Shown piece by piece: positions 1 through 64,000 of a stretch of DNA of 64,000 nucleotides (position 1 is the first letter of the stretch; every line of letters starts with the position of its first letter). The notes under the pieces were generated by a model. It saw only the letters and a program-made list of their open reading frames with translations, did not search any database and was not told where the DNA came from. Location of the stretch: assembly GCF_003544875.1 (NCBI RefSeq), contig NZ_CP032094.1, forward strand, positions 930,001-994,000, written 5' to 3'. This DNA comes from Vibrio alfacsensis (GTDB lineage: Bacteria > Pseudomonadota > Gammaproteobacteria > Enterobacterales > Vibrionaceae). The position numbers and the translations under genes were made by a program.

Positions 1-163
1 ACTGGCACACTTTCCAGATAACAACCCCTGCAACACCAACGATCAGAATAGAACGAATGAGAATTGGTGCATCGTGCTCAAGTTGACTAGCATGTGGGAC
101 AATGCTGGCAAACAATCGGCTCGTAAATAGTAGCCCCATCACCAACATAACAATTTTATTCAT
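1..163 (-). CDS. Small membrane or exported protein, 3' end outside window
   Basis: An open frame runs on the minus strand from an ATG at 163 to the left edge, about 54 codons, with no stop. The product begins MNKIVMLVMGLLFTSRLFAS, which looks like a signal peptide or N-terminal anchor, and a second hydrophobic run (ILIRSILIVGVAGVVIW) follows a short polar stretch. Two membrane segments or a signal peptide plus one segment are therefore likely. An in-frame ATG at 175 would add four residues, and the choice is not decided by the weak ribosome-binding sequence. It lies downstream of the interrupted GST-like gene on the same strand. I do not recognise the family and cannot give a function. Confidence 0.5.
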   Translation of the reverse strand, partial: MNKIVMLVMGLLFTSRLFASIVPHASQLEHDAPILIRSILIVGVAGVVIWKVCQ

Positions 164-466
164 ACGACCTACCATTCAACTTTACGCGCTGACAAAACTT
201 ACCGTTATCAATCGCGGCCTTTAATACAAGCAAATAATGCCCTGAGTGAGTGTTAAAGGATGCGCTTGATAAGCGTGAGGGTCAATACGACCAGACGCCA
301 GAGGACCGTAAGCTAATGTTGCACATTTGGGATAAACGGGCGCTAAGCCTTACGAACACAAAAATAACTCACACCCCAAAGTATTGATCTTTTCTTTCAT
401 CTAACCACAAGTTGTAGTTTTTCATTACTTTGGAAAACTGAGGGCTTTGGATATATCGGTTCAACC

Positions 467-491
467 TGTAGTGGTCTAATAAAGCCGGACA
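467..491 (+). repeat. Left terminal inverted repeat of the IS3-family element
   Basis: Begins TGTAGTGGTCTAATAAAG and ends CCGGACA. It pairs with 1679-1703 and lies directly after the ACC target duplication. Confidence 0.9.
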
Positions 492-533
492 CCATTTTAG
501 GTGGTACAGTTACCACCCCAAGAGAGGTGTTTT

Positions 534-835
534 ATGACCAGAGTTCGTCGTACATTTAGTCCAGAGTTCAAGCAAGAAGCTGCAAGCTTAGTGCTTGACC
601 AAAATTACACTGTTTTAGAAGCGAGTAGAGCTGTTGATGTGGGACAAACTGTCTTACGCCGTTGGGTTGAGCAGTTAAAATCTGAGCGTAACGGGATAAC
701 TCCTATTTCTAAAGCATTGACGCCTGAGCAGCAAAAAATTCAAGAGCTTGAAGCCCGCATTAGCCGTTTGGAGCGAGAGAAGTCTATTCTAAAAAAGGCC
801 ACAGCTCTCTTAATGTCGGACGAACTCGAACGTAC

Positions 836-842
<7 letters not shown>
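534..842 (+). CDS. IS3-family transposase OrfA (helix-turn-helix protein)
   Basis: A 102-residue protein starting at ATG 534, preceded by GAGAGGTG. It has the N-terminal HTH_Tnp_1 type domain (RRTFSPEFKQEAASLVLD, with a turn through VDVGQTVLRRW) and a C-terminal leucine-zipper-like helix (IQELEARISRLEREKSILKK). OrfA binds the element ends and, by -1 frameshifting at the A6G run, supplies the N-terminus of the OrfAB transposase. A longer frame starting at 501 exists, but its extra residues are not family-like and lack a ribosome-binding site. The gene itself looks intact. Confidence 0.9.
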
Positions 843-1703
<861 letters not shown>

Positions 1704-2383
1704 ACCACGCTTTTAACTTAGGATAAGGGCTATTGCGAAACCACTGTTTGTCAATTCGAGCGTACTTACGCAAAAATGGCAGAAGCGCGATGTCGACTAA
1801 ACTCTCCTCTGCCGAAAACAAGAACGCGTGCTCATTTAGCTTTACTTCGAGCTTGGAAAGTTCAATTTCGCACGCATTGCGAAGTTCACAAGCGTTTTTT
1901 TCATGATAGCGTTTGGCACACCCAAAGGCATTGAGTGCTGGAACAAAGTGATTCTCAAACTCTTCTATTATCGTAAGCATGGTTGGCAGCGCTTGTGGGG
2001 TATCCGCTCTCAATAGGTTGTCAGGGTCATTTATCGACAATACCCAAATCATGATCTCGAGACTTTCTTCCAGTACGTGAGTTTTCTTTTCGTCTTGGCT
2101 GTTTTGCTGCTCCTGTGAAGTGAAAACTAAAACCGGGACACTGCCCTTTGGCGAGGCGTCTAACATCTCTTTTGGTTTGTTATCGAGCTTAACTGAGCGG
2201 ATGAGTACTTTTTGCTGAGCCTTAAGCACAGCAAATCTCGCTCGGATGGCATAAGGGCAATTGTGCAGTGAATATAAAATGGGCAACAAATGACTCTCCA
2301 TTTAAAACTCATCAAACATTGATATTCTATTTAACTTCCGTTGCATATTAAATTCTAGGATTAATCAACGTCACTGAGCATCT

Positions 2384-3364
2384 TCAAAAGGCTTTTCTGG
2401 TTCGAGCGCTATTATCTCGATGCGTGGCATACTTAACGTGGGTGTCTTCCGTCACATTCGGCGAAAGTTGGATGCTCCATAATGCATCAATCCGATTTGG
2501 GATCATCGAGTAACGGACGTCGATAATGCGAAGTTTGTGGTTAGGATCTTGGGCTAGATAATCGTTTGAGAAGTGACGAAACCGTTCGATATCTTTCGCT
2601 TGTTGGGACGTAGGGTCAAGCCACGGAAAATCTCTTCCAACCGCCAATTTTGGAATGGTATCACCTGAATAAGTTTTGATGGCGGCTCCTACTCTTACCG
2701 CATCCACATAGTAATTCTCCTGCGTTTCATAGATGACTTTCCAAACTAAGATATTACCAAACGTGGGCTTTGCCTCTAACCGAACTGGCGAGTGCTGACG
2801 TGCTTTCGCTAACTGCCAACCGGCGGATTCAGCCTTGTCTCTCTGGATTGCCCCCAACACCAGATAGATCAATGCCCACATTAATGCAACCCGAGGCAGC
2901 CATGGGTTTCGCATCAACGTTCCTCCGATGATAAGCACCAAAATTGGCAGAGAGAATGCAGGATCAACCACTGAGACTGTATTCCATGCATAACGAACAT
3001 CGTTTAATGGCCAAAACAGTTGAGTCCCATAACTGGTACACGCATCCAACAAGCCATGTGTGCTATAACCAAGCGCGCAATAAAACCAGGTTTGTTTGAA
3101 AGACAGCCCCCGTTTTTTTGCGAACAAGAGATGCAAGACCAACGCACAAATGAGGCTACCGATAGGAATGAAAAAGAGTGAATGGCTAAATTGCCGATGG
3201 AACTCTAAAAAAAGCAATGGATCCGTCGATGAACGGATGAATACATCCAAATCTGGAGCCATGCCAGCAAGCAGGCCTAAAACGCCAGCAACCAGCACAT
3301 GCTGTTTTTTCCCTACCGCTTGTGGCAGCGTTGCACCGACTAAGCCTTGCGTGATTGGATCCAT
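2384..3364 (-). CDS. YdjM-type inner-membrane metal-dependent hydrolase
   Basis: A 326-residue protein of the LexA-binding/inner-membrane hydrolase family (PF04307, YdjM). Seen: the family-typical start MDPITQGLVGATLPQAVG, a conserved PDLD motif near residue 37, an HRQFSHS motif near 56 and an H-rich GYSTHGLLDACTSYGT near 100. These His and Asp residues are the presumed metal ligands. Four to five hydrophobic segments fill residues 20-180, and the C-terminal 140 residues are soluble. Family members are poorly characterised, so the substrate is unknown. It stands alone between the GST-like pseudogene and a divergent acyl-CoA ligase. The start is chosen because the MDPITQG opening is strongly conserved. 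Confidence 0.85.
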   Translation of the reverse strand: MDPITQGLVGATLPQAVGKKQHVLVAGVLGLLAGMAPDLDVFIRSSTDPLLFLEFHRQFSHSLFFIPIGSLICALVLHLLFAKKRGLSFKQTWFYCALGYSTHGLLDACTSYGTQLFWPLNDVRYAWNTVSVVDPAFSLPILVLIIGGTLMRNPWLPRVALMWALIYLVLGAIQRDKAESAGWQLAKARQHSPVRLEAKPTFGNILVWKVIYETQENYYVDAVRVGAAIKTYSGDTIPKLAVGRDFPWLDPTSQQAKDIERFRHFSNDYLAQDPNHKLRIIDVRYSMIPNRIDALWSIQLSPNVTEDTHVKYATHRDNSARTRKAF

Positions 3365-3747
3365 AATTTACGCTCTCAGAACAATGAGTGGCACTTAACA
3401 GGGGCCAAAAGTAAAACTGGAACACTCTCTACCTCAAATCATCCGTATTTGGGTTAAGAAAAGCCATTTGGTAACTCGATTAAAAACAAGCGCCTATGTA
3501 TTAGTGTAAAGATAATGTTTCATTTCGCTTTGCAAGCCCATTTGAGTCACGAGAATCAATCTTAGATGTACTGCTTTCTTATCACTTTTATGATGAAAAG
3601 CTTTACCCACGTACAGGTTGAGCACTATCCTATTTGTAACAATAAGAACACGTGATGCCTCGTGCTTTGTCGCCTCTCGCGTTCTTTTAATAAGCTCGCC
3701 TAACGTCACGCGCGCTTGAAGATTCACAAAATAAACGAATAACCAAC
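3365..3747. other. Intergenic region between YdjM-type gene and acyl-CoA ligase
   Basis: About 380 bp separate two divergent genes, so both promoters should lie here. A 77-codon minus-strand frame exists at 3494-3727 (MNLQARVTLGELIKRTREAT at its start), but it has no recognisable domain or clear ribosome-binding site and is only weakly supported. I see no terminator or repeat. Confidence 0.4.
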
Positions 3748-5360
3748 ATGAACCAATACGTTAATGATCCATCCAACTATCAGCTACTGATAAAGAATCT
3801 GCTTTTCTCACCTGTTGCTTTTAACCCTGAACAAGAAATTGTTTACGCCAATCATCGACGTCACACCTACAAAACGTTTCATGATCGTGTGAAGCAGTTT
3901 GCGAATGCTCTGACAAAAATGGGCGTTAAAAAAGGTGACACTGTCGCGGTGATGGATTACGACTCTCACCGTTATTTGGAATGCTACTTCGCGATCCCGA
4001 TGATTGGTGCAAAGCTGCACATGATTAACGTGCGCCTTTCCCCTGAACAGATCCTCTACACCATCGATCATGCAGAAGACGACATTGTATTGATCCACGA
4101 GGAATTTTTGCCGATTCTGGACCAAATTAAAGGCCGTATTGACACGGTGACTCGTTATGTGGTGCTACGTGACAACGAAGAATGTGAATATGAACGTCTT
4201 CTGGAACAAGAAGAAGCGCAGTTCAACTTTCCAGACTTTGATGAAAATACCGTTGCAACGACCTTTTACACCACAGGTACAACGGGCCTGCCGAAAGGTG
4301 TTTACTTCACTCACCGTCAATTGGTTCTTCACACGCTGGGTATTCTATGCACCATCGGGACAAACTCAGTTCAAGGACGTTTACACCAAGGCGATATCTA
4401 CATGCCAATCACCCCGATGTTCCATGTTCATGCTTGGGGACTTCCGTATATGGCAACGATGCTTGGTGTAAAACAAGTTTACCCAGGTAAGTACATACCA
4501 GATGTTCTGCTTAATTTGATTGAACAAGAGAAAGTGACGTTCTCTCACTGCGTGCCAACTATTTTACATTTGCTACTAAGCTCACCAAAATCTCAAAGCA
4601 TCGACTTTTCCGGTTGGAAAGTGGTGATCGGCGGCGCTGCCCTGCCAAAAGCATTGTGTAAATCGGCACTTGAACGCAATATCGATGTGTTTGCTGGTTA
4701 CGGTATGAGTGAAAGTGGGCCAATTCTTTCTATCGTTCAACTCTCTCCAGAACAGTTAGAGCTCGATATCGACCAACAAGCGGAATACCGCTCTAAAACA
4801 GGTAAAAAAGTCGCACTGGTTGAAGCTCACATTGTCGACGAAGACATGCAAAAACTCGCACACGATGGCGAAACAAGCGGCGAGATTGTGGTTCGTGCGC
4901 CATGGTTAACGCCGAGCTACTACAAAGACAATAAGAACTCAAAAGCGCTTTGGCGCGGCGGTTATTTACATACTGGCGATGTAGCCACGATTGATAACGA
5001 GGGCTTTATTAAAATCACAGATCGCGTGAAAGATATGATTAAGATCTCAGGCGAATGGGTCAGTTCACTAGAACTTGAAGATATTCTTCACCAACATCAA
5101 GCCGTATCCGAAGTCGCAGTGATTGGCATGCCTCATAACAAATGGGGCGAAGTCCCGCTAGCTTTAGTGACGCTAAAACCCGATACGCAAGTGACCGAAA
5201 AAGAACTGGTCAGCTTCGCTAAAGAGTTTATTAACAAAGGCATTCTTGCCAGAGAAGCCCTACTACTGAAAGTAATGTTAGTTGACGAAATTGCGAAACC
5301 AGTGTTGGTAAAGTGGATAAAAAGAGCTTCGCAGAATACTCCGGTAAGCTGATCATCTAA
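3748..5360 (+). pseudogene. Medium/long-chain acyl-CoA ligase with 3'-end frameshift
   Basis: An AMP-forming acyl-CoA synthetase of the ANL superfamily. Seen in order: phosphate-binding loop YTTGTTGLPKG near residue 175, an aromatic MFHVHAWGLPY segment, GYGMSESGP near 320, and the hinge YLHTGDVATIDNEG with KDMIKISGEW near 415-435. The open frame ends at 5352 with an unfamiliar tail. Restoring one A in the run at 5296-5298 gives the expected motif KTSVGKVDKKSFAEYSG and a stop at 5360, for a 537-residue protein. The motif contains the catalytic lysine needed for adenylate formation, so the gene as written should be unable to activate acids. This may be a real mutation or a homopolymer sequencing error. 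The start ATG opens a family-typical N-terminus. Confidence 0.82.
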
Positions 5361-5391
5361 TTGTCTTATCTTATATAGACTTACCGCTAAT

Positions 5392-5423
5392 ATGCCGCCT
5401 TATTTTTTAAGGCGGCATTTTTA
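5392..5423. terminator. Intrinsic terminator after acyl-CoA ligase
   Basis: An 11-bp stem (ATGCCGCCTTA with its complement TAAGGCGGCAT) is followed by TTTTT on the plus strand and preceded by A-rich sequence. It may serve both convergent genes. Confidence 0.85.
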
Positions 5424-5433
5424 AATAGCATCC

Positions 5434-5895
5434 CTACAACTCTTTTAGCTCTTGCACTTCTGATGCCGTGAAATTGGTTTTAAAGGTGAATGCGTAAGGT
5501 GTGTCACCATGTTGCTTCAAGTGACTAAGGCGCGCTAAGGCTTCTTTCGATGTAGGAATATGATCATCTTCAATCCACCAAAGCACGTAAGTATCTTCAG
5601 CAAGGCGATGGAACCACTCGCCTTTTCTTCGCATAAAGTCGCGATGATGAGTTCGAAACATAAAGTTTTTCAGTGAATCAACTGACTCCCACACCGACAT
5701 ATTAACGATCATGTTTGGGTCATCGAACAACTGAATACTGGTTGCATCGCCCGATTCATCCTGTAACCGCCAGATAAAGCCATCACTGTTCTCTGCAATG
5801 CCATTAACAAGGTCAAGATTATCAACAAACTCTTTAATTTCTGGTGCATCTAAGGGGTATTTTGCAAGGGCGATATTTAACTGCGCCAGCTTCAT
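5434..5895 (-). CDS. DUF3291 domain protein
   Basis: A 153-residue cytoplasmic protein with the DUF3291 signature: MKLAQLNIALAKYPLDAPEI at the N-terminus, GFIWRLQDESGDAT, then MSVWESVDSLKNF and a central HHRDFMRRKGEWF and VLWWIEDDHIPT. The fold is a ferredoxin-like dimeric alpha/beta barrel, as in antibiotic-biosynthesis monooxygenases. No catalytic role is established. An upstream extension to 5931 exists, but the ATG at 5895 matches the family start and has GGATGG placed before it. It converges with the acyl-CoA ligase and shares its terminator region. Confidence 0.82.
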   Translation of the reverse strand: MKLAQLNIALAKYPLDAPEIKEFVDNLDLVNGIAENSDGFIWRLQDESGDATSIQLFDDPNMIVNMSVWESVDSLKNFMFRTHHRDFMRRKGEWFHRLAEDTYVLWWIEDDHIPTSKEALARLSHLKQHGDTPYAFTFKTNFTASEVQELKEL

Positions 5896-6044
5896 TCTAT
5901 GCCATCCTTGGTTTGTGAATGTAAAAACCAACTATAGCAAACGTTTGAGCTTCTAGCAGCACCATATAATTTACTTATCGTGAAGATTAAATATGCAACG
6001 CAAAAAGGCATTCTACTTCATGGTCGATTTAAGAACGAATGATA

Positions 6045-6068
6045 TACTGTTTGCGTCTAAAAACAGTA
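6045..6068. promoter_or_regulatory. Inverted repeat upstream of TonB receptor operon
   Basis: TACTGT and ACAGTA are separated by 12 bases, about 60 bp before the receptor start. The arms resemble a LexA box but the spacing is 4 bases too wide. It could be an operator for an unknown repressor. Confidence 0.35.
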
Positions 6069-6129
6069 CATTCGCAAATAACCTAGAAAGTTTTGGCATG
6101 GTATACCTGTGAGTGGTGAGAATTAATAC

Positions 6130-8277
6130 ATGCGTTTACCCTTTTCTGCTGTCATTGCGCCAACCTTATTGGTCGCTCCTTTTACTAATGCCGAATCGAG
6201 CCTTAATTCGTTGCTCGAAATGTCACTCGTGTCTTTGACTGACACTAAAGTAATATCGGCAACCCGCACCGCTCAAAGCCTTGCTGACACTGCTGCGGCC
6301 GTTTATGTCATTACAGCGAAAGAAATCAATCGTTCTGGTGCTCGCTCAGTCGCTGATGCATTAGCACTGGCACCAGGTTTACACGTGGCCAAGTATTCTA
6401 ACTACGATTGGGGGGTAACCGCCCGTGGTCAAAACCAAGCATTAAACAATACTCTAATGGTTATGGTAGACGGTCGCAGTGTGTTCAATCCTATGTTTTC
6501 CGGTGTCGACTGGGACCTTATTCCCGTTAGTATGGATAACATTGAACAGATAGAAGTTGTACTCGGCCCTGTTGGCACGATTTGGGGCGGCAATGCGGTC
6601 AATGGTGTTATAAATATTATTACTTTTGAAGCAGAGAACGCACCCAATGGAAAGGTCGCTATCAATGAGGGCAACTATCACTACTCTGAGTACAAACTCC
6701 ACGATTCTACAGCGGTAGGTGACTATGGCTATCTAAGTGGCTACTTTGAGTTTGTCGATCACATGCCGTGGACCAGCACAGAAGATAGAGTGCAACCCGT
6801 TCAAGATTACAATGTTTACACTGAGCGTTTTGGGGCTCGATTTGATTACCAAAAGTTTGCTCATACATTAAGTATTCAAGCTGGTGGTATTCGCTCTAGA
6901 GAAGATTACCAGTGGCTAAAATACAATCCTCACTTTCTCTTTCCGGGTCAGCCAGATACCGAGATGTATGATACCGAAATGACGATGCAAGAGTATTTCT
7001 CGGGGCTGCAACACATTTATGATAAAGAAAACGGCGACAGCTGGGATAACAAACTCTGGTTAACGTATAGCTCAAATGACGGAACCGATCGTGATGCTAA
7101 ATTCTGGCGCTTAGACCTAGATTCTCATTACACGATGAATGATTTATGGGGAACACAACTCAGTATCGGTGGCAATGCGCGGATAATTAAGGAAAAACTT
7201 GGTACCTATAGTATTGCTGAGCGCTATTCAATGCCTTATGTCAGAGTGACCGATGAGGCAAGTTTCCTTAATCAAAGTTATGGTATTTACGCCAACTGGA
7301 ATATTGACATTTCTAACGATACCAAACTCACGCTTGGTAATCGCTGGCAATACAACAATTTGACTCACGGAATTGAGCCACAGCCTCAGGTGCGTGTGAG
7401 CCATGAACTGTCGAATAACCAACGCTTATGGGCTGGTTGGGGCCGCGCCGTAGTTACTCCATCTAGGTTAGAGCAAGAGACTACATTCCAAGAAAATTAC
7501 TATGTTGAATCAGGTGCATTTGACGATGCTGGTAATCAATATGACTATATTGCGAGCTACCTATACAGAGGGAATGAAAACCTCAATATAGAAACGGTTG
7601 AAACCTATGAATTAGGCTACCGTGTTTGGGATGATAATACGATGCAACTTAGTCTAAGTGGCTACTATAGTGTGCATGACAATATCCGCGCAGCAAAAAA
7701 TGTGAGTGCCCAAGGCTGGATTATTACCGGTAACTCATCTCCTGGAACCGTTGGTACTTACATCGAGCAATACATCTCGGAGTACATTGATCCACTTTGG
7801 TCAGAAACAATGGGAGGAGAAGTCGCATTAAAATGGCAACCTTTAGACCAATTACAGTTGAATGCGAATTACAGCTACAAACGTATCGTTGGTCATTGCG
7901 AAGGCGCAATTTGCAGCTCGAACAACGCGGTTAAGCGTCAACTTGAAAATCAGCCAAATCATTTTGTAAACGCACAAGTAATGTGGGACATCACGCCACA
8001 ATGGTGGGTTAGTAGTACCATGCACTATGTCTCGGAGTCGACACTTCACGAAGATTTCCTTGATGACCCAAGCTATATTTGGCCAAAAGTATTGAGCTTT
8101 GATGCGTCGCTGAGCTGGCAATTCGCTAAGTATGCACCTCGAATTACCGCATCAGCAGAAAACTTGGGCGCAGACCAATCAAAAGAATACCCAGATAACC
8201 TAAGACCATATAATAATGGTACGCAATATTGGTTGAGCGTAGAGTGGAATTACGCCTCGGTTAATTGGTCGGAGTAA
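6130..8277 (+). CDS. TonB-dependent outer-membrane receptor
   Basis: A 715-residue protein with a signal peptide (MRLPFSAVIAPTLLVAPFTNA), a plug domain at about 50-165 (VISATRTAQSLADTAAAVYV, then LMVMVDGRSVFNP and VVLGPVGTIWGGNAVNGVIN) and a long beta-barrel ending in an aromatic-rich strand (NGTQYWLSVEWNY). It should take up or sense an iron complex, cobamide or other large ligand with TonB energy; the ligand cannot be told. It is the first gene of a tight operon with a YfiR-like protein (2-bp gap) and a diguanylate cyclase (4-bp overlap). That arrangement suggests the receptor feeds a c-di-GMP signal. Length is normal for the family. Confidence 0.9.
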   Translation: MRLPFSAVIAPTLLVAPFTNAESSLNSLLEMSLVSLTDTKVISATRTAQSLADTAAAVYVITAKEINRSGARSVADALALAPGLHVAKYSNYDWGVTARGQNQALNNTLMVMVDGRSVFNPMFSGVDWDLIPVSMDNIEQIEVVLGPVGTIWGGNAVNGVINIITFEAENAPNGKVAINEGNYHYSEYKLHDSTAVGDYGYLSGYFEFVDHMPWTSTEDRVQPVQDYNVYTERFGARFDYQKFAHTLSIQAGGIRSREDYQWLKYNPHFLFPGQPDTEMYDTEMTMQEYFSGLQHIYDKENGDSWDNKLWLTYSSNDGTDRDAKFWRLDLDSHYTMNDLWGTQLSIGGNARIIKEKLGTYSIAERYSMPYVRVTDEASFLNQSYGIYANWNIDISNDTKLTLGNRWQYNNLTHGIEPQPQVRVSHELSNNQRLWAGWGRAVVTPSRLEQETTFQENYYVESGAFDDAGNQYDYIASYLYRGNENLNIETVETYELGYRVWDDNTMQLSLSGYYSVHDNIRAAKNVSAQGWIITGNSSPGTVGTYIEQYISEYIDPLWSETMGGEVALKWQPLDQLQLNANYSYKRIVGHCEGAICSSNNAVKRQLENQPNHFVNAQVMWDITPQWWVSSTMHYVSESTLHEDFLDDPSYIWPKVLSFDASLSWQFAKYAPRITASAENLGADQSKEYPDNLRPYNNGTQYWLSVEWNYASVNWSE

Positions 8278-8279
8278 TA

Positions 8280-8819
8280 ATGATAAGCCGCAGTCAATTT
8301 TATTTATTCTCGGTAAAATGGGGAGCGATGATATGCCTTTGTTTATACACATCGCTTGCTATCGCCAAAGTTGATGATGTTGACCTTAAAGCGGTTTACC
8401 TGTTCCGCTTCGCGCTATTAGCCGACTGGCAGAAAACGTCCGTTCATGCAGAACATCTGGAGTACTGTGTACTTGAAGCTGGCAAAGTCAGCGCAAGGTT
8501 GAAAAATGTCGTTGAGCTGAAACCTGACATCGCACATTTTTATAATTTGAGTGAAGAACAAAACCCCAATGTCTGCCATATACTGTATGTGGAGGACCAT
8601 AATGAATCAAAAATATCTTTGCTAAAAACACAATTTCCTCACGCATTATTGGTAGGGAATGGGAAAGCCTTTATCGACAAAGGTGGCATGATTGCATTCA
8701 TCAAAGTACGCAATCGAATTCGACCTCTGATTTCACGTAAGCATGTTAAGCAAACACAAGTGCAATTACGATCTCAACTGCTCGAAGTGTCAGAGCTTGT
8801 GAAAGAGGATGAGAGATGA
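8280..8819 (+). CDS. YfiR-like periplasmic regulator (DUF4154)
   Basis: A 179-residue exported protein. After an N-terminal hydrophobic signal (LFSVKWGAMICLCLYTSLAIA) it shows the YfiR/DUF4154 pattern: VDLKAVYLFRFALLADWQ, LEYCVLEAG, NVCHILYVEDHN, HALLVGNGKAFIDKGGMIAF and KVRNRIRPLIS. In Pseudomonas YfiR sits in the periplasm and restrains the diguanylate cyclase YfiN. By position this protein should do the same for the cyclase that overlaps it by 4 bp. The ATG at 8280 follows the receptor stop by 2 bp and uses the GGAG at 8271-8274, so it is preferred to the upstream TTG at 8265. Two cysteines could form a disulfide. Confidence 0.85.
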   Translation: MISRSQFYLFSVKWGAMICLCLYTSLAIAKVDDVDLKAVYLFRFALLADWQKTSVHAEHLEYCVLEAGKVSARLKNVVELKPDIAHFYNLSEEQNPNVCHILYVEDHNESKISLLKTQFPHALLVGNGKAFIDKGGMIAFIKVRNRIRPLISRKHVKQTQVQLRSQLLEVSELVKEDER

Positions 8820-10726
8820 TTTTCAAACGATTTGCTCACCTTCCTTTACGTTACAAAATGATATTGCCGACTTGGCTTATGGTCATGATGATCGTCGGCC
8901 TTATTGGTGCACCTGCAATCCACTTTGTAATCCAATCCCAAAGAGAAGCTCAAGACGAAAGAATCTCAATTCTTTCACAAGGCGTTGCCACAACATTACA
9001 AGCCGCGTTGATGTTCGACGATCCGATCACTGCAAAAGAACAGTTAATCAACCTTACCTTTGATCCGGACATTATTGCCGCAAAAGTCGTCAATTTTCAC
9101 GGAGAAAGTATCGCCCATATTCATCAACTTCCGACTCACTGCCAATGGGTAAATGAGACAGTAGATTGTGATGGTGTGCGCTACCACACTAAAATTGCCG
9201 AAATTTTCTCTACTGGTGACCTCCTGGGCCAACTCGTCCTTTGGGAATCTCAAGAAAACCTTTATAAAAAAGAGCAACAATTGTTGCTTTCACTCGCCGC
9301 ACTAACGTTTGTTATTTCACTATTGTCATGGTTTTTTGCCCGCCACCTACACAGTGTCATCGTTAAGCCCCTATCGGCCTTACATTTCTCAATGGAACAA
9401 ATGAGTATGGAGGGCATTACTAAACGATCAATTCCAATCACACACGATGATGAAATCGGAAAACTGACCGCTTGCTTCAATGAAATGATTGAAAATCTCG
9501 TCGTTCGAGAACATCAATTGCAAAGTGCACTGCTACAAGTAGAACAGAAAAACCGATACATTCATGGCGCATTGGATGTTATGACGCGTGGTGTTGTAGT
9601 AGCCTCGCCAGACGGTAAGGTAAACTATTGCAACCCTGTCGCTACAAATGAAATTTTTAGTGTAAATAACGCCCCGTTACTTGATATACGCTGCGTTATG
9701 GAGAGCCTTTTTGAATCGAAGTCTGCGATAGAAACAGTACTGTGCGCCATTGAACAACACCAACGATTAGATTCTATTGAGGTCAAAACACGCCTAGACG
9801 GTAAACGATACAGCATCAGTTGTCATCCAATGGAAGAAGAAAACCAGTCCCTACTTCAATTCCACAATGTCACCGCTCAATTGATCGCTGAGCAGCGCCG
9901 AAAATTGCTAGAGTTAATGTTCGACCAAAATCAAGACGGTATTCTCGTACTGGATAGACGTTTAAATGTTACGACACAAAATGCCGCGGCTATGAATTGG
10001 TTCGGTGAATTACACCATATTACAGACTTGTCTTTAAAGAACCCTCTCCTCTTCTCCAAGAAAGAAACAAGAGATCTCATCAAGAATGGTTTTATTGTTT
10101 ACAAGGTGCAAATTGAACACCGAACGCAATGTTGGCGCGCTTATGAGATGAAAGCAAGTGTGCTTAAAGGGTTAGATGGTTACGTTGAAGCGTTTGTCAT
10201 CAGCTTAACCGATTTGTCATTAGGTATGGAGCTCAAACGGTTAAATTTTGAAGCAAACCACGACCCTCTGACTGGGTTAGCTAATCGTTCTAAAGCGATG
10301 CGTATTTTACAAAACTGGCATGAACAAGCTCATTCGCTATTCATCTTCTTCATCGACTTAGACGGTTTTAAGGCGGTAAATGACCAATTTGGCCACGCTA
10401 TAGGTGATGAACTTCTCCGCATCGTCGCGAAGCGCCTCAAATTGTGCACTTCATCACAAGATTTGGTATCGCGCATATCCGGCGATGAATTTGTTGTCGG
10501 AATCCGAAGCACTAGCCACTGTAAGCCGATCGCCCAAAGAATCATTGATACGTTAGCCAAACCAATGGTCATTAATGGTCACGAATGCCATGTCACCGCA
10601 AGCATTGGGATCAGTAAGTGGTCAGCGGGTAGCAGCAAGACTCTCGATGAAAGCATTGCGATTTCCGATAGTCATATGTACATCGCTAAGCGCCAAGGCA
10701 AAAATGGTTACTATTACGTAGCATAA
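8816..10726 (+). CDS. Membrane diguanylate cyclase with CHASE8-like, HAMP, PAS and GGDEF domains
   Basis: A 636-residue inner-membrane protein. There is a transmembrane helix near 15-38 and a periplasmic sensor at about 40-150 that resembles CHASE8. A second helix lies near 158-176, followed by HAMP (about 178-235), two PAS-like segments (about 245-345 and 365-465) and a C-terminal GGDEF domain. The active-site loop reads SGDEF, a variant still compatible with activity. The inhibitory RxxD site is SSQD here, so product inhibition is probably lost. The gene starts inside the YfiR-like gene (ATGA overlap). Model, by analogy with YfiBNR: outer-membrane receptor to YfiR-like protein to cyclase, raising c-di-GMP. 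Confidence 0.9.
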   Translation: MIFKRFAHLPLRYKMILPTWLMVMMIVGLIGAPAIHFVIQSQREAQDERISILSQGVATTLQAALMFDDPITAKEQLINLTFDPDIIAAKVVNFHGESIAHIHQLPTHCQWVNETVDCDGVRYHTKIAEIFSTGDLLGQLVLWESQENLYKKEQQLLLSLAALTFVISLLSWFFARHLHSVIVKPLSALHFSMEQMSMEGITKRSIPITHDDEIGKLTACFNEMIENLVVREHQLQSALLQVEQKNRYIHGALDVMTRGVVVASPDGKVNYCNPVATNEIFSVNNAPLLDIRCVMESLFESKSAIETVLCAIEQHQRLDSIEVKTRLDGKRYSISCHPMEEENQSLLQFHNVTAQLIAEQRRKLLELMFDQNQDGILVLDRRLNVTTQNAAAMNWFGELHHITDLSLKNPLLFSKKETRDLIKNGFIVYKVQIEHRTQCWRAYEMKASVLKGLDGYVEAFVISLTDLSLGMELKRLNFEANHDPLTGLANRSKAMRILQNWHEQAHSLFIFFIDLDGFKAVNDQFGHAIGDELLRIVAKRLKLCTSSQDLVSRISGDEFVVGIRSTSHCKPIAQRIIDTLAKPMVINGHECHVTASIGISKWSAGSSKTLDESIAISDSHMYIAKRQGKNGYYYVA

Positions 10727-10779
10727 ACTTAGAACGCTATCACAGAGGCCTATGTGCAGACAGGTTGTACTTCTTCATT

Positions 10780-11163
10780 CTAAACTTTTTGTCTAAAACT
10801 CAATAGGGCTCGAAAATGATTTCGGGCTCTTACTACATTTTGAACCTCACTGATATTGATACTATCAACTTCAGAACTAACCTCTACATCATCTAACCAA
10901 AATACGTCAAACAACAGACGTAAGTCTTCCATCAGCATCTTTTCAATCGTCAGTATCTCTAACGACTCATTATTCAGCAACTTAGACACCTCAACGATGA
11001 TCGTTCTTTGATTAAAATGTTTGCCTCCATTATTTAGAACGTATTCCTGTATATCTGTGACAATCACGATCGAGCACTTACCCTCTCCAATATCGAACAC
11101 ATCGTACGGCCTATCATTAAGGTAAATGGTTCTTTGATACCTTTCTTCGGCGTTGTTGCTCAA
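10780..11163 (-). CDS. Hypothetical protein, 5' end probably removed by IS5-family element
   Basis: A 127-codon frame whose only start is a TTG inside the left end of the insertion sequence. The first native residues (EERYQRTIYLNDRPYDVFDI) appear right at the element border, so the original start was probably cut off. The text YDVFDIGEGKCSIVIV faintly recalls the opening of an alpha/beta hydrolase, but no catalytic motif follows and the rest is acidic and unrecognised. It converges with the diguanylate cyclase. It could be a chance-truncated gene or a short protein now expressed from the element. Confidence 0.4.
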   Translation of the reverse strand: MSNNAEERYQRTIYLNDRPYDVFDIGEGKCSIVIVTDIQEYVLNNGGKHFNQRTIIVEVSKLLNNESLEILTIEKMLMEDLRLLFDVFWLDDVEVSSEVDSINISEVQNVVRARNHFRALLSFRQKV

Positions 11164-12191
11164 ATCGAATTGAACCTTTTTAGATAGTTGCGATCTGATC
11201 TCATATCAATGATTGAACGAGCAAAAAAATGGGCAAATCGAAAGCTAAAATCACAAACTGGAGCAAGTACAACCGCGCACTATGTCAGCGTGGCAACGTG
11301 ACTTTTTGGATTGACGACTCAGCCGTTAAAGCGTGGAAATGCACGACGCATCACGGGAAACGAGGCCGAGGTTTTCAATACTCCGTTACGGCTATCGAAA
11401 CTACCCTCATGATAAAAGGCATTTTCTCTCTTCCGCTTCGCGCTCTTCAAGGTTTCATCGATTCCATTTTTAAACTGATGGATGTTCCGCTGACTTCGCC
11501 TGATTACACATGCATCAGCAAACAATCAAAGACAGTACAGATCCAGTATCGCAACAAGTCTAGAGGTAGCATCCGTCATATTGCCATTGACTCTACAGGC
11601 CTTAAAGTCTTTGGAGAGGGAGAATGGAAAGTCAATAAGCACGGCAATGAAAAGCGTAGAACATGGCGCAAACTGCATCTTGCTGTCGATGTAGATACAC
11701 ATGAAGTCATCAGTGCCGAAGTAAGCTTGGTTAATGTCGGCGATAGTGAGGTACTCCCGACGCTGATCAATCCATTACAAAGGAAAATAATCTCAGTCTC
11801 TGGTGATGGTGCATACGATACGAAGGAATGCCACAAAGTGTTGCAACGAAAAGGCATTACTCCATTAATACCACCACGTAAAAATGCTGGCTTCTGGGAC
11901 GATGGACACCCAAGAAATGAAGCGGTAAAAGCCGTAAAAAGTGATACGTTGGCTCAATGGAAAATTAACTCTGGTTATCACGACCGTTCTTTATCTGAAA
12001 CAGCAATGTCTCGATACAAAGGGCTAACCAGTGGTCAATTAAGCTTAAGAAACTACAATGCTCAAGTCGGTGAAGCGTTGGCCAACGTCAAAGCCATGAA
12101 TAAGGTCATAGGACTAGGTATGCCTATTCGAAGCTAGTGGTAAAAGAGCGTAGGCAAGATCGGTTCTTCACTTGATTTGATCAACAACGCC
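11149..12191 (+). mobile_element. IS5-family (IS903-like) insertion sequence, 1043 bp
   Basis: Terminal inverted repeats begin GGCGTTGTTGCTCAAATC on the left and GGCGTTGTTGATCAAATC on the right (complement), and enclose one full-length transposase gene. The flanking 9 bases (11140-11148 and 12192-12200) do not match, so the expected target duplication is absent. That points to a later deletion or recombination at one border, in keeping with the truncated ORF on the left side. The element itself appears intact. Confidence 0.9.
11229..12137 (+). CDS. IS5-family transposase (IS903 group)
   Basis: A 302-residue DDE transposase, about the length of the IS903 enzyme. The catalytic residues are visible: Asp in HIAIDSTGLKVFG, Asp in SVSGDGAYDTKEC and the Y-R-E-K signature in YHDRSLSETAMSRYKGLTSG. 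The N-terminus (NWSKYNRALCQRGNVTFWID) is family-typical. No frameshift or early stop is seen, so this copy may still be active. It ends 54 bp before the right inverted repeat. Confidence 0.93.
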   Translation: MGKSKAKITNWSKYNRALCQRGNVTFWIDDSAVKAWKCTTHHGKRGRGFQYSVTAIETTLMIKGIFSLPLRALQGFIDSIFKLMDVPLTSPDYTCISKQSKTVQIQYRNKSRGSIRHIAIDSTGLKVFGEGEWKVNKHGNEKRRTWRKLHLAVDVDTHEVISAEVSLVNVGDSEVLPTLINPLQRKIISVSGDGAYDTKECHKVLQRKGITPLIPPRKNAGFWDDGHPRNEAVKAVKSDTLAQWKINSGYHDRSLSETAMSRYKGLTSGQLSLRNYNAQVGEALANVKAMNKVIGLGMPIRS

Positions 12192-12212
12192 TCTTTTAAG
12201 AATTAAATCTAT

Positions 12213-13349
12213 TTAATTATGCTTGCTAGGTTTTGTCCGTTTTGATTCACTATTTTCAATAACTTGAGCGACTTCTTGCGTCTCTGCGTCTACCCATTTC
12301 ATGAATACTTGGTATCCCGCTGCCAAGAACGCAGCACCAATAAACATCCCCAAAATACCGCCCGACATCATACCACCAATGGCACCGATAAGGACGATTG
12401 GCATTGGCACTTCTAATCCTCGACCTAAGATCATTGGCTTTAGAACGTTATCAACTAAACTCGCGACAATCAGCAAGACAGTAAAAATGACATTGTGAAC
12501 AGTCCCACTATCGCCTGACCATAACAGGCCAACTGCAACTAACGCGATGATGGTAACGGGCAATTGAACAATCGCAAATATCAGTGCTACAACGGTAAAT
12601 AACGCCGCAGCTGGCACACCAGATAAGGCAACAACAGCACCAAATACCATTGCGGTTAAAAAGGCAATGCCAATAATACCCACTGCCACTTGTCTGATGG
12701 TGGCGGTGGTTAACTCGTGAAGCTCTGGGCCTTTGGCTTCATCCGAGAAGCTGATGAAGATTTTCCTAATGGATTTAGCCGCAGGTTCCGCCCATGCCAG
12801 CATGATACCTGCAATAATAATGGCACCAATCAACAAAAATACGTTCTTTGCCGCACCACTTGCCGCATCGACAAACCAATTTAACGCTCCTTTTACTTGA
12901 GGTTGACGTTTTTCAATAAACTGTGGAAGATCATTCGAAGCTTCAAACCACACAGCATGCAACTTTTCCCCCACAACGGGCCACTCTTTGACATTCTGCG
13001 TCGGCGCATTGATGACTAACGTTCCCTCTTGGTAAGCATTAAATGCTCCAAGTGTTTTAGAAGCTAAAGAGTTACCGACCATTGCGGTTGGTGTACCTAA
13101 TATTAATACCCCTACAAGCGCAATCACGGTTGCTGAACGCGCCGATGTCCATCCCAATTTAGCTTGAATAAATTCACTGAGAGGGTAAAGCGCAATGGCT
13201 AGCACCAAAGCCCAAAGTAAGATTGGAAGAAATGGTAAAAACGCCCAACAACACACAATCACAATAAACGTAATAACCGAGAATCGGATCAGAGAAGCCG
13301 TAAACGCTTTTGACAGTATTTTCTCTAAGTGTTCATTTGAATTATTCAA
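12213..13349 (-). CDS. AI-2E family transporter (TqsA/PerM type)
   Basis: A membrane protein of PF01594 with about eight hydrophobic segments: an N-terminal pair (SLIRFSVITFIVIVCCWAFL and LWALVLAIALYPLSEF), a soluble loop at about 95-180, then a C-terminal block with the conserved region PVTIIALVAVGLLWSGDSG and LEVPMPIVLIGAIGGMMSGG. Members export small molecules or sodium; autoinducer-2 export is proven for few. The frame is open to 13430, but the TTG at 13349 has AAGGATAAG just upstream and opens LNNSNEHLEKIL, the likely true start. The IS5-family element lies just beyond its 3' end. Confidence 0.83.
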   Translation of the reverse strand: MNNSNEHLEKILSKAFTASLIRFSVITFIVIVCCWAFLPFLPILLWALVLAIALYPLSEFIQAKLGWTSARSATVIALVGVLILGTPTAMVGNSLASKTLGAFNAYQEGTLVINAPTQNVKEWPVVGEKLHAVWFEASNDLPQFIEKRQPQVKGALNWFVDAASGAAKNVFLLIGAIIIAGIMLAWAEPAAKSIRKIFISFSDEAKGPELHELTTATIRQVAVGIIGIAFLTAMVFGAVVALSGVPAAALFTVVALIFAIVQLPVTIIALVAVGLLWSGDSGTVHNVIFTVLLIVASLVDNVLKPMILGRGLEVPMPIVLIGAIGGMMSGGILGMFIGAAFLAAGYQVFMKWVDAETQEVAQVIENSESKRTKPSKHN

Positions 13350-13703
13350 CTGCTTATCCTTTTGGTTATATCCAACACAGTATTCGACGATGTACCACGA
13401 CACGCGGTAACTAAACATAACCTTTATCAAATCACGATATTAAAATAGTACATATCGGCATATATTCAATAAGTTACTTAACTTTTCTATCACTTTATTT
13501 GAATACTTGGTCGCGTGCTGACAAACTTCACAATGATGCTTGCAATTACACCCATTTTGTATCTATGTTCCATTCTAGCTCACAACCCTAGTTTTAAATT
13601 TCACGTGACTTTGCTTACCCTCTCAACAAAAAGCCAACCGATTCCACAGTATGTACATATAACAACGCGATATAGTAACCCTTTAATTTTTATGGATTAT
13701 CAT

Positions 13704-15173
13704 ATGCACCTGTCCGCTCGTTCATTACTGCTGGCTTGTTCTTTGTCTGTGTGTTTTGCCTCTCCATCATTCGCTGAGCAAGAGGCTCGCTTTCCTACCA
13801 CTGAGGATTGGCTAACTCATGCTTCAAGCGGATTGGCACCCTACTGGATGCAAACACAAGCCCTTGGTGTACCTATTGGGAACTTTCCGACTTTTCGATG
13901 TGATGATGGCAGTTTGCTTGACGTAAATAATGTTTGTCCTGAACTTAATCACAGTTGGATTACGCCACACTTCGACCATGAATATACACGCATGAAGTCT
14001 CGCCAAACCTACGCCTATGGTGTGCTGTTTCATTTAACCGGCGATCCCAAAGCATTAGAACTGGCTAAGCAAGGCGCGTATTACCTTATCGAACACCTAC
14101 GTGATACCGAACACGGTGGATTTGTCTCATTCACAAAGCAGGGCAATCCGGGACTTAAATGGACGCAGCGTACATCGCAAGACCAAGCTTACGCACTAGT
14201 AGGCTTGGCGATGTACTACTACCTCACTCGCGATCCAGTCGTTGAAAATGCGCTGATTGAACAACAGCGCTTTATTTTTGAACATTACAAAATTGATGAC
14301 GAAGTAGGACTTGCATGGGTGCTTGAGGATGGTGATGAACAAAGTGCCAAGCAACACGAACTCGTCGCCCAGTTAGACCAAATCAACGGGTACTTATTGT
14401 TAGTCGCCCCATTATTGCCGGAACCACACAAAACGCAATGGTTAGCGGATTTAAATTGGTTAACCAAGGTATTAGTTGAGCATTATCATTCGGAGTCTGA
14501 GCAACGATTCTACGGCGCCATTCACCATAAAGCCGTGATGCAGCCCAATGCGAAGCATAATGATTTCGGACACACGATCAAAGCTTATTGGATGACCTAC
14601 CTGACAGCCAAATTACTTAACAATCAAGACTGGCAGTCGTTTGCAGAACAAGGCATGAAGATCACCTTGGAACGAGCGAAATATGAAGTCCCATTTGCAC
14701 AAGTAAGCCCATTTTTCAGTTCAACATTGCAGACTCAATGGCAAGGGGGCACGATCCCAGGATGGCAGAGCAGACCAAATAAGAATAGAAGCTCCTCTTG
14801 GGAATGGGCGGAGTTAGACCAAGCGGCAATGACACTCGCAATGAAGACTGGCCAAATTGGGGACATATTGCCCTATACGACTCGTACTTTTATGGATGTT
14901 TGGGTCGACCATCAATATGGCGGAGTTGGGCTTAACCCGAAAACAACCAAAGCATTTCACTGGGGAAATGGTTACCACCAATTTGAGCATGCTCTGGTCG
15001 GAACGATTGCATCTGGCTCACTCAATAAAACACCGGTCACTCTGTATTACGCGATCAAGGACGCTAACCAACCAACGCTGACTCCGTATTACTTCCAAGG
15101 GCAGATCAATGACGTAAATAAAACTGATGCAGGAGTGATTAAATCTGTCACCTATAGCCACATCACGCCTTAA
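13704..15173 (+). CDS. Secreted alpha/alpha-barrel protein, N-acylglucosamine 2-epimerase-like
   Basis: A roughly 489-residue exported protein. The signal peptide is clear (LSARSLLLACSLSVCFASPS, then FAEQ). The mature part has the helical-repeat pattern of the AGE/(alpha/alpha)6 barrel superfamily: HFDHEYTRMKSRQTYAYGVL, a RTSQDQAYALVGLAMYYY segment, FGHTIKAYWMTYL and a late HWGNGYHQFEHALVG, with His and acidic residues at barrel-mouth positions. A sugar-processing role in the periplasm or outside the cell is inferred, and the substrate is unknown. In-frame ATGs at 13515 and 13692 are possible, but only 13692 or 13704 places the signal sequence at the N-terminus. Confidence 0.72.
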   Translation: MHLSARSLLLACSLSVCFASPSFAEQEARFPTTEDWLTHASSGLAPYWMQTQALGVPIGNFPTFRCDDGSLLDVNNVCPELNHSWITPHFDHEYTRMKSRQTYAYGVLFHLTGDPKALELAKQGAYYLIEHLRDTEHGGFVSFTKQGNPGLKWTQRTSQDQAYALVGLAMYYYLTRDPVVENALIEQQRFIFEHYKIDDEVGLAWVLEDGDEQSAKQHELVAQLDQINGYLLLVAPLLPEPHKTQWLADLNWLTKVLVEHYHSESEQRFYGAIHHKAVMQPNAKHNDFGHTIKAYWMTYLTAKLLNNQDWQSFAEQGMKITLERAKYEVPFAQVSPFFSSTLQTQWQGGTIPGWQSRPNKNRSSSWEWAELDQAAMTLAMKTGQIGDILPYTTRTFMDVWVDHQYGGVGLNPKTTKAFHWGNGYHQFEHALVGTIASGSLNKTPVTLYYAIKDANQPTLTPYYFQGQINDVNKTDAGVIKSVTYSHITP

Positions 15174-15201
15174 TGCTTTCACTCTAAGCCATTTTTCACT
15201 C

Positions 15202-15234
15202 TATACCCAAGTAACCTTAAGATGCTTGGGTATA
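15202..15234. repeat. Stem-loop downstream of the AGE-like gene
   Basis: TATACCCAAG and CTTGGGTATA form a 10-bp stem with a 13-base loop. There is no U-run, so it may be an mRNA 3'-end structure or a small interspersed repeat. Confidence 0.5.
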
Positions 15235-15259
15235 TGATTCACAATATCATTCACAAAAC

Positions 15260-15299
15260 AATGGCCAACATATTGTAACGTTGGCCATTTTCATTTTTA
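15260..15299. terminator. Intrinsic terminator between convergent genes
   Basis: AATGGCCAAC and GTTGGCCATT form a perfect 10-bp stem followed by TTCATTTTTATTT on the plus strand. It ends the AGE-like gene and perhaps the convergent HD-domain gene. Confidence 0.85.
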
Positions 15300-15301
15300 T
15301 T

Positions 15302-15862
15302 TCACCATTTGACGATTCCAAGCGTCACTTTTACCCCACCAACAAGGGTTGACCCACCGTAATCTTTCGCGAGCCGCAATAAGGTGTCATGAAAACCTAA
15401 ATTTGGAAATGCCGCCTCTACTTGCTTAATCATTTCCTTACTTAGCCCCTTACGTACTTTTCCTTTAGATGCATCAATCCAGTCGGCTTTTCGACAAGCT
15501 TCAATCACTTTTTGGTGAGGTCCTTTATAAGGCGTAATTTTATGATGCCAATGTATCGCTCCACGAAGTGCGTCTTGATCAAGCCCCCATTGGAAATGGT
15601 CGTTATCAGCAAGCGCGGTTGCTTCTGATGGCTCAAGGTACGCCAGTTGATGGTCAGTCCATAAGCCAATGTCATGATAGACAAACGCAGTCTCGACAAG
15701 CTGTTCAAATTGCTCATCGTTATCGAGAAAATGCATCGCATAGGTAATGGCGCGATAAACATGATTACGATAACCAGGGTAATCATCCCCTATCTGCTCT
15801 TTATATTTGGCGAACAGAAATTCAACGCGAGGACGTTCAAGTTTGATATCTATCGTATTCAT
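15302..15862 (-). CDS. HD-domain phosphohydrolase-like protein
   Basis: A 186-residue cytoplasmic protein with an HD-superfamily metal site: His in YRNHVYRAITYAMHF near residue 34, the HD pair in AFVYHDIGLWTDH near 64, and further His in AIHWHHKITPYKG near 105. Family members hydrolyse phosphate esters, often nucleotides, but the substrate here is unknown. The ADWIDASKGKVRKG segment is typical of the small stand-alone HD group. It is a single gene, convergent with the AGE-like gene. Confidence 0.8.
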   Translation of the reverse strand: MNTIDIKLERPRVEFLFAKYKEQIGDDYPGYRNHVYRAITYAMHFLDNDEQFEQLVETAFVYHDIGLWTDHQLAYLEPSEATALADNDHFQWGLDQDALRGAIHWHHKITPYKGPHQKVIEACRKADWIDASKGKVRKGLSKEMIKQVEAAFPNLGFHDTLLRLAKDYGGSTLVGGVKVTLGIVKW

Positions 15863-15929
15863 CTTTGAGCCGTGTTCCTTTCACCTATCCAGACACTGAT
15901 TACGCAGCGCATTGTTAATGATACCAGAA

Positions 15930-16190
15930 CTATCGAATCATGCTGTTTGATGACTGCTGACTTCTAAATCGATCATAATCTTCAACTAATAACTGATGCT
16001 GATAACGCCGGTACGAGAGTGCTTCATTCGATACAACAATCTGGCTTTCTTTTTCGATTAACTGCCCACGAAGCATTTCAATTTGTTGATGCTGCTGGCT
16101 ATAACTCTCATACATGGCGATCAAACCGCACACAGCAGCAAAGAGCAACACAGATAGTACGCCATTAATGGTATGACTTTTCACTCGCAT
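15930..16190 (-). CDS. Small single-span membrane protein with coiled coil
   Basis: An 86-residue protein: a short basic N-terminus (MRVKSHT), one hydrophobic segment (NGVLSVLLFAAVCGLIAMY) and a Gln/Glu-rich helix (QQHQQIEMLRGQLIEKESQI) likely to form a coiled coil outside or inside the membrane. AGGAGAGG lies just before the ATG, a strong ribosome-binding site that supports expression. No known family is recognised. It lies between the HD-domain gene and the GST, all on the minus strand but well spaced. Confidence 0.6.
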   Translation of the reverse strand: MRVKSHTINGVLSVLLFAAVCGLIAMYESYSQQHQQIEMLRGQLIEKESQIVVSNEALSYRRYQHQLLVEDYDRFRSQQSSNSMIR

Positions 16191-16440
16191 AACCTCTCCT
16201 TGTCATTGGGTGGCTTTCATTTCTATCAAAGCCAACGATGATTGGGACGTTTACCGACTAAGAGTGCAGCACTCTAAAACGTCTTTAAAGTCGCTTGAGG
16301 TTGATTAACTTGTAAACCTAATTATAGGTTAATAAACAAAAAAGAGAAAGTGTCATGCGTTATCGGATTTCAATATATAAGTTAAACTGTACTAAAGAAT
16401 GCAAGCAACCAACGATTTATCGCTCGCTACTTGCCTATTC

Positions 16441-17055
16441 TCAATAGCTAAACGCCTCTCTCGCCGAGACCAATTTGAACCAACGAGCGATATTTGGGTA
16501 GTTCTCTAGCACATCCAATTTCAGGCCGTTGATTGCAAAAGCGACAAAGATGTGCCCAGTGATATCAACAATGGTAAATCGGTCTGCGGCAATATATTCA
16601 CTCTCACCCAAACGCTTATCCAAAGTAGGCAAAAACATCTCGACCCGCGCCTTGGATTCTTCACCCCACGCAGAGACGCAATTTTCACGATCTTGATAAA
16701 TGGCAGTGATATTTCTTAGTGCTTGAAATGCCGTATACAGCCCTTGAAACTCCACGATGCGATGCCACATTTCTACTTGAGCTATTTCCAGTGCTCCGTT
16801 ACCAAACAGAGCCAGATCATTTTCAAACGCTTCATCTAGGTAGCGACAAATCGCCACGCTTTCACAGATCGTCGTACCATTATCCAGTTCCAGTAGAGGC
16901 ACTTTGCCGTTCACGCTTTTCGATTTAAACGCCTCCGATAGATTATCGCCCTCTCGCACATTTAACGAAATTCGATCGACATCGCCACCTATTTCCTTAA
17001 GAAAAATGCCAACTCGCTTACAACTTGGCGTTATTGCTGTTTCATAGAGCTTCAT
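16441..17055 (-). CDS. Glutathione S-transferase family protein
   Basis: A 204-residue protein with an N-terminal thioredoxin fold (MKLYETAITPSCKRVGIFLK), the glutathione gamma-glutamyl contact motif ICESVAICRYLDE near residue 63 preceded by VPLLELDNGTT, and an all-helical C-terminal domain (FTIVDITGHIFVAFAI). It should conjugate glutathione to small electrophiles; the exact substrate is unknown. It is divergent from a TetR regulator about 250 bp away and is a natural target of that regulator. A candidate sigma-70 promoter is annotated in the gap. Confidence 0.87.
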   Translation of the reverse strand: MKLYETAITPSCKRVGIFLKEIGGDVDRISLNVREGDNLSEAFKSKSVNGKVPLLELDNGTTICESVAICRYLDEAFENDLALFGNGALEIAQVEMWHRIVEFQGLYTAFQALRNITAIYQDRENCVSAWGEESKARVEMFLPTLDKRLGESEYIAADRFTIVDITGHIFVAFAINGLKLDVLENYPNIARWFKLVSAREAFSY

Positions 17056-17097
17056 TACACATCCTTTTGTCTTTTTCTAACTGAATGGTTAGGTTAT

Positions 17098-17127
17098 ACT
17101 GTAGTAAGTTTATAAACGATCAGTCAA
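17098..17127 (-). promoter_or_regulatory. Candidate sigma-70 promoter of the GST gene
   Basis: On the minus strand TTGACT (17127-17122) and TACAGT (17103-17098) are spaced 18 bp apart, about 43 bp upstream of the GST start. Both boxes are close to consensus. Confidence 0.5.
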
Positions 17128-17306
17128 GAACTTCACTGCTAAATTTTTATCGGCTTTGGGTCTGTTTGCCGTACCAATATTTAGATGTCGTCTGTGGGTT
17201 CATATGAACTTGGAATTGTTTTAGCGCATATTGACCATTTGGGAATTGACGCTGCTAGCACTTCCATATACTCAATCAATACAAAACAGATCCAGGCAGG
17301 TAATTT

Positions 17307-17882
17307 ATGGCGAGAAAAGCCAACTTCGACCGTGATGAAAAACTTCTTGTTGCTATGGATCTATTCTGGCGCAAAGGGTTTTCTAATACTTCCATCTCGG
17401 ATCTCACTGATGCAATGAACATCAACCGTTTCAGTCTTTACAATACTTACGGTGATAAACAGCAACTTTATTACGAAGCGCTCAACGCCTATTTAAAAAC
17501 AGTGTCGCTTCCAGCAATTGATGCGCTTGATAAAGACGGAGCTTCGCTGCCACAACTTGAGCGTTTTTTGCGATCGTTCGCGACACTTCAACGCAAACGC
17601 AGTTACGGTTGTTTCATCCAAAACGCGCTGGTTGAACATGCTGGCGAAGATGATGATGTGTTGCGCAAAGGACACTTCTTGTTTGACCACCTGATCGGCA
17701 TCATCACTGAGGCCGTCAAAACCGCTCAAAAAGAAACACTGATTCCGAAAACGCTCAAGCCTGAGCAACTCGCAAGATTTATCCTTACAAACATGCAAGG
17801 CATGCGTGTGCTAGGTAAAGCAAAACGCTTTGAAGATTTGGATATCGCCTTATCATGCTTGCTGGTTTTGATTAGGAAATAA
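17307..17882 (+). CDS. TetR/AcrR family transcriptional regulator
   Basis: A 191-residue repressor-type protein. The N-terminal helix-turn-helix is plain: LLVAMDLFWRKGFSNTSISD, then LTDAMNINRFSLYNTYGDKQ. The C-terminal ligand domain contains RKRSYGCFIQNALVEHAG, as in the group of TetR regulators with a conserved GC near residue 100. It is divergent from a GST gene and reads directly into a PCC/DUF296 gene (1-bp gap), so it probably controls one or both. The start ATG at 17307 follows GGCAGGT. Confidence 0.88.
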   Translation: MARKANFDRDEKLLVAMDLFWRKGFSNTSISDLTDAMNINRFSLYNTYGDKQQLYYEALNAYLKTVSLPAIDALDKDGASLPQLERFLRSFATLQRKRSYGCFIQNALVEHAGEDDDVLRKGHFLFDHLIGIITEAVKTAQKETLIPKTLKPEQLARFILTNMQGMRVLGKAKRFEDLDIALSCLLVLIRK

Positions 17883-17883
17883 C

Positions 17884-18288
17884 ATGCCGATTGAAGTGAT
17901 AGCAGTACGTCTTACCAAAGGCATGGACTTAAAGTTGAGCCTAGCGAAATTGGTCGAGCAGCATGGTATCAAAGCAGGCTCGATTGCTTCATGCGTTGGC
18001 TGTGTGTCTGACCTCACACTTCGCTTGGCTGGTGCGCAGAGTACATTAATTAAGCAAGAAGCATTTGAAATCGTCTCTGTAATGGGAACCCTAACGCCTG
18101 AGCATCAACACGTTCATATCTCGGTGTCTGATCGTGAGGGACGAGTCTGGGGTGGACATTTACTGGATGGCACCATCATAGATACTACGGCTGAGTTGAT
18201 CATTCACTCCTACTCAGATCTTGAGTTTACTAGAACGATGGACGACTCGACTGGCTATACCGAACTACAAGTGCATCCTTCCAAATAG
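17884..18288 (+). CDS. PCC (DUF296) domain protein
   Basis: A 134-residue protein of the PPC/PCC (DUF296) family: PIEVIAVRLTKGMDLKLSLA at the start, GIKAGSIASCVGCVSDLTLR, then EHQHVHISVSDREGRVWGGH and HLLDGTIIDTTAELII. The trimeric fold is shared with plant AT-hook proteins and bacterial stand-alone proteins of unclear role; the conserved H..HIS and GGH residues could bind metal. It follows the TetR gene by one base and is probably cotranscribed with it. Function beyond family membership is not known. Confidence 0.85.
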   Translation: MPIEVIAVRLTKGMDLKLSLAKLVEQHGIKAGSIASCVGCVSDLTLRLAGAQSTLIKQEAFEIVSVMGTLTPEHQHVHISVSDREGRVWGGHLLDGTIIDTTAELIIHSYSDLEFTRTMDDSTGYTELQVHPSK

Positions 18289-18292
18289 TAAA

Positions 18293-18328
18293 AAGCTCCA
18301 GAGCCTTACTTTGCAGTCTCTGGAGCTT
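18293..18328. terminator. Stem-loop after the PCC gene
   Basis: AAGCTCCAGAG and CTCTGGAGCTT form an 11-bp stem with a 14-base loop just after the stop. No U-run follows, so termination strength is uncertain. Confidence 0.5.
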
Positions 18329-18390
18329 GATTCGCTTATCTCTTACACCAAGAATTTACTTATCCCAAGCAATCTCGCAATACTCGGGGC

Positions 18391-18726
18391 TCATTCTTCG
18401 ACTAAATAACAAACCTGATTATCGTTGACCGTTACTTGCCACGTTTTTAGACAGTACGCTTCGTCTTCCAAACATTGCCCACTCTTTAAACTGAAATGTT
18501 GTTTGTATAGCGGTGACGCAACACACATCTCACCAACAATATCACCGACAATCCCTCGACTCATTACATAAGCCTTACCAATTGGGTCCCAATCTTGAAC
18601 GGCGTAAACACCGCTATCTGGAATGTAGAATAACGCGACATGCTCGCCTTCAATCAACACCGTGGCACCGATGAACGGCATTAAGTCATCAAGCTGACAC
18701 AATTTCACTTTGGTTAAAGCTGCCAT
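18391..18726 (-). CDS. nirD: Assimilatory nitrite reductase [NAD(P)H] small subunit
   Basis: A 111-residue NirD. It has a Rieske-like fold without the cluster-binding Cys/His pairs, as usual for NirD: VKLCQLDDLMPFIGATVLIE, YAVQDWDPIGKAYVMSRGIV and VASPLYKQHFSLKSGQCLED. It partners NirB in reducing nitrite to ammonium in the cytoplasm. Its ATG abuts the nirB stop codon and its AGGAGGTG ribosome-binding site lies within the last nirB codons, so the two are translationally coupled. It is the last gene of the nitrate block. Confidence 0.93.
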   Translation of the reverse strand: MAALTKVKLCQLDDLMPFIGATVLIEGEHVALFYIPDSGVYAVQDWDPIGKAYVMSRGIVGDIVGEMCVASPLYKQHFSLKSGQCLEDEAYCLKTWQVTVNDNQVCYLVEE

Positions 18727-21246
18727 TTACACCTCCTGTTTCACTGGAATACGCTGACCGCGCACACGTTGGTAAGGCAAGACTTTGCTGCCCGACGTAC
18801 TGTTCAAAAAAGGACGGAAGCGTTGCAGTTTTTGAGGATTATCCAGCGTACTCTTCCACTCACATTGATAGGTATCTACGACTCGTGCCATTTGCTCATC
18901 CAATGAATCACATAGGTTGAGAGAGTCATCCAAAATCACTTGCTTAAGGTAGTCTAAGCCCCCCTCCATGCTCTCCATCCACACCGACGTGCGCTGCAAG
19001 CGATCTGCAGTGCTGACGTAGAACATCAATACTCTGTCGATCATGGTGATCAACTCTGATTTGGATAAGTCGGATGCAAATAAATCCGCGTGTCTTGGTC
19101 TCATGCCGCCATTACCACACACATATAAGTTCCAGCCGTTTTCAGTGGCGATCACCCCAATGTCTTTACTTTGCGCTTCTGCACACTCGCGAGTACATCC
19201 CGATACGGCAAACTTAAGCTTATGGGGCGCTCGCAATCCTTTGTAACGGTTCTCCAACTCAATGGCTAATCCAACCGAATCATCAACACCATAACGACAC
19301 CAAGTAGAACCGACGCAAGATTTCACAGTGCGTACCGATTTGCCGTAGGCGTGCCCTGTTTCAAAACCGGCATTAATTAAGGTTTGCCAAATTTCAGGAA
19401 GTTGCTCTAACTGCGCACCAAATAAATCCACGCGCTGACCGCCAGTGATCTTGGTATATAGATCGTATTGCTGAGCGACTTCGCCTAGCACGATGAGTTT
19501 ATCTGGTGTGATTTCGCCACCCGGAACACGAGGCACAATCGAGTAAGAGCCATCTTTTTGTAGGTTTGCCATAAAGGCATCGTTAGAATCTTGCAGAGAC
19601 TGATGCTGCGGCTCCATGATGTGTTCATTCCACAAAGAAGCAAACACAGATGCCGCTGTCGGCTTACAAATATCACACCCATGCCCTTTGCCATGCAGTG
19701 CAATTAAGGTGTTGAAGTCTTTGATTTGTTCCACTTGGCAAATATGGAACATCTCTTGTCGACTGAGCTCAAAGTGCTCACAAAGGTGATTGTTAACCTC
19801 TACCCCCATGGCTGCCAATTGAGTATCCAATACCGACTTCACCATATTGCTACAGCCACCACAGCCAGTACCGGCTTTGGTGTTGGCTTTAAGGTCCGTC
19901 AGGTTGGTGGTGCCAGCTTGAATCTCGGCAACTAAGTCGCCTTTTGTGACGTTGTGACAAGAACAGATGATGGCGCTGTCTGGCATCTCTCCATCAAGCA
20001 TTCCGGTATCAAACAGCAGGTTCGCCGCGTGGTCTGGCAGGACCGTTTTGTTCAAATAACACTGCAAAAGCGCATCGTAGTCACTGTTGTCACCAACGAG
20101 AATCGCACCAAGCAATTGGGTACCACTCGCATCTACCACCAGCTTTTTGTAGATGCCGGCAACCGCATCTTGCAACACCATTTCTTGAGCGCCTTCGGTT
20201 TGCATTTGTGCATCGCCGATAGACGCCACATCCACCCCAAGTAGCTTAAGTTTGGTGCTCATGTCTGCACCTTTAAAACCATCGCTCGGCATCCCAGTCA
20301 AGACATCGGCAGTGGTTCTCGCCATGGTGTAACCGGGAGCGACTAAACCAAAGATCTTCTGCTCCCAAAGGGCACATTCGCCAATCGCGTAAATATTCTC
20401 ATCGCTGGTTTGGCATTGATTGTTAATCACAATGCCGCCTCGCTCGCCGACTTCTAGCTCAGCCAGCCTTGCCAACTCATCTTGAGGGCGAATGCCTGCG
20501 GAAAAGACAATCACATCCACTTCGAGAGGATCTTTGTCTTTAAACACCATACGATGCTTAGCCGTTTCACCATCGCAGATTCGTTCCGTACCCGTTGAGG
20601 TGTGAACGGTTAGCCCTAGCGCTTCAATCTTCTCTTTTAGCACTAAGCCAGCACCATCATCTAACTGCACTGGCATCAGGCGGGGAGCAAATTCAATGAC
20701 GTGAGTTTCTACCCCCAATAGTTTGAGTGCGTTTGCCGCTTCTAAACCCAACAAGCCGCCGCCAATCACTGCGCCTGTTCTTGCGCCTTCACATGCCTTT
20801 TTGATTTGTGAAAGATCATCAAGCGTGCGGTAGACAAACACGTTGTCGCGGTCTTTACCTTCAATTGGCGGCACAAATGGGTACGAACCGGTCGCGAGCA
20901 CAAGTTCGTCGTAACCCAGCACATCTTCACCATCAAGCAGAATGAGCTTTTGCTCTCTGTCGATGCCTGTTACTTGGCTGCCAAGTACGAGTTGGATGCC
21001 ATGCATGTCGTACCATTCTTGGTTACTCAGCATCAAATCATCATGAGACTTACCCGCAAATAAAGAGGACAACTGTACACGGTCATACGCGATAAAACGC
21101 TCTGCACCAATCACGGTAATTCGGTGCTCCAAATGCGCGTTTTTCTGCACTAATTGCTCGGCGAGGTGTTGCCCGACCATACCGTTGCCTACCACAACGA
21201 TGTGGCTCAATGCGTTCTTTACTGGAATCGTTAAAGGACTGTTCAT
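18727..21246 (-). CDS. nirB: Assimilatory nitrite reductase [NAD(P)H] large subunit
   Basis: An 839-residue NirB. An N-terminal FAD/NAD(P)H module (HIVVVGNGMVGQHLAEQL; second nucleotide fold GAVIGGGLLGLEAANAL) is followed by a BFD-type [2Fe-2S] site (IICSCHNVTKGD with GTGCGGC). A second Cys-rich piece reads GHGCDICKP. The C-terminal sulfite/nitrite reductase half carries siroheme and [4Fe-4S] ligands in CVGSTWCRYG and SGCTRECAEA. It reduces nitrite to ammonium with six electrons from NAD(P)H. Length is standard. It sits 10 bp after nrtC and directly before nirD, consistent with one nrtABC-nirBD transcript. Confidence 0.96.
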   Translation of the reverse strand: MNSPLTIPVKNALSHIVVVGNGMVGQHLAEQLVQKNAHLEHRITVIGAERFIAYDRVQLSSLFAGKSHDDLMLSNQEWYDMHGIQLVLGSQVTGIDREQKLILLDGEDVLGYDELVLATGSYPFVPPIEGKDRDNVFVYRTLDDLSQIKKACEGARTGAVIGGGLLGLEAANALKLLGVETHVIEFAPRLMPVQLDDGAGLVLKEKIEALGLTVHTSTGTERICDGETAKHRMVFKDKDPLEVDVIVFSAGIRPQDELARLAELEVGERGGIVINNQCQTSDENIYAIGECALWEQKIFGLVAPGYTMARTTADVLTGMPSDGFKGADMSTKLKLLGVDVASIGDAQMQTEGAQEMVLQDAVAGIYKKLVVDASGTQLLGAILVGDNSDYDALLQCYLNKTVLPDHAANLLFDTGMLDGEMPDSAIICSCHNVTKGDLVAEIQAGTTNLTDLKANTKAGTGCGGCSNMVKSVLDTQLAAMGVEVNNHLCEHFELSRQEMFHICQVEQIKDFNTLIALHGKGHGCDICKPTAASVFASLWNEHIMEPQHQSLQDSNDAFMANLQKDGSYSIVPRVPGGEITPDKLIVLGEVAQQYDLYTKITGGQRVDLFGAQLEQLPEIWQTLINAGFETGHAYGKSVRTVKSCVGSTWCRYGVDDSVGLAIELENRYKGLRAPHKLKFAVSGCTRECAEAQSKDIGVIATENGWNLYVCGNGGMRPRHADLFASDLSKSELITMIDRVLMFYVSTADRLQRTSVWMESMEGGLDYLKQVILDDSLNLCDSLDEQMARVVDTYQCEWKSTLDNPQKLQRFRPFLNSTSGSKVLPYQRVRGQRIPVKQEV

Positions 21247-21256
21247 CGCTGCCTCC

Positions 21257-22093
21257 TTATGCCGTTTGCGCTTCGGTTTTAGGTTTGTCTTCTTTCGAAG
21301 CAGGAATCTCGATTTTGGATTGCTTCTCGTAAAGGAACTTCAACACCGCTTGTCGACACTTCTGATACTGCGCATCATCTGCCAGTGCGACACGCTCGCG
21401 AGGACGCGGTAGATTCACTTCTAACACTTCACCAATGGTTGCTGCCGGTCCGTTAGTCATCATCACGATTTTGTCGGATAGCAGCACCGCTTCATCCACA
21501 TCGTGGGTAATCATGATGACGGTGTTATTTAGCTCGGCTTGGATCTTCATCAGTGCATCCTGCAAATGCGCACGTGTTAACGCATCCAACGCGCCAAATG
21601 GTTCATCCATCAGCAAAACCTTTGGTTGAAGTGCCAGTGCTCTCGCGATGCCGACTCGCTGCTTCATACCGCCCGAGATTTCATCCGGCTTTTTGTGCGC
21701 GGCATGCTGCATTTGAATCAACTCCAAGTAGTGATTCACTTGTTCCTGAATCCACGCTTTGCCCTTTTTTCCGGCAATTTGTTTTACTGCAAGCTCAACG
21801 TTTTGATACACAGTGAGCCAAGGCAATAATGAATGGTTTTGGAACACCACTGCGCGGTCAGGTCCCGGTCCAGCTACTTCTCGTCCATCGACGATCACGC
21901 CGCCGTCTGTTGGCATGTGCAGACCCGCAACTAAGTTCAATACCGTTGATTTACCGCAGCCAGAGTGGCCAATCAGCGATACAAACTCGCCTTTATTGAT
22001 TTGTAAATCGACGTTCTTTAGCGCGATGAACTCACCATCTGGCGTTGGGAATCGCATCCCTAAACGCGTTAGATCTAATAATGCTTTTTCCAT
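21257..22093 (-). CDS. nrtC: Nitrate ABC transporter ATP-binding protein
   Basis: A 278-residue ABC ATPase: Walker A GHSGCGKST near residue 43, signature SGGMKQRVGIARALA near 142, Walker B VLLMDEPFGALD near 163 and the switch His in VIMITHDVDEA. It belongs to the NrtC/NrtD/SsuB/TauB branch. It lacks the C-terminal NrtA-like regulatory domain found in cyanobacterial NrtC, so it corresponds to the short form (NasD type). It powers nitrate uptake with the preceding permease and binding protein. Gaps to its neighbours are about 10 bp. Confidence 0.92.
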   Translation of the reverse strand: MEKALLDLTRLGMRFPTPDGEFIALKNVDLQINKGEFVSLIGHSGCGKSTVLNLVAGLHMPTDGGVIVDGREVAGPGPDRAVVFQNHSLLPWLTVYQNVELAVKQIAGKKGKAWIQEQVNHYLELIQMQHAAHKKPDEISGGMKQRVGIARALALQPKVLLMDEPFGALDALTRAHLQDALMKIQAELNNTVIMITHDVDEAVLLSDKIVMMTNGPAATIGEVLEVNLPRPRERVALADDAQYQKCRQAVLKFLYEKQSKIEIPASKEDKPKTEAQTA

Positions 22094-22104
22094 GATCTTT
22101 TCCC

Positions 22105-23076
22105 TTATCTCAACGCTTGTTGTTTATTCCAAGACAACCACTTTTGAAGTTGCAGCATGCCTCTATCGAGCAGCAAACCGATAAAACCGATGGTGATGAC
22201 TGCCACCATGATGCGACCCAATGATGCTGAGCTGCCGTTTTGGAATTCATCCCAAACGAACTTGCCTAATCCAGGATTTTGCGCGAGCATTTCTGCCGCA
22301 ATCAACACCATCCAAGCGATACCTAAAGAGAGACGTAAACCAGTGAAAATCATTGGAATGGCAGAAGGTAAAACGATGGTGCAAATGTGCTGCCACCACG
22401 AAAGTTGGAGCACTTTGCTCACGTTGATTAAGTCTTTATCGACGCTCGTCACACCCACTGCGGTGTTAATCAGCGTTGGCCACAAGCTACACAGCGCCAC
22501 AGTGATCAGAGAGTTGATGAATGACTTAGCAAACATCGGGTCATCACTCACATAAGTGGCACTCACCACCATGGTGACGATAGGCAGCCATGCCAAAGGT
22601 GATACCGGCTTGAGCAATTGAATGATTGGGTTGAACGCTTGATACAGCCCTTGATTCAAACCAAGCACGATACCGAGCGGAATCGCAATAACCGTCGCCA
22701 ATAGAAAGCCCGCGGTCACAGTTACTAAGCTTGTTACGATTTGATCGAAGAACGTCGGCTTACCTGTGTAAGGACGAATCTTCACTTCCGCGTCCGGATT
22801 CTTGGCTAACTTCGCAGCATTACGTTTTTCCTGACGCTCGATAAACGCTTGTTCTTTTTCTCGCTCTTGCCAATGGTCATCGACAAGGTTACTGAACTGC
22901 TGAAAAGTTTGCACAGGTCCCGGTAGCGTGCCTAATGAAGTTTGCACCTCTCTCGCCGCTAAGTGCCACATTGCCAAAAAGATCAGCAAGCCAACGACGG
23001 GCAAAAGCACCAGTCGACTTCGGTTCACTACCTGCTTAGCAGGAAAAAGGGAAATGACATTACTAGACATACTCAC
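22105..23076 (-). CDS. nrtB: Nitrate ABC transporter permease
   Basis: A 323-residue inner-membrane permease of the binding-protein-dependent family. An N-terminal transmembrane helix (LVLLPVVGLLIFLAMWHLAA) is followed by a long charged insert (EREKEQAFIERQEKRNAAKL) typical of the NrtB branch, then five more helices. The cytoplasmic EAA loop is seen in LINVSKVLQLSWWQHICTIV with LPSAIPMIFTGLR. It forms the nitrate channel with NrtC. It lies about 75 bp after nrtA, with a hairpin in that gap. Confidence 0.92.
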   Translation of the reverse strand: MSMSSNVISLFPAKQVVNRSRLVLLPVVGLLIFLAMWHLAAREVQTSLGTLPGPVQTFQQFSNLVDDHWQEREKEQAFIERQEKRNAAKLAKNPDAEVKIRPYTGKPTFFDQIVTSLVTVTAGFLLATVIAIPLGIVLGLNQGLYQAFNPIIQLLKPVSPLAWLPIVTMVVSATYVSDDPMFAKSFINSLITVALCSLWPTLINTAVGVTSVDKDLINVSKVLQLSWWQHICTIVLPSAIPMIFTGLRLSLGIAWMVLIAAEMLAQNPGLGKFVWDEFQNGSSASLGRIMVAVITIGFIGLLLDRGMLQLQKWLSWNKQQALR

Positions 23077-23103
23077 TCCTAAGAAATTTACATCCTTGTT
23101 ATT

Positions 23104-23125
23104 GCGGGCAGACTCACCTGCCCGC
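23104..23125 (-). other. mRNA hairpin between nrtA and nrtB
   Basis: GCGGGCAG and CTGCCCGC form a perfect 8-bp GC-rich stem with a 6-base loop and no U-run. Such hairpins after binding-protein genes commonly protect the upstream mRNA and set a higher level of the binding protein than of the membrane parts; that role is inferred here. Confidence 0.65.
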
Positions 23126-23150
23126 TGTATTTTTTGTGGGACTGCTCATC

Positions 23151-24515
23151 CTAAACTTTGTCTTTTCCTTTAAGCCCGATAGAGAACTTCTCTAGATATT
23201 TATTTGGCTCGCGACCGTCATAAACGATGTTGTCGATAAAGTGTGTTTGTGGCGCACGGAAACCATCTTCAGCGCTGAAATCTGGGAAGTCTTTTTTGCT
23301 CAACACACCATCTTCAATTAGCGCTTGAGCTGCTTGTTGGTAGATATCTGGACGGTAAACCTCTTTTGCCACATCCATGTACCAATCATCGGATTTCTCG
23401 CTTGAGATTTGTCCCCAACGGCGCATTTGAGTCAGATACCAAATCGCATCGCTGTAATACGGATACGTGGCGTTGTGACGGAAGAACACGTTGAAGTCTG
23501 GCACGTCTCGTTTATCACCTTTCTCATATTCAAACGTGCCGGTCATTGAGTTAGCGATAACTTCGGCATCGGCTCCAACATATTCGCTTTTTGATAGCAT
23601 CTTCACAGCTTCTTGGCGGTTGGCATTGTCGTTTTCATCCAACCAATGTGCCGCTCGAATCAAGGCTTTCACTACGCGAATGTGTGTGTTTGGATACTTC
23701 TCAGCCCAAGCTTTAGAAACACCAAATACTTTCTCTGGGTTATTCTTCCAGATCTCGTAATCGGTCACGACGGGCGTACCAATGCCTTTGAACACGGCTT
23801 GTTGGTTCCATGGTTCGCCTACGCAGTACCCTTTGATCGTGCCCGCTTCCATTGTGGCTGGCATTTGTGGTGGCGGTGTAACACTCAAAAGAACGTCAGC
23901 ATCCAACTGGCCACTGTTATCACCTGATTCTGGGGCATAAAAACCTGGATGAATCCCCCCTGCCGCTAACCAATATCGCAACTCATAGTTGTGCGTCGAC
24001 ACAGGGAACACCATGCCCATGTTGAACGGTTTACCTTTATCCAGATAACTCTCAACGACGGGCTTTAGTGCATCCGCTTTGATTGGGTGAACAGGTTTGC
24101 CATCCGGTTGCTTTGGAATGTATTGCTTCATCTGCTCCCAAGTATCATTGGAAACCGTGATTGCGTTGCCGTTCAAATCCATGCTGAACGCGGTAATCAC
24201 TTCTGCTTTTGTGCCGACACCAATCGTTGCACCCAATGGTTGACCAGCAAGCATGTGCGCACCAGCAAGTTCACCATCGATGACTCGATCTAACAGCACT
24301 TTCCAGTTTGCTTGCGCTTCTAATGTGACGTACAAACCCTCATCTTCAAAAAATCCTTTCTCATACGCGACCGCCAGCGGTGCCATATCGGTCAACTTAA
24401 TAAAACCAAACTTCAGGTCTTCAATTTCTGGCTCACCCAACTCTGCCTTTACGCTGACCGTGGTGAATACCGATAAAGAAATTGCTGACACTTTCAGCAT
24501 CGAACTCCATTTCAT
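23151..24515 (-). CDS. nrtA: Nitrate ABC transporter substrate-binding protein
   Basis: A 454-residue NrtA/CmpA-type protein. The N-terminus ([20 protein letters not shown] followed by SVKA) is a Sec signal peptide without a lipobox, so the protein should be free in the periplasm. Conserved NrtA features include [58 protein letters not shown] and [18 protein letters not shown]. It captures nitrate for NrtBC. The signal peptide argues against it being the cytoplasmic sensor NasS, which is a close relative. Its leader carries a terminator and a sigma-54-like promoter, annotated separately. Confidence 0.93.
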
Positions 24516-24529
24516 TGGTTTGCTCCCAT

Positions 24530-24564
24530 AAAAAAAGCGCCACTACTCCGAAGAGCAGTAGCGC
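24530..24564 (-). terminator. Leader attenuator (intrinsic terminator) upstream of nrtA
   Basis: On the minus strand GCGCTACTGCTC, a TTCG tetraloop and GAGTAGTGGCGC form a 12-bp near-perfect stem followed by seven T. It ends only about 15 bases before the nrtA ATG and after a leader of about 110 nt, so it must terminate transcription before the operon unless overridden. NasT, encoded just upstream, is an ANTAR antiterminator and the obvious candidate to do so. Confidence 0.9.
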
Positions 24565-24650
24565 CGTTGCTAAGTCTACAATTACCGCCGTTGATAATTG
24601 AGATAAGCGATTCAACAATAAACCCAAACTATCTATTACATTTATGGCAA

Positions 24651-24666
24651 TCCAATTACTGTGCCA
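24651..24666 (-). promoter_or_regulatory. Sigma-54-like promoter of nrtABC-nirBD
   Basis: Minus strand reads TGGCAC, five bases, TTGGA. The -24 element is perfect. The -12 element has TTGG instead of TTGC, a mismatch at a strongly conserved base. Position about 10 bp before the inferred leader start and the matching layout at nasA support it. Confidence 0.55.
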
Positions 24667-24727
24667 ACTTATTTTTATCTTAAATACAATGAATTAGGAT
24701 ATACCACTATTAACTATTCCCCGTTAT

Positions 24728-24744
24728 TGCTTGCTGATAGTGCA
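24728..24744 (-). promoter_or_regulatory. Weak NtrC-like site upstream of nrtA
   Basis: Minus strand TGCACTATCAGCAAGCA has a perfect left half-site and a poor right half. Its centre is about 71 bp upstream of the -24 box, nearly the same distance as the strong site at nasA. Confidence 0.35.
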
Positions 24745-24792
24745 ACACGCACCACGTTAGAAAATGCACCCTAACCCCAAAGTGGTAGAAAA

Positions 24793-25374
24793 CTAATCCA
24801 GCACCTCCAAGGTGGTTATCAAGTTTTTGGCAACTTGTGCGAGCGTTTGGCTCGATTGCATGGCGGAGTTTCTTAACGCTTTATAAGCCTGCTCTTCATC
24901 AACACTGTGCATCTTCATCAGCAGACCTTTTGCTTTTTCCACCAGTTTGCGCTCTTCGATCTTTTGGGTCAGCGATTCAATTTCTGATTGCATACTTTTG
25001 AATTTCGCTCTCACCAATGTTGCATGTTCTATCCAAGGTTTGAGTGCAAACTCACTATCGTGCGGCATGAGAGCATAGTCAATTTTCTCAGGTAACCGAT
25101 TGATATCATTCGATGATAACTGTTTTAAGACGATCAGAAGTGGTGCCGATTTTCTGCGGCAGAAATCGACGATCAAACGCAGTTCCGCCGTAGGTTGCTG
25201 CCAACCAACCACAACGCTTGCTGACGGTTCTCGCTGCATAAGTGTTTCGAGTTGTGCCAATTGGCAACCGATAATGTTGTCGTAATCTTTACTCAATAAG
25301 CCAGAAAGTCTAGCCTGCTCTTGGAGACTATCACAGCACACAATGATGGGTGTTTTTGATGTTAATCGAGTCAT
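24793..25374 (-). CDS. nasT: NasT-type ANTAR response regulator (transcription antiterminator)
   Basis: A protein of about 193 residues. The N-terminal receiver-like domain (TPIIVCCDSLQEQARLSGLL) lacks the usual phospho-acceptor: the expected position reads VVVGWQQP. A central helix (MQSEIESLTQKIEERKLVEK) leads into the C-terminal ANTAR domain (AKGLLMKMHSVDEEQAYKAL, then RNSAMQSSQTLAQVAKNLI), which binds paired-hairpin leader RNA and prevents termination. ATG 25374 follows AAGGA and is preferred to 25398. It sits between the two operons whose leaders contain terminators. No NasS partner gene is present in the window, so how nitrate is sensed is open. Confidence 0.9.
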   Translation of the reverse strand: MTRLTSKTPIIVCCDSLQEQARLSGLLSKDYDNIIGCQLAQLETLMQREPSASVVVGWQQPTAELRLIVDFCRRKSAPLLIVLKQLSSNDINRLPEKIDYALMPHDSEFALKPWIEHATLVRAKFKSMQSEIESLTQKIEERKLVEKAKGLLMKMHSVDEEQAYKALRNSAMQSSQTLAQVAKNLITTLEVLD

Positions 25375-25414
25375 GCACATTCCTTGTTTATATCTCACTC
25401 ACTAAGAAAGACAT

Positions 25415-25430
25415 AACAAGGACTGTGCCA
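25415..25430 (-). promoter_or_regulatory. Possible sigma-54-like promoter upstream of nasT
   Basis: Minus strand reads TGGCAC, five bases (AGTCC), TTGTT: perfect -24 box, -12 box with GT for GC. It lies between the hydrolase stop and nasT and starts with the same TTGGCACAGT as the nrtA promoter. Confidence 0.4.
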
Positions 25431-25447
25431 ACTAAAGTTGAAGCGTT

Positions 25448-26365
25448 TTAACTAGAGGCGAGATGTTCTTTGAAAAAGCCTAGTGTACGTTCCCAAGCGA
25501 GTGCCGCTTCTTCTGGTGCGTAGCGTGCTGTTGAATCGTTATGGAAGCCATGGTTTACATTTTCATACATCAAGGCTTGGTATTGCGCGTCGGTCGCGAT
25601 CAATTGCTGTTCATAAGCAGGCCAAGTGTCATTAACACGCTTATCGAGCCCTGCAAAGTGAATCATTAAGGGCCCTTTGACCTGCTTTTGAATTTCTTGC
25701 GCCGCTGGCGTTCCGTAGAAAGGCACACCAGCGTCTAACTCTTCTGGCATTACCGCCGCAAGCATATTGACAATGTAGCCACCGAAGCAGAATCCGACCG
25801 CCCCCAACTTACCGTTCCCATCCTCATGCTGTTTGATGAAATTAGCCGCCGCAATAAAATCTTGCTCTATCTTGGCTCTGTCCATCTCTTTCTGCATGGC
25901 GCGACCTTCATCATCGTTCCCCGGATAGCCACCAAGTGGATAAAGCGCGTCTGGAGCGAAAGCAATAAACCCATCTTTTGCAAGTCGTCTTGCGACATCT
26001 TTGATATAAGGGTTCAGACCTCGGTTTTCATGTATCACCAACACAGTCGGCGATTTTAAGGTCTTCTTCTGTGGCATCACCAAATAACCACGCCCTTCTC
26101 CATGCCCATTTGGAGATGGAAAGGTTTCGTAAGTTGCTTTGATATCAGGATCGTTAAATGAAACTTGTTCTGCGAGTGCGTAATTCGGAGTTAAAGCATC
26201 GACCAGTGCTGTCATGCTAAAGCCAAGCACAGCAAGGCCACCCAGCCTATTTAGAAACTCACGGCGTGAGATTTTTCCGTGGGCGTATTCGTCGTACCAA
26301 TCGAAGGCTTCTTTCGGGATCGGATGAGAAGCCTTTTCACTAGGAGTGGTATGCTTTAGAACCAT
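25448..26365 (-). CDS. Exported dienelactone hydrolase family protein
   Basis: About 305 residues. A twin-arginine signal is visible (ISRREFLNRLGGLAVLGFSM), so the enzyme is probably exported folded. The alpha/beta hydrolase core has the dienelactone-hydrolase nucleophile Cys in GAVGFCFGGYIV, an Asp in HFAGLDKRVND and the catalytic His in ENVNHGFHND. The ATG at 26365 has GAGGA upstream; extension to 26491 is not supported. Relatives carry the annotation carboxymethylenebutenolidase, but the natural substrate is unknown. It sits inside the nitrate block without an obvious metabolic link, about 230 bp downstream of the ybiB-like gene. Confidence 0.87.
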   Translation of the reverse strand: MVLKHTTPSEKASHPIPKEAFDWYDEYAHGKISRREFLNRLGGLAVLGFSMTALVDALTPNYALAEQVSFNDPDIKATYETFPSPNGHGEGRGYLVMPQKKTLKSPTVLVIHENRGLNPYIKDVARRLAKDGFIAFAPDALYPLGGYPGNDDEGRAMQKEMDRAKIEQDFIAAANFIKQHEDGNGKLGAVGFCFGGYIVNMLAAVMPEELDAGVPFYGTPAAQEIQKQVKGPLMIHFAGLDKRVNDTWPAYEQQLIATDAQYQALMYENVNHGFHNDSTARYAPEEAALAWERTLGFFKEHLASS

Positions 26366-26594
26366 TATCCATGTCCTCTGTGTCTTACCATATGGGATTT
26401 TCTCATTCTCAAACGCGAAGATAGAAACGAACGCGATTGAGGCTAAAACTGCGGTTTCACCACTCTGATACGGAGCAAGGTGGTGAAACACATCATTGGC
26501 GAGCTAGGATCTTTTACCTTCTTCAAACAATAGATAACGGATTCAGATTCAACAACGTTGCGTCGTTGATTTTACATTAATTGACAACAGTATG

Positions 26595-27548
26595 TTATTG
26601 CTGGCAGCAATAGGCTTGCCAGTAAGAGAAGGCACGTTCGAATGCTCTTTCTCTGTCGTGCATTTGTGCAAACAAGACCACTGTCATGGTAGCGAGAACC
26701 GTATTCGCCATTTGGTTCATGTCATCTTCTGACGTTCCAAACGGGCAGTTCACAGGCATTGGCACCTCAGACAGCATTTGCTCCGTCCAGTAATGCGATG
26801 TCACGCCGCTTGTTTGGCTTAGCCATACCGTTTGGCTTACTTTCGGATTGTATTCGGACTCACCCGATTGCCCTTTGAATGACACAACAGCATGAGCGGT
26901 TTGACCAATTTCATATTCGACTTCAGCATGAAGTTGTTGGAATCCAGGATGGAAGCTACCACGAATACCAACCGTTGCTTGCCCTGGATTCAATGCTCGA
27001 ACCACGGTATTAATCGGCGTTCTAAGCCCATAACGATTCTTCCAACCGATCATGGTTTCTGCTTGAGGAGCAAACGCACTCAGCGGTAGATACACGATGT
27101 TTTGTGTTTCTAACACAAGCTTTGCTTCTTCTGCTGATTCCGCTTTCTCAATAGTAAATTTGTCGAGGTAATCTTCTGCGTGTAAACGTCCAGATTGGCG
27201 GTCGTGATAGCCGTGCATCAGCACTTTATGGCCATTATCGGCGAGGATCTTCGCTGCCAACAGGTGCCACGGTTGACCTGCCGCTTCACGTTTGCCCGCA
27301 TAACATGGCCAATCAATATCTGCACCAATAGCTGGCATGCGGGATTGGAATGCTTTCACAAAGCCAGCGATTTCTTGTTGAGTCTCGTTCTGTACACGGA
27401 TCAGCATCAATAACATTGCCATCTGATCGTCGTCGCACTCACCGTTTAGGTATTCATCCATAACTCGAAACGCTTGGTCAAAGTTCAGTGGTTTTCTACC
27501 ACGTTCGCCACGACCGACTGTTCTAATACATTCCAAAATGCTGCTCAT
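26595..27548 (-). CDS. YbiB/TrpD2-like glycosyltransferase-fold protein
   Basis: A 317-residue relative of anthranilate phosphoribosyltransferase in the TrpD2/YbiB group: N-terminal helical domain (LNFDQAFRVMDEYLNGECDD and ETQQEIAGFVKAFQSRM), then LAAKILADNGHKVLMHGYHD and the NPGQATVGIRGSFHPGFQQL region. TrpD2 relatives bind nucleic acid rather than making tryptophan, and no trp genes are nearby. Its ATG overlaps the end of the cobA-type gene by 4 bp, so it is cotranscribed with nasA and cobA. Such genes are often found beside assimilatory nitrate reductase genes; the function there is not established. Confidence 0.8.
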   Translation of the reverse strand: MSSILECIRTVGRGERGRKPLNFDQAFRVMDEYLNGECDDDQMAMLLMLIRVQNETQQEIAGFVKAFQSRMPAIGADIDWPCYAGKREAAGQPWHLLAAKILADNGHKVLMHGYHDRQSGRLHAEDYLDKFTIEKAESAEEAKLVLETQNIVYLPLSAFAPQAETMIGWKNRYGLRTPINTVVRALNPGQATVGIRGSFHPGFQQLHAEVEYEIGQTAHAVVSFKGQSGESEYNPKVSQTVWLSQTSGVTSHYWTEQMLSEVPMPVNCPFGTSEDDMNQMANTVLATMTVVLFAQMHDRERAFERAFSYWQAYCCQQ

Positions 27549-28450
27549 ATTCCCTCGTATTCCGTCACTGACTGTACGGTTTCTATTAGTTGTTCGCGCA
27601 GTTTGACAACTTCTCCCATTACAATCAATGCTGGGCTCACGCCTTTAAGTGTAATCGATAAATCATTGAGCTGATTGAGTTGGGTAACATGAACTTGCTG
27701 TTGAGGGCTGCAACCATGAGTGATGATCGCGACTGGGAAATCTTCTCTCAAACCGGAGTTGATTAATCCCGTTTGTATTTGCGATGACTTTTCTAACCCC
27801 ATATAGAAGACTAACGTTTGTCCGCTTTGCATCAGTTGGCTCCACGCTTCAAATGCGCCTGTTACCACTTGCCCTGTCACAAAGGTAACGCTGCGAGCAA
27901 CGCCACGATGAGTCAGCGGAATCAAGCTGTTTGCTGAACATCCAATCGCAGCGGTAATGCCGGGAATGACTTCGTACGCGATTGAGTGTTTGACGAGCGC
28001 TAATGCCTCTTCACCTCCACGGCCAAATACGAAAGGATCTCCCCCTTTTAAGCGTACAACTCGCTTTCCTTGCTGAGCGAGTGACACCATCAAGTCACAA
28101 ATTTCTTCCTGACCAATACTAGGTTGTCCGCATCGTTTGCCCACGTAAATCCAATCGGCTTGTGGCGAAGCCAACTCCAAAATATCTTTGTTAACCAAAC
28201 GGTCGTACAGCAGAACCTCTGCCGACATAATCGCTTTCACAGCCTTTACCGTTAACAAGTCAGGATCGTGCGGCCCTGCTCCAACAATCGAGACAAAACC
28301 TTTGTGGTTCGCGTCGAGGTCTACTGAATGGTCTTCTAAAAGTTGGTTCAGTTTGCTTGCTTGGTCATGCTTAGAAAAACGAGACGAGCCTTCTTGTTTC
28401 TGACTCGCTTGTCCTTTCTTAAACCAAGACTTTTGATAAGGCGCTTCCAT
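27545..28450 (-). CDS. cobA: Uroporphyrinogen-III C-methyltransferase (siroheme synthesis)
   Basis: About 301 residues with a SUMT core: GFVSIVGAGPHDPDLLTVKA, LLYDRLVNKDILELA, VVRLKGGDPFVFGRGGEEA, and VIPGITAAIGCSANSLIPLT with THRGVARSVTFVTGQ. It methylates uroporphyrinogen III with S-adenosylmethionine to precorrin-2, the first step toward siroheme, the cofactor of NirB. The N-terminal 45 residues are polar and low in complexity. ATG 28450 follows AGAGGATAAG; the frame is open further upstream into nasA. The gene starts 20 bp after the nasA stop, a sensible pairing since siroheme demand rises with nitrite reduction. Confidence 0.92.
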   Translation of the reverse strand: MEAPYQKSWFKKGQASQKQEGSSRFSKHDQASKLNQLLEDHSVDLDANHKGFVSIVGAGPHDPDLLTVKAVKAIMSAEVLLYDRLVNKDILELASPQADWIYVGKRCGQPSIGQEEICDLMVSLAQQGKRVVRLKGGDPFVFGRGGEEALALVKHSIAYEVIPGITAAIGCSANSLIPLTHRGVARSVTFVTGQVVTGAFEAWSQLMQSGQTLVFYMGLEKSSQIQTGLINSGLREDFPVAIITHGCSPQQQVHVTQLNQLNDLSITLKGVSPALIVMGEVVKLREQLIETVQSVTEYEGI

Positions 28451-28470
28451 GTGCTTATCCTCTTTATGAC

Positions 28471-31134
28471 TTACTTTATTTGAATAGCCAGACTTTGCTG
28501 GCTCGCTTGCTGTTTGCCCTTTTGATGCTGATGGCTGTCGACCATTTGTTTGATTTGAGAAACGCACGAGCCACAGTTAGTACCGCATTTGAGTTTGTTT
28601 TGAAGCTGGGTCAGTGACGTGCAATCTTGTTTCTCCATCGCGTCATGTATTTGTTTATCGGTGACGCGGAAACAACTACAAACCAGTTTGGCACTGCTTT
28701 GCGATTGAGTGGTGGTAAGCAGTTGCGATAGCTCCATCGGTTTGCCAATCAAGCCGGTAAAGTTGGTGTAGTCGGTTTGAATCGGTTCACTAGACACCAC
28801 CAAAACAGAGCGAATGATACGAACGTCTCCAACAAGGTCGTAATTCACCGCTAGCCAACCTTGGGCAATATCTATCGTAATTCTGCGGCTCTTTTCCGTT
28901 CGACAAAAACTCTGCTTCTTTGGTCGCTTATCGTGTGCAAAGCGCCAAATGCCCAAATTGCTTTCTGCTTGAAACGCGCTGTAGAGAAATTTACCGGAAT
29001 CAAACTGTGTACCGATGAACATACCGTAGTTTTTTACCGCCGCATCTTGTACTTCAACATAAGACGACTTAAACGCAGGCTGCCCAGAAATAGGGTCTTT
29101 TGCACTGTTTACTATCGCGTTAACACTGCTTTCACCGCCATATCGACCCGCCCAGTGCATTGACATAAACAACTCTTGAAAACCTAAACCTTCATCAATG
29201 GCAACTTTGGCATAAATACTTCTGTTTGAAGTAGACTGGAACAGCTTGGTGAGTTGTCCTGCTTTTAAACGATTTTGAGTGGCAGAGAGTGTATTCATGT
29301 ACACGGTTGGTTCTAACTCAGAGGCGGCAAGGTGTGCGATATGCCCTGTGCGCGTCATGGTATGCCATTGGTCGCGTTGCCTGCCCGTATTGAGCCACCA
29401 ACCTTTTGTTCTCTCCAAACGCATCGGAGATTCACTGGTCACGATAAAACGCGCTTTACCATCTTGGTGCGAATAGACTCCATCAGCAAAAGGGCGCTCT
29501 CCCCCCCATTGAGTCGGTACCCACTCTTCGTATTCTTGCTCGGTTAAGTTCGCGTATTGAGAAAGATCTAGCTTCAATGGCGAATCTACGTTCATACCTG
29601 TCATCGCCGCATATTCCCTGAATACCGCCCGCTCAGAAGTAAACGCAAAGCCATTCTGTGTCTTTTCCAATGCACACAGAGCGTGTCCGACTTGGCTTAT
29701 CGCCCACCAATCTGATTTTGCTTCACCGGGAGGCGTTTGAAACTGACGCTGCCTTGAAAGTCGACGCTCAGAGTTGGTCACCATGCCTTGCTTTTCACCC
29801 CACCCGGCGGCGGGCAACAACAGGTCCGCATAATGTGCGACATCCGAATCCGCTGTGATATCTGAAACAATCACAAACGGACAAATCTCTAGTGCACGTT
29901 TTACCAGTTGGTTATCTGGCAAAGAGACAACGGGATTGGTTGCCATAATCCACAGAACTTTAATCTCACCACGCTCTACCGCCTCAAACAGCTCGACGGC
30001 TTTTAATCCGGGCTGAGTGGCAATTTCTGGTGAATCCCAAAACGCCTGCACTTGCTTAATAGAGTCCGCGTCAAAAGTACGATGAACCGCTAATTGGTTT
30101 GCCAAACCACCGACTTCTCGCCCACCCATTGCATTCGGTTGACCTGTAATAGAAAACGGCCCGCAACCTGACTTGGCAATTTTACCTGTCGCCAAATGTG
30201 CATTAATAATGGCATTGCCTTTATCGACACCATTTTCGGCTTGGTTAACCCCTTGGCAAAACAATGTGATTGCGGTTGGGCTTTGCGCAAACCATTGGAA
30301 GAATGTCGTGAGTTTTTCTTCTGAAATGCCAATGGAAGACGTCAAATTAGTGACATCGTAACGCAAATCAGAAACTTCTTCTGTAAGTGCATTAAACCCG
30401 TCGGTATAGGAATTTATGTATTGAGAATTAATGCATTGCTGTTCAATAAGAAACTTGAGCAGCCCATTGAATAACGACACGTCTCCATCGTTTTTGATTG
30501 GTAGATGCAAATCCGCTTGCTGCGCGGTGACCGTTTCCCGCGGGTCAATGACCACCAGCTTGAGATTAGGATTCTTCTCTCTCGCTTGTTGAATACGTCG
30601 AAATAAAACAGGGTGCGTCCAAGCGGTATTCGCACCGCAGATGATCAACAACTCGGTATTATCAATGTCATCGTAATTGACGGGAACGACATCTTCGCCA
30701 AATGCTCGTACATGAGCCGCAACCGCCGAAGACATACACAAACGGGAGTTAGTATCGATGTTTGCGCTGCCAACATAGCCTTTCATGAGTTTGTTGGCGA
30801 CGTAATAGTCTTCCGTCAACAACTGGCCTGACACGTACATCGCGACGGAATCTGGTCCAAACTCTGCTTTCGCTTGATGAATCTTTTCTGCAATCAGATC
30901 CGTCGCCTGTTGCCATTGCACTTCTTTACCTTTCGGACGCTCCTCTCTGACGAGTTTTGGATACAACAACCGCGATGGCATATTGAGACTCTCTGCAAGC
31001 GCCACACCTTTTACGCACAATGACCCTTGATTTGCCGGATGATGTGCATCCCCAACAATTCCTTTAGTATTGACCTCGACACCACATCCAACTCCACAAT
31101 AGGGACAAGTGGTTTTCTTGCATCCTTGCGACAT
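28471..31134 (-). CDS. nasA: Assimilatory nitrate reductase catalytic subunit
   Basis: An 887-residue molybdopterin oxidoreductase. The N-terminal [4Fe-4S] ligands are in TTCPYCGVGCGVEV and GSLCVKGVAL. Molybdopterin-binding stretches include YVSGQLLTEDYYVANKLMKG, CGANTAWTHPVLFRRI and GPFSITGQPNAMGGREVGGL. The C-terminus carries an added BFD-type [2Fe-2S] domain (KLVCSCFRVTDKQIHDAM with CGTNCGSC), as in the NasA type. There is no Tat signal, so it is cytoplasmic. It reduces nitrate to nitrite; no separate electron-transfer subunit gene is present. ATG 31134 has an AGGGGGC ribosome-binding site and is preferred to the GTG at 31149. Confidence 0.96.
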   Translation of the reverse strand: MSQGCKKTTCPYCGVGCGVEVNTKGIVGDAHHPANQGSLCVKGVALAESLNMPSRLLYPKLVREERPKGKEVQWQQATDLIAEKIHQAKAEFGPDSVAMYVSGQLLTEDYYVANKLMKGYVGSANIDTNSRLCMSSAVAAHVRAFGEDVVPVNYDDIDNTELLIICGANTAWTHPVLFRRIQQAREKNPNLKLVVIDPRETVTAQQADLHLPIKNDGDVSLFNGLLKFLIEQQCINSQYINSYTDGFNALTEEVSDLRYDVTNLTSSIGISEEKLTTFFQWFAQSPTAITLFCQGVNQAENGVDKGNAIINAHLATGKIAKSGCGPFSITGQPNAMGGREVGGLANQLAVHRTFDADSIKQVQAFWDSPEIATQPGLKAVELFEAVERGEIKVLWIMATNPVVSLPDNQLVKRALEICPFVIVSDITADSDVAHYADLLLPAAGWGEKQGMVTNSERRLSRQRQFQTPPGEAKSDWWAISQVGHALCALEKTQNGFAFTSERAVFREYAAMTGMNVDSPLKLDLSQYANLTEQEYEEWVPTQWGGERPFADGVYSHQDGKARFIVTSESPMRLERTKGWWLNTGRQRDQWHTMTRTGHIAHLAASELEPTVYMNTLSATQNRLKAGQLTKLFQSTSNRSIYAKVAIDEGLGFQELFMSMHWAGRYGGESSVNAIVNSAKDPISGQPAFKSSYVEVQDAAVKNYGMFIGTQFDSGKFLYSAFQAESNLGIWRFAHDKRPKKQSFCRTEKSRRITIDIAQGWLAVNYDLVGDVRIIRSVLVVSSEPIQTDYTNFTGLIGKPMELSQLLTTTQSQSSAKLVCSCFRVTDKQIHDAMEKQDCTSLTQLQNKLKCGTNCGSCVSQIKQMVDSHQHQKGKQQASQQSLAIQIK

Positions 31135-31178
31135 TACGCCCCCTGACACTTTTCTTAGAATGACGGGCTTTAAGCGAC

Positions 31179-31207
31179 AAAAAAAACCTCTCTCGAAACG
31201 AGAGAGG
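31179..31207 (-). terminator. Leader attenuator (intrinsic terminator) upstream of nasA
   Basis: Minus strand CCTCTCTCG, loop TTT, CGAGAGAGG and then eight T. The perfect 9-bp stem lies about 45 bases before the nasA start and after a leader of about 90 nt. Its place matches the attenuator at nrtA, suggesting shared NasT control. Confidence 0.9.
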
Positions 31208-31305
31208 CTGCATTGCCAATAAAGCTTAACAAGTAATACCCTATCCGCTTAACCGCCTGCTAAGGAAAAGCGGCGCATCGAGTTAACGATGAACACATTC
31301 TCAGG

Positions 31306-31321
31306 TGCAAACCCGATGCCA
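31306..31321 (-). promoter_or_regulatory. Sigma-54 promoter of nasA
   Basis: Minus strand TGGCAT, five bases (CGGGT), TTGCA: an almost perfect -24/-12 element, with spacing exactly right. Transcription would start about 31294, giving a leader that includes the attenuator. Confidence 0.85.
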
Positions 31322-31384
31322 AAATAAAATAATAAATTATATCAATCATTTAAAATTAATTATCTTTGATTAAGCTATTAGGTA

Positions 31385-31401
31385 TGCACTGATAAGGTGC
31401 G
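31385..31401. promoter_or_regulatory. NtrC-type enhancer upstream of nasA
   Basis: TGCACTGATAAGGTGCG matches the enteric NtrC consensus (TGCAC, six variable bases, GGTGCA) at all outer positions but the last. Its centre is about 73 bp upstream of the -24 box, a normal enhancer distance. Confidence 0.75.
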
Positions 31402-31425
31402 AGGTTGAATCACAGAAGTGCAGCG

Positions 31426-31860
31426 TTAACGCGTCAGTTGCATCACAAGCCTAGGTTCTCCATCGCCGAAGTAATTATCTTCTTCTTCAATGACCGAAAA
31501 GCCCATAGAGCAATAGAGTTGATAAGCAGGAGCATTGTTCGGATCAACCGTGAGTTTCACTGAAGACCCAACTTCGACTTGACTGATCGCATCCTCAACC
31601 AGTAAACGAGCGATCCCTTGGCCGCGATATTTCGTTGCTACCGCTAACGACAAAATCCAGTAAGCATGTTGTTCTAAACTTGGCGTTAAAAGAACGTAAC
31701 CTGCTACATCTTGCGCCTGTTTTGCCACCATCAAGCCACGACTCCAACAGTCATAAGCTTGTCGAATGAAAAACTGTGGGTATGAATGATCACCAAAAAG
31801 CTGGTGTTCCAATTGGTATACTGCATCGAGATCCGTTTTCTCTGCACATGATATTTTCAC
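31426..31860 (-). CDS. GNAT family N-acetyltransferase
   Basis: A 144-residue acetyltransferase. The acetyl-CoA binding motif A is seen in LAVATKYRGQGIARLLVEDA (Q/RxxGxG/A). It is followed by VKLTVDPNNAPAYQLYCSMG and FSVIEEEDNYF, the usual motif B ending in a Y-x-x-x-GF segment. The size is that of RimI-like stand-alone enzymes, but the acceptor (protein N-terminus, amine or antibiotic) cannot be predicted. The nasA regulatory region lies just downstream of it on the same strand. Confidence 0.87.
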   Translation of the reverse strand: MKISCAEKTDLDAVYQLEHQLFGDHSYPQFFIRQAYDCWSRGLMVAKQAQDVAGYVLLTPSLEQHAYWILSLAVATKYRGQGIARLLVEDAISQVEVGSSVKLTVDPNNAPAYQLYCSMGFSVIEEEDNYFGDGEPRLVMQLTR

Positions 31861-32217
31861 GTTAAACTTCCTGAATCATAATTTTCGACAATATACCCAA
31901 AGCGCGTTCGAGTATAAAGAGCATGCACAGTGCACCAAGTTTGATATCACGAACCTCACCTTATGACACTAACAAACCCTATAATGAACAAACATTAACC
32001 ACAACATCAACGACTGAAAAATAGTAAAATTCATAATATAACTTCAAAATAATACACAGACGCCGATATTAAATATCGCATTTTTTAAAAATTCATGGCT
32101 CGATAGTTTACATCGATAGCAATTCACTAGCACGATTCACCACATACCACATGTGATATCAATCACTAAAGCAGATAACATCCGCGCGATTATTATTTCT
32201 ATACAAGCGACTCTTAA
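31861..32217. other. Intergenic region before the amino-acid carrier
   Basis: About 357 bp between divergent genes. It is A/T-rich around 31980-32100 and should hold both promoters. I see no clear operator, repeat or small gene. Confidence 0.4.
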
Positions 32218-33474
32218 GTGAAAGAATCTCAAGAAACACTATCTTTTAGTGACGTAAACACAACAAACTCATGGACTAAGCACGATACACACTGGTTATT
32301 GAGCTTATTTGGCACTGCCGTTGGTGCGGGCATTTTATTCTTACCGATTAACTTAGGAATTGGTGGGTTTTGGCCTTTAGTCGTTATGGCAATTCTTGCT
32401 TATCCAATGACCTACTGGGCACACCGAGGACTAGCGCGCTTTGTATTGTCTTCAAAAATTAAAAATGCCGATTTTACTGATGTGGTAGAAGAGCACTTTG
32501 GTGCGAAAGCAGGTCGTATGATTTCACTGCTGTACTTCCTATCGATCTTTCCAATTCTTCTTATCTATGGCGTAGGCATCACCAACACTGTCGATAGCTT
32601 TATGGTCAATCAGGCAGGAATTGAGCCTTTACCACGCGCACTACTATCTGGTGTGTTGGTTTTTAGCTTAATCTCAATCATGATGGCTGGCGAAAAAGTC
32701 ATGCTGCGTGCTTTTGCCATGATGGTTTATCCACTGGTAGCGATCTTAGCGTTTCTTTCTCTCTACCTTGTTCCAAACTGGCAAGCACCGGTTCTTGATG
32801 CGCCAGAGTGGTCTTCATTTGCGAGCACGATGTGGCTTGCCATTCCAGTTGTAATTTTTTCTTTCAGCCATGCAGCGGCGATTTCAAGCTTTTCGAATGT
32901 TCAACGTCGTCATTATGGTGCAGATGCCGATGCGAAATCCGAGCTAATCCTACGTCGTACAAGCATCATGCTTATCGCGTTCGTTTTGCTGTTCGTCTTC
33001 TCATGCGTACTTGCACTGTCACCAGATCAACTAGCAGAAGCAAAAGCGCAAAATGTTTCCGTATTGTCGTACTTAGCTAACGCAACCGATAATCCGTTTA
33101 TTGCAACACTTGGTCCGTTGGTTGCGTTTGTCGCGATCACTTCATCATTCCTCGGTCACTTTCTAGGTGCACGAGAAAGCCTAAACGGCCTGATCAGCAA
33201 ACATTCGTCTATGCCAACAGTGCGCATTGATAAAATCAGTGTGGTGATACTTTTTGTGTCGATTTGGGTGGCGGCAATTATGAACCCAAGCATTTTAGGT
33301 ATGATGGAAGCATTATCTGGCCCCGTGATTGCAATGATTCTGTTCATTATGCCAATGCTGGCTGTATACAAAGTGAAAGCGTTGCATCAATACCGTGGAA
33401 AAGTATCCACCTACTTTGTAATGCTAACGGGCGTTGTTGCGGTAAGTGCGCTAACTTTTAGCTTATTGAGCTAG
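32218..33474 (+). CDS. HAAAP/SdaC-type amino-acid carrier
   Basis: A 418-residue inner-membrane carrier with 11 or so hydrophobic segments. The family signature follows a polar N-terminus: HWLLSLFGTAVGAGILFLPI, then IGGFWPLVVMAILAYPMTYW. Later comes FSFSHAAAISSFSNVQRRHY, typical of serine/threonine carriers of the SdaC group, and SSFLGHFLGARESLNGLI. It should import a hydroxy or aromatic amino acid with H+ or Na+; serine is most likely but not proven. The start is a GTG at 32218 with no strong ribosome-binding site, so an alternative start is possible. No dehydratase gene is adjacent. Confidence 0.86.
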   Translation: MKESQETLSFSDVNTTNSWTKHDTHWLLSLFGTAVGAGILFLPINLGIGGFWPLVVMAILAYPMTYWAHRGLARFVLSSKIKNADFTDVVEEHFGAKAGRMISLLYFLSIFPILLIYGVGITNTVDSFMVNQAGIEPLPRALLSGVLVFSLISIMMAGEKVMLRAFAMMVYPLVAILAFLSLYLVPNWQAPVLDAPEWSSFASTMWLAIPVVIFSFSHAAAISSFSNVQRRHYGADADAKSELILRRTSIMLIAFVLLFVFSCVLALSPDQLAEAKAQNVSVLSYLANATDNPFIATLGPLVAFVAITSSFLGHFLGARESLNGLISKHSSMPTVRIDKISVVILFVSIWVAAIMNPSILGMMEALSGPVIAMILFIMPMLAVYKVKALHQYRGKVSTYFVMLTGVVAVSALTFSLLS

Positions 33475-33496
33475 TTGTGATAACGTAAGATGGATT

Positions 33497-33544
33497 TTCA
33501 GGGGAATACCTTAACATTTATTGGTAATTCCCTGAATTTTTCTT
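33497..33544 (+). terminator. Intrinsic terminator after the amino-acid carrier
   Basis: TTCAGGGGAATACC pairs with GGTAATTCCCTGAA around a 12-base loop (one bulge), followed by TTTTTC. It lies 23 bp after the stop. Confidence 0.8.
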
Positions 33545-34018
33545 GTTATTTTTAGACTGATCTAACTCAGTGGGTAACTCGGTTAGAATAAGATGAAAGT
33601 ACCCGCCATCATTATGATTGAAGCGATACAAGTGCGGCCAATAATACCGAAGTGGGATGGTTGAATCATTTCATTGTGCATAGGCAAACTCCATTCTTAT
33701 GAAAACAGCCAAATTATTTTGGCTTACTATCACTATGTATAAAAACGCATTTTTCACAACCATAATAAAATGAAACTTTTATGACAATAAGATGATCTTT
33801 TGCAGAACACTGCAAATTTCCCAATGCATCTGCCCTTTCTAAACACCCTTAAGAGTAAGATTCTCTGCTGATAACTACTCTCTGCGCGACACATCACATT
33901 AGCAACAACTAACGTCGTGCCATCTTCCTAATTGCATTTTGTTAGTTGCACCGCCCATCTCTCAAAATGTATCCTTGAAAACATATACATTAAATCCTAA
34001 CAAAGCCTCGGAAAAACC
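33545..34018. other. Intergenic region before the small lipoprotein gene
   Basis: About 470 bp without a credible ORF. Nothing recognisable as an RNA gene or repeat was seen. The promoter of the downstream lipoprotein gene should lie near its right end. Confidence 0.35.
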
Positions 34019-34285
34019 ATGAATAAATCTCTCATTGTTGTAGCCATTGCATCACTGTTTTCTACCGCCTGTAGTAACCAACAGGCCGCTCAACTTGGTA
34101 TGAGAGGCAGCAGTGTTAATGTCTATGCGCAGCAAATGAGCAACATGCAATTGTGTGAAACCCTTTATTACAAGCGACCATCAAACCAAACTCGTGTTGC
34201 CATTGGTGCGGAGTTCAATCGCCGTGGACTTAACAAGCGTTGGTGTGATTCAGAATACAAGCAACTCTATGTAGAAAAGTGGTAA
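34019..34285 (+). CDS. Small lipoprotein
   Basis: An 88-residue protein with a lipoprotein signal: MNKSLIVVAIASLFSTACSN, the lipobox FSTAC placing the acylated Cys at residue 18. The mature part is about 70 residues, with two more cysteines (MQLCETLYYKRPSNQTRVAI and NKRWCDSEYKQLY) that could form a disulfide. It should be anchored in the outer membrane facing the periplasm. I do not recognise a characterised family. It stands alone in front of the protease locus on the same strand, about 320 bp upstream. Confidence 0.75.
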   Translation: MNKSLIVVAIASLFSTACSNQQAAQLGMRGSSVNVYAQQMSNMQLCETLYYKRPSNQTRVAIGAEFNRRGLNKRWCDSEYKQLYVEKW

Positions 34286-34606
34286 ACAGTGTTCTCAGAA
34301 AAAGAACAAGCCCCTACAAACTCTGAGGCAACTATACAACCTGCCATATAAGAGCGCTCTTATCATAAGAAACAGCAAATCTCGCTAAGTTTGCCGTGCT
34401 ATTTCAGATTAACACTTTTCTCAGTTATCTAGATTCCAATTTCTATACAAGCAGTTATCGTTAGTTTAATGCCATGCGTCGAAAATTTGACGTAAACAGA
34501 ATGTAAGCGGTTTTCATCTTTATCGTTACCCACTAGCTTTGTTTAGACCTGTTTAAAGGAGTATCAAACAGGAATAAAAATTCCAAACAAAGACATGAGG
34601 TCACAA
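34286..34606. other. Intergenic region upstream of the protease gene, with 16-bp palindrome
   Basis: Holds a perfect palindrome ATAAGAGCGCTCTTAT at 34348-34363, which could be a repressor operator or a weak lipoprotein-gene 3' hairpin. The rest, about 240 bp, should include the protease promoter; no other signal is certain. Confidence 0.45.
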
Positions 34607-36385
34607 ATGGAAACACGTATAAATCGCCTATTTGCAGCAATGCTAGCGATAGGCCTTTCTCCTGCCGTTTCGGCATACGATCCGCTCTATTCTGAGCAAT
34701 GGCATCTAAACAACATCGGACAAACCGCCTTTGCAGCTAACCCAGGCTTAGCTGGTAACGATTTAAACACTCAGCTAACTCAAGCGATGGGTATCGCCGG
34801 TGTTGGAATCAAAGTCGCTGTCATCGACTCTGGTGTTCAAATTGATCACCCAGATCTTGCCGGTAACGTCGTCCCTGGGAGTCGAAACTTTATTGAAGAC
34901 TCCCCATTCCCTGATCACTACCCTGTCGATACTAATGGGCATGGTACTGCTGTTGCGGGTTTGATTAGCGCCGTTGGGAATAACGGTGAAGGTGGACGTG
35001 GTGTTGCTTCACGTTCTTCACTGATGGGCTTCAACTGGTTGTCTAATCAAACACTTGAAGGGTGGTTGATTTCCCATGGTGCTGATCCATCAACTAACGA
35101 TGTTCGCGTCTTCAACCAGAGTTATGGCTTTAGCCCAATAAATCCCATTTCATTCGACGAGACTGATCCTCAGTTCAAACTTGAAATGGACGTGATGAAA
35201 AACGTCAGCGAAGGCAATGCTTGGGGCCGTGGTGCACTCTTTGTCAAGTCTGCTGGCAACGGCTATCGTTATTTCAATACAGGTCGATATTTTGTATTGC
35301 CCGGGGACTTCTTTGCTGGTGGTGCTAACAAGGGGCTACCAATGCACAACTCTGCTCAGTCTTATGACAACTCGAGTTATTACAACCTTGTTACGAGCGC
35401 ACTGCGTGCAGATGGTACGCGTGCAAGCTACTCATCGGTTGGATCGAATGTTTGGGTGGCAGCTCCTGCGGGAGAATATGGCCAAGATTTCCCCGCAATG
35501 GTTACGACTGACCTAATGGGTTGTGACGAGGGTCAAAATACGAGCTCAGGCCTTGGTATAAATGGGCTTCATGGTGGTACCGAACAGGATCCAAACTGTA
35601 ATTACACCAGTACCATGAACGGAACCTCATCCGCGGCACCGAATACCTCTGGCACGATTGCTGCCATTATGTCGACAAACCACGCGCTAACGGCACGTGA
35701 TGTCCGTGCCTTATTGGCTGAAACCGCGAGCGTAACGGATGCAGAGCACCCTGGTGTCCAACTAGAGTTCGTGAATAACCAAGGCGAATTAGTTAGCTAT
35801 GAAGCCATCTCTCCATGGCATAAAAACGCGGCTGGTGTCGACTTCCACGCATTCTATGGCTTTGGTGCGGTGAATCTAGACGAGGCAATGAAACGTGCTC
35901 GAATGACAAATAACGTTCTGCCTGCACAAATTATCACACCTTGGACAAGCAATACTGCTCAAGTCAGTGTTCCTGATGCAAGTCTAGAGGGAGGTTCTTC
36001 TTCTATTGCGCTGACCGATGACCTTACGGTTGAATCTGTACAAGTTAAGCTCACTCTTGAGCATTCACGCTTACCTGATCTTGCGATCGAGTTAATTTCT
36101 CCATCAGGGACACGCTCGGTCTTGCAAACGCCACGCAACGGCTTAGTTGGTCAATCACTCGATTCGAGCATCTTAGGCTATGAAGATCAACTGATGCTCT
36201 CCAACCAATTTTATGGTGAGAACGCAAAAGGTGAATGGACACTGCGTGCTATCGACACCAACGGTGATGAAGTATTCTCATTCATTGCCTACTTTAACTC
36301 TTCTGCTATCTACGATGTACCGATGGCAAACAACGCAAAACCGGGTGTTATCAAAAACTGGTCAATGCGTATCTTTGGTCACTAA
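34607..36385 (+). CDS. Secreted subtilisin/kexin-like serine protease with P-domain
   Basis: A 592-residue S8 peptidase. The signal peptide is METRINRLFAAMLAIGLSPA (then VSA). The catalytic triad is visible: Asp in VAVIDSGVQIDHPDL near residue 74, His in NGHGTAVAGLISAVG near 112 and Ser in NGTSSAAPNTSG near 341. The C-terminal 140 residues form a proprotein-convertase P-domain (VKLTLEHSRLPDLAIELISP and GEWTLRAIDTNGDEV). No classical propeptide is seen between signal and catalytic domain, as in the Aeromonas sobria protease ASP, which folds with an external chaperone. ATG 34607 has GAGG six bases upstream and is preferred to 34595. The following gene is probably its chaperone. Confidence 0.92.
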   Translation: METRINRLFAAMLAIGLSPAVSAYDPLYSEQWHLNNIGQTAFAANPGLAGNDLNTQLTQAMGIAGVGIKVAVIDSGVQIDHPDLAGNVVPGSRNFIEDSPFPDHYPVDTNGHGTAVAGLISAVGNNGEGGRGVASRSSLMGFNWLSNQTLEGWLISHGADPSTNDVRVFNQSYGFSPINPISFDETDPQFKLEMDVMKNVSEGNAWGRGALFVKSAGNGYRYFNTGRYFVLPGDFFAGGANKGLPMHNSAQSYDNSSYYNLVTSALRADGTRASYSSVGSNVWVAAPAGEYGQDFPAMVTTDLMGCDEGQNTSSGLGINGLHGGTEQDPNCNYTSTMNGTSSAAPNTSGTIAAIMSTNHALTARDVRALLAETASVTDAEHPGVQLEFVNNQGELVSYEAISPWHKNAAGVDFHAFYGFGAVNLDEAMKRARMTNNVLPAQIITPWTSNTAQVSVPDASLEGGSSSIALTDDLTVESVQVKLTLEHSRLPDLAIELISPSGTRSVLQTPRNGLVGQSLDSSILGYEDQLMLSNQFYGENAKGEWTLRAIDTNGDEVFSFIAYFNSSAIYDVPMANNAKPGVIKNWSMRIFGH

Positions 36386-36397
36386 GGAGTCATTCGC

Positions 36398-36844
36398 ATG
36401 AAATTTATGACATTTTCTATTCTGGCTCTGTCTACGGTTGCGGCAACAGCAAGCGCCGATCAGCAATTAGCACAGCAGCCGTCACCAGATCTATTTATTG
36501 CCTCTGATGCCGTTGAGATCAATGGACAAGACTATCGCAAACTATCAGTAAACAATTTGTCTGAAGCGGCAGAACTGCACGCCGGTGATGAGGTGTTTAA
36601 GAATGCGTTTAGTAACGTATCTAAAGCCACTGGCCTTATCTTTGTGACCGTTAAAAACCCTGCAGACGCTAAATCAGTCGCCAAAGCACTTAAACTCGAC
36701 GTGGTTTTCGCACAAGGTGAATCCGCGGTATTTCGCGCCTCTGACGGCCAAGATCTTCTAGCTATCAGCGATTACTTAAACGCAGACAGCCGAGTAAAAG
36801 CGTCGAAAATTGAACTTAATAGCGGGAAATTCCGTGCACAATAA
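36398..36844 (+). CDS. Periplasmic protein, probable chaperone of the adjacent protease
   Basis: A 148-residue exported protein (signal peptide MKFMTFSILALSTVAATASA) that starts 12 bp after the protease stop. The mature part has INGQDYRKLSVNNLSEAAEL and LIFVTVKNPADAKSVAKALK, and ends in short alternating basic and polar residues (KIELNSGKFRAQ). In Aeromonas sobria the ASP protease needs a small protein encoded directly downstream (ORF2) for folding and inhibition. Position, size and export fit that role, but it is inference: no alignment was possible. An alternative is a simple inhibitor. Both genes end at a shared terminator. Confidence 0.7.
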   Translation: MKFMTFSILALSTVAATASADQQLAQQPSPDLFIASDAVEINGQDYRKLSVNNLSEAAELHAGDEVFKNAFSNVSKATGLIFVTVKNPADAKSVAKALKLDVVFAQGESAVFRASDGQDLLAISDYLNADSRVKASKIELNSGKFRAQ

Positions 36845-36882
36845 ATCTCTAACAAAAGACGTTGGCTAATCCACCAAATAAG

Positions 36883-36914
36883 AGCGCCTCAGTCATTGCT
36901 GAGGCGCTTTTTTT
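36883..36914 (+). terminator. Intrinsic terminator of the protease-chaperone operon
   Basis: AGCGCCTCAG and CTGAGGCGCT form a perfect 10-bp stem with a 6-base loop and a run of seven T. Confidence 0.93.
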
Positions 36915-36993
36915 GTTCAACTTGACCACTGACACTGATTGAAAGACGAGATTTTCCTATCAACTAACAAGATGATAACTCTCTTCTTTCCCT

Positions 36994-38283
36994 CTATTGA
37001 ATGAATCCAATTAACTTCTTCGCGATATCGGTATTATTTTGCGAACCAACAAAAACGTCAGCACCATTACCATAGCTAAACACTTGCACATCTACCGCCG
37101 TATGCCCTTTCGTTGTCCAACCTGTATAGCTCTGTTGGTTGATGATCGCTTTAACTTGGCGGTAAAGCGCGACAGCTGGCTCTTCACTTTTTTTAGCGGT
37201 CACCAACTGCTGAATTTGTTCCTCGGTCAACGCCCAATCTACGGACTCACGCCATGTTTTTTGCATATCGTTCGCTTTAGCAAGTGACATTGCTAGGGGC
37301 CATGCGGTTTGGCGAACGCCTTTAATGACATCCGTATTCCATTTGTATTTTCCGTTCGCACCAATCGTTAAGCCACCCGTCGAATGATCAGCGGTAACGA
37401 CGAGCAGTGTATCAGGATGGGCATCTACGTAAGCTTTCGCCAGTGCAATTGACTTAGCAAAATCATCCATTTCAGCCATCGCACATGCAATGTCGTTTGC
37501 ATGCCCACACCAATCGATTTGGCTGCCCTCAATCATCACGAAAAATCCTGTATCTTGGCGCTGCAACAGAGAAAGTGCTTTATTAGTCATGACCTCTAGA
37601 CGATTGGGGTTTTCATCCAATGCAAAAGGAAATGCTTTATCCGCAAACAACCCTATAGCCGGAAGCGTTTGCAAAGATGGCAATGCATCAAAATCAGAAA
37701 CATACTGATACCCTTGCAGTTGGAATTCTTCCACTAGATTACGGTCTTCACGCTCAAAATAACGCACGCCGCCACCCAGTAAAAGATCAACCGGAAGTTG
37801 GTCGTTCACTTTATTATCAATATAATCATCCGCAATTTCATCGTAGTTCCTTCTCGACTCATTGTGTGCGGCAAAACTTGCTGGTGTCGCATGATTAATT
37901 TGTGACGTTGCTACTAAGCCGGTCACCATTCCTTGCTCTTTTGCCATTTCTAGCATGGTTTTGACAGGTTTTTTCTCCACATCGACGGCGACCGCTCCAT
38001 TATAGCTTTTGATGCCGCTGCTTAGCGCCGTTGCACTTGCTGCACTATCTGTGACTACGGTATCGTCATCTGGATAGGTTTTTGCCATACCCACTAAAAT
38101 AGAATCAAAAATCGTCGACTCAATTTCTTTGGTATCTGGATTATCATGATAATAACGATAGGCGGTAGTAAAAGCAGGGCCCATTCCATCACCAATCATA
38201 TAGATGATATTTTTGGGCCCGTCACTAGAAAACGCAGAGCTTGAAAACAAGCATGCTGTAATTAAAGAGTATTTCAGTTTCAT
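36994..38283 (-). CDS. Alkaline phosphatase (PhoA superfamily)
   Basis: About 429 residues with a signal peptide (MKLKYSLITACLFSSSAFSS). Metal and active-site motifs are clear: NIIYMIGDGMGPAFTTAY near the start, the nucleophile Ser in VVTDSAASATALSSG, INHATPASFAAHNESR, then EGSQIDWCGHANDIACAMAE and VVTADHSTGGLTIG, and a final GHTAVDVQVFSYG. It hydrolyses phosphate monoesters in the periplasm. It resembles the Vibrio alkaline phosphatase group in length and motifs. ATG 38283 starts the signal peptide; an upstream in-frame start at 38313 is less likely. No convincing Pho box was found. Confidence 0.92.
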   Translation of the reverse strand: MKLKYSLITACLFSSSAFSSDGPKNIIYMIGDGMGPAFTTAYRYYHDNPDTKEIESTIFDSILVGMAKTYPDDDTVVTDSAASATALSSGIKSYNGAVAVDVEKKPVKTMLEMAKEQGMVTGLVATSQINHATPASFAAHNESRRNYDEIADDYIDNKVNDQLPVDLLLGGGVRYFEREDRNLVEEFQLQGYQYVSDFDALPSLQTLPAIGLFADKAFPFALDENPNRLEVMTNKALSLLQRQDTGFFVMIEGSQIDWCGHANDIACAMAEMDDFAKSIALAKAYVDAHPDTLLVVTADHSTGGLTIGANGKYKWNTDVIKGVRQTAWPLAMSLAKANDMQKTWRESVDWALTEEQIQQLVTAKKSEEPAVALYRQVKAIINQQSYTGWTTKGHTAVDVQVFSYGNGADVFVGSQNNTDIAKKLIGFIQ

Positions 38284-38484
38284 TTCTCGTCCATGATATT
38301 GCTTTTTATACATTCGTCGCGTGGCGCTAACGAAAAATTAATCCATGTAGCGCATTAACGAATATTATCATGCAGTTAAGATGAAACTTGGTGTTCGCTC
38401 ATAATTTTACAACGCACATCATTCCTAGAGTATCTTTCCGTAAATCCTCAATATGAAAACATACCTCAACGCGAGCACTCGACG

Positions 38485-38511
38485 AAAAAGCCAGAGGCGA
38501 TGCTCTGGCTT
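38485..38511 (-). terminator. Intrinsic terminator after the histidine kinase gene
   Basis: Minus strand AAGCCAGAG and CTCTGGCTT form a 9-bp stem with a 6-base loop followed by TTTTTCG. Confidence 0.8.
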
Positions 38512-38557
38512 AGTTTAAAACGGATAGTTAGTCGAGAGATAGTTAGTCGAGATAGCG

Positions 38558-39805
38558 TTATGACTGTTTAGTAAAATCCACAATCGCAGTAAATTTGATG
38601 CCATCGTCTTCCAGTAAAAATGACCAACTCATTCTTTCACATATGCGCTGCACAATCACCAACCCACAACCATAACCTGCATTGTAAGTTTCATTGCCAT
38701 CGTGGCGGTTTGCGATGGTTAGTCGTGTGCCATTCAACTCAATTTCTATGTCCCCGATACTATAGCTAAATGCATTCTTTATCAGGTTATTAATGACTAT
38801 CGTCACGAAACTCTCTGGTGCATACACAACGCCACTCTGAACTTCCGACAATACATAGGAGGAATCTTGCCTTGCAAACAATGGCGCCAGTTCATTCAAT
38901 TGGTGACGTAAACAATGGTTCAAAGCATGCTCACCATAATGTTGTGGCTCAACTTTCTCTTTACCAAGTAATAAGAACGCTTCTGTCAGTATACGCATGT
39001 CTTCACATGCACTTTGCATACGAGCAATCGCTTTTTGCGCAACTCTTGGCTGATCTGGCACCTTGGCTAAGATGTCAGTAGAGCCTTGAATGACCATAAT
39101 TGGCGTGCGCAGTTCATGAGAGGCAAATCGACTAAATTCTTGTTCGCGACGAAAGAAAGCCGCGATATCAACTTTGCTACTCAATAGCGTTTGTTCGATA
39201 TGGCGCGTTTCACTGAATTTGGTATCAATTTGGAACACTGGCTGATCTGGCGGCATTTTGCCAATCTTATCTTCAATTTGGGATAATGGACGAGACAAAC
39301 TGCGCACCATATAAATACTGTACGCCATAATAATGAGCAAAAACATGCCACCTAACACCAACGTCACTTGGTGCAACGAGCTCTCGTATTCATCCAAATA
39401 GTCATCGGAGTCATCCTGGAAAACGATGTACATCACCCCCTCACCTGAAGGGTGGTCAAATACAACGAAATGCTTATCCTCGGAACCTAAGAGGTATTCA
39501 TAAAACCCGGGTTTCTTAAATGATAACATCCAACTTGGCGTTGGAGCCTCACTCCAGTACGAGTCAAACTCCAGCACATTCGGCAATGGCGCATCCCAAC
39601 CAAGTTCTTTGTAATTTTCTTGATACAGCGCTGCTTCGGTATCCAGCCAGTGATGCAAACTCAGAATTTCTAACTTGTTTTCTGCCACGTAGATCAACGA
39701 CCAAAACAGCGTGAACATGACAAATGTCATCAGACCAAAACCCCAACGTATTTTGCGATAAATACTTGGGTATTCGTCATGCTTTGAGTCGGTAACCTTG
39801 TCCAT
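38558..39805 (-). CDS. Sensor histidine kinase
   Basis: A 415-residue inner-membrane kinase. Two transmembrane helices (near 22-42, GLMTFVMFTLFWSLIYVA, and near 148-168, VLGGMFLLIIMAYSIYMV) enclose a periplasmic sensor of about 105 residues that is rich in acidic residues (QDDSDDYLDEYESS). A HAMP-like linker leads to the dimerisation helix with the H-box FASHELRTPIMVIQ and to an ATPase domain with an N-box INNLIKNAFSYS and a G-box NAGYGCGLVIV. The gene overlaps the response-regulator gene by 29 bp, so they form one pair. The acidic sensor could bind cations, but the signal is unknown. Confidence 0.9.
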   Translation of the reverse strand: MDKVTDSKHDEYPSIYRKIRWGFGLMTFVMFTLFWSLIYVAENKLEILSLHHWLDTEAALYQENYKELGWDAPLPNVLEFDSYWSEAPTPSWMLSFKKPGFYEYLLGSEDKHFVVFDHPSGEGVMYIVFQDDSDDYLDEYESSLHQVTLVLGGMFLLIIMAYSIYMVRSLSRPLSQIEDKIGKMPPDQPVFQIDTKFSETRHIEQTLLSSKVDIAAFFRREQEFSRFASHELRTPIMVIQGSTDILAKVPDQPRVAQKAIARMQSACEDMRILTEAFLLLGKEKVEPQHYGEHALNHCLRHQLNELAPLFARQDSSYVLSEVQSGVVYAPESFVTIVINNLIKNAFSYSIGDIEIELNGTRLTIANRHDGNETYNAGYGCGLVIVQRICERMSWSFLLEDDGIKFTAIVDFTKQS

Positions 39806-40445
39806 GAATAGTCTCTAATCGGGATTCATCAAAGCCTTTATCTAAGGCAGTTCTCAAGCCATAAATATGACTGCGCAGCGCATCGCTACCAGGAGGTTCA
39901 TCACCCCAAACGTTATCAATCACTTCATTGCGAGAAACGGTTGCAGGCGCTCGCTTGATGAGTAACTTTAGAATTTTGGTTTGAATACGGCTCAATTTAA
40001 TCATCTGCCCCATTCTGGTCACTTGATCGGTGCGAGCATCTAACTGAATATCCGCAAACTTCAGTGTTCCGATATCCTGTCTTGGACCACGGTTCGCCAG
40101 TGCATGTACTCGTAAACTGAGCTCTTGCATAGCAAATGGCTTCATTAGGTAATCATCACCACCCGCATGAAAAGCTGCGATTTTGTCATCCAACGTATCT
40201 TTAGCGGTTAAGAATAGAATCGGCGTACCGCACAACTGCTCCTGACGGAGTTTTTGTACCGTACTGATGCCATCAAGTTTTGGCATCATGATGTCCATAA
40301 TAATGACATCGTAATGGTTTTCTTTAACTAAATTTAGCGCAGCCTCTCCATGATAAGCGCAATCAATTGTCATTCCTTCGAGCTCTAGATAATCCGCAAT
40401 GGTTTCGGAAACATTGTGGTTATCATCAACAATTAAAATTTTCAT
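39777..40445 (-). CDS. OmpR-family response regulator
   Basis: A 222-residue regulator. The receiver domain has the acidic pair in MKILIVDDNHNVSE, the phospho-acceptor Asp in YDVIIMDIMMPKLDG and the Lys in DDYLMKPFAMQELSL. The C-terminal winged helix shows IKLSRIQTKILKLLIKRAPA and SDALRSHIYGLRTALDKG with a final TIHGQGYRLKA. ATG 40445 gives the family-typical start; the GTG at 40454 is less likely. Divergent from it, about 90 bp away, is a lipoprotein gene with DUF5666 repeats, a plausible target. It overlaps the kinase gene at its 3' end. Confidence 0.92.
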   Translation of the reverse strand: MKILIVDDNHNVSETIADYLELEGMTIDCAYHGEAALNLVKENHYDVIIMDIMMPKLDGISTVQKLRQEQLCGTPILFLTAKDTLDDKIAAFHAGGDDYLMKPFAMQELSLRVHALANRGPRQDIGTLKFADIQLDARTDQVTRMGQMIKLSRIQTKILKLLIKRAPATVSRNEVIDNVWGDEPPGSDALRSHIYGLRTALDKGFDESRLETIHGQGYRLKA

Positions 40446-40535
40446 AGGGCTCACGTTTCTTCACGAACACTTCACGATATGAAACATAAGATACAACCAA
40501 ATTAATAAATAAGCTTTCAAATTTAGGTCGATATC

Positions 40536-41763
40536 ATGAAAAACTGTTACTTGTCTCTGCTGTAGGTCTTGCGTTGTCTGGTTGTGGCGGCGGTTCTGGT
40601 GGTGGCAATAATGACAACAATGGTGGTTCAGTGACGCCACCAGCCAAGGTAAATACAGTAACCGGCTCTATCGATGCTGTTAATACAGCCAAGAATTCGA
40701 TCACGGTTAATGGTCGTGAGTTTGTCGTTGGTAAAGCTATGTTTAACAATGAGCAAGTATCAAATTTCGTTGTTTTATCAAGCTTGAAAGATATGACAGT
40801 TCAAGTAGATACGTCAGCAGTAAAACAGACGGCTACTGTGACTCTAGAGCCAACAATGACGGGTGAAATCACCGCAATAGATCATGTAAAAAATACATTC
40901 ACGATCAACGGACTCGAACTTCATTTTGCTGGTTTAAGTTCAGAAATTGGTTTGAATGACTGGGTTATGGTCTCCAGTCTTCCTGTTGCTCCAACTGCAG
41001 AAAATGGCAACCAAAGTTACAAAGTGCTTTCTGTGATCAAGTTTGATATGGACGGTGTACGTGTTGATGAAATCGAAGGCCAAGTATCTAGCATCAATGC
41101 GAATGACAATACATTCAAAATCGGTGCAATTACAATTTCTTACTCGAACATAGATAACCTAACTAATGGCCTTTGGGTTGAAGTTGAAGGTACGTTCGAT
41201 GAAAGCAGTAAAAAATTTATTGCTACCGAAGTAGAAATTGATGGATATGACAATCAAATCGGTGAAAACGAAGTAGAAGGCATCGTTACTTGGGTAAGCA
41301 AAGACAAGAGTGCATTTGAGTTAAATAGCCGCGGTACGTTCACGGTTAGTCCTATCACGCAATTTGAAGACGGCTCAAAGCAAAATCTAAAACTAGGCGG
41401 TGAAGTGGAAGTCGTATATTCCAACAAATCAGGACAACTTGTTGCTCTAGAAGTTGAATTTGAAAACACCGGTGATGACAATGATGACCTATGGGAACAG
41501 AACGAATTTGAATGTTCAGGCTTAGTCGTCAATTACTCTGAGCACCCTGTTGGCGTTAGTGCATCATTTGATATTGAAGATCTAAGCCCGAATGAAAATC
41601 ACGGCGTTGATTGTCGCAACATTACTATCAACAAGAGTAATGCTGTATTTGAGGATAACCTATCATTCAACAATCTAAACAATGAAAAGTTGAAGTTGAA
41701 GGTATTACTATCAATGGCCAAAAAGTCGCCCTTGAAGTAGAAGCTTGGGAAGCTGACGATTAA
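40536..41763 (+). pseudogene. DUF5666-repeat lipoprotein with two single-base frameshifts
   Basis: The open part spans 40574-41740. Restoring one A in the run at 40539-40543 gives a clean lipoprotein start MKKLLLVSAVGLALSGCGGG from ATG 40536. Restoring one A in the run at 41685-41688 gives the tail KVEVEGITINGQKVALEVEA and a stop at 41763, a 409-residue protein. The mature part is five tandem DUF5666-type beta repeats, beginning with VTGSIDAVNTAKNSITVNGR, then MTGEITAIDHVKNTFTINGL, IEGQVSSINANDNTFKIGAI, VEGIVTWVSKDKSAFELNSR and CSGLVVNYSEHPVG. A Gly/Asn linker follows the lipobox. It is divergent from the response-regulator gene. Whether the breaks are real or sequencing error is unresolved. 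Confidence 0.85.
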
Positions 41764-41773
41764 TACCCCTATC

Positions 41774-41800
41774 AAAGCACCACACGCGTGGTGCTTTTTT
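41774..41800 (+). terminator. Intrinsic terminator after the DUF5666 lipoprotein gene
   Basis: AAAGCACCAC and GTGGTGCTTT pair around a CGCG-containing loop, with six T following. Confidence 0.9.
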
Positions 41801-41865
41801 CATGTGCGGATTGATACTTTCTCAACTACCCTATTTTAAATACGTACAACCAAATGAAGGATTAA

Positions 41866-42204
41866 ATGATGCGTAAAATCACACTGCCACTATTCTTACT
41901 TTTCGGCGCTTGTGTTTCTTCAGCTAGCTTTGCGGCAACTCAAACGGATACTGCTCCAGAGCGACTTGAATCTTTTGAGTGCGCTGGCTTAGTCAATAGT
42001 TATGATGCCGATACTCGCAGCTTTGTGCTTTCATGCCAAGCAGAGCATGTACCAGATTTTCAAACAAAAACCGTAATGATCGATGACGATACACAAATCA
42101 CCGGCATTCAAGAATCAAACTTAGATGGTGCGACGGTCGAAGTTGAAGGCGTAGTGAGTGGTGGTAAAAATCTTGCAAAAGAAATAGAACTATCTGACGA
42201 CTAA
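41866..42204 (+). CDS. Small exported single-repeat DUF5666-like protein
   Basis: A 112-residue protein with a signal peptide (MRKITLPLFLLFGACVSSAS, then FAAT). The mature part has one DUF5666-like repeat: LESFECAGLVNSYDADTRSF, a MIDDDTQITGI middle and VEVEGVVSGGKNLAKEIELS at the end. The FECAGLV start matches FECSGLV in the last repeat of the upstream lipoprotein, so the two genes look related by duplication. AAGGATTAA precedes two consecutive ATG codons (41866, 41869). It lies 100 bp after its paralogue with a terminator between, so it probably has its own promoter. Function is unknown. Confidence 0.75.
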   Translation: MMRKITLPLFLLFGACVSSASFAATQTDTAPERLESFECAGLVNSYDADTRSFVLSCQAEHVPDFQTKTVMIDDDTQITGIQESNLDGATVEVEGVVSGGKNLAKEIELSDD

Positions 42205-42233
42205 GCGACTTAAGATCGAACATATTTAAGATA

Positions 42234-42272
42234 AAAAAAGAGCACCACTTTATGAAGTGATGCTCTTTTTAA
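42234..42272. terminator. Bidirectional intrinsic terminator
   Basis: AAAGAGCACCACTT pairs with AAGTGATGCTCTTT (one mismatch). A-run on the left and T-run on the right serve the convergent genes on both strands. Confidence 0.88.
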
Positions 42273-42282
42273 TATCTTGCCG

Positions 42283-43326
42283 TTAAGCTGCTTCCGCTTG
42301 ACCAATCCAGTGATAATGATTATTCGCTTTCTTACCAACTAAACCCAGTTCGGTTAACTCTTCAAATATCTTATCGACCTCTTCTGAAGAAAGTCTGAAC
42401 TGTTTGGCTACCGCTTTTTTGGTGCACGTCACTTGGTGGTTTTTTAGTGCGTCGCTCACTTGTTCAAACAAGGTTTTGGGTGCTTCTGGCTCAACGCTTT
42501 CGTGTTGCAAGTCAGAGGTTTCGTCCTCTTTAATGTGGGGCAAATAACCTGCTGGCTCCATCTCAATATCACGTACCGTTGCTAGCGTAATGCCACCATG
42601 ACGACGGTAATAATGACGGAAACGTTGCTCTTCACCAATCAAACCAACAAAGAAAGCGGCAAAGAAGTCCAGTAATATTGAAAGGAACACAACCAACCCC
42701 AGTTGAGCTTGAGATGACGTTGTGCCGAATGCTTTTGCTAAGCTATCAATCAAGCCAATGACCGAACCTTGAGCCACTGGTGGCAAACTATCACGTTCCA
42801 TTGCAAGGCGTTGCTGCTCTTCACGTAGCGTTTTGTTTTGCTCTTGAATACGCGTGACACCCGTCGCAATGCGTTCCATTTCAATGTACTTTTGCGCCGC
42901 CATGTTGTTTAGCTCGATTTGATTGTCGATCGCAGCTATTTGACGGTTATACGATTCGACTTTCGCCTGCTCGACCGAAATGTGGCTTTGTGCCGTATTC
43001 GTTGCACTATTGATACCACCAATACTGCCACCGATGGAGATAGCCGCAAGAACCAAATAGAACACGAGTGCAGTAATGGCTCCGGTATAATTTCGATGAG
43101 CACGACGCTCTCCGTATTCATACCACGCGTAAAACTTACCGGCTTCGAAAATGATAGCCAAACCACCAAATAGCGTTTGCATCATTGGGTTGTCATCAAT
43201 CGACAAAAACAGTAAAAGAGAAAAAATCGTCGATGCTAAAATTGCAGCGCCTGTGAATGCATAGACACTCACCATAGCGAATCGACCTTTTGGGTATCGA
43301 TATCCGACTTGTTGTTCGTATTTCAT
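42283..43326 (-). CDS. Membrane protein with coiled coil and winged-helix-like C-terminus
   Basis: A 347-residue inner-membrane protein. There are three hydrophobic segments in the first 120 residues (FTGAAILASTIFSLLLFLSI, QTLFGGLAIIFEAGKF and ALVFYLVLAAISIGGSIGGI) and a long Gln/Glu coiled-coil at about 130-185. A fourth segment lies near 215 (LGLVVFLSILLDFFAAFFVG). The C-terminal 60 residues (VTCTKKAVAKQFRLSSEEVD, then KIFEELTELGLVGKK) look like a small winged helix. The layout recalls Vibrio and phage-like membrane proteins of unknown role. It is single, convergent with the DUF5666 genes. I do not assign a function. Confidence 0.75.
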   Translation of the reverse strand: MKYEQQVGYRYPKGRFAMVSVYAFTGAAILASTIFSLLLFLSIDDNPMMQTLFGGLAIIFEAGKFYAWYEYGERRAHRNYTGAITALVFYLVLAAISIGGSIGGINSATNTAQSHISVEQAKVESYNRQIAAIDNQIELNNMAAQKYIEMERIATGVTRIQEQNKTLREEQQRLAMERDSLPPVAQGSVIGLIDSLAKAFGTTSSQAQLGLVVFLSILLDFFAAFFVGLIGEEQRFRHYYRRHGGITLATVRDIEMEPAGYLPHIKEDETSDLQHESVEPEAPKTLFEQVSDALKNHQVTCTKKAVAKQFRLSSEEVDKIFEELTELGLVGKKANNHYHWIGQAEAA

Positions 43327-43511
43327 TCTTGGAATTTCTTGATTTTCCTTGAAGCCCCGTCAATTCGGCACTTCAGGCAATGATAAAGGTGCGAGAGAAT
43401 ACCGTATCCTTACTAAGATTACTGTCATAATTGCGTTAACCCAAAACGAACGCAGAATAGGTAATCACTTTGTGGCAATAATCCACAAAAGTAGCACGTA
43501 AAATCACCGAC

Positions 43512-43544
43512 AAAAAAGCCCTGCTCGTTTAAGAACAGGGCTTT
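43512..43544 (-). terminator. Intrinsic terminator after yegD
   Basis: Minus strand AAAGCCCTG and CAGGGCTTT form a 9-bp stem with a 12-base loop followed by TTTG. Confidence 0.85.
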
Positions 43545-43562
43545 GCAAATCGCACGCTTGAA

Positions 43563-44915
43563 TTATTTAAAACACACTTCAGCCCAACGAGCCAATCCTG
43601 CCGTTACTGAGCCAAAGTAATTGCCACTGACAACGGGAATATTTGGCAATACCGTTTGTACTGCATCACGCAAAATAGGAGAACGCGCAGAACCGCCTGT
43701 CATAAAGATGGCATCAGGTTTTATTCCTGCTTGCTCAATGGCTTCTGTCACCAATGCCGTCATCTTGCTTTTTGGTGATTCAATCGCTTCAATCATTTCA
43801 TCACGCTGAACATCGACTTCAATCAACTCTGATAACAAATTGATGCCAGCTCGGTATGACGCTTGATCAGACAGGGCCACCTTCGCCTCTTCAGCACGAC
43901 GAACGATGTTGTAACCCAAAGATTCGTGATAGACCTCAAGCAAACGAGTAAGCTTTTCAGGCTCCTGCGCTTGTTTTTGTAAAAGCTTCAAGGCAGCTAA
44001 GTTTTCACGAGAATAGAAATCACTCTGCGCTTCAACGTTATTGATGGCTATTGGATTCCAAAATTGAGTGGTTGGCATCATAATGCCAGACTCCATTTTG
44101 CTCTCCATACCAAATGGAAACATCAACTGTTTAAATGCCAGTGCGATATCCAGATCGTTACCACCAACACGTTGACCGCTATGCGCTAGCAAACTTGCCG
44201 TACGATCCGCTTTCCCACGCCAAGAGGGCCCCATTTGAATCAACGAACAGTCTGTTGTACCACCGCCGATATCCACGACCAGAATGGTTTTATCTTCTAA
44301 AAGCGTAGCTTCGTACTCAAGACCCGCTGCAACGGGCTCGAATTGGAATTCGATGTTCTTAAAACCAGCACGCTTTGCCGCTCTTAGCAGAATATTTTCC
44401 GCTTGAATATTGGCCGCATCACCACCACGACCATGAAAGTTAATTGGACGCCCAATCACCGCATCAGAAATTACTTGTTGCGCATGATTTTCAGCTTGCG
44501 ATTTGATGTTGTCCATCATCGCACAGACCAGATCTTCAAAGAAACTCAGCTGAACATCACGTAAACCTGAGGCCCCTAAGAATGATTTTGGTGATTTCAC
44601 GTAATAAATATCACGCGGGTCAGCCAAGTATTGATTCAAAGCCGCTTGTCCAAAGGCGATGTCTTCAGGTTCGAGTTCTATGCTCTCTTCTTGGTTAAAG
44701 TTAATTGCACGGCGCAACACTTGCTCACCCACCTGATCAAAAGGCTTGATGCTGCGGTGACGAAATAAGTGCTCGGAAACAGATTCTCGCGTTGGTGCCG
44801 CTAAGGTGGAAGGTATGTAAGGGCTATTACCCTCTAGGTTGAGCAGTTGTGGCTCACCTTGTTCCATTTTCGCCACCGAACAATTTGCGGTGCCGTAGTC
44901 AAAGCCAATATACAT
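43563..44915 (-). CDS. yegD: Hsp70-family protein, YegD type
   Basis: A 450-residue Hsp70-like ATPase without the substrate-binding domain of DnaK. Seen: the phosphate-1 loop MYIGFDYGTANCSVAKME, phosphate-2 region TILVVDIGGGTTDCSLIQ, AVIGRPINFHGRGGD, and adenosine motif AIFMTGGSARSPILRDAV. Length fits YegD (about 450 residues). A role as a stand-alone chaperone or regulator is poorly defined. ATG 44915 follows GGGAGGAC and is preferred to 44933. It is a monocistronic gene with its own terminator. Confidence 0.9.
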   Translation of the reverse strand: MYIGFDYGTANCSVAKMEQGEPQLLNLEGNSPYIPSTLAAPTRESVSEHLFRHRSIKPFDQVGEQVLRRAINFNQEESIELEPEDIAFGQAALNQYLADPRDIYYVKSPKSFLGASGLRDVQLSFFEDLVCAMMDNIKSQAENHAQQVISDAVIGRPINFHGRGGDAANIQAENILLRAAKRAGFKNIEFQFEPVAAGLEYEATLLEDKTILVVDIGGGTTDCSLIQMGPSWRGKADRTASLLAHSGQRVGGNDLDIALAFKQLMFPFGMESKMESGIMMPTTQFWNPIAINNVEAQSDFYSRENLAALKLLQKQAQEPEKLTRLLEVYHESLGYNIVRRAEEAKVALSDQASYRAGINLLSELIEVDVQRDEMIEAIESPKSKMTALVTEAIEQAGIKPDAIFMTGGSARSPILRDAVQTVLPNIPVVSGNYFGSVTAGLARWAEVCFK

Positions 44916-45089
44916 AAGTCCTCCCACTGACAAAAAAGGTCGGCAATGCTACCTCAACCCCAACGGAATTACTACAACGGCAGTGCACCTTTATTGTGTT
45001 AGGGCGCCTTATTTATAAGCAAACCTCTTAATAAGCAACTCTCCTCATAAGAAAACCTCTCATAAATAAGCCTTGACCGCGTATTTACT

Positions 45090-45715
45090 TTAGCCTTTAT
45101 CGGTAGATTCTTTCTTCATAGATGGGAGCACAAACGCGAGCAGCAAAGCCAATAGCAAGAAGACTGGCGTAAACTTTAAGCCCTGCCAAATGGAATAGCC
45201 ATCGTGGAAAAGCCAAAAATCCCGACCGTCAATAAATAGGCAAAATAGCTGCAAAATACCAAACTGATCGCGACGAATCGAGTCCGACTGATGATAAGAA
45301 CTCTTACCAAATATTGACTTAAAATTCCGGCACAGTGTACTGCCAGTTGCCAATTAATAATAAAGCAAGCTAAGGCAACAAAACCGGCAATCAACAAGGC
45401 ATCATGGGTATTTAGGATAAAATAACTCCCAAAACGACTCATAATAATGGGGTAATCACCCTCATAAATAATCGACCAAGAAATCGCATTAGCGGCAGCA
45501 ACAAAGTTAGCAAAGTACGCGATAGCATAGAAAGTGGTTTGAGAACTGAATGGCTGAAAGACCTCAGAACAATAGCCTTGCCACTCTTCTTGATTGGCCG
45601 TAGGGCCCACCCAGTTACGTTTTTTATTCGGCGCACGCTCAGCAAAAGCGGGGCCATTACGAAACAGCAACCAAAATATGTACAAAGACAGTGCGACTAA
45701 GAGTAGTGTTAACAT
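45090..45715 (-). pseudogene. Polytopic membrane protein with single-base frameshift
   Basis: Two overlapping frames make up one gene. The 5' part (45715 to 45176) starts MLTLLLVALSLYIFWLLFRN after GGGGGAGAG and has hydrophobic segments at ALLIAGFVALACFIINWQ and AISLVFCSYFAYLLTVG. It then ends abruptly after FSTMAIPFGRA. The 3' part lies in another frame: HDGYSIWQGLKFTPVFLLLA, then LLLAFVLPSMKKESTDKG. Restoring one T in the five-base run at about 45218-45222 (TTTTT before GGC) joins them into a 208-residue protein with four to five membrane segments. The family is not recognised. Confidence 0.72.
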
Positions 45716-46199
45716 ACTCTCCCCCCTCAAAATTTACGTTTCCACTGCCAACGGCGTTAGGGGTCGTAAACTGCACTTCCCTGATAAACTTATTCGCTTT
45801 TACTTCTCGTTGTTATTTTATACCCGATATCATTAAGCCCTTTCCACCTAGGCTGAATCACGGTAATGCATAGTTAAACACTCATTTTTACAACGAATAT
45901 TCAACTCGTTTATCTCGAATAAGTACCATTAAGTTTTAGCACAGGATGGGAAAACTTGCGTATCTAAACGGCTTTAAAGAAAGGAGCGTACACCCAAGTG
46001 ACCTATACGCTCATAATATAGATTTCTTTCTACTGTAGCCTCTATATATGTGAAATATGATATGTAAAAGAGCGTTTGTGCGCAGTTACGTCACTTGGGT
46101 TGAAGCTATTTGACCGAAGTTCAATCGATATTATTGTAGTTCAAACGATATGACTTTAGCTAAAGCGATATGGCAGGATTTAGAACCGTTTGGATGATA
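45716..46199. other. Intergenic region with inverted repeat and 20-bp direct repeats
   Basis: About 480 bp without a gene. ACCCAAGTGAC at 45992-46002 and GTCACTTGGGT at 46090-46100 are an exact 11-bp inverted repeat 87 bp apart. Three imperfect 20-bp repeats follow at 46118-46177. No ORF, RNA gene or terminator is evident. Confidence 0.55.
46118..46177. repeat. Three imperfect 20-bp direct repeats
   Basis: Units begin AGTTCAATCGATATTATTGT, AGTTCAAACGATATGACTTT and AGCTAAAGCGATATGGCAGG; the CGATAT core recurs exactly every 20 bp. They end just before the stop codon of the dioxygenase-like gene. Confidence 0.7.
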
Positions 46200-46520
46200 T
46201 TACACATCAAGCTTTTCTTCGAAAACGCCCAATTCACGACCTAGCCAAATAGCGCTCTCAGTATGATCACGAAGTTCTTGCTCTGTGACAGGATGGATAA
46301 GTACGGAAAATTCGCCGCGAACGGAATCAAGCCATGCGACCAATTCATCACTGACAGATTGCGCATGCAGTTCAAACATTGGCATCTTGTGTGGACCCAC
46401 CAACTTGCACACCAGTGGGAATACTTGAGCCACATCTTGACGTTGTTGGCGAATCAGATCATTTAAAGATTGTGCTTTTTCTTTCTGCTGAAGAGGAAAA
46501 TAAACGTGAATGTGGTACAT
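46200..46520 (-). CDS. DOPA 4,5-dioxygenase family protein
   Basis: A 106-residue protein of PF08883: MYHIHVYFPLQQKEKAQSLN at the start with the HIHVYF metal-ligand pair, PLVCKLVGPHKMPMFELHAQ in the middle and FSVLIHPVTEQELRDHTESA near the end. Conserved His residues in HIHV, GPHKMP and LIHPVT suggest a metal site. Bacterial members are of unknown substrate; the name comes from fungal DOPA dioxygenase. ATG 46520 follows GGAGAAATT and gives the conserved N-terminus, so the extension to 46553 is rejected. It is monocistronic and its 3' end borders the direct repeats. Confidence 0.87.
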   Translation of the reverse strand: MYHIHVYFPLQQKEKAQSLNDLIRQQRQDVAQVFPLVCKLVGPHKMPMFELHAQSVSDELVAWLDSVRGEFSVLIHPVTEQELRDHTESAIWLGRELGVFEEKLDV

Positions 46521-47043
46521 AATTTCTCCATGAGTATCACTATGCCGCCACACTACCTACATACCTTGCCAACTTCAAGGTATCTGACTCCGTAAGATGA
46601 ATAGAATGCACATTGATACGATGGATTTCTCACCTAATTTTGTTGCAAATTTCTTGTCAAACCCAGTGAAACCATTCAACTTGAAAACTAAGTACAGCTA
46701 TAAGTAGAAGTTTATCCTACAAAGTTAGGGTGTAAGCAAAACTTTACTACATATTAAAACACTACCTGCAGCATAATTTAACACTTTGTTTACACTTAAT
46801 GTATCTGGTTATACCAAGATTCATCACTGGATTGGGCGGTGTAGACAGTCATTACGAACAACGCCTGGCGTTTTACCAGAACACAGTTTTGCTAGAAAGA
46901 CGAATGAGAGGTGACTTTCAATATAACGGCAATCCTAGGTATGACCTTTTGCGCTGATATCAAAGCCTGATTACCACGCAGGCTTTGCATTAACAATGAT
47001 CAGCTGCGATCCATAAGATCTGCAGTGTCAAAAGGAGCTTGAG
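46521..47043. other. Intergenic region upstream of the 2-oxoacid dehydrogenase operon
   Basis: About 520 bp without a gene. A possible sigma-70 promoter (TTGTTT, 17 bases, TTATAC near 46790-46820) would give a leader of more than 200 nt for the operon. AAAGGAGC lies before the ATG at 47044. No terminator or riboswitch motif was recognised. Confidence 0.4.
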
Positions 47044-48138
47044 ATGAACGTTCAGGCATTATCCATGCATCGGTTTATCGACCATGATGGAAACCTTGTC
47101 AGCCAACTGCCCTATTGGGCTGACTTAGAAACGTTAGTTGGGTTTTACCGCGATATGGTACTCACTCGAACTTACGACAATAAAGCCGTTGCTCTGCAAC
47201 GCACTGGTAAATTGGGCACCTACCCCTCACACCTAGGCGCTGAAGCCATCGGCATTGCGGTTGGTCGAGCGTTGAAATCCCGTGATGTATTCATACCCTA
47301 TTATAGAGACATGCCCGCAATGTGGTGTCGGGGGATTGGAATGGAAAAAAACCTGCAATATTGGGGCGGTGATGAACGCGGCAGTGATTTTTCACCTGAA
47401 AATAGCCCTATTCCTAGTCGTGATTTACCATTCTGTGTCCCCATTGCTACTCAATGTACACACGCTGTGGGCGTTGCATCTGCTTTAAAAATCCAAGGGA
47501 ATCATGAAGCAGCACTCGTGATGTGTGGTGATGGTGCAACCTCTAAAGGCGATTTTCTTGAATCCATCAACTGCGCTGGCGCTTGGAATATCCCGTTAGT
47601 GTTTGTTGTTAACAATAACCAATGGGCGATCTCGGTTCCTCGTCGCCTCCAATGCGCGGCGGAATTTTTATCCGAGAAAGCAAACGGTGCCGGTATTCCC
47701 GGAATAACCGTGGATGGAAATGATGTCGTTGCGGTGTATGACGCAACCCAAAGCGCACTAGAAAGAGCCAGAAAAGGCAAAGGTGCCACGCTCATAGAAG
47801 CAATCAGTTACCGCTTGAGTGACCACACTACCGCTGACGACGCGAGTCGTTACCGAAATGAAGATGAAGTCCAAACCGCATGGCGATATGAGCCGATTCA
47901 TCGCTTGAAAAAGTTCCTAACTCTGCAAGGCCTTTGGAGTAATGAAAAAGAGCAAGCATGGCAAGAACATTGTAAACAACAAGTTGAAGAGGCCGTCCAA
48001 AACTACCTCAACATGCAACATCAATCGCCAGAAACTGGCTTTGATTTCCTTTACGAGTCTTTACCTCAGGAGCTTCATGCTCAAAGAGATGCACTGATCA
48101 ATAAAGCAATGCGCATGCAGGGAGGAAAACATGGCTGA
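47044..48138 (+). CDS. 2-Oxoacid dehydrogenase E1 component, alpha subunit
   Basis: A 364-residue thiamine-diphosphate enzyme subunit. The ThDP motif is GDGATSKGDFLESINCAGAW running into VVNNNQWAIS (GDG to NN spacing normal). Other features are TYDNKAVALQRTGKLGTYPS, a phosphorylation-loop-like ISYRLSDHTTADDASRYRNE, and MWCRGIGMEKNLQYWGGDER. The alpha/beta split type serves pyruvate or branched-chain 2-oxoacid dehydrogenases; the DDASRYR text does not separate them. It starts an operon with E1 beta (8-bp overlap) and E2, with no E3 gene. Electrons would pass to a lipoamide dehydrogenase encoded elsewhere. Confidence 0.9.
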   Translation: MNVQALSMHRFIDHDGNLVSQLPYWADLETLVGFYRDMVLTRTYDNKAVALQRTGKLGTYPSHLGAEAIGIAVGRALKSRDVFIPYYRDMPAMWCRGIGMEKNLQYWGGDERGSDFSPENSPIPSRDLPFCVPIATQCTHAVGVASALKIQGNHEAALVMCGDGATSKGDFLESINCAGAWNIPLVFVVNNNQWAISVPRRLQCAAEFLSEKANGAGIPGITVDGNDVVAVYDATQSALERARKGKGATLIEAISYRLSDHTTADDASRYRNEDEVQTAWRYEPIHRLKKFLTLQGLWSNEKEQAWQEHCKQQVEEAVQNYLNMQHQSPETGFDFLYESLPQELHAQRDALINKAMRMQGGKHG

Positions 48139-49114
48139 ACTCACGTTAGTTGAAGCAATAAACCTCGCACTGCACCACGAAATGGAACGTGACCCAAGTG
48201 TGGTTTTGTTGGGTGAAGATGTCGGTGATAACGGTGGGGTATTTCGTGCAACCGTTGGTCTAAAACAGAAGTTTGGCTTAAGACGAGTGATCGATACGCC
48301 ACTCGCGGAAGCGTTAATTGGCGGCGTTACGGTCGGAATGGCAACGCAAGGCTTGCGCCCTATTGCTGAATTCCAGTTTCAAGGTTTCGTCTTCCCTGCG
48401 TTAGAGCATCTGATGTGTCATGCAGCTCGAATACGCAACCGTACTCGTGGTCGTCTCACCTGCCCTGCTGTCTTTCGTGCACCTTTCGGTGGCGGAATCC
48501 ACGCTCCTGAACACCATTCCGAGAGTGTTGAAGCGCTGTTCGCTCATACCGCAGGTTTTAAAGTGGTGATTCCCTCTTCCCCACAGCGCGCTTATGGGTT
48601 GTTGCTTGCCGCAATCCGAAGTAACGATCCGGTCATGTTTTTTGAACCCAAGCGAATCTACCGCACTGTGAAGTCGGACGTGATCGATAACGGTGAAGCG
48701 CTGCCTTTAGATACGTGTTTTACGCTACGCAAGGGCCGTGACGTGACGTTGGTTACTTGGGGCGCGTGCGTTGTGGAATCTCTTCAAGCAGCCCAATCGT
48801 TGTCCCGCCAAGGTATTGAAGTTGAGGTTATTGACTTAGCGAGCATCAAACCCATTGATACCGCGACTATCTTCCGTTCATTGGAAAAAACCGGACGTTT
48901 ACTTGTGGTTCATGAAGCAAGCAAAACCTGTGGTGTCGGCGCCGAATTACTGGCTCGCACTGCGGAACATGCGATGTGTCTACTCAAGGCACCACCCAAA
49001 CGCGTTACCGGTATGGATACCATCATGCCTTATTACCGCAATGAGGACTATTACATGATTCAGGAAGAAGACATCGTCATCGCAGCCCGAGAGCTCATGG
49101 AGGATTGGAAATGA
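48131..49114 (+). CDS. 2-Oxoacid dehydrogenase E1 component, beta subunit
   Basis: A 327-residue transketolase-like subunit: LVEAINLALHHEMERDPSVV, LLGEDVGDNGGVFRAT, RVIDTPLAEALIGGVTVGMA, EFQFQGFVFPALEHLMCHAA, and the C-terminal part DVTLVTWGACVVESLQAAQS with RVTGMDTIMPYYRNEDYY. It forms the alpha2beta2 E1 with the previous gene product. Its ATG lies inside the last codons of E1 alpha, and its TGA overlaps the E2 ATG (ATGA), so the three are translationally coupled. Confidence 0.92.
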   Translation: MAELTLVEAINLALHHEMERDPSVVLLGEDVGDNGGVFRATVGLKQKFGLRRVIDTPLAEALIGGVTVGMATQGLRPIAEFQFQGFVFPALEHLMCHAARIRNRTRGRLTCPAVFRAPFGGGIHAPEHHSESVEALFAHTAGFKVVIPSSPQRAYGLLLAAIRSNDPVMFFEPKRIYRTVKSDVIDNGEALPLDTCFTLRKGRDVTLVTWGACVVESLQAAQSLSRQGIEVEVIDLASIKPIDTATIFRSLEKTGRLLVVHEASKTCGVGAELLARTAEHAMCLLKAPPKRVTGMDTIMPYYRNEDYYMIQEEDIVIAARELMEDWK

Positions 49115-50253
49115 AAACCTTTAACTTACCCGATCTTGGAGAGGGCCTCGCTGAGTCCGAAATAGTAAAATGGCATATTAATGTTGGCGATAGCGTTAAG
49201 CTAGACCAAATTGTACTCACGGTCGAAACCGCAAAAGCCACCGTCGACGTGCCTGCGCCGTATAGCGGTCGAATTATCAGTCGCCACGGTGAGGAAGGTG
49301 ATGTCATTAACATCGGTGCGCTGTTGCTTGAAATTGATGAAACAGGTGAGCAGATAGCATCTGAAAGCAAAAAAAATGCAGATGCGGCGACCGTTGTCGG
49401 CAATGTCTCTCAACATGCACATAGTGTGAATGTCGATGATTTTTGGATTGGTGGTGAACATAATCTTTCATCGAACAACCTGATCACTGCTCTACCATCC
49501 GCTCGGTTATTAGCGAAAAAGCTCGGTGTTGATCTAACCCTTGTCAAAGGCAGCGGCCCAAGCGGGCTCATTGTTGATGCCGATATCTACGACGAAGCGG
49601 GCAAGCAGCGGCCCGGAACAGAAGTGCTGAAAGGTGCTCGCCGTATTATGGTGACCACAATGGCCGAGTCCCATCACAATGTGGCGGCCGTCACTATTAC
49701 GGAGGAAGCGGTATTAGACGGATGGAAACCCAACGAAGACATCAGTATTCGCCTCGTACAAGCGATTGTTCACGCGTGTTTAGAAGAACCCGCAATGAAC
49801 GCTTGGTTCGATGCTGAAACCATGACACGTTGCGTCCACAGTACCGTCAACATTGGGGTTGCTGTGGACAGTCGTCACGGACTTTACGTGCCAGTCCTAC
49901 GTCATGCTGACGAATATGAACCACAAGAAGTTCGCCAATGGTTAGATCAAACGGTAAAAGGGATCAGAGAACGAAAGATAGGTCGAGAGCAACTTCAGCA
50001 CGCAACCATAACGCTTTCTAATTTTGGGGCAATTGCGGGCATTTATGCCACACCGGTTGTCACACCACCTCAAGTTACAATCGTTGGGGCTGGTCGCATC
50101 ATTGAAAAAGTGGTGATTCGTGAAGGACAAGCGATGACTGTCAAAGCAATGCCTCTGTCTATCACATTCGACCATAGAGCCTGTACTGGCGGGGAGGCAG
50201 CACGATTCACCAAGCTCTTGGCGGAACACTTACAAAAGCCTAGCGTTGCCTGA
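49111..50253 (+). CDS. 2-Oxoacid dehydrogenase E2 component (dihydrolipoyl acyltransferase)
   Basis: A 380-residue protein with one N-terminal lipoyl domain (FNLPDLGEGLAESEIVKW, lipoyl Lys in VETAKATVDVPAPYSG), a peripheral subunit-binding domain near 125 (ALPSARLLAKKLGVDLTLVK with GSGPSGLIVDADI) and a C-terminal catalytic domain. The active-site motif reads SITFDHRACTGGEAARF: His is present but the common Asp of DHRxxDG is Thr, as in a known E2 subgroup. It transfers the acyl group from lipoyl to CoA. ATG 49111 overlaps the E1 beta stop. Confidence 0.9.
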   Translation: MKTFNLPDLGEGLAESEIVKWHINVGDSVKLDQIVLTVETAKATVDVPAPYSGRIISRHGEEGDVINIGALLLEIDETGEQIASESKKNADAATVVGNVSQHAHSVNVDDFWIGGEHNLSSNNLITALPSARLLAKKLGVDLTLVKGSGPSGLIVDADIYDEAGKQRPGTEVLKGARRIMVTTMAESHHNVAAVTITEEAVLDGWKPNEDISIRLVQAIVHACLEEPAMNAWFDAETMTRCVHSTVNIGVAVDSRHGLYVPVLRHADEYEPQEVRQWLDQTVKGIRERKIGREQLQHATITLSNFGAIAGIYATPVVTPPQVTIVGAGRIIEKVVIREGQAMTVKAMPLSITFDHRACTGGEAARFTKLLAEHLQKPSVA

Positions 50254-50279
50254 AATCGCAACAATTAACTTATAAAATC

Positions 50280-50306
50280 AGGGCTTCCGATTGGAAGCCC
50301 TATTTA
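50280..50306. terminator. Intrinsic terminator of the E1/E2 operon
   Basis: AGGGCTTCC, loop GATT, GGAAGCCCT, then ATTTAATATT: a 9-bp stem followed by a weak T-rich tail. It lies between convergent E2 and etfA. Confidence 0.8.
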
Positions 50307-50332
50307 ATATTACAGCTTTACTAGAACTGTCT

Positions 50333-51298
50333 TCAAATCTTGTCTAGTAACTCTGGCATGATTTCAAACAAGTCGCCGACTAGCCCGTAGTCTGCGACTT
50401 GAAAAATCGGTGCGTCAGGATCGTTATTGATCGCAACGATGACTTTTGAATCTTTCATCCCTGCTAAATGTTGAATTGCACCGGAGATCCCAACGGCAAT
50501 GTATAACTGAGGTGCTACGATTTTACCCGTCTGCCCAACTTGTAAGTCATTTGATACAAAGCCTGCATCTACCGCCGCACGCGATGCCCCAATGGCACCA
50601 CCCAGTTTATCCGCCAATTGCTCCACTAACGCAAAATTCTCTTTGCTACCTAACCCTCGACCGCCCGATACCACGACACTCGCGGCTGGCAGTTCTGGGC
50701 GCTCGCTCTCTACTTTTTGCTGTGATACAACCATACTGTGCGCGGCTGCAATAATCTTCTCAGCCATCGTAACATGCCCGACGACAGGTGCATCAGACAC
50801 CGCTACCGCATCGAAAGCGGAACTCCGAATCGTCATTACTTTGATTGTATCGTCTGAGCGCACTCTGGCTAACGCGTTTCCCGCGTAAATTGGTCGTACT
50901 ACCGTATCTAAAGACTCAATGGCAATAACATCAGACAGTTGACCGACATCCAAAAGTGCGGCAACACGAGGCATAAGGTTTTTGCCAAACGTCGTTGATG
51001 GGGTCAATATGTGCGAATAGTTTTTGCCGATTTCTGCAATGAGTTCCGCTAGGTTTTCTGCTAATGCGTGTTGGTATTCTTTGGCATCGATCGCGATGAT
51101 ATTCGAGACGCCGTGCGCGCATTTTATCTGCTCTAACACCGCGCCGCTTTGATAGCCAACCAATAACACGGTGACGGGTAGTGATGTACCCTCATGTTGG
51201 ATTTGAGACGACGCGTTTACGGTACGTAATGTGTCCACCGACACAGACTGATTGTCGTGCTCAGCAATCACTAAGGTCGCTCGCTGTATGTTATCCAT
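50333..51298 (-). CDS. etfA: Electron transfer flavoprotein alpha subunit
   Basis: A 321-residue EtfA. The FAD-binding C-terminal half is clear: [80 protein letters not shown] and [20 protein letters not shown]. It carries electrons from acyl-CoA and related dehydrogenases to ETF:quinone oxidoreductase. It follows etfB by 10 bp in one operon, divergent from etfQO. Confidence 0.95.
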
Positions 51299-51308
51299 CG
51301 TCGTCCCC

Positions 51309-52058
51309 TTATATCACTTTCGCTTCGTTCTTAAGTTTATCCACCAGCTCATTGACATTTGCGACCATTTCTCCGGCTTTACGCTCAGGCGGTGGCATCA
51401 CTTCTAATACTTGTTGGCGATTTTCTAACTTCACACCAAAATGATCGGGAGTGACAACTAACAGCGTTTTTTTCTTGGCTTTCATGATGTTTGGAAGTGA
51501 AGCATAGCGTGGAACATTTAATCGTAAGTCGGTACTGACAATCGCCGGAAGATCGAGTTTTAAGGTCTCAAGGCCACCGTCAATTTCTCGAGTGACAAAT
51601 ACTGTGTCTCCTTCAACGCGGATTTCTGACGCAAATGTTCCTTGCGGACGTTGTGTTAGCGCGGCCAGCATTTGGGCGACTTGGTTGTTGTCCGTATCAA
51701 TAGACTGTTTACCTAGCAACACCAGTTTTGCTTGCTCTTGTTCCATCACTGCTTTAAGCAACTTCGCGACGGCAAGCGGTTCAGGAACATGTTCTACATC
51801 AATATGAATCGCACGGTCAGCACCTAAAGCTAACGCCGACCGTAGCTGCTCCTGACAACTTGATTCCCCTATCGAAACGACAATTACCTCATCAGCGACG
51901 CCCGATTCTTTGAGCCGAACCGATTCTTCCACTGCGATTTCACAAAACGGATTCATCGCCATTTTAACGTTATTCGTTTCTACGCCAGAACCGTCCGATT
52001 TCACCCGAACTTTCACGTAGGGATCAATGACACGTTTAATCGCAACCAGTACTTTCAT
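51309..52058 (-). CDS. etfB: Electron transfer flavoprotein beta subunit
   Basis: A 249-residue EtfB: MKVLVAIKRVIDPYVKVRVK, MNPFCEIAVEESVRLKESGV, VVSIGESSCQEQLRSALALG, ADRAIHIDVE, VLLGKQSIDTDNNQVAQMLA and the recognition loop ending near LNVPRYASLPNIMKAKKK. It forms the ETF heterodimer with EtfA. It is divergent from the quinone oxidoreductase gene, with a 320-bp regulatory gap that contains a tandem repeat and a LiuR-like palindrome. Confidence 0.95.
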   Translation of the reverse strand: MKVLVAIKRVIDPYVKVRVKSDGSGVETNNVKMAMNPFCEIAVEESVRLKESGVADEVIVVSIGESSCQEQLRSALALGADRAIHIDVEHVPEPLAVAKLLKAVMEQEQAKLVLLGKQSIDTDNNQVAQMLAALTQRPQGTFASEIRVEGDTVFVTREIDGGLETLKLDLPAIVSTDLRLNVPRYASLPNIMKAKKKTLLVVTPDHFGVKLENRQQVLEVMPPPERKAGEMVANVNELVDKLKNEAKVI

Positions 52059-52098
52059 GTTCCCTCCAAAGTGTTCACCAAAACGAATCCATTCGTTA

Positions 52099-52135
52099 GA
52101 TATTAATGGTTTTCGATATTAATGGTTTTCGATAA
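52099..52135. repeat. 16-bp tandem repeat, about 2.3 copies
   Basis: GATATTAATGGTTTTC occurs exactly twice (52099-52114, 52115-52130), followed by GATAA. It is in the region between etfB and etfQO. Confidence 0.85.
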
Positions 52136-52264
52136 TTAGCCAATGGCACTCATAGATGTGACATTGTCACTAACAAACTGCAAACAGCATCAATATCAAT
52201 AGATAGCATCAAAAAATAGTGCCAGAAAACGCAAAACGGCTTTCTACCATTGAGCTTAGTTTAG

Positions 52265-52280
52265 TTTACGTTTACGTCAA
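52265..52280. promoter_or_regulatory. LiuR-like palindromic site in the etfB-etfQO region
   Basis: TTTACGTTTACGTCAA has half-sites TTTACG and CGTCAA separated by four bases, close to the TTKACG-N4-CGTMAA pattern I recall for MerR-family LiuR sites in gamma-proteobacteria. etf genes are known LiuR targets in some relatives. The assignment is inference. Confidence 0.5.
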
Positions 52281-52379
52281 CTGGACTATAGTTATCTATA
52301 CAGGTCGTGCACATGAGAATGAACGTTTTATCTAAAGGTATAAGTAAAGGTAAAGCGCTGAACCTATAGGAAGCAGAAC

Positions 52380-54041
52380 ATGGAAAGAGAATGCATGGAG
52401 TTTGACGTGGTCATCATTGGAGCGGGTCCCGCCGGCCTTAGTGCTGCGTGTCGATTAGCGCAATTAAGTCAAGAGCGAGAGCAAGGCCCTCTCTCCATCT
52501 GTGTCATCGAAAAAGGCTCTGAGGTGGGTGCACACATTTTATCTGGTGCGGTATTTGAAACACGTGCGCTCGATGAACTCTTTCCTGATTGGCAAAACAT
52601 GAATGCGCCACTTTCTGCCTCTGTACAACAAGACGCATTGTTATACTTAACCACTGACCTTAACCACATTCAAGTACCGCATTTTCTAACACCCAACCCA
52701 ATGCACAACGATGACAATAACTATGTCATTAGCTTAGGGAATTTATGTCGCTGGTTAGCTAAACAAGCAGAATCTCTTGGCGTTGAGGTTTACCCTGGGT
52801 TTGCGGCATCAAGCATTAACTATGATTCTTACGGCTCAGTTACAGGTGTTAATACCTGTGACATGGGATTAGACAAACAAAGTGCGAAAAAAACGAATTA
52901 CGAATCGGGTATCGAGCTCAAGGCCAGGTATACCGTCTTTGCAGAGGGGTGTAGAGGTCACCTAGGGAAAGAACTTATCCACCAATTCAGTTTGGATCAT
53001 GATAAACAACCACAACATTATGCCCTCGGCTTGAAAGAAATTTGGGAATTACCACAAGATGCTGAAAATCAGACCGGCAATGTTATTCACTCGACCGGAT
53101 GGCCATTAAACCAATCCGATACAACTGGTGGCGGCTTTCTTTATCACATGGAAAACAATCAGGTCGCCGTAGGTTTGATCATTGATCTAAATTACAGCAA
53201 TCCCTATCTCAGCCCTTTTGACGAGTTTCAACGCTTTAAACATCACCCAGCCATTGCAAAACACTTAACTGGCGCGCAGCGGATCGCCTACGGAGCAAGA
53301 GCCATTGCCAAAGGAGGACTCTCTTCACTACCAAAACAGCAATTCTCAGGAGGCCTGCTCATTGGCTGTGATGCTGGCACACTGAATGTCGCTAAAATTA
53401 AAGGCAGCCATACCGCGATGAAATCAGGTTTATTAGCGGCCGAGGCGGTTGTCGAAGCAATGACTCTAGAAAGATCTGAGCCCGATTATCACAGCCATTT
53501 TAAAGGCTCATGGCTTTATGAAGAACTCTGTGAAACGCGCAATTTTGGGGCAAATATTCATAAATTTGGTAGTTTACTTGGCGGAGCACTTTCAACGTTC
53601 GAACACAACGTATGGTTACCGCTGGCTAAAAAGCCATTGCCATGGACCATCAAAGACTCATCTGTGGATCATGAACAATTAAAGCCAGCTCGCGAGTGTT
53701 CACCTATTGCCTATCTAAAACCAGACGGCATTCTTAGCTTTGACAAGCCCTCTTCTGTTTTTCTATCAGGCACCCAACATGAGGAAAACCAACCTTGTCA
53801 CCTCCACCTAGAATACCCACATATACCCATTGACATACATCTCGAAAAATTCGATGAGCCGAGTCAACGCTACTGCCCAGCTGGGGTATATGAAGTAATT
53901 AAAACCGATGGAAAGCTCACATTCCAAATCAATGCTGCAAACTGCTTACACTGTAAGACCTGCGATATTAAAGACCCATCTCAAAATATCAGCTGGCGTA
54001 CACCGGAGGGTGGCGATGGCCCAAATTATCAGAATATGTAA
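52380..54041 (+). CDS. Electron transfer flavoprotein-ubiquinone oxidoreductase
   Basis: A 553-residue membrane-associated flavoprotein: FAD dinucleotide fold FDVVIIGAGPAGLSAACRLA near the N-terminus, EKGSEVGAHILSGAVFETRA, the quinone-binding half (GGGFLYHMENNQVAVGLIID) and LLIGCDAGTLNVAKIKGSHT. The C-terminal [4Fe-4S] domain has Cys in YCPAGVYEV and CLHCKTCDIKDPSQNI. It passes electrons from EtfAB to ubiquinone. ATG 52380 follows AGGAAGC; a second ATG at 52395 is possible. It is divergent from etfBA and likely shares its control. Confidence 0.95.
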   Translation: MERECMEFDVVIIGAGPAGLSAACRLAQLSQEREQGPLSICVIEKGSEVGAHILSGAVFETRALDELFPDWQNMNAPLSASVQQDALLYLTTDLNHIQVPHFLTPNPMHNDDNNYVISLGNLCRWLAKQAESLGVEVYPGFAASSINYDSYGSVTGVNTCDMGLDKQSAKKTNYESGIELKARYTVFAEGCRGHLGKELIHQFSLDHDKQPQHYALGLKEIWELPQDAENQTGNVIHSTGWPLNQSDTTGGGFLYHMENNQVAVGLIIDLNYSNPYLSPFDEFQRFKHHPAIAKHLTGAQRIAYGARAIAKGGLSSLPKQQFSGGLLIGCDAGTLNVAKIKGSHTAMKSGLLAAEAVVEAMTLERSEPDYHSHFKGSWLYEELCETRNFGANIHKFGSLLGGALSTFEHNVWLPLAKKPLPWTIKDSSVDHEQLKPARECSPIAYLKPDGILSFDKPSSVFLSGTQHEENQPCHLHLEYPHIPIDIHLEKFDEPSQRYCPAGVYEVIKTDGKLTFQINAANCLHCKTCDIKDPSQNISWRTPEGGDGPNYQNM

Positions 54042-54068
54042 GGGCTTTTTGGTTATTAGCTGTGGGCT

Positions 54069-55028
54069 TTAAAGAGATGTTATTGGTAATATACATCCGC
54101 GATAGTCAACGAGACCATTCGTGCAGTGCACATCCCCTCGCTTTGACACTATTACCGCCTCAATACCGCTCTGACTATTTAAATAGGTAATGGATTCTGC
54201 AACGGAAGAAAGAAAACCCGCTGTGCTCCAAATTTCACCATCAACTGAGTGCTCTGAAATGATGGTCAAACTGGCTATATCTGTCGAAATCGGCTTACCT
54301 GTGTTTGCATCCAACAAGTGATGATAACGCTGTCCGTTTAACTCAAAAAATCGCTCGTTGATGCCAGATGTCACCATTGATTGCCCTTGCAAAGGCACAA
54401 CACGAACAACATCACCACGTTCTGATAATGGGTTCTGAATGCCCACATTCCATGCTTTGTTACTGTTCTCTGGCGAATGACCGATGGTCAGTACGTTCCC
54501 ACCCAAACTAATAAACCCGCTTCGCACGCCAGCTTCAACAAGTTTGTTCTTTACCTGATCGGCGAAGTAACCTTTAGCAATCGCCCCCAAATCAATCTCC
54601 ATCTTCTTTTGACTTAAGAACACCGAGTGGTCATCTTCATTCAAAATGATCTTGGTAGGATCGACCAAAGATAACTTGTCGGTAATCACGTCATGAGACG
54701 GCACTTTGGCATCCTTAAAACCGATGCGCCAAGCTTTTACAAGTGGACCGACTGCAACGTTAAAAGGGTTTCTTGTGTCTTCACTGTGCTGTTTAGCCAG
54801 CTTAATCAGTTCAAATAGGTCCTGCGCTACCCCAACATGTGCAATACCCGCATTTTGGTTTACACGCATCAACTCAGAATCGGATTGATTGACCGTAAAT
54901 CGCTCTGCGTAATCAGCGAGTTGTGCGTAGGCTTCTCTGATCAGTTGCTCACCGTTCGAGTGATACACCACCACATCAATAAAGGTGCCCATCATCTGAA
55001 ATCTGGCGCTGTATTTATTCGTGCTCAT
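54069..55028 (-). CDS. ApbE-type FAD:protein FMN transferase
   Basis: A protein of about 319 residues without an export signal. ApbE features: MMGTFIDVVVYHS, NPFNVAVGPLVKAWRIGF, KKMEIDLGAIAKGYFADQVK, FISLGGNVLTIG, and the catalytic segment HHLLDANTGKPISTDIASLT ahead of GEIWSTAGFLS. It transfers FMN from FAD to a Thr of a target protein. The gene lies about 100 bp after the large FMN/FAD reductase gene, whose FMN-binding domain has the acceptor motif DVISGAT, so that protein is the likely substrate. It is cytoplasmic, unlike the exported ApbE of the Rnf/Nqr type. ATG 55028 follows GGAGAAATC. Confidence 0.93.
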   Translation of the reverse strand: MSTNKYSARFQMMGTFIDVVVYHSNGEQLIREAYAQLADYAERFTVNQSDSELMRVNQNAGIAHVGVAQDLFELIKLAKQHSEDTRNPFNVAVGPLVKAWRIGFKDAKVPSHDVITDKLSLVDPTKIILNEDDHSVFLSQKKMEIDLGAIAKGYFADQVKNKLVEAGVRSGFISLGGNVLTIGHSPENSNKAWNVGIQNPLSERGDVVRVVPLQGQSMVTSGINERFFELNGQRYHHLLDANTGKPISTDIASLTIISEHSVDGEIWSTAGFLSSVAESITYLNSQSGIEAVIVSKRGDVHCTNGLVDYRGCILPITSL

Positions 55029-55124
55029 CGATTTCTCCAAACGCTAAACGCGGAAAAAGAGGGAAGCATCACTCCCCTCTTATTGATTGCTTATCTTGCT
55101 CTAATTCGCTCTTTGAGTGAGTGC

Positions 55125-58100
55125 TTAAACAAGATCAGACGCACTCTCACCGGCGATGCGACCATAAGTGAAGATATCGATCAGTGCGTTACCACCGAGG
55201 CGATTACCAGCATGGATGCCACCCGTTACCTCGCCTGCTGCGTACAGACCTTGAATAACTTCGCCATCTTTACCGATTACTCGTGCTTTAGTATCAATCT
55301 TCAAGCCGCCCATTGTGTGGTGAACCGAAGGTTGACGTGGCGTCGCGTAGAACGGTGCTTTTTCCACTTTCAAACCAAACGCGCTCTTATGGAACTCAGG
55401 ATCGTGTCCTGCATCCACACAAGCGTTGTATTGTGCGATGGTATTAGTTAGCTCTTGCGTCGGAACGCCAATTTTCTCTGCCAACTCTTCTAGCGTGTCA
55501 GCTTGAATAATGATGCCTTCTTTAATTTCGCGTTCGATGGTTTCATCTGATGTATTCGCTGCGGTTTGACGAATGTTGTCGTCCGCAATCATGTAAATCA
55601 GACCACCGTTATCGAAGAACGCCTCAGAAAGCACGTCACGGCTACCACACTCATCAACAAAGCGCTTACCTTGCTTGTTCACGAATACAAAGTTCTCCGG
55701 TGGCACAATCAGGCCAGTTAACAGCGCACCTGATTTAGGGTCACCAACTGGCATTAATTGCACAAAGCCCATACCAACTAATTCTGCGCCTGCTTTCTCA
55801 CCAATTTCGATGCCGTCACCAACCAATGCTGGTGAGTTTGTGGTCTTGATGTCGTCCGCGATTTCTTTCCAGTATGTGTTGTACTTTTTGATCATCTGAG
55901 TGTTTGCGCCGAAACCACCAGAAGCCAACACCACACCATGATTCACGTGAAGGATAAGTTCTGTACCGTCCGCTTGAACCGCTTTGATGCCCACCACTTT
56001 GCCGTTATCAACCATCAAATCCGTTGCACGTGTATCTGTGATGATGCGACCGTTTTGCTCTTGGATGCGTTTTGATAGTTTGTCGACAAACTCTACGCCT
56101 TTTGGACGTTTAGGTTTGTGTGCACGACGCCACAAGGCACCAACTGGGATCTCAACAACGCTACGGTCAAAATCAATGCCCTTTTCACTCAGCCAATCAA
56201 TGGATTCCATAGAACGAGTTGTTAGGGTTTCAACCAAATCGTATTGACCATAAATCGATTCACCGTTTAGGTCGGTACGTTTACCACCAAGGTAGGTTTG
56301 AATGCGGTGTAATTCGACAGAATCAAACAAGTACTGCTTGCCGTTCTCAAGGTCTGTAAAGTAGCCATCCAGTTGTGCTTTAAGTACTTTGAAATCTTCA
56401 AGGTACTCACCCGCAAACTCGGATTCAGCTGTTTTCGCGAGCAGCATCAAGGTTTCTTTTTCGCCAGGAAGTGCTGGGAAATCACCTTGCCATTTTGGTT
56501 CTGCCGCGTTCACCCAACCGCCAGTACGCACAGTGTTACCACCGATTGCAGGGAACTTCTCAAGCAAAATAACCGACTTACCTTTATCTAGCGCCGTTAA
56601 CGTTGCACTCAAACCAGCACCGCCGCCACCAACCACCACGATATCCACGGTTTCTTCGATGGTTTTCGATGACCATGCCACCGCTTCTTTGGCTTTGCAG
56701 CGCAGTGCTTCTGAGTTGCCGCCCGCCAGATCAACCGCGTTTGATACGCCGTCCAGTACTGCTTGGCTGCTGACTGTCGCGCCTGAAATCACGTCGATGT
56801 TCAGTGTTTGACCATCAAGAATTTGTTGAGGAATACGTTCAAATGCTGGGTTTGCGATACCGTCCGATTCTTTTGAAGAGTCCACCACAATGTCGAGGAT
56901 TTTATCTTCAGAGAAAGTTACCGTGACCGGCAAGTCACCATTGTGACCGCGACCATACGCCGTGTATTCACCTGAGTTAAATTTAATTGGAACGTTCTGC
57001 AGCTCTTTGATGCGTTGGTGCTTCAATGCTTCTGCTGAGCTGTCCACAATCATGTAATCCATGATTTCCCAAAGTGGCGTTGGAATTTGCAGCGCTTCTT
57101 GTTGCGCGATGTCCGCGAACTCGGCACAGGTTTCGTCGTTAAGCGCTTTGTTTGCCCAAGTAGGTTCAACCAAATAACCTTTACCGACACTAACCATGTC
57201 GTAACCTTGCTCAAGTGCGTTTTCTGCATCTTTGCGTTGAGCAATACCACCAACACCAATCACTGGTACTTTCGCAACAGTTTCAGATTGAAGCTTACGG
57301 TATTTGTAGATTAGCGGCTCTTGATCCTCGGGCGTGACGATTGAGTTACGTAACCAGCTACCCATTGAGAAATGGAAATAATCCAAGCCCTGAGTCGCAA
57401 GCTTATCTAGCAGGAACATGGTGTCATCAAAGCGGATGCCCGGCTGTTCAATCTCTTCAGGAGAGAAGCGGTAACCGATGATGAAATCAGATTTGCTGTG
57501 CTGCTCAGCCACTTGCTTAGTTTTAGCAAGTACAGCCAGTGGGAAAGAAGTACGTCTTTCAATGTTGCCACCCCATTTGTCGTTACGACGGTTTGAGTGT
57601 GGTGAGAAGAATTGCTGAATCAGGTATGTGTTCGCGCCGTGGATTTCTACGCCATCGAAGCCTGCAAGGATTGCACGGTTTACTGCATCACCAAAGCGCT
57701 CGATCATCTCTTCAATCTGCTCTTTGGTCATCTCAAGTGGCGTTTCAGCATTGTCACGTAGCGCAGCGACAGGGCTTGCAGAAATCGGTTGGTGCCCACC
57801 ATTGAACTCAGGGTTTGCCATACGACCCGCATGGTAGATCTGCAGAATAGCTTTAGAGCCTTTTGCTTTAATCGCATCGGCAAGCTTAGTTAAACCAGCA
57901 ATTTTGCTGTCGGTATCAATACCGAGCGCACCTGGGAAAGCACGACCGTAATTCTCGACAAACGCACTCTCGACAATGATCGCCCCTGCATCACCAGAAC
58001 GAGCCGCGTAGTAGTTGATCATCTCTTGCGTTACGCCGCCATCAAAGAAGGCAGACTGAATCGTCATCGGTGCCATCACGATGCGATTATGCAGTTTGAC

Positions 58101-58139
58101 CCCTGATTGAAATACAATTTCATCGACTAACTGAGCCAT
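55125..58139 (-). CDS. Three-domain NADH-dependent enoate reductase (acrylate/fumarate reductase type)
   Basis: A 1004-residue cytoplasmic flavoenzyme. Residues 1-350 are an Old-Yellow-Enzyme-like NADH:flavin oxidoreductase (RIVMAPMTIQSAF, AGFDGVEIHGANTYLIQQFF with SPHSNRRNDKWGGN). Residues 385-470 are an FMN-binding domain with the flavinylation motif DVISGAT, acceptor Thr455. Residues 495-1004 are a fumarate-reductase-type FAD domain (VVVGGGGAGLSA, RFVDECGSRDVLSEAF, SVHHTMGGLKID, AGNRLGGNALIDIF). Catalytic Arg and His positions are kept, but the usual fumarate-carboxylate His segment QxHPT reads VQLMPVG. That favours a monocarboxylate such as acrylate, the substrate described for the V. harveyi enzyme. 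ApbE lies next to it. Confidence 0.93.
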   Translation of the reverse strand: MAQLVDEIVFQSGVKLHNRIVMAPMTIQSAFFDGGVTQEMINYYAARSGDAGAIIVESAFVENYGRAFPGALGIDTDSKIAGLTKLADAIKAKGSKAILQIYHAGRMANPEFNGGHQPISASPVAALRDNAETPLEMTKEQIEEMIERFGDAVNRAILAGFDGVEIHGANTYLIQQFFSPHSNRRNDKWGGNIERRTSFPLAVLAKTKQVAEQHSKSDFIIGYRFSPEEIEQPGIRFDDTMFLLDKLATQGLDYFHFSMGSWLRNSIVTPEDQEPLIYKYRKLQSETVAKVPVIGVGGIAQRKDAENALEQGYDMVSVGKGYLVEPTWANKALNDETCAEFADIAQQEALQIPTPLWEIMDYMIVDSSAEALKHQRIKELQNVPIKFNSGEYTAYGRGHNGDLPVTVTFSEDKILDIVVDSSKESDGIANPAFERIPQQILDGQTLNIDVISGATVSSQAVLDGVSNAVDLAGGNSEALRCKAKEAVAWSSKTIEETVDIVVVGGGGAGLSATLTALDKGKSVILLEKFPAIGGNTVRTGGWVNAAEPKWQGDFPALPGEKETLMLLAKTAESEFAGEYLEDFKVLKAQLDGYFTDLENGKQYLFDSVELHRIQTYLGGKRTDLNGESIYGQYDLVETLTTRSMESIDWLSEKGIDFDRSVVEIPVGALWRRAHKPKRPKGVEFVDKLSKRIQEQNGRIITDTRATDLMVDNGKVVGIKAVQADGTELILHVNHGVVLASGGFGANTQMIKKYNTYWKEIADDIKTTNSPALVGDGIEIGEKAGAELVGMGFVQLMPVGDPKSGALLTGLIVPPENFVFVNKQGKRFVDECGSRDVLSEAFFDNGGLIYMIADDNIRQTAANTSDETIEREIKEGIIIQADTLEELAEKIGVPTQELTNTIAQYNACVDAGHDPEFHKSAFGLKVEKAPFYATPRQPSVHHTMGGLKIDTKARVIGKDGEVIQGLYAAGEVTGGIHAGNRLGGNALIDIFTYGRIAGESASDLV

Positions 58140-58463
58140 AAATAGTTTCCTTTAACAGATTAATTCTCATATCAAAGGCACCTCAAGTTCAGCCAGCGCA
58201 CCACAAGTGTTTTTGATATGAAAACCAACATCCCGTTGATAACCACAGGAATATTATTGATTTATGCTCATGAGTAAAATGAATGGTTTGCATTTTAAAT
58301 ATGACTTTTCTGCATTGACATCTTGATGTAGCAAGAATTACCATTAAGAAATGCAAGCTGATTAAACAGATAAAAGGATGGTAAGGTGTAATAAAAAGCC
58401 AACTCCACAAAAGCAAAGTCAGCTTCATTTTTAAATAGAATATAATGACTTAGGATTGGACAT
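58140..58463. other. Promoter region upstream of the reductase gene
   Basis: About 320 bp upstream of the reductase start and downstream of a GST gene on the same strand. It is A/T-rich with no credible gene. No clear FNR, CRP or LysR palindrome could be fixed. Confidence 0.4.
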
Positions 58464-59114
58464 TCAGCCTATTTCATCTCCAGCTTCATCTTCTTCAACA
58501 ATATCGGTCTCTTTACTAGCGTCTTCTAACCAGTGTTGAAGTGATGTACTTGCTAGCACCTTCTTTTGATAGGCCGCTGCATCGTCGGATAATTCAACCC
58601 CGTAGGTTTTAAAGCGCAGCGCAACGGGCGCATACATGGCGTCGGCAATTGACCATTCACCGAACAACCATCCTTTTGGGAATTGTTCTGCCTGTTCAGA
58701 CCAAATCGCATCAATGCGTGCGATATCCTTTCGTGCACCATCACTAAGTTCCACCTTTCTGAGAGCGCGAATGTTCATGGGTAGCTCATTTCTTAAGTCA
58801 AAGAATCCCGAATGCATTTCTGCTGCGATGGCTCGTGCTTTGGCTTTTTCCACAGTGCTACTTGGCCAAGCTTTACCCTGCAGATATTGTTCGTTGACGT
58901 ACTCTAAGATTGCCAATGAATCCCACACAGTTACGTCATCATCCACCAAGGTAGGGACTTTCGCCGTTGGCGTAATGCCCTCCAATGCATTGTAGAAACC
59001 CTCTGTAAAAAGTTTGAGCTTAGTAACTTCCACCTCCAATTTGAATTGAGAAAAAATCAGCCATGCGCGCAGTGACCAGCTTGAGTAGTTTTGATTAGCA
59101 ATAAACAGTTTCAT
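58464..59114 (-). CDS. Glutathione S-transferase, YfcF-like
   Basis: A 216-residue GST: N-terminal MKLFIANQNYSSWSLRAWLI with the catalytic Ser/Trp pair typical of YfcF-type or zeta-like enzymes, the glutathione loop GITPTAKVPTLVDDDVTVWD, SLAILEYVNEQYLQ, and helical domain LFGEWSIADAMYAPVALRFK. The C-terminus is acidic (DIVEEDEAGDEIG). It should use glutathione on small electrophiles. It is divergent from a LysR regulator 118 bp away and lies upstream of the enoate reductase gene on the same strand. Confidence 0.88.
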   Translation of the reverse strand: MKLFIANQNYSSWSLRAWLIFSQFKLEVEVTKLKLFTEGFYNALEGITPTAKVPTLVDDDVTVWDSLAILEYVNEQYLQGKAWPSSTVEKAKARAIAAEMHSGFFDLRNELPMNIRALRKVELSDGARKDIARIDAIWSEQAEQFPKGWLFGEWSIADAMYAPVALRFKTYGVELSDDAAAYQKKVLASTSLQHWLEDASKETDIVEEDEAGDEIG

Positions 59115-59232
59115 GACGCCTCCATGCGGTTCGTGTTTTGATTACCCATTCACAATATCTGATTGTATTTAAGGGGACTAACGGATAGTTTTGATAGAAC
59201 ACTTCAACAAAAACGATGGATGAGTTTTAGAT

Positions 59233-60084
59233 ATGGATATCGATGGGTTACGCAGCTTTCTAGCTTTTGTCGAAACGGGCAGTTTCACTCGTGCGGCCAA
59301 GCAGATCAATCGCACCCAATCAGCGTTCAGTGCACAAATGCGTAAGTTAGAAGACGAACTCAGCGTCAGCTTGTTTGAAAAAGAAGGTCGCAACCTAGTA
59401 TTGAGTGAAGCAGGATTAGCACTACGCTCTCACGCCGAGCAATTGGTCAGCTTGCACAATCAAGCGCTGAAACAAGTGAAACGATATGAGAACAAGCGCC
59501 CCCTCCGCTTAGGCTGCCCAGAAGACTACAATGACAATATTCTGCCTCAAGTCATTCGTGTATTGCAGCAAGCCCAACCAACTTGTTCGATACAAATATT
59601 TAGTGAACCAAGCATTCGGTTAAGAGCACTACTTGATAGCGGGAAACTGGACGCGGCGATTGTCACTCGAACCCCTGATAGCGAAGAGGGTTATTGGCTC
59701 GCAAGCGATAAAGGAGTGTGGATCGCCCATCCAGATTTTAAAATCGATAAGACTCAACCTCTGCCCCTTGCCTTGTTTCAAACCGATTGCAAATACCACG
59801 CTGCAGCCATTGATGGTTTAACCAAACAAGGCACGGCTTATCAGTTGCTCGCTTGTTGCAACACCGCTTCTGCACAGCGCGCAATTATGCGTTCAAAACT
59901 CGCCATCGGTGCGATGGGTAAAGTCAGTGTGACCGACGATCTTAAGATCCTCGATAACATGCCTCCCTTACCTAGCGTTGATATTGTGCTACTAACAGGC
60001 ATAAATCCACATCCCATTCTAGATAGAGATTGCTTAACAAAGTTGGTTGAACTCATGCCAAATACAGCGTTAATGAACCGATAG
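59233..60084 (+). CDS. LysR-family transcriptional regulator
   Basis: A 283-residue regulator. The helix-turn-helix is in LRSFLAFVETGSFTRAAKQI, then NRTQSAFSAQMRKLEDELSV with the family LFEKEGRNLVLSEAG. The C-terminal two-lobed effector domain starts near RPLRLGCPEDYNDNILPQVI and contains LRALLDSGKLDAAIVTRTPD. It is divergent from the GST gene and close to the enoate reductase gene, either of which may be controlled. The inducer is unknown. ATG 59233 gives the conserved MDIDGLRSFLAF start. Confidence 0.92.
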   Translation: MDIDGLRSFLAFVETGSFTRAAKQINRTQSAFSAQMRKLEDELSVSLFEKEGRNLVLSEAGLALRSHAEQLVSLHNQALKQVKRYENKRPLRLGCPEDYNDNILPQVIRVLQQAQPTCSIQIFSEPSIRLRALLDSGKLDAAIVTRTPDSEEGYWLASDKGVWIAHPDFKIDKTQPLPLALFQTDCKYHAAAIDGLTKQGTAYQLLACCNTASAQRAIMRSKLAIGAMGKVSVTDDLKILDNMPPLPSVDIVLLTGINPHPILDRDCLTKLVELMPNTALMNR

Positions 60085-60122
60085 CACCCTCTCTACCAGT
60101 GTCTCTCTGTACTTACCAATAT

Positions 60123-60162
60123 AAAAAAAGCACCTAAGAATAAACGTCCTTTGGTGCTTTAT
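60123..60162. terminator. Bidirectional stem-loop between LysR and DUF1501 genes
   Basis: AAAGCACC and GGTGCTTT form an 8-bp stem with an 18-base loop. A-run on the left serves the minus strand; the plus strand side has only TTTATT. Confidence 0.7.
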
Positions 60163-60214
60163 TACAAACTTAAATTTCTAACTCCAATGGGCTTTAAAAG
60201 TCAGAACCAGCAAG

Positions 60215-61549
60215 TTAAGCGGTTTTAGTGACAGATAACGGAGCAAACTTATCATAATTTGGGAACACATAACGAAGCGCAGATTCGCTTGTCATACCAA
60301 ACCATTTAGCCAGACTGATATTGACTTGATCTGCTGCTGTTGTCGGTAGTAAACGTCCACGTTGATAGACATCTTTACCATCAATTTTGTATTCTGGGAA
60401 TGTACCGATGAACTTACCGCCATCGATCGCCCCACCCATTAAAATCTGGTGCCCGCCCCAACCATGATCGGTTCCGGTACCATTTGAGTGCAAACAACGC
60501 CCAAAGTCGGACATGGTTACCGTAATCACATCATCATGTAGGCCAAGTACTTTCAAATGTTCATTAAATGCAGCCATTGCGTCACTCAACTCAAGATACT
60601 TTTCATCCAGTACTTCTTCTTGATTCGCATGCGTATCAAACCCACCTAAGCGTAAGAAGAAAACCTGTTTCCCATGACCAAGATCCGCACTTTTCCGGAG
60701 TAAACGAGAGGTAATTCGGAACTGAGTACCCAGTGCCGTTTCTGGGTAGAGCGAGACATCTTCCGCATCATCAATGCTGTTGATTGTGTCGATCAAACTG
60801 CTCGCCACGTGGATCGAATCCTTTCCTGTGTTAAGCAGCGTATTGTCAAAAGGATCATCCGTTACTGTGTCAAAGTATTCATCCATTGATGCTTGCATCG
60901 TTGGACTGGCATTGAGCTTAGCAATATTCTCGCCACGAATGATGTTTTGGTTATGCTCTTTTGCTCGCAGCAAATGCGCATCACCGGAATGACTAAACAG
61001 CGGACTAATCGTGGTTCCTAATTTCGCCCCCATTACGTCCATCATTCGGCCTGCCCAACCCGTCGTCAAACTGTGTCCAACGGCACCTTTTGCCCACTCG
61101 CTTCGCTGTGAGTTATGTGAAAAGAGAAAAGGTGGAAGACGAAATCCTTCCGTTTCTGCTTGCTCCTTAGTCACAGGCTCACGCAAAATACCACTGTTTA
61201 CAACAACGGTTGCTTCCAAGTGATTAAACACTTGTGCAAGTGCCGTCATTTTAGGGTGTAAGCCTAGCGTTACCTGACGGCTTTCACGATCCAAACCTGT
61301 TGTCGGAATCGTAAGTAAAGCATCTTGCGCCAACGCAATTTCAGGGCGGATTGATTGATACTCTTGATAGTTCGCTGTTGAGGTAGGAACCACCATCTGA
61401 GCCGCATCGTTACCGCCATCGAGCAAAACATACACCAAGGCTTTAAACTGACTATTGTTGCTTGCAAAACTCAGTGGTGACGCAAGCAGTGTCGGCATTG
61501 CAATTGAACCCATTGCTGCGCCTTTTAAGAAATTACGACGTGAAACCAT
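60215..61549 (-). CDS. DUF1501 exported protein
   Basis: A 444-residue protein with a Tat signal (MVSRRNFLKGAAMGSIAMPT). It has DUF1501 features: ALVYVLLDGGNDAAQMVVPT, a VVVNSGILREPVTKEQAET region, FFLRLGGFDTHANQEEVLDE, VTMSDFGRCLHSNGTGTDHG and WGGHQILMGGAIDGGKFIGT. The GGNDAAQM and FDTHANQ stretches look like a metal-dependent sulfatase/phosphatase-superfamily site. Its ATG is 4 bp after the DUF1800 gene, the usual partner. The pair is known across proteobacteria and planctomycetes, but its role is not established. Confidence 0.88.
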   Translation of the reverse strand: MVSRRNFLKGAAMGSIAMPTLLASPLSFASNNSQFKALVYVLLDGGNDAAQMVVPTSTANYQEYQSIRPEIALAQDALLTIPTTGLDRESRQVTLGLHPKMTALAQVFNHLEATVVVNSGILREPVTKEQAETEGFRLPPFLFSHNSQRSEWAKGAVGHSLTTGWAGRMMDVMGAKLGTTISPLFSHSGDAHLLRAKEHNQNIIRGENIAKLNASPTMQASMDEYFDTVTDDPFDNTLLNTGKDSIHVASSLIDTINSIDDAEDVSLYPETALGTQFRITSRLLRKSADLGHGKQVFFLRLGGFDTHANQEEVLDEKYLELSDAMAAFNEHLKVLGLHDDVITVTMSDFGRCLHSNGTGTDHGWGGHQILMGGAIDGGKFIGTFPEYKIDGKDVYQRGRLLPTTAADQVNISLAKWFGMTSESALRYVFPNYDKFAPLSVTKTA

Positions 61550-61553
61550 GATG

Positions 61554-63278
61554 TTATCTCTGAATTAAAAATTCTGGACTTGCTGTGACGAGAAGCAAAC
61601 TCACCATTACTTTATTATTTGGGTGTCTTTCAACTGCGGCTGCATTAGCAATTGAGGCATACAGTTCCGCACTCATTTTTCCTGCTAAAAACCGTTGGTT
61701 AATCAAATCAGGCAACGCGTCCACATCGTCTGACTTTGCTGCGGCTTGATACTCACTCACATTGATGTAAACCGCGTTGTCACATCGATTTTCTTGCATT
61801 GAACGAACGATATAAGTACGAATGGTATTTTGATATCCGATGAATCCAGCCCACGGTAAAATTTCAAATTCCGGAGCATAAAGTTGGCTGTCCATTAAGG
61901 GACCGCTTGGCATAAAGTCAGGAGAATAGAAGTTGAACACCGAGTTTGCCGAATGCAAACCTTGATTGACGTTGTTAATGATGCTGTACGCATCTTGTTC
62001 ATAATTACCCTGAGTTTTCGCACCCAGTATGCGCAGCACTTCTGCTACCGCCAAAATCGGCTCTTTCATCTTGACAACAGGGTAAGATTCCGGCTGAGAC
62101 ATACCATTTCGTACTTCTGGGTTAAGAGCTTCTGGGTCAAGAAGAATAGCGGCAAATACGCTCTTTAGATCACCACGAACACCATTGCCGTTATCAGTAA
62201 AAACTGCCGCAACACGTTCAACATATTCAGGTGATGGGTTTGACGTAACCATGCGTTGAATCAGTTGACGCGACACAAATGGCGCAGTATTAGAATGCGC
62301 AAACAAAATATCGAGTACGGATTGGATGTCTTCTAGTGGCGTTTGCCCAGCTGCAATCACGTTGTTTATAACGCGCTTTTCACCCTCATCATGATACGTT
62401 CCACGTTTATCTTCTAGTGGAATCATTGGCTTAATATAGCCCTCTCCATGTAGCGCAGAACCATCAGGATTCGTCATTTTGTCTGAATACGTCCAACCAC
62501 TGAATGCTCGAGCCACTTCCTGTACGTCATCTTGAGTGTAAGAGCTGATTGGGTTGCCATCTTTATCCGTCTTGGCTGTACCATCTGGGTTCAGTTCATA
62601 TAAACCAATCGTAAACAGTTGCATTACTTCACGGGCATAGTTCTCGTCTGGGTACGTCCCTCTTTTAGGATCGTGCTTCTTACTGTTTGCCATGCTCAGA
62701 AACGCGCCCATCGATGGGCTAAGTGTCACTTCTTCCAGTAAATCTCGATAGTTGCCAAATGCATGCTTTTGCAAAATATCGTAGAACGCAACAAGTGACT
62801 GCGGATTCCTACCATTTATAGGGTTATCTTTTTGGCTGACCACGAGAATTTGGCTCAATGCAAATGCTGCACGGTGGCGCAGTTGATCATTACCGTAAAG
62901 CAGAGCATCCCACCAGATTCCCTCACGAATATCGTGTGTGCCATAGTGAACATGCTTACAGCCATCAACTGGCACTCTATTTCCAATTGTATCTTTCGCG
63001 GCCTCAAACTTCTGTAGATGAAGTCTAACCGGTGATTCAAATTGGTTATCTAGCCATTTGACGTAACCAATACGGTTGATCTCGTCAATTTGAGCCGGAG
63101 TCAAACCAGAAGCAGCCCGAGTCGAAAAGCTCACCAATTGCTGTTCGTTTAAAGCAACGGGCGCATCTTTAGGAAGCCAATTCGGTACTTGATTTAAAGA
63201 GGACTGATTGCTGTTATCTTCGTTACACCCTGTCAGTGCAGCAGAAATGAGCAATGCAATGATAACTTTGTTTGTCAT
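61554..63278 (-). CDS. DUF1800 lipoprotein
   Basis: A 574-residue lipoprotein: MTNKVIIALLISAALTGCNE has a lipobox with Cys at residue 18. The DUF1800 region includes AASGLTPAQIDEINRIGYVK, WLDNQFESPVRLHLQKFEAA, LRHRAAFALSQILVVSQKDN, ENYAREVMQLFTIGLYELNP, VQEVARAFSGWTYSDK and SRQLIQRMVTSNPSPEYVER. No catalytic chemistry is known for the family. It is cotranscribed with the DUF1501 gene. ATG 63278 places the signal at the N-terminus; the frame is open to 63311. The ribosome-binding site is weak. Confidence 0.87.
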   Translation of the reverse strand: MTNKVIIALLISAALTGCNEDNSNQSSLNQVPNWLPKDAPVALNEQQLVSFSTRAASGLTPAQIDEINRIGYVKWLDNQFESPVRLHLQKFEAAKDTIGNRVPVDGCKHVHYGTHDIREGIWWDALLYGNDQLRHRAAFALSQILVVSQKDNPINGRNPQSLVAFYDILQKHAFGNYRDLLEEVTLSPSMGAFLSMANSKKHDPKRGTYPDENYAREVMQLFTIGLYELNPDGTAKTDKDGNPISSYTQDDVQEVARAFSGWTYSDKMTNPDGSALHGEGYIKPMIPLEDKRGTYHDEGEKRVINNVIAAGQTPLEDIQSVLDILFAHSNTAPFVSRQLIQRMVTSNPSPEYVERVAAVFTDNGNGVRGDLKSVFAAILLDPEALNPEVRNGMSQPESYPVVKMKEPILAVAEVLRILGAKTQGNYEQDAYSIINNVNQGLHSANSVFNFYSPDFMPSGPLMDSQLYAPEFEILPWAGFIGYQNTIRTYIVRSMQENRCDNAVYINVSEYQAAAKSDDVDALPDLINQRFLAGKMSAELYASIANAAAVERHPNNKVMVSLLLVTASPEFLIQR

Positions 63279-63401
63279 CAGAAGTGAATCTATCGAAAAA
63301 AAGGTACGCAATTATAGAGTTACGCTGACGCTTATCAATTCAGAAAAGCCCTACAACTGGCCGCTAAATTACCTTAAAGAACCATACTTTGATCCTTATT
63401 C

Positions 63402-63445
63402 CAAAAATAAAAATGCCCCTGCTTGAGAGTCAGTAAGCAGAGGCA
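63402..63445 (-). terminator. Intrinsic terminator after artM
   Basis: Minus strand TGCCTCTGCTT and AAGCAGGGGCA form an 11-bp stem with one mismatch and a 10-base loop, followed by TTTTTATTTTTGG. Confidence 0.85.
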
Positions 63446-63471
63446 CCGTAAATTGAATTTTAGATTGGAGA

Positions 63472-64000
63472 TTACACAGCTTCGAATGCCAACGCTTTTT
63501 TCTCCACTTGACGGAAGATCAACGTCAACACGCCATTTACTGCCAAATAGAACGCGCCTGCAATACCGAATACCGTCAACGTATCGTAAGTTTGTGCATT
63601 AATGCGTTGTGCATAACCCATCAAATCCATAATCGTGATAGTGCTCGCGAGTGAAGTCCCTTTGAACACCAAGATGACTTCGTTTGAATACGCTGGCACT
63701 GCTCGGCGAATCGCATAAGGCAGCAATACTTTTAGCGTGGCAACCTTGTCCATTCCGAGTGCTCGACACGCATGCCACTGACCCGATGGGATCGCATTGA
63801 ACGCCCCTTTAAACAATTGCGTACTGTATGCAGCGGTATTAAGCGCCAAAGCTAACATGGCACAAAACCAAGGCTGGCTTAGCCACGTCCAAAAAACGCT
63901 TTCTCTTACTGCATCAAACTGACCAGGGCCGTAGTACACCAAAAAGATCTGAACCAGCAAAGGCGTACCGGTGAACAAGGTGATGATTCCACGGCTAATC
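63472..64000 (-). CDS. artM: Arginine ABC transporter permease ArtM, 5' end outside window
   Basis: The C-terminal 176 residues of an amino-acid ABC permease. It reads ISRGIITLFTGTPLLVQIFL from the right edge, then NTAAYSTQLFKGAFNAIPSG, QWHACRALGMDKVATLKVLL (EAA loop), SNEVILVFKGTSLASTITIM and ends RQVEKKALAFEAV. The text is closest to ArtM among the ArtQM/HisQM permeases, from memory of E. coli ArtM. It takes up arginine with ArtP, ArtQ and a binding protein, presumably encoded to the right. No start codon is in the window. Confidence 0.88.
   Translation of the reverse strand, partial: ISRGIITLFTGTPLLVQIFLVYYGPGQFDAVRESVFWTWLSQPWFCAMLALALNTAAYSTQLFKGAFNAIPSGQWHACRALGMDKVATLKVLLPYAIRRAVPAYSNEVILVFKGTSLASTITIMDLMGYAQRINAQTYDTLTVFGIAGAFYLAVNGVLTLIFRQVEKKALAFEAV

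What the first reader, a model, noticed from the sequence alone, without database searches (positions are those of the whole stretch)
6130..10726. TonB receptor, YfiR-like protein and diguanylate cyclase form one tight operon
Gaps are 2 bp and -4 bp. The arrangement suggests that ligand uptake at the outer membrane is reported through a periplasmic regulator to c-di-GMP synthesis. The receptor would be in the place taken by YfiB in Pseudomonas. The ligand is not known to me.
Basis: partly seen in the sequence, partly recalled or inferred. Interest (0 to 1): 0.7.

Follow-up and report, generated by a model that had tools for sequence, protein, structure and literature searches.

The report
Surface receptor wired to cyclic-di-GMP
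Three neighbouring genes look like one relay from an outer-membrane receptor, through a periplasmic messenger protein, to an inner-membrane enzyme that makes the signal cyclic-di-GMP, and a short tag at the start of the receptor is the best candidate for the link between receptor and messenger.

Summary
In detail: receptor 6130-8277, YfiR-like gene 8280-8819 (gap 2 bp), CHASE8-HAMP-PAS-GGDEF protein 8816-10726 (overlap 4 bp). The unit recurs. Of 81 YfiR-family genes of the genus, 67 have a TonB-dependent receptor adjacent on the same strand and 79 a CHASE8 gene (75 with GGDEF). Of 88 sampled outside the genus, 51 have the receptor and 8 an OmpA-like (YfiB-like) gene. The new element is an N-terminal receptor segment (here LNSLLEMSLVSL; consensus near LxxLxxMSLEEL) before the TonB-box-like stretch and plug. 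In five chosen genomes 14 receptors carry it and 13 lie in a YfiR cluster; none of 33 without it is directly adjacent to YfiR. A similar segment heads small putative outer-membrane proteins without a plug that sit beside YfiR and CHASE8 genes. I read it as a YfiR docking tag, doing what YfiB's N-terminal loop does in Pseudomonas; that step is inferred. Receptor-linked YfiR lacks the second cysteine pair of YfiB-linked YfiR. NCBIfam already names related receptor, YfiR-like and kinase families: a new variant of a known kind.

The parts
5975..5991 (+). Box TTATCGTGAAGATTAAA, 68 bp before a TATACT -10-like hexamer (6043-6048)
   Evidence: A similar box lies 68-70 bp before a TATAAT-like hexamer in 9 of 16 own-type loci; consensus read by eye from the same loci. 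In the own genome the pattern occurs once exactly and 8 times with 1 mismatch, against 6 control sites. Regulator unknown.
6130..8277 (+). TonB-dependent outer-membrane receptor, 715 aa
   Evidence: Pfam Plug and barrel; NCBIfam TOL_0244 family 306 bits, below its cut-off of 645; AlphaFold2 model with barrel strands, mean pLDDT 64
6202..6237 (+). N-terminal segment L25-L36 (LNSLLEMSLVSL), proposed YfiR docking tag
   Evidence: Segment HMM 23.5 bits; one Leu of the segment is invariant in 105 of 105 linked receptors; low-confidence short helices in the model, pLDDT about 30
6241..6267 (+). TonB-box-like stretch DTKVISATR (D38-R46)
   Evidence: Sequence; the resemblance to TonB boxes is recalled, not tested
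6280..6609 (+). Plug domain, residues 51-160
   Evidence: PF07715
8280..8819 (+). YfiR-like periplasmic protein, 179 aa; W50, C63, C99 invariant in 33 aligned relatives
8816..10726 (+). Predicted diguanylate cyclase: CHASE8 - HAMP - PAS - PAS - GGDEF, 636 aa
   Evidence: Pfam (HAMP under its cut-off); N-terminus matches NCBIfam HK_near_YfiR_like 77.9 bits, below its cut-off of 194
9002..9016 (+). AALMF, counterpart of the AAVVF YfiR-contact motif of YfiN
   Evidence: motif from PMC3375315 passages
10478..10492 (+). SGDEF catalytic signature
   Evidence: SGDEF reported able to make c-di-GMP in V. cholerae MbaA (PMC8079147 passages)

Best explanation
The operon encodes one outer-membrane-to-cytoplasm relay, a Yfi-type system in which a TonB-dependent receptor replaces the lipoprotein YfiB. 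At rest the YfiR-like protein binds the CHASE8 domain (AALMF face) and holds the cyclase off. Ligand binding by the receptor frees its N-terminal segment (LNSLLEMSLVSL, beside the TonB-box-like stretch) into the periplasm; the segment captures YfiR as the extended N-terminal loop of YfiB does in P. aeruginosa; the cyclase is released and c-di-GMP rises. Shown by calls here: operon structure, families, YfiR fold, recurrence, and association of the segment with YfiR neighbourhoods. Inferred: every binding step, the sign, and control by a ligand.
For: Recurrence: 67 of 81 YfiR genes of the genus and 51 of 88 outside (46 of 83 from sampled genome regions plus 5 of 5 from the sequence scan) have an adjacent same-strand receptor. 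Segment: 115 of 121 scoreable adjacent receptors score >=5 bits; in five genomes 13 of 14 segment-bearing receptors lie in YfiR clusters against 0 of 33 without it directly adjacent (Fisher 1e-10, or 1e-9 if one convergent neighbour 2.3 kb away is counted as near); none of the best receptor hits examined in 30 of 40 YfiR-less genus genomes has it. Plug-less proteins L164 and L171 directly upstream of YfiR carry it; 3 close homologues of L171 also have YfiR and CHASE8 next door, 6 remote ones do not. YfiR fold. CHASE8 keeps the YfiR-contact motif. YfiB's loop residues F48, W55 and F57 bind YfiR (PMC4887326 passages).
Against: No contact was shown, and no complex was modelled. Six of 121 adjacent receptors miss the threshold; L207 has the segment but no YfiR nearby; 16 of 41 non-adjacent plug proteins of the fetched regions also pass 5 bits, including all six outside the genus. 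The segment HMM was trained on linked receptors, those of the five test genomes included, and the five genomes were chosen for having YfiR. In the plug-less homologues L223-L225 the HMM gives only 1.3-4.8 bits, no better than 3.3 bits in the signal peptide of unlinked L227, so those were judged by eye. Twelve genus loci have lost or broken the receptor while YfiR and cyclase frames persist, so the pair may act without it. 28 of 88 YfiR outside the genus have no plug within 5 kb (some contigs end early). YfiR identity to solved YfiR is 12-14% and phmmer finds none.
Confidence: 0.57

Rival explanations
1. Import then sensing: the receptor brings a small ligand into the periplasm, where YfiR itself, one lobe of a substrate-binding-protein fold, binds it and changes its hold on the cyclase. 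No receptor-YfiR contact is needed.
Against: It does not explain why receptors beside YfiR, and plug-less proteins beside YfiR, share the N-terminal segment while most other receptors examined lack it.
Confidence: 0.2
2. Opposite sign: the free receptor keeps YfiR away from the cyclase and ligand lets YfiR go, so ligand lowers c-di-GMP; or receptor-type YfiR activates rather than represses its partner.
For: YfiR domains fused to histidine kinases with no CHASE8 match (L052, L166) suggest YfiR need not act only on CHASE8. The second cysteine pair, next to the YfiB-binding residues in P. aeruginosa (PMC4655355 sections 5-6), is absent here.
Against: The AAVVF-like CHASE8 motif proposed for YfiR repression is kept.
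Confidence: 0.15
3. Co-transcription only: YfiR and cyclase sense redox or envelope state, and the receptor is an uptake gene that shares the promoter.
For: Receptor lost or broken in 12 genus loci where the pair persists; W50, C63 and C99 invariant in 33 YfiR, the cysteines probably matching the redox-responsive pair C71-C110 of P. aeruginosa (inferred from the motif).
Against: Recurrence in many genera with changed gene order, and the shared segment.
Confidence: 0.08

Closest known systems
YfiBNR (YfiN = TpbB) of Pseudomonas aeruginosa
   Same: Three-layer arrangement; YfiR fold; CHASE8 and GGDEF with an AAVVF-like motif; no RxxD I-site here, as stated for E. coli YfiN in the abstract of PMC10127611 (search listing)
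   Different: Receptor instead of an OmpA/Pal-like lipoprotein; YfiR lacks CxxGSxFC; cyclase has two PAS matches and SGDEF; order receptor-YfiR-cyclase
NCBIfam TOL_0244 receptor / TOL_0243 YfiR-like / HK_near_YfiR_like (NF053590-NF053592)
   Same: Best NCBIfam match of receptor (306 bits) and YfiR (68 bits), and a match to the N-terminus of the cyclase (78 bits)
   Different: All three below the curated cut-offs (645, 125, 194); output here is a predicted cyclase, not a histidine kinase
HmsCDE of Yersinia pestis
   Same: Tripartite control of c-di-GMP (abstract start in a listing); Pfam calls PF13689 YfiR/HmsC-like
   Different: Outer-membrane partner there is not a TonB receptor (recalled)
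TonB-dependent transducers such as FecA and FpvA
   Same: A receptor that signals as well as binds (recalled)
   Different: They use an N-terminal STN domain and an anti-sigma factor (recalled); Pfam reported no STN domain in this receptor

Membership tests
YfiBNR system | Periplasmic YfiR family and fold | tested here: met
YfiBNR system | Adjacent OmpA/Pal-like lipoprotein YfiB | tested here: not met
   The neighbour is a TonB-dependent receptor. A YfiB elsewhere in the genome was not searched for
YfiBNR system | YfiR second cysteine pair CxxGSxFC | tested here: not met
   Absent in P0002; present in 8 of 8 YfiR with an OmpA-like gene nearby
YfiBNR system | CHASE8-HAMP-GGDEF cyclase with AAVVF-like motif | tested here: met
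   CHASE8 44.5 and GGDEF 130.8 bits; HAMP 23.6 bits is under its cut-off of 25; AALMF
YfiBNR system | YfiR represses the cyclase and is sequestered at the outer membrane | not testable with these tools
   Needs an experiment
NCBIfam TOL_0243 / TOL_0244 / HK_near_YfiR_like | Curated score cut-offs | tested here: not met
   68 of 125, 306 of 645 and 78 of 194 bits
TonB-dependent receptor | Plug and TonB_dep_Rec barrel | tested here: met
   PF07715 and PF00593 over cut-off
TonB-dependent transducer (STN type) | N-terminal STN domain | tested here: not met
   No STN match at E <= 0.001; about 29 residues between the signal-peptide end (judged by eye at residue 21) and the plug at 51
Diguanylate cyclase | Catalytic GG(D/E)EF | tested here: inconclusive
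   SGDEF in a strong GGDEF domain; SGDEF reported active elsewhere; no assay

The most novel reading that the evidence does not exclude
The short N-terminal segment is a portable docking tag for YfiR-family proteins. An outer-membrane barrel that carries it, with a plug or without, becomes an input of a general outer-to-inner-membrane signalling system whose outputs (cyclase, cyclase-phosphodiesterase, histidine kinase) are interchangeable. The TonB plug is then not required for signalling, and the missing outer-membrane partner of many divergent YfiR-YfiN systems without YfiB is this class of barrel.
Probability: 0.4. Interest if true: 0.85.

Novelty: new variant of a known kind. Interest (0 to 1): 0.66.

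Why it matters
Malone et al. 2012 reported that divergent Yfi operons almost all lack YfiB and swap outputs (PMC3375315 passages). That leaves open what feeds them from outside. Here 51 of 88 sampled relatives outside the genus and 67 of 81 within it have a receptor in that place, and a stretch of about 12 residues is offered as the connector, which makes the question directly testable. If right, some receptors with no known ligand could be read as sensors of behaviour rather than uptake proteins, and the segment gives a signature for finding them.

Tried and rejected
Ligand by riboswitch: no Rfam hit at E <= 1 in 5400-11300. Iron control by Fur: best match 10 of 19 in the window, shuffle mean 11.4; of 15 other own-type loci the best was 14 of 19 (L074), equal to its shuffle maximum. 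Ligand by neighbours: ten flanking genes of seven genus loci belong to unrelated families; own neighbours are DUF3291, an acyl-CoA ligase and an IS5-family transposase. Solved structures by sequence: YfiR one chance hit at E 0.94; receptor best to the colicin I receptor (E 4e-17, mainly plug), then ferric enterobactin and vitamin B12 receptors. Regulon for the upstream box: 9 sites against 6 control sites, not claimed. Plasmids: no match in 72,556 records. Second plug-less family (L164): matches in 2 of 3 genomes of that order, itself included, the second in pieces. Mirror distances (YfiR with segment+plug r 0.924, CHASE8 region 0.904, barrel 0.904, cytoplasmic part 0.859) have no genome background and are not used. 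Sigma-70 scan: 5 sites against 11.2 expected. In the VIA list rows below the YfiR and substrate-binding entries are at common background level. Literature: searches showed no paper that by listing describes a TonB receptor with YfiR; one search listed 12 of 94, 24 of 25; most subscription papers are not held. The genus name Vibrio is inferred from gene content and chromosome layout, from no call.

Confidence lowered slightly for the last point.
Full report
What is there. Three + strand genes lie at 6130-8277, 8280-8819 and 8816-10726, with a 2 bp gap and a 4 bp overlap. They encode a TonB-dependent receptor, a YfiR/HmsC-family periplasmic protein and a CHASE8-HAMP-PAS-PAS-GGDEF protein (HAMP is 1.4 bits under its cut-off). 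The own genome has one YfiR-family gene and 8 plug hits, one of them a 98-aa fragment.

Recurrence. PF13689 occurs in 74 of 196 genomes of the genus. I fetched neighbourhoods of the 80 other places listed there and, with the window, classed the neighbours of 81 YfiR genes with iterated HMMs built from the window proteins. A receptor is adjacent on the same strand in 67 of 81; a CHASE8 gene is adjacent in 79 of 81, with GGDEF in 75. In the class sample 39 of 274 genomes and in the phylum sample 70 of 299 have the family (the phylum sample includes some genus members). Of about 160 places listed outside the genus I fetched 80 regions (my choice, not random), plus five loci from a sequence scan: 88 YfiR in all. 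Of these 51 have the adjacent receptor (46 of 83 from the regions, 5 of 5 from the scan), 60 a CHASE8 neighbour, 8 an OmpA-like gene within 2.6 kb (found by a motif pattern), and 28 no plug within 5 kb, some because the contig ends. Gene order is usually receptor-YfiR-CHASE8, but others occur.

The connector. Receptors next to YfiR begin with a short segment after the signal peptide, near Lxx(L/M)xx(M/L)(S/P)L(E)xL, then a TonB-box-like stretch. In 105 linked receptors one Leu of it is invariant. An HMM of the segment scores above 5 bits in 131 plug proteins and 4 other ORFs among the N-termini of 2601 ORFs. Two of the four are the ORFs immediately upstream of YfiR in L164 (9.4 bits) and L171 (7.3 bits): proteins of 378 and 351 aa with no plug match, L171 with a sub-threshold match to PF13557 (21.7 bits, cut-off 22) and L164 with no Pfam match, so that they are outer-membrane barrels is likely, not shown. 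Each has a CHASE8-HAMP-GGDEF-EAL protein behind YfiR. A third is a broken receptor (L107), the fourth a chance hit (L124). Three homologues of L171 (44-46% identical) have YfiR and CHASE8 next to them and by eye start with the same kind of segment (for example MADLSLQELF), though the HMM gives only 1.3-4.8 bits; six remote homologues (24-31%) have no YfiR or CHASE8 in the flanks held and no such start by eye, although L227 scores 3.3 bits inside its signal peptide.

Controls for the segment. I took the plug hits of five genomes chosen for having YfiR (48 hits, 47 genes). Fourteen carry the segment at 10 bits or more; 13 of them are in a YfiR cluster (one as the second of two tandem receptors, one divergent at 466 bp); one, L207, is not. 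The 33 without it, four of which could not be scored at the N-terminus (L204, L219, L220, L250/L254), include none directly adjacent to YfiR; the L250/L254 gene lies convergent 2.3 kb from the second YfiR of G038, beyond the cyclase. Fisher gives 1e-10, 4e-10 without the four, 1e-9 if L250/L254 counts as near. The HMM was trained on linked receptors, including those of these genomes. In 40 genus genomes that are not among those with PF13689, 39 have receptor hits; the best hit of 30 of them was examined and none has the segment at 5 bits (best 3.3). Among scoreable adjacent receptors 115 of 121 pass 5 bits; one of the six that fail, L114, shows a MSLMDL start by eye. Among 41 non-adjacent plug proteins of the same regions 16 pass: five fragments or split receptors, two tandem receptors, three within 4 kb of YfiR, and six marginal at 5.1-5.9 bits; all six outside the genus pass.

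Two kinds of YfiR. In 33 aligned YfiR, W50, C63 and C99 are invariant; that the cysteines match C71 and C110 of P. aeruginosa is inferred, since no P. aeruginosa sequence was aligned. The second pair, CxxGSxFC, is present in 8 of 8 YfiR with an OmpA-like gene nearby, in 2 with neither partner, in 0 of 118 with an adjacent receptor and 0 of 23 with a plug within 5 kb. In P. aeruginosa residues around that pair contact YfiB (PMC4655355 sections 5 and 6). The predicted fold of the window protein matches solved YfiR at 12-14% identity. NCBIfam has separate models for the two kinds (sequest_YfiR and TOL_0243).

The cyclase. It has SGDEF and no RxxD. Of 96 CHASE8-GGDEF proteins scored, 49 have SGDEF, 29 GGDEF, 16 AGDEF, 1 GGEEF and 1 none by my pattern; 67 of the 95 scored have RxxD. 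The own-type group differs: 16 of 16 lack RxxD, 12 with AGDEF and 4 with SGDEF. SGDEF is reported to make c-di-GMP in MbaA (PMC8079147 passages). The CHASE8 domain keeps AALMF where YfiN has AAVVF, the proposed YfiR contact (PMC3375315 passages); a loose version of the motif is found in 78 of 95.

Fusions and losses. In L052 and L166 a YfiR domain is fused to a hybrid histidine kinase, and the nearby convergent receptor starts with LLGMSLEEL or LAQLSFEEL. In the genus 63 of 81 loci are intact in all three genes by length, 12 have lost or broken the receptor with YfiR and cyclase frames kept (one of these, L111, has a stop inside its YfiR match), 2 have a histidine-kinase partner, 1 has a broken cyclase with an intact receptor, 1 has both broken, and 2 have no CHASE8 gene (L043, a shortened receptor, counts as intact there). 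Five lost receptors survive as remnants of about 70-100 matched residues or frames. So the receptor is the part most often lost.

How it most likely works. By analogy with YfiB, whose extended N-terminal loop binds YfiR through F48, W55 and F57 (PMC4887326 passages), the freed receptor segment would capture YfiR and release the cyclase. Every binding step is inferred. The receptor model shows the segment as low-confidence short helices (residues 22-29 and 33-37, pLDDT about 30), which is compatible with an exposed peptide but proves nothing.

What is known already. Malone et al. 2012 described Yfi as modular, with divergent operons lacking YfiB and carrying other outputs; the words TonB and Vibrio do not occur in its main text. 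NCBIfam names a receptor family, a YfiR-like family and a YfiR-associated histidine kinase. In nine library searches I saw no listing of a paper on the receptor-YfiR pair.

Noticed in passing
window 5975-5991 and 6043-6048: A TTATCGTnnCGATAAAA-like box at 68-70 bp before a TATAAT-like hexamer upstream of own-type receptor genes in 9 of 16 loci; regulator unknown.
   Followed up: partly
L089, L090, L091, L111, L041, L065, L070, L077; L040, L068, L069, L076: Receptor gene missing or broken while YfiR and cyclase frames remain (L111 has a stop inside its YfiR match).
   Followed up: partly
L052 7884-10643 and L166 3871-6591: YfiR domain fused to a hybrid histidine kinase, near a convergent receptor with a segment-like start.
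   Followed up: partly
L164 4739-5875, L171 6480-7535, L223-L225: Plug-less putative outer-membrane proteins beside YfiR and CHASE8 genes; only weakly or not matched by Pfam.
   Followed up: partly
own-type cyclases (WIN, L066, L074 and 13 others): 16 of 16 lack the RxxD I-site and read AGDEF or SGDEF, unlike most other CHASE8-GGDEF proteins scored.
   Followed up: partly
window 11229-12137 and 501-1695: IS5-family transposase just downstream of the operon; transposase and integrase-core ORFs at 501-1695.
   Followed up: no
G557 (loci L186-L190, L205-L221): One genome with 7 YfiR-family hits (one a fusion of 881 aa) and 8 segment-bearing receptors, some in tandem; a possible model for parallel channels.
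   Followed up: partly
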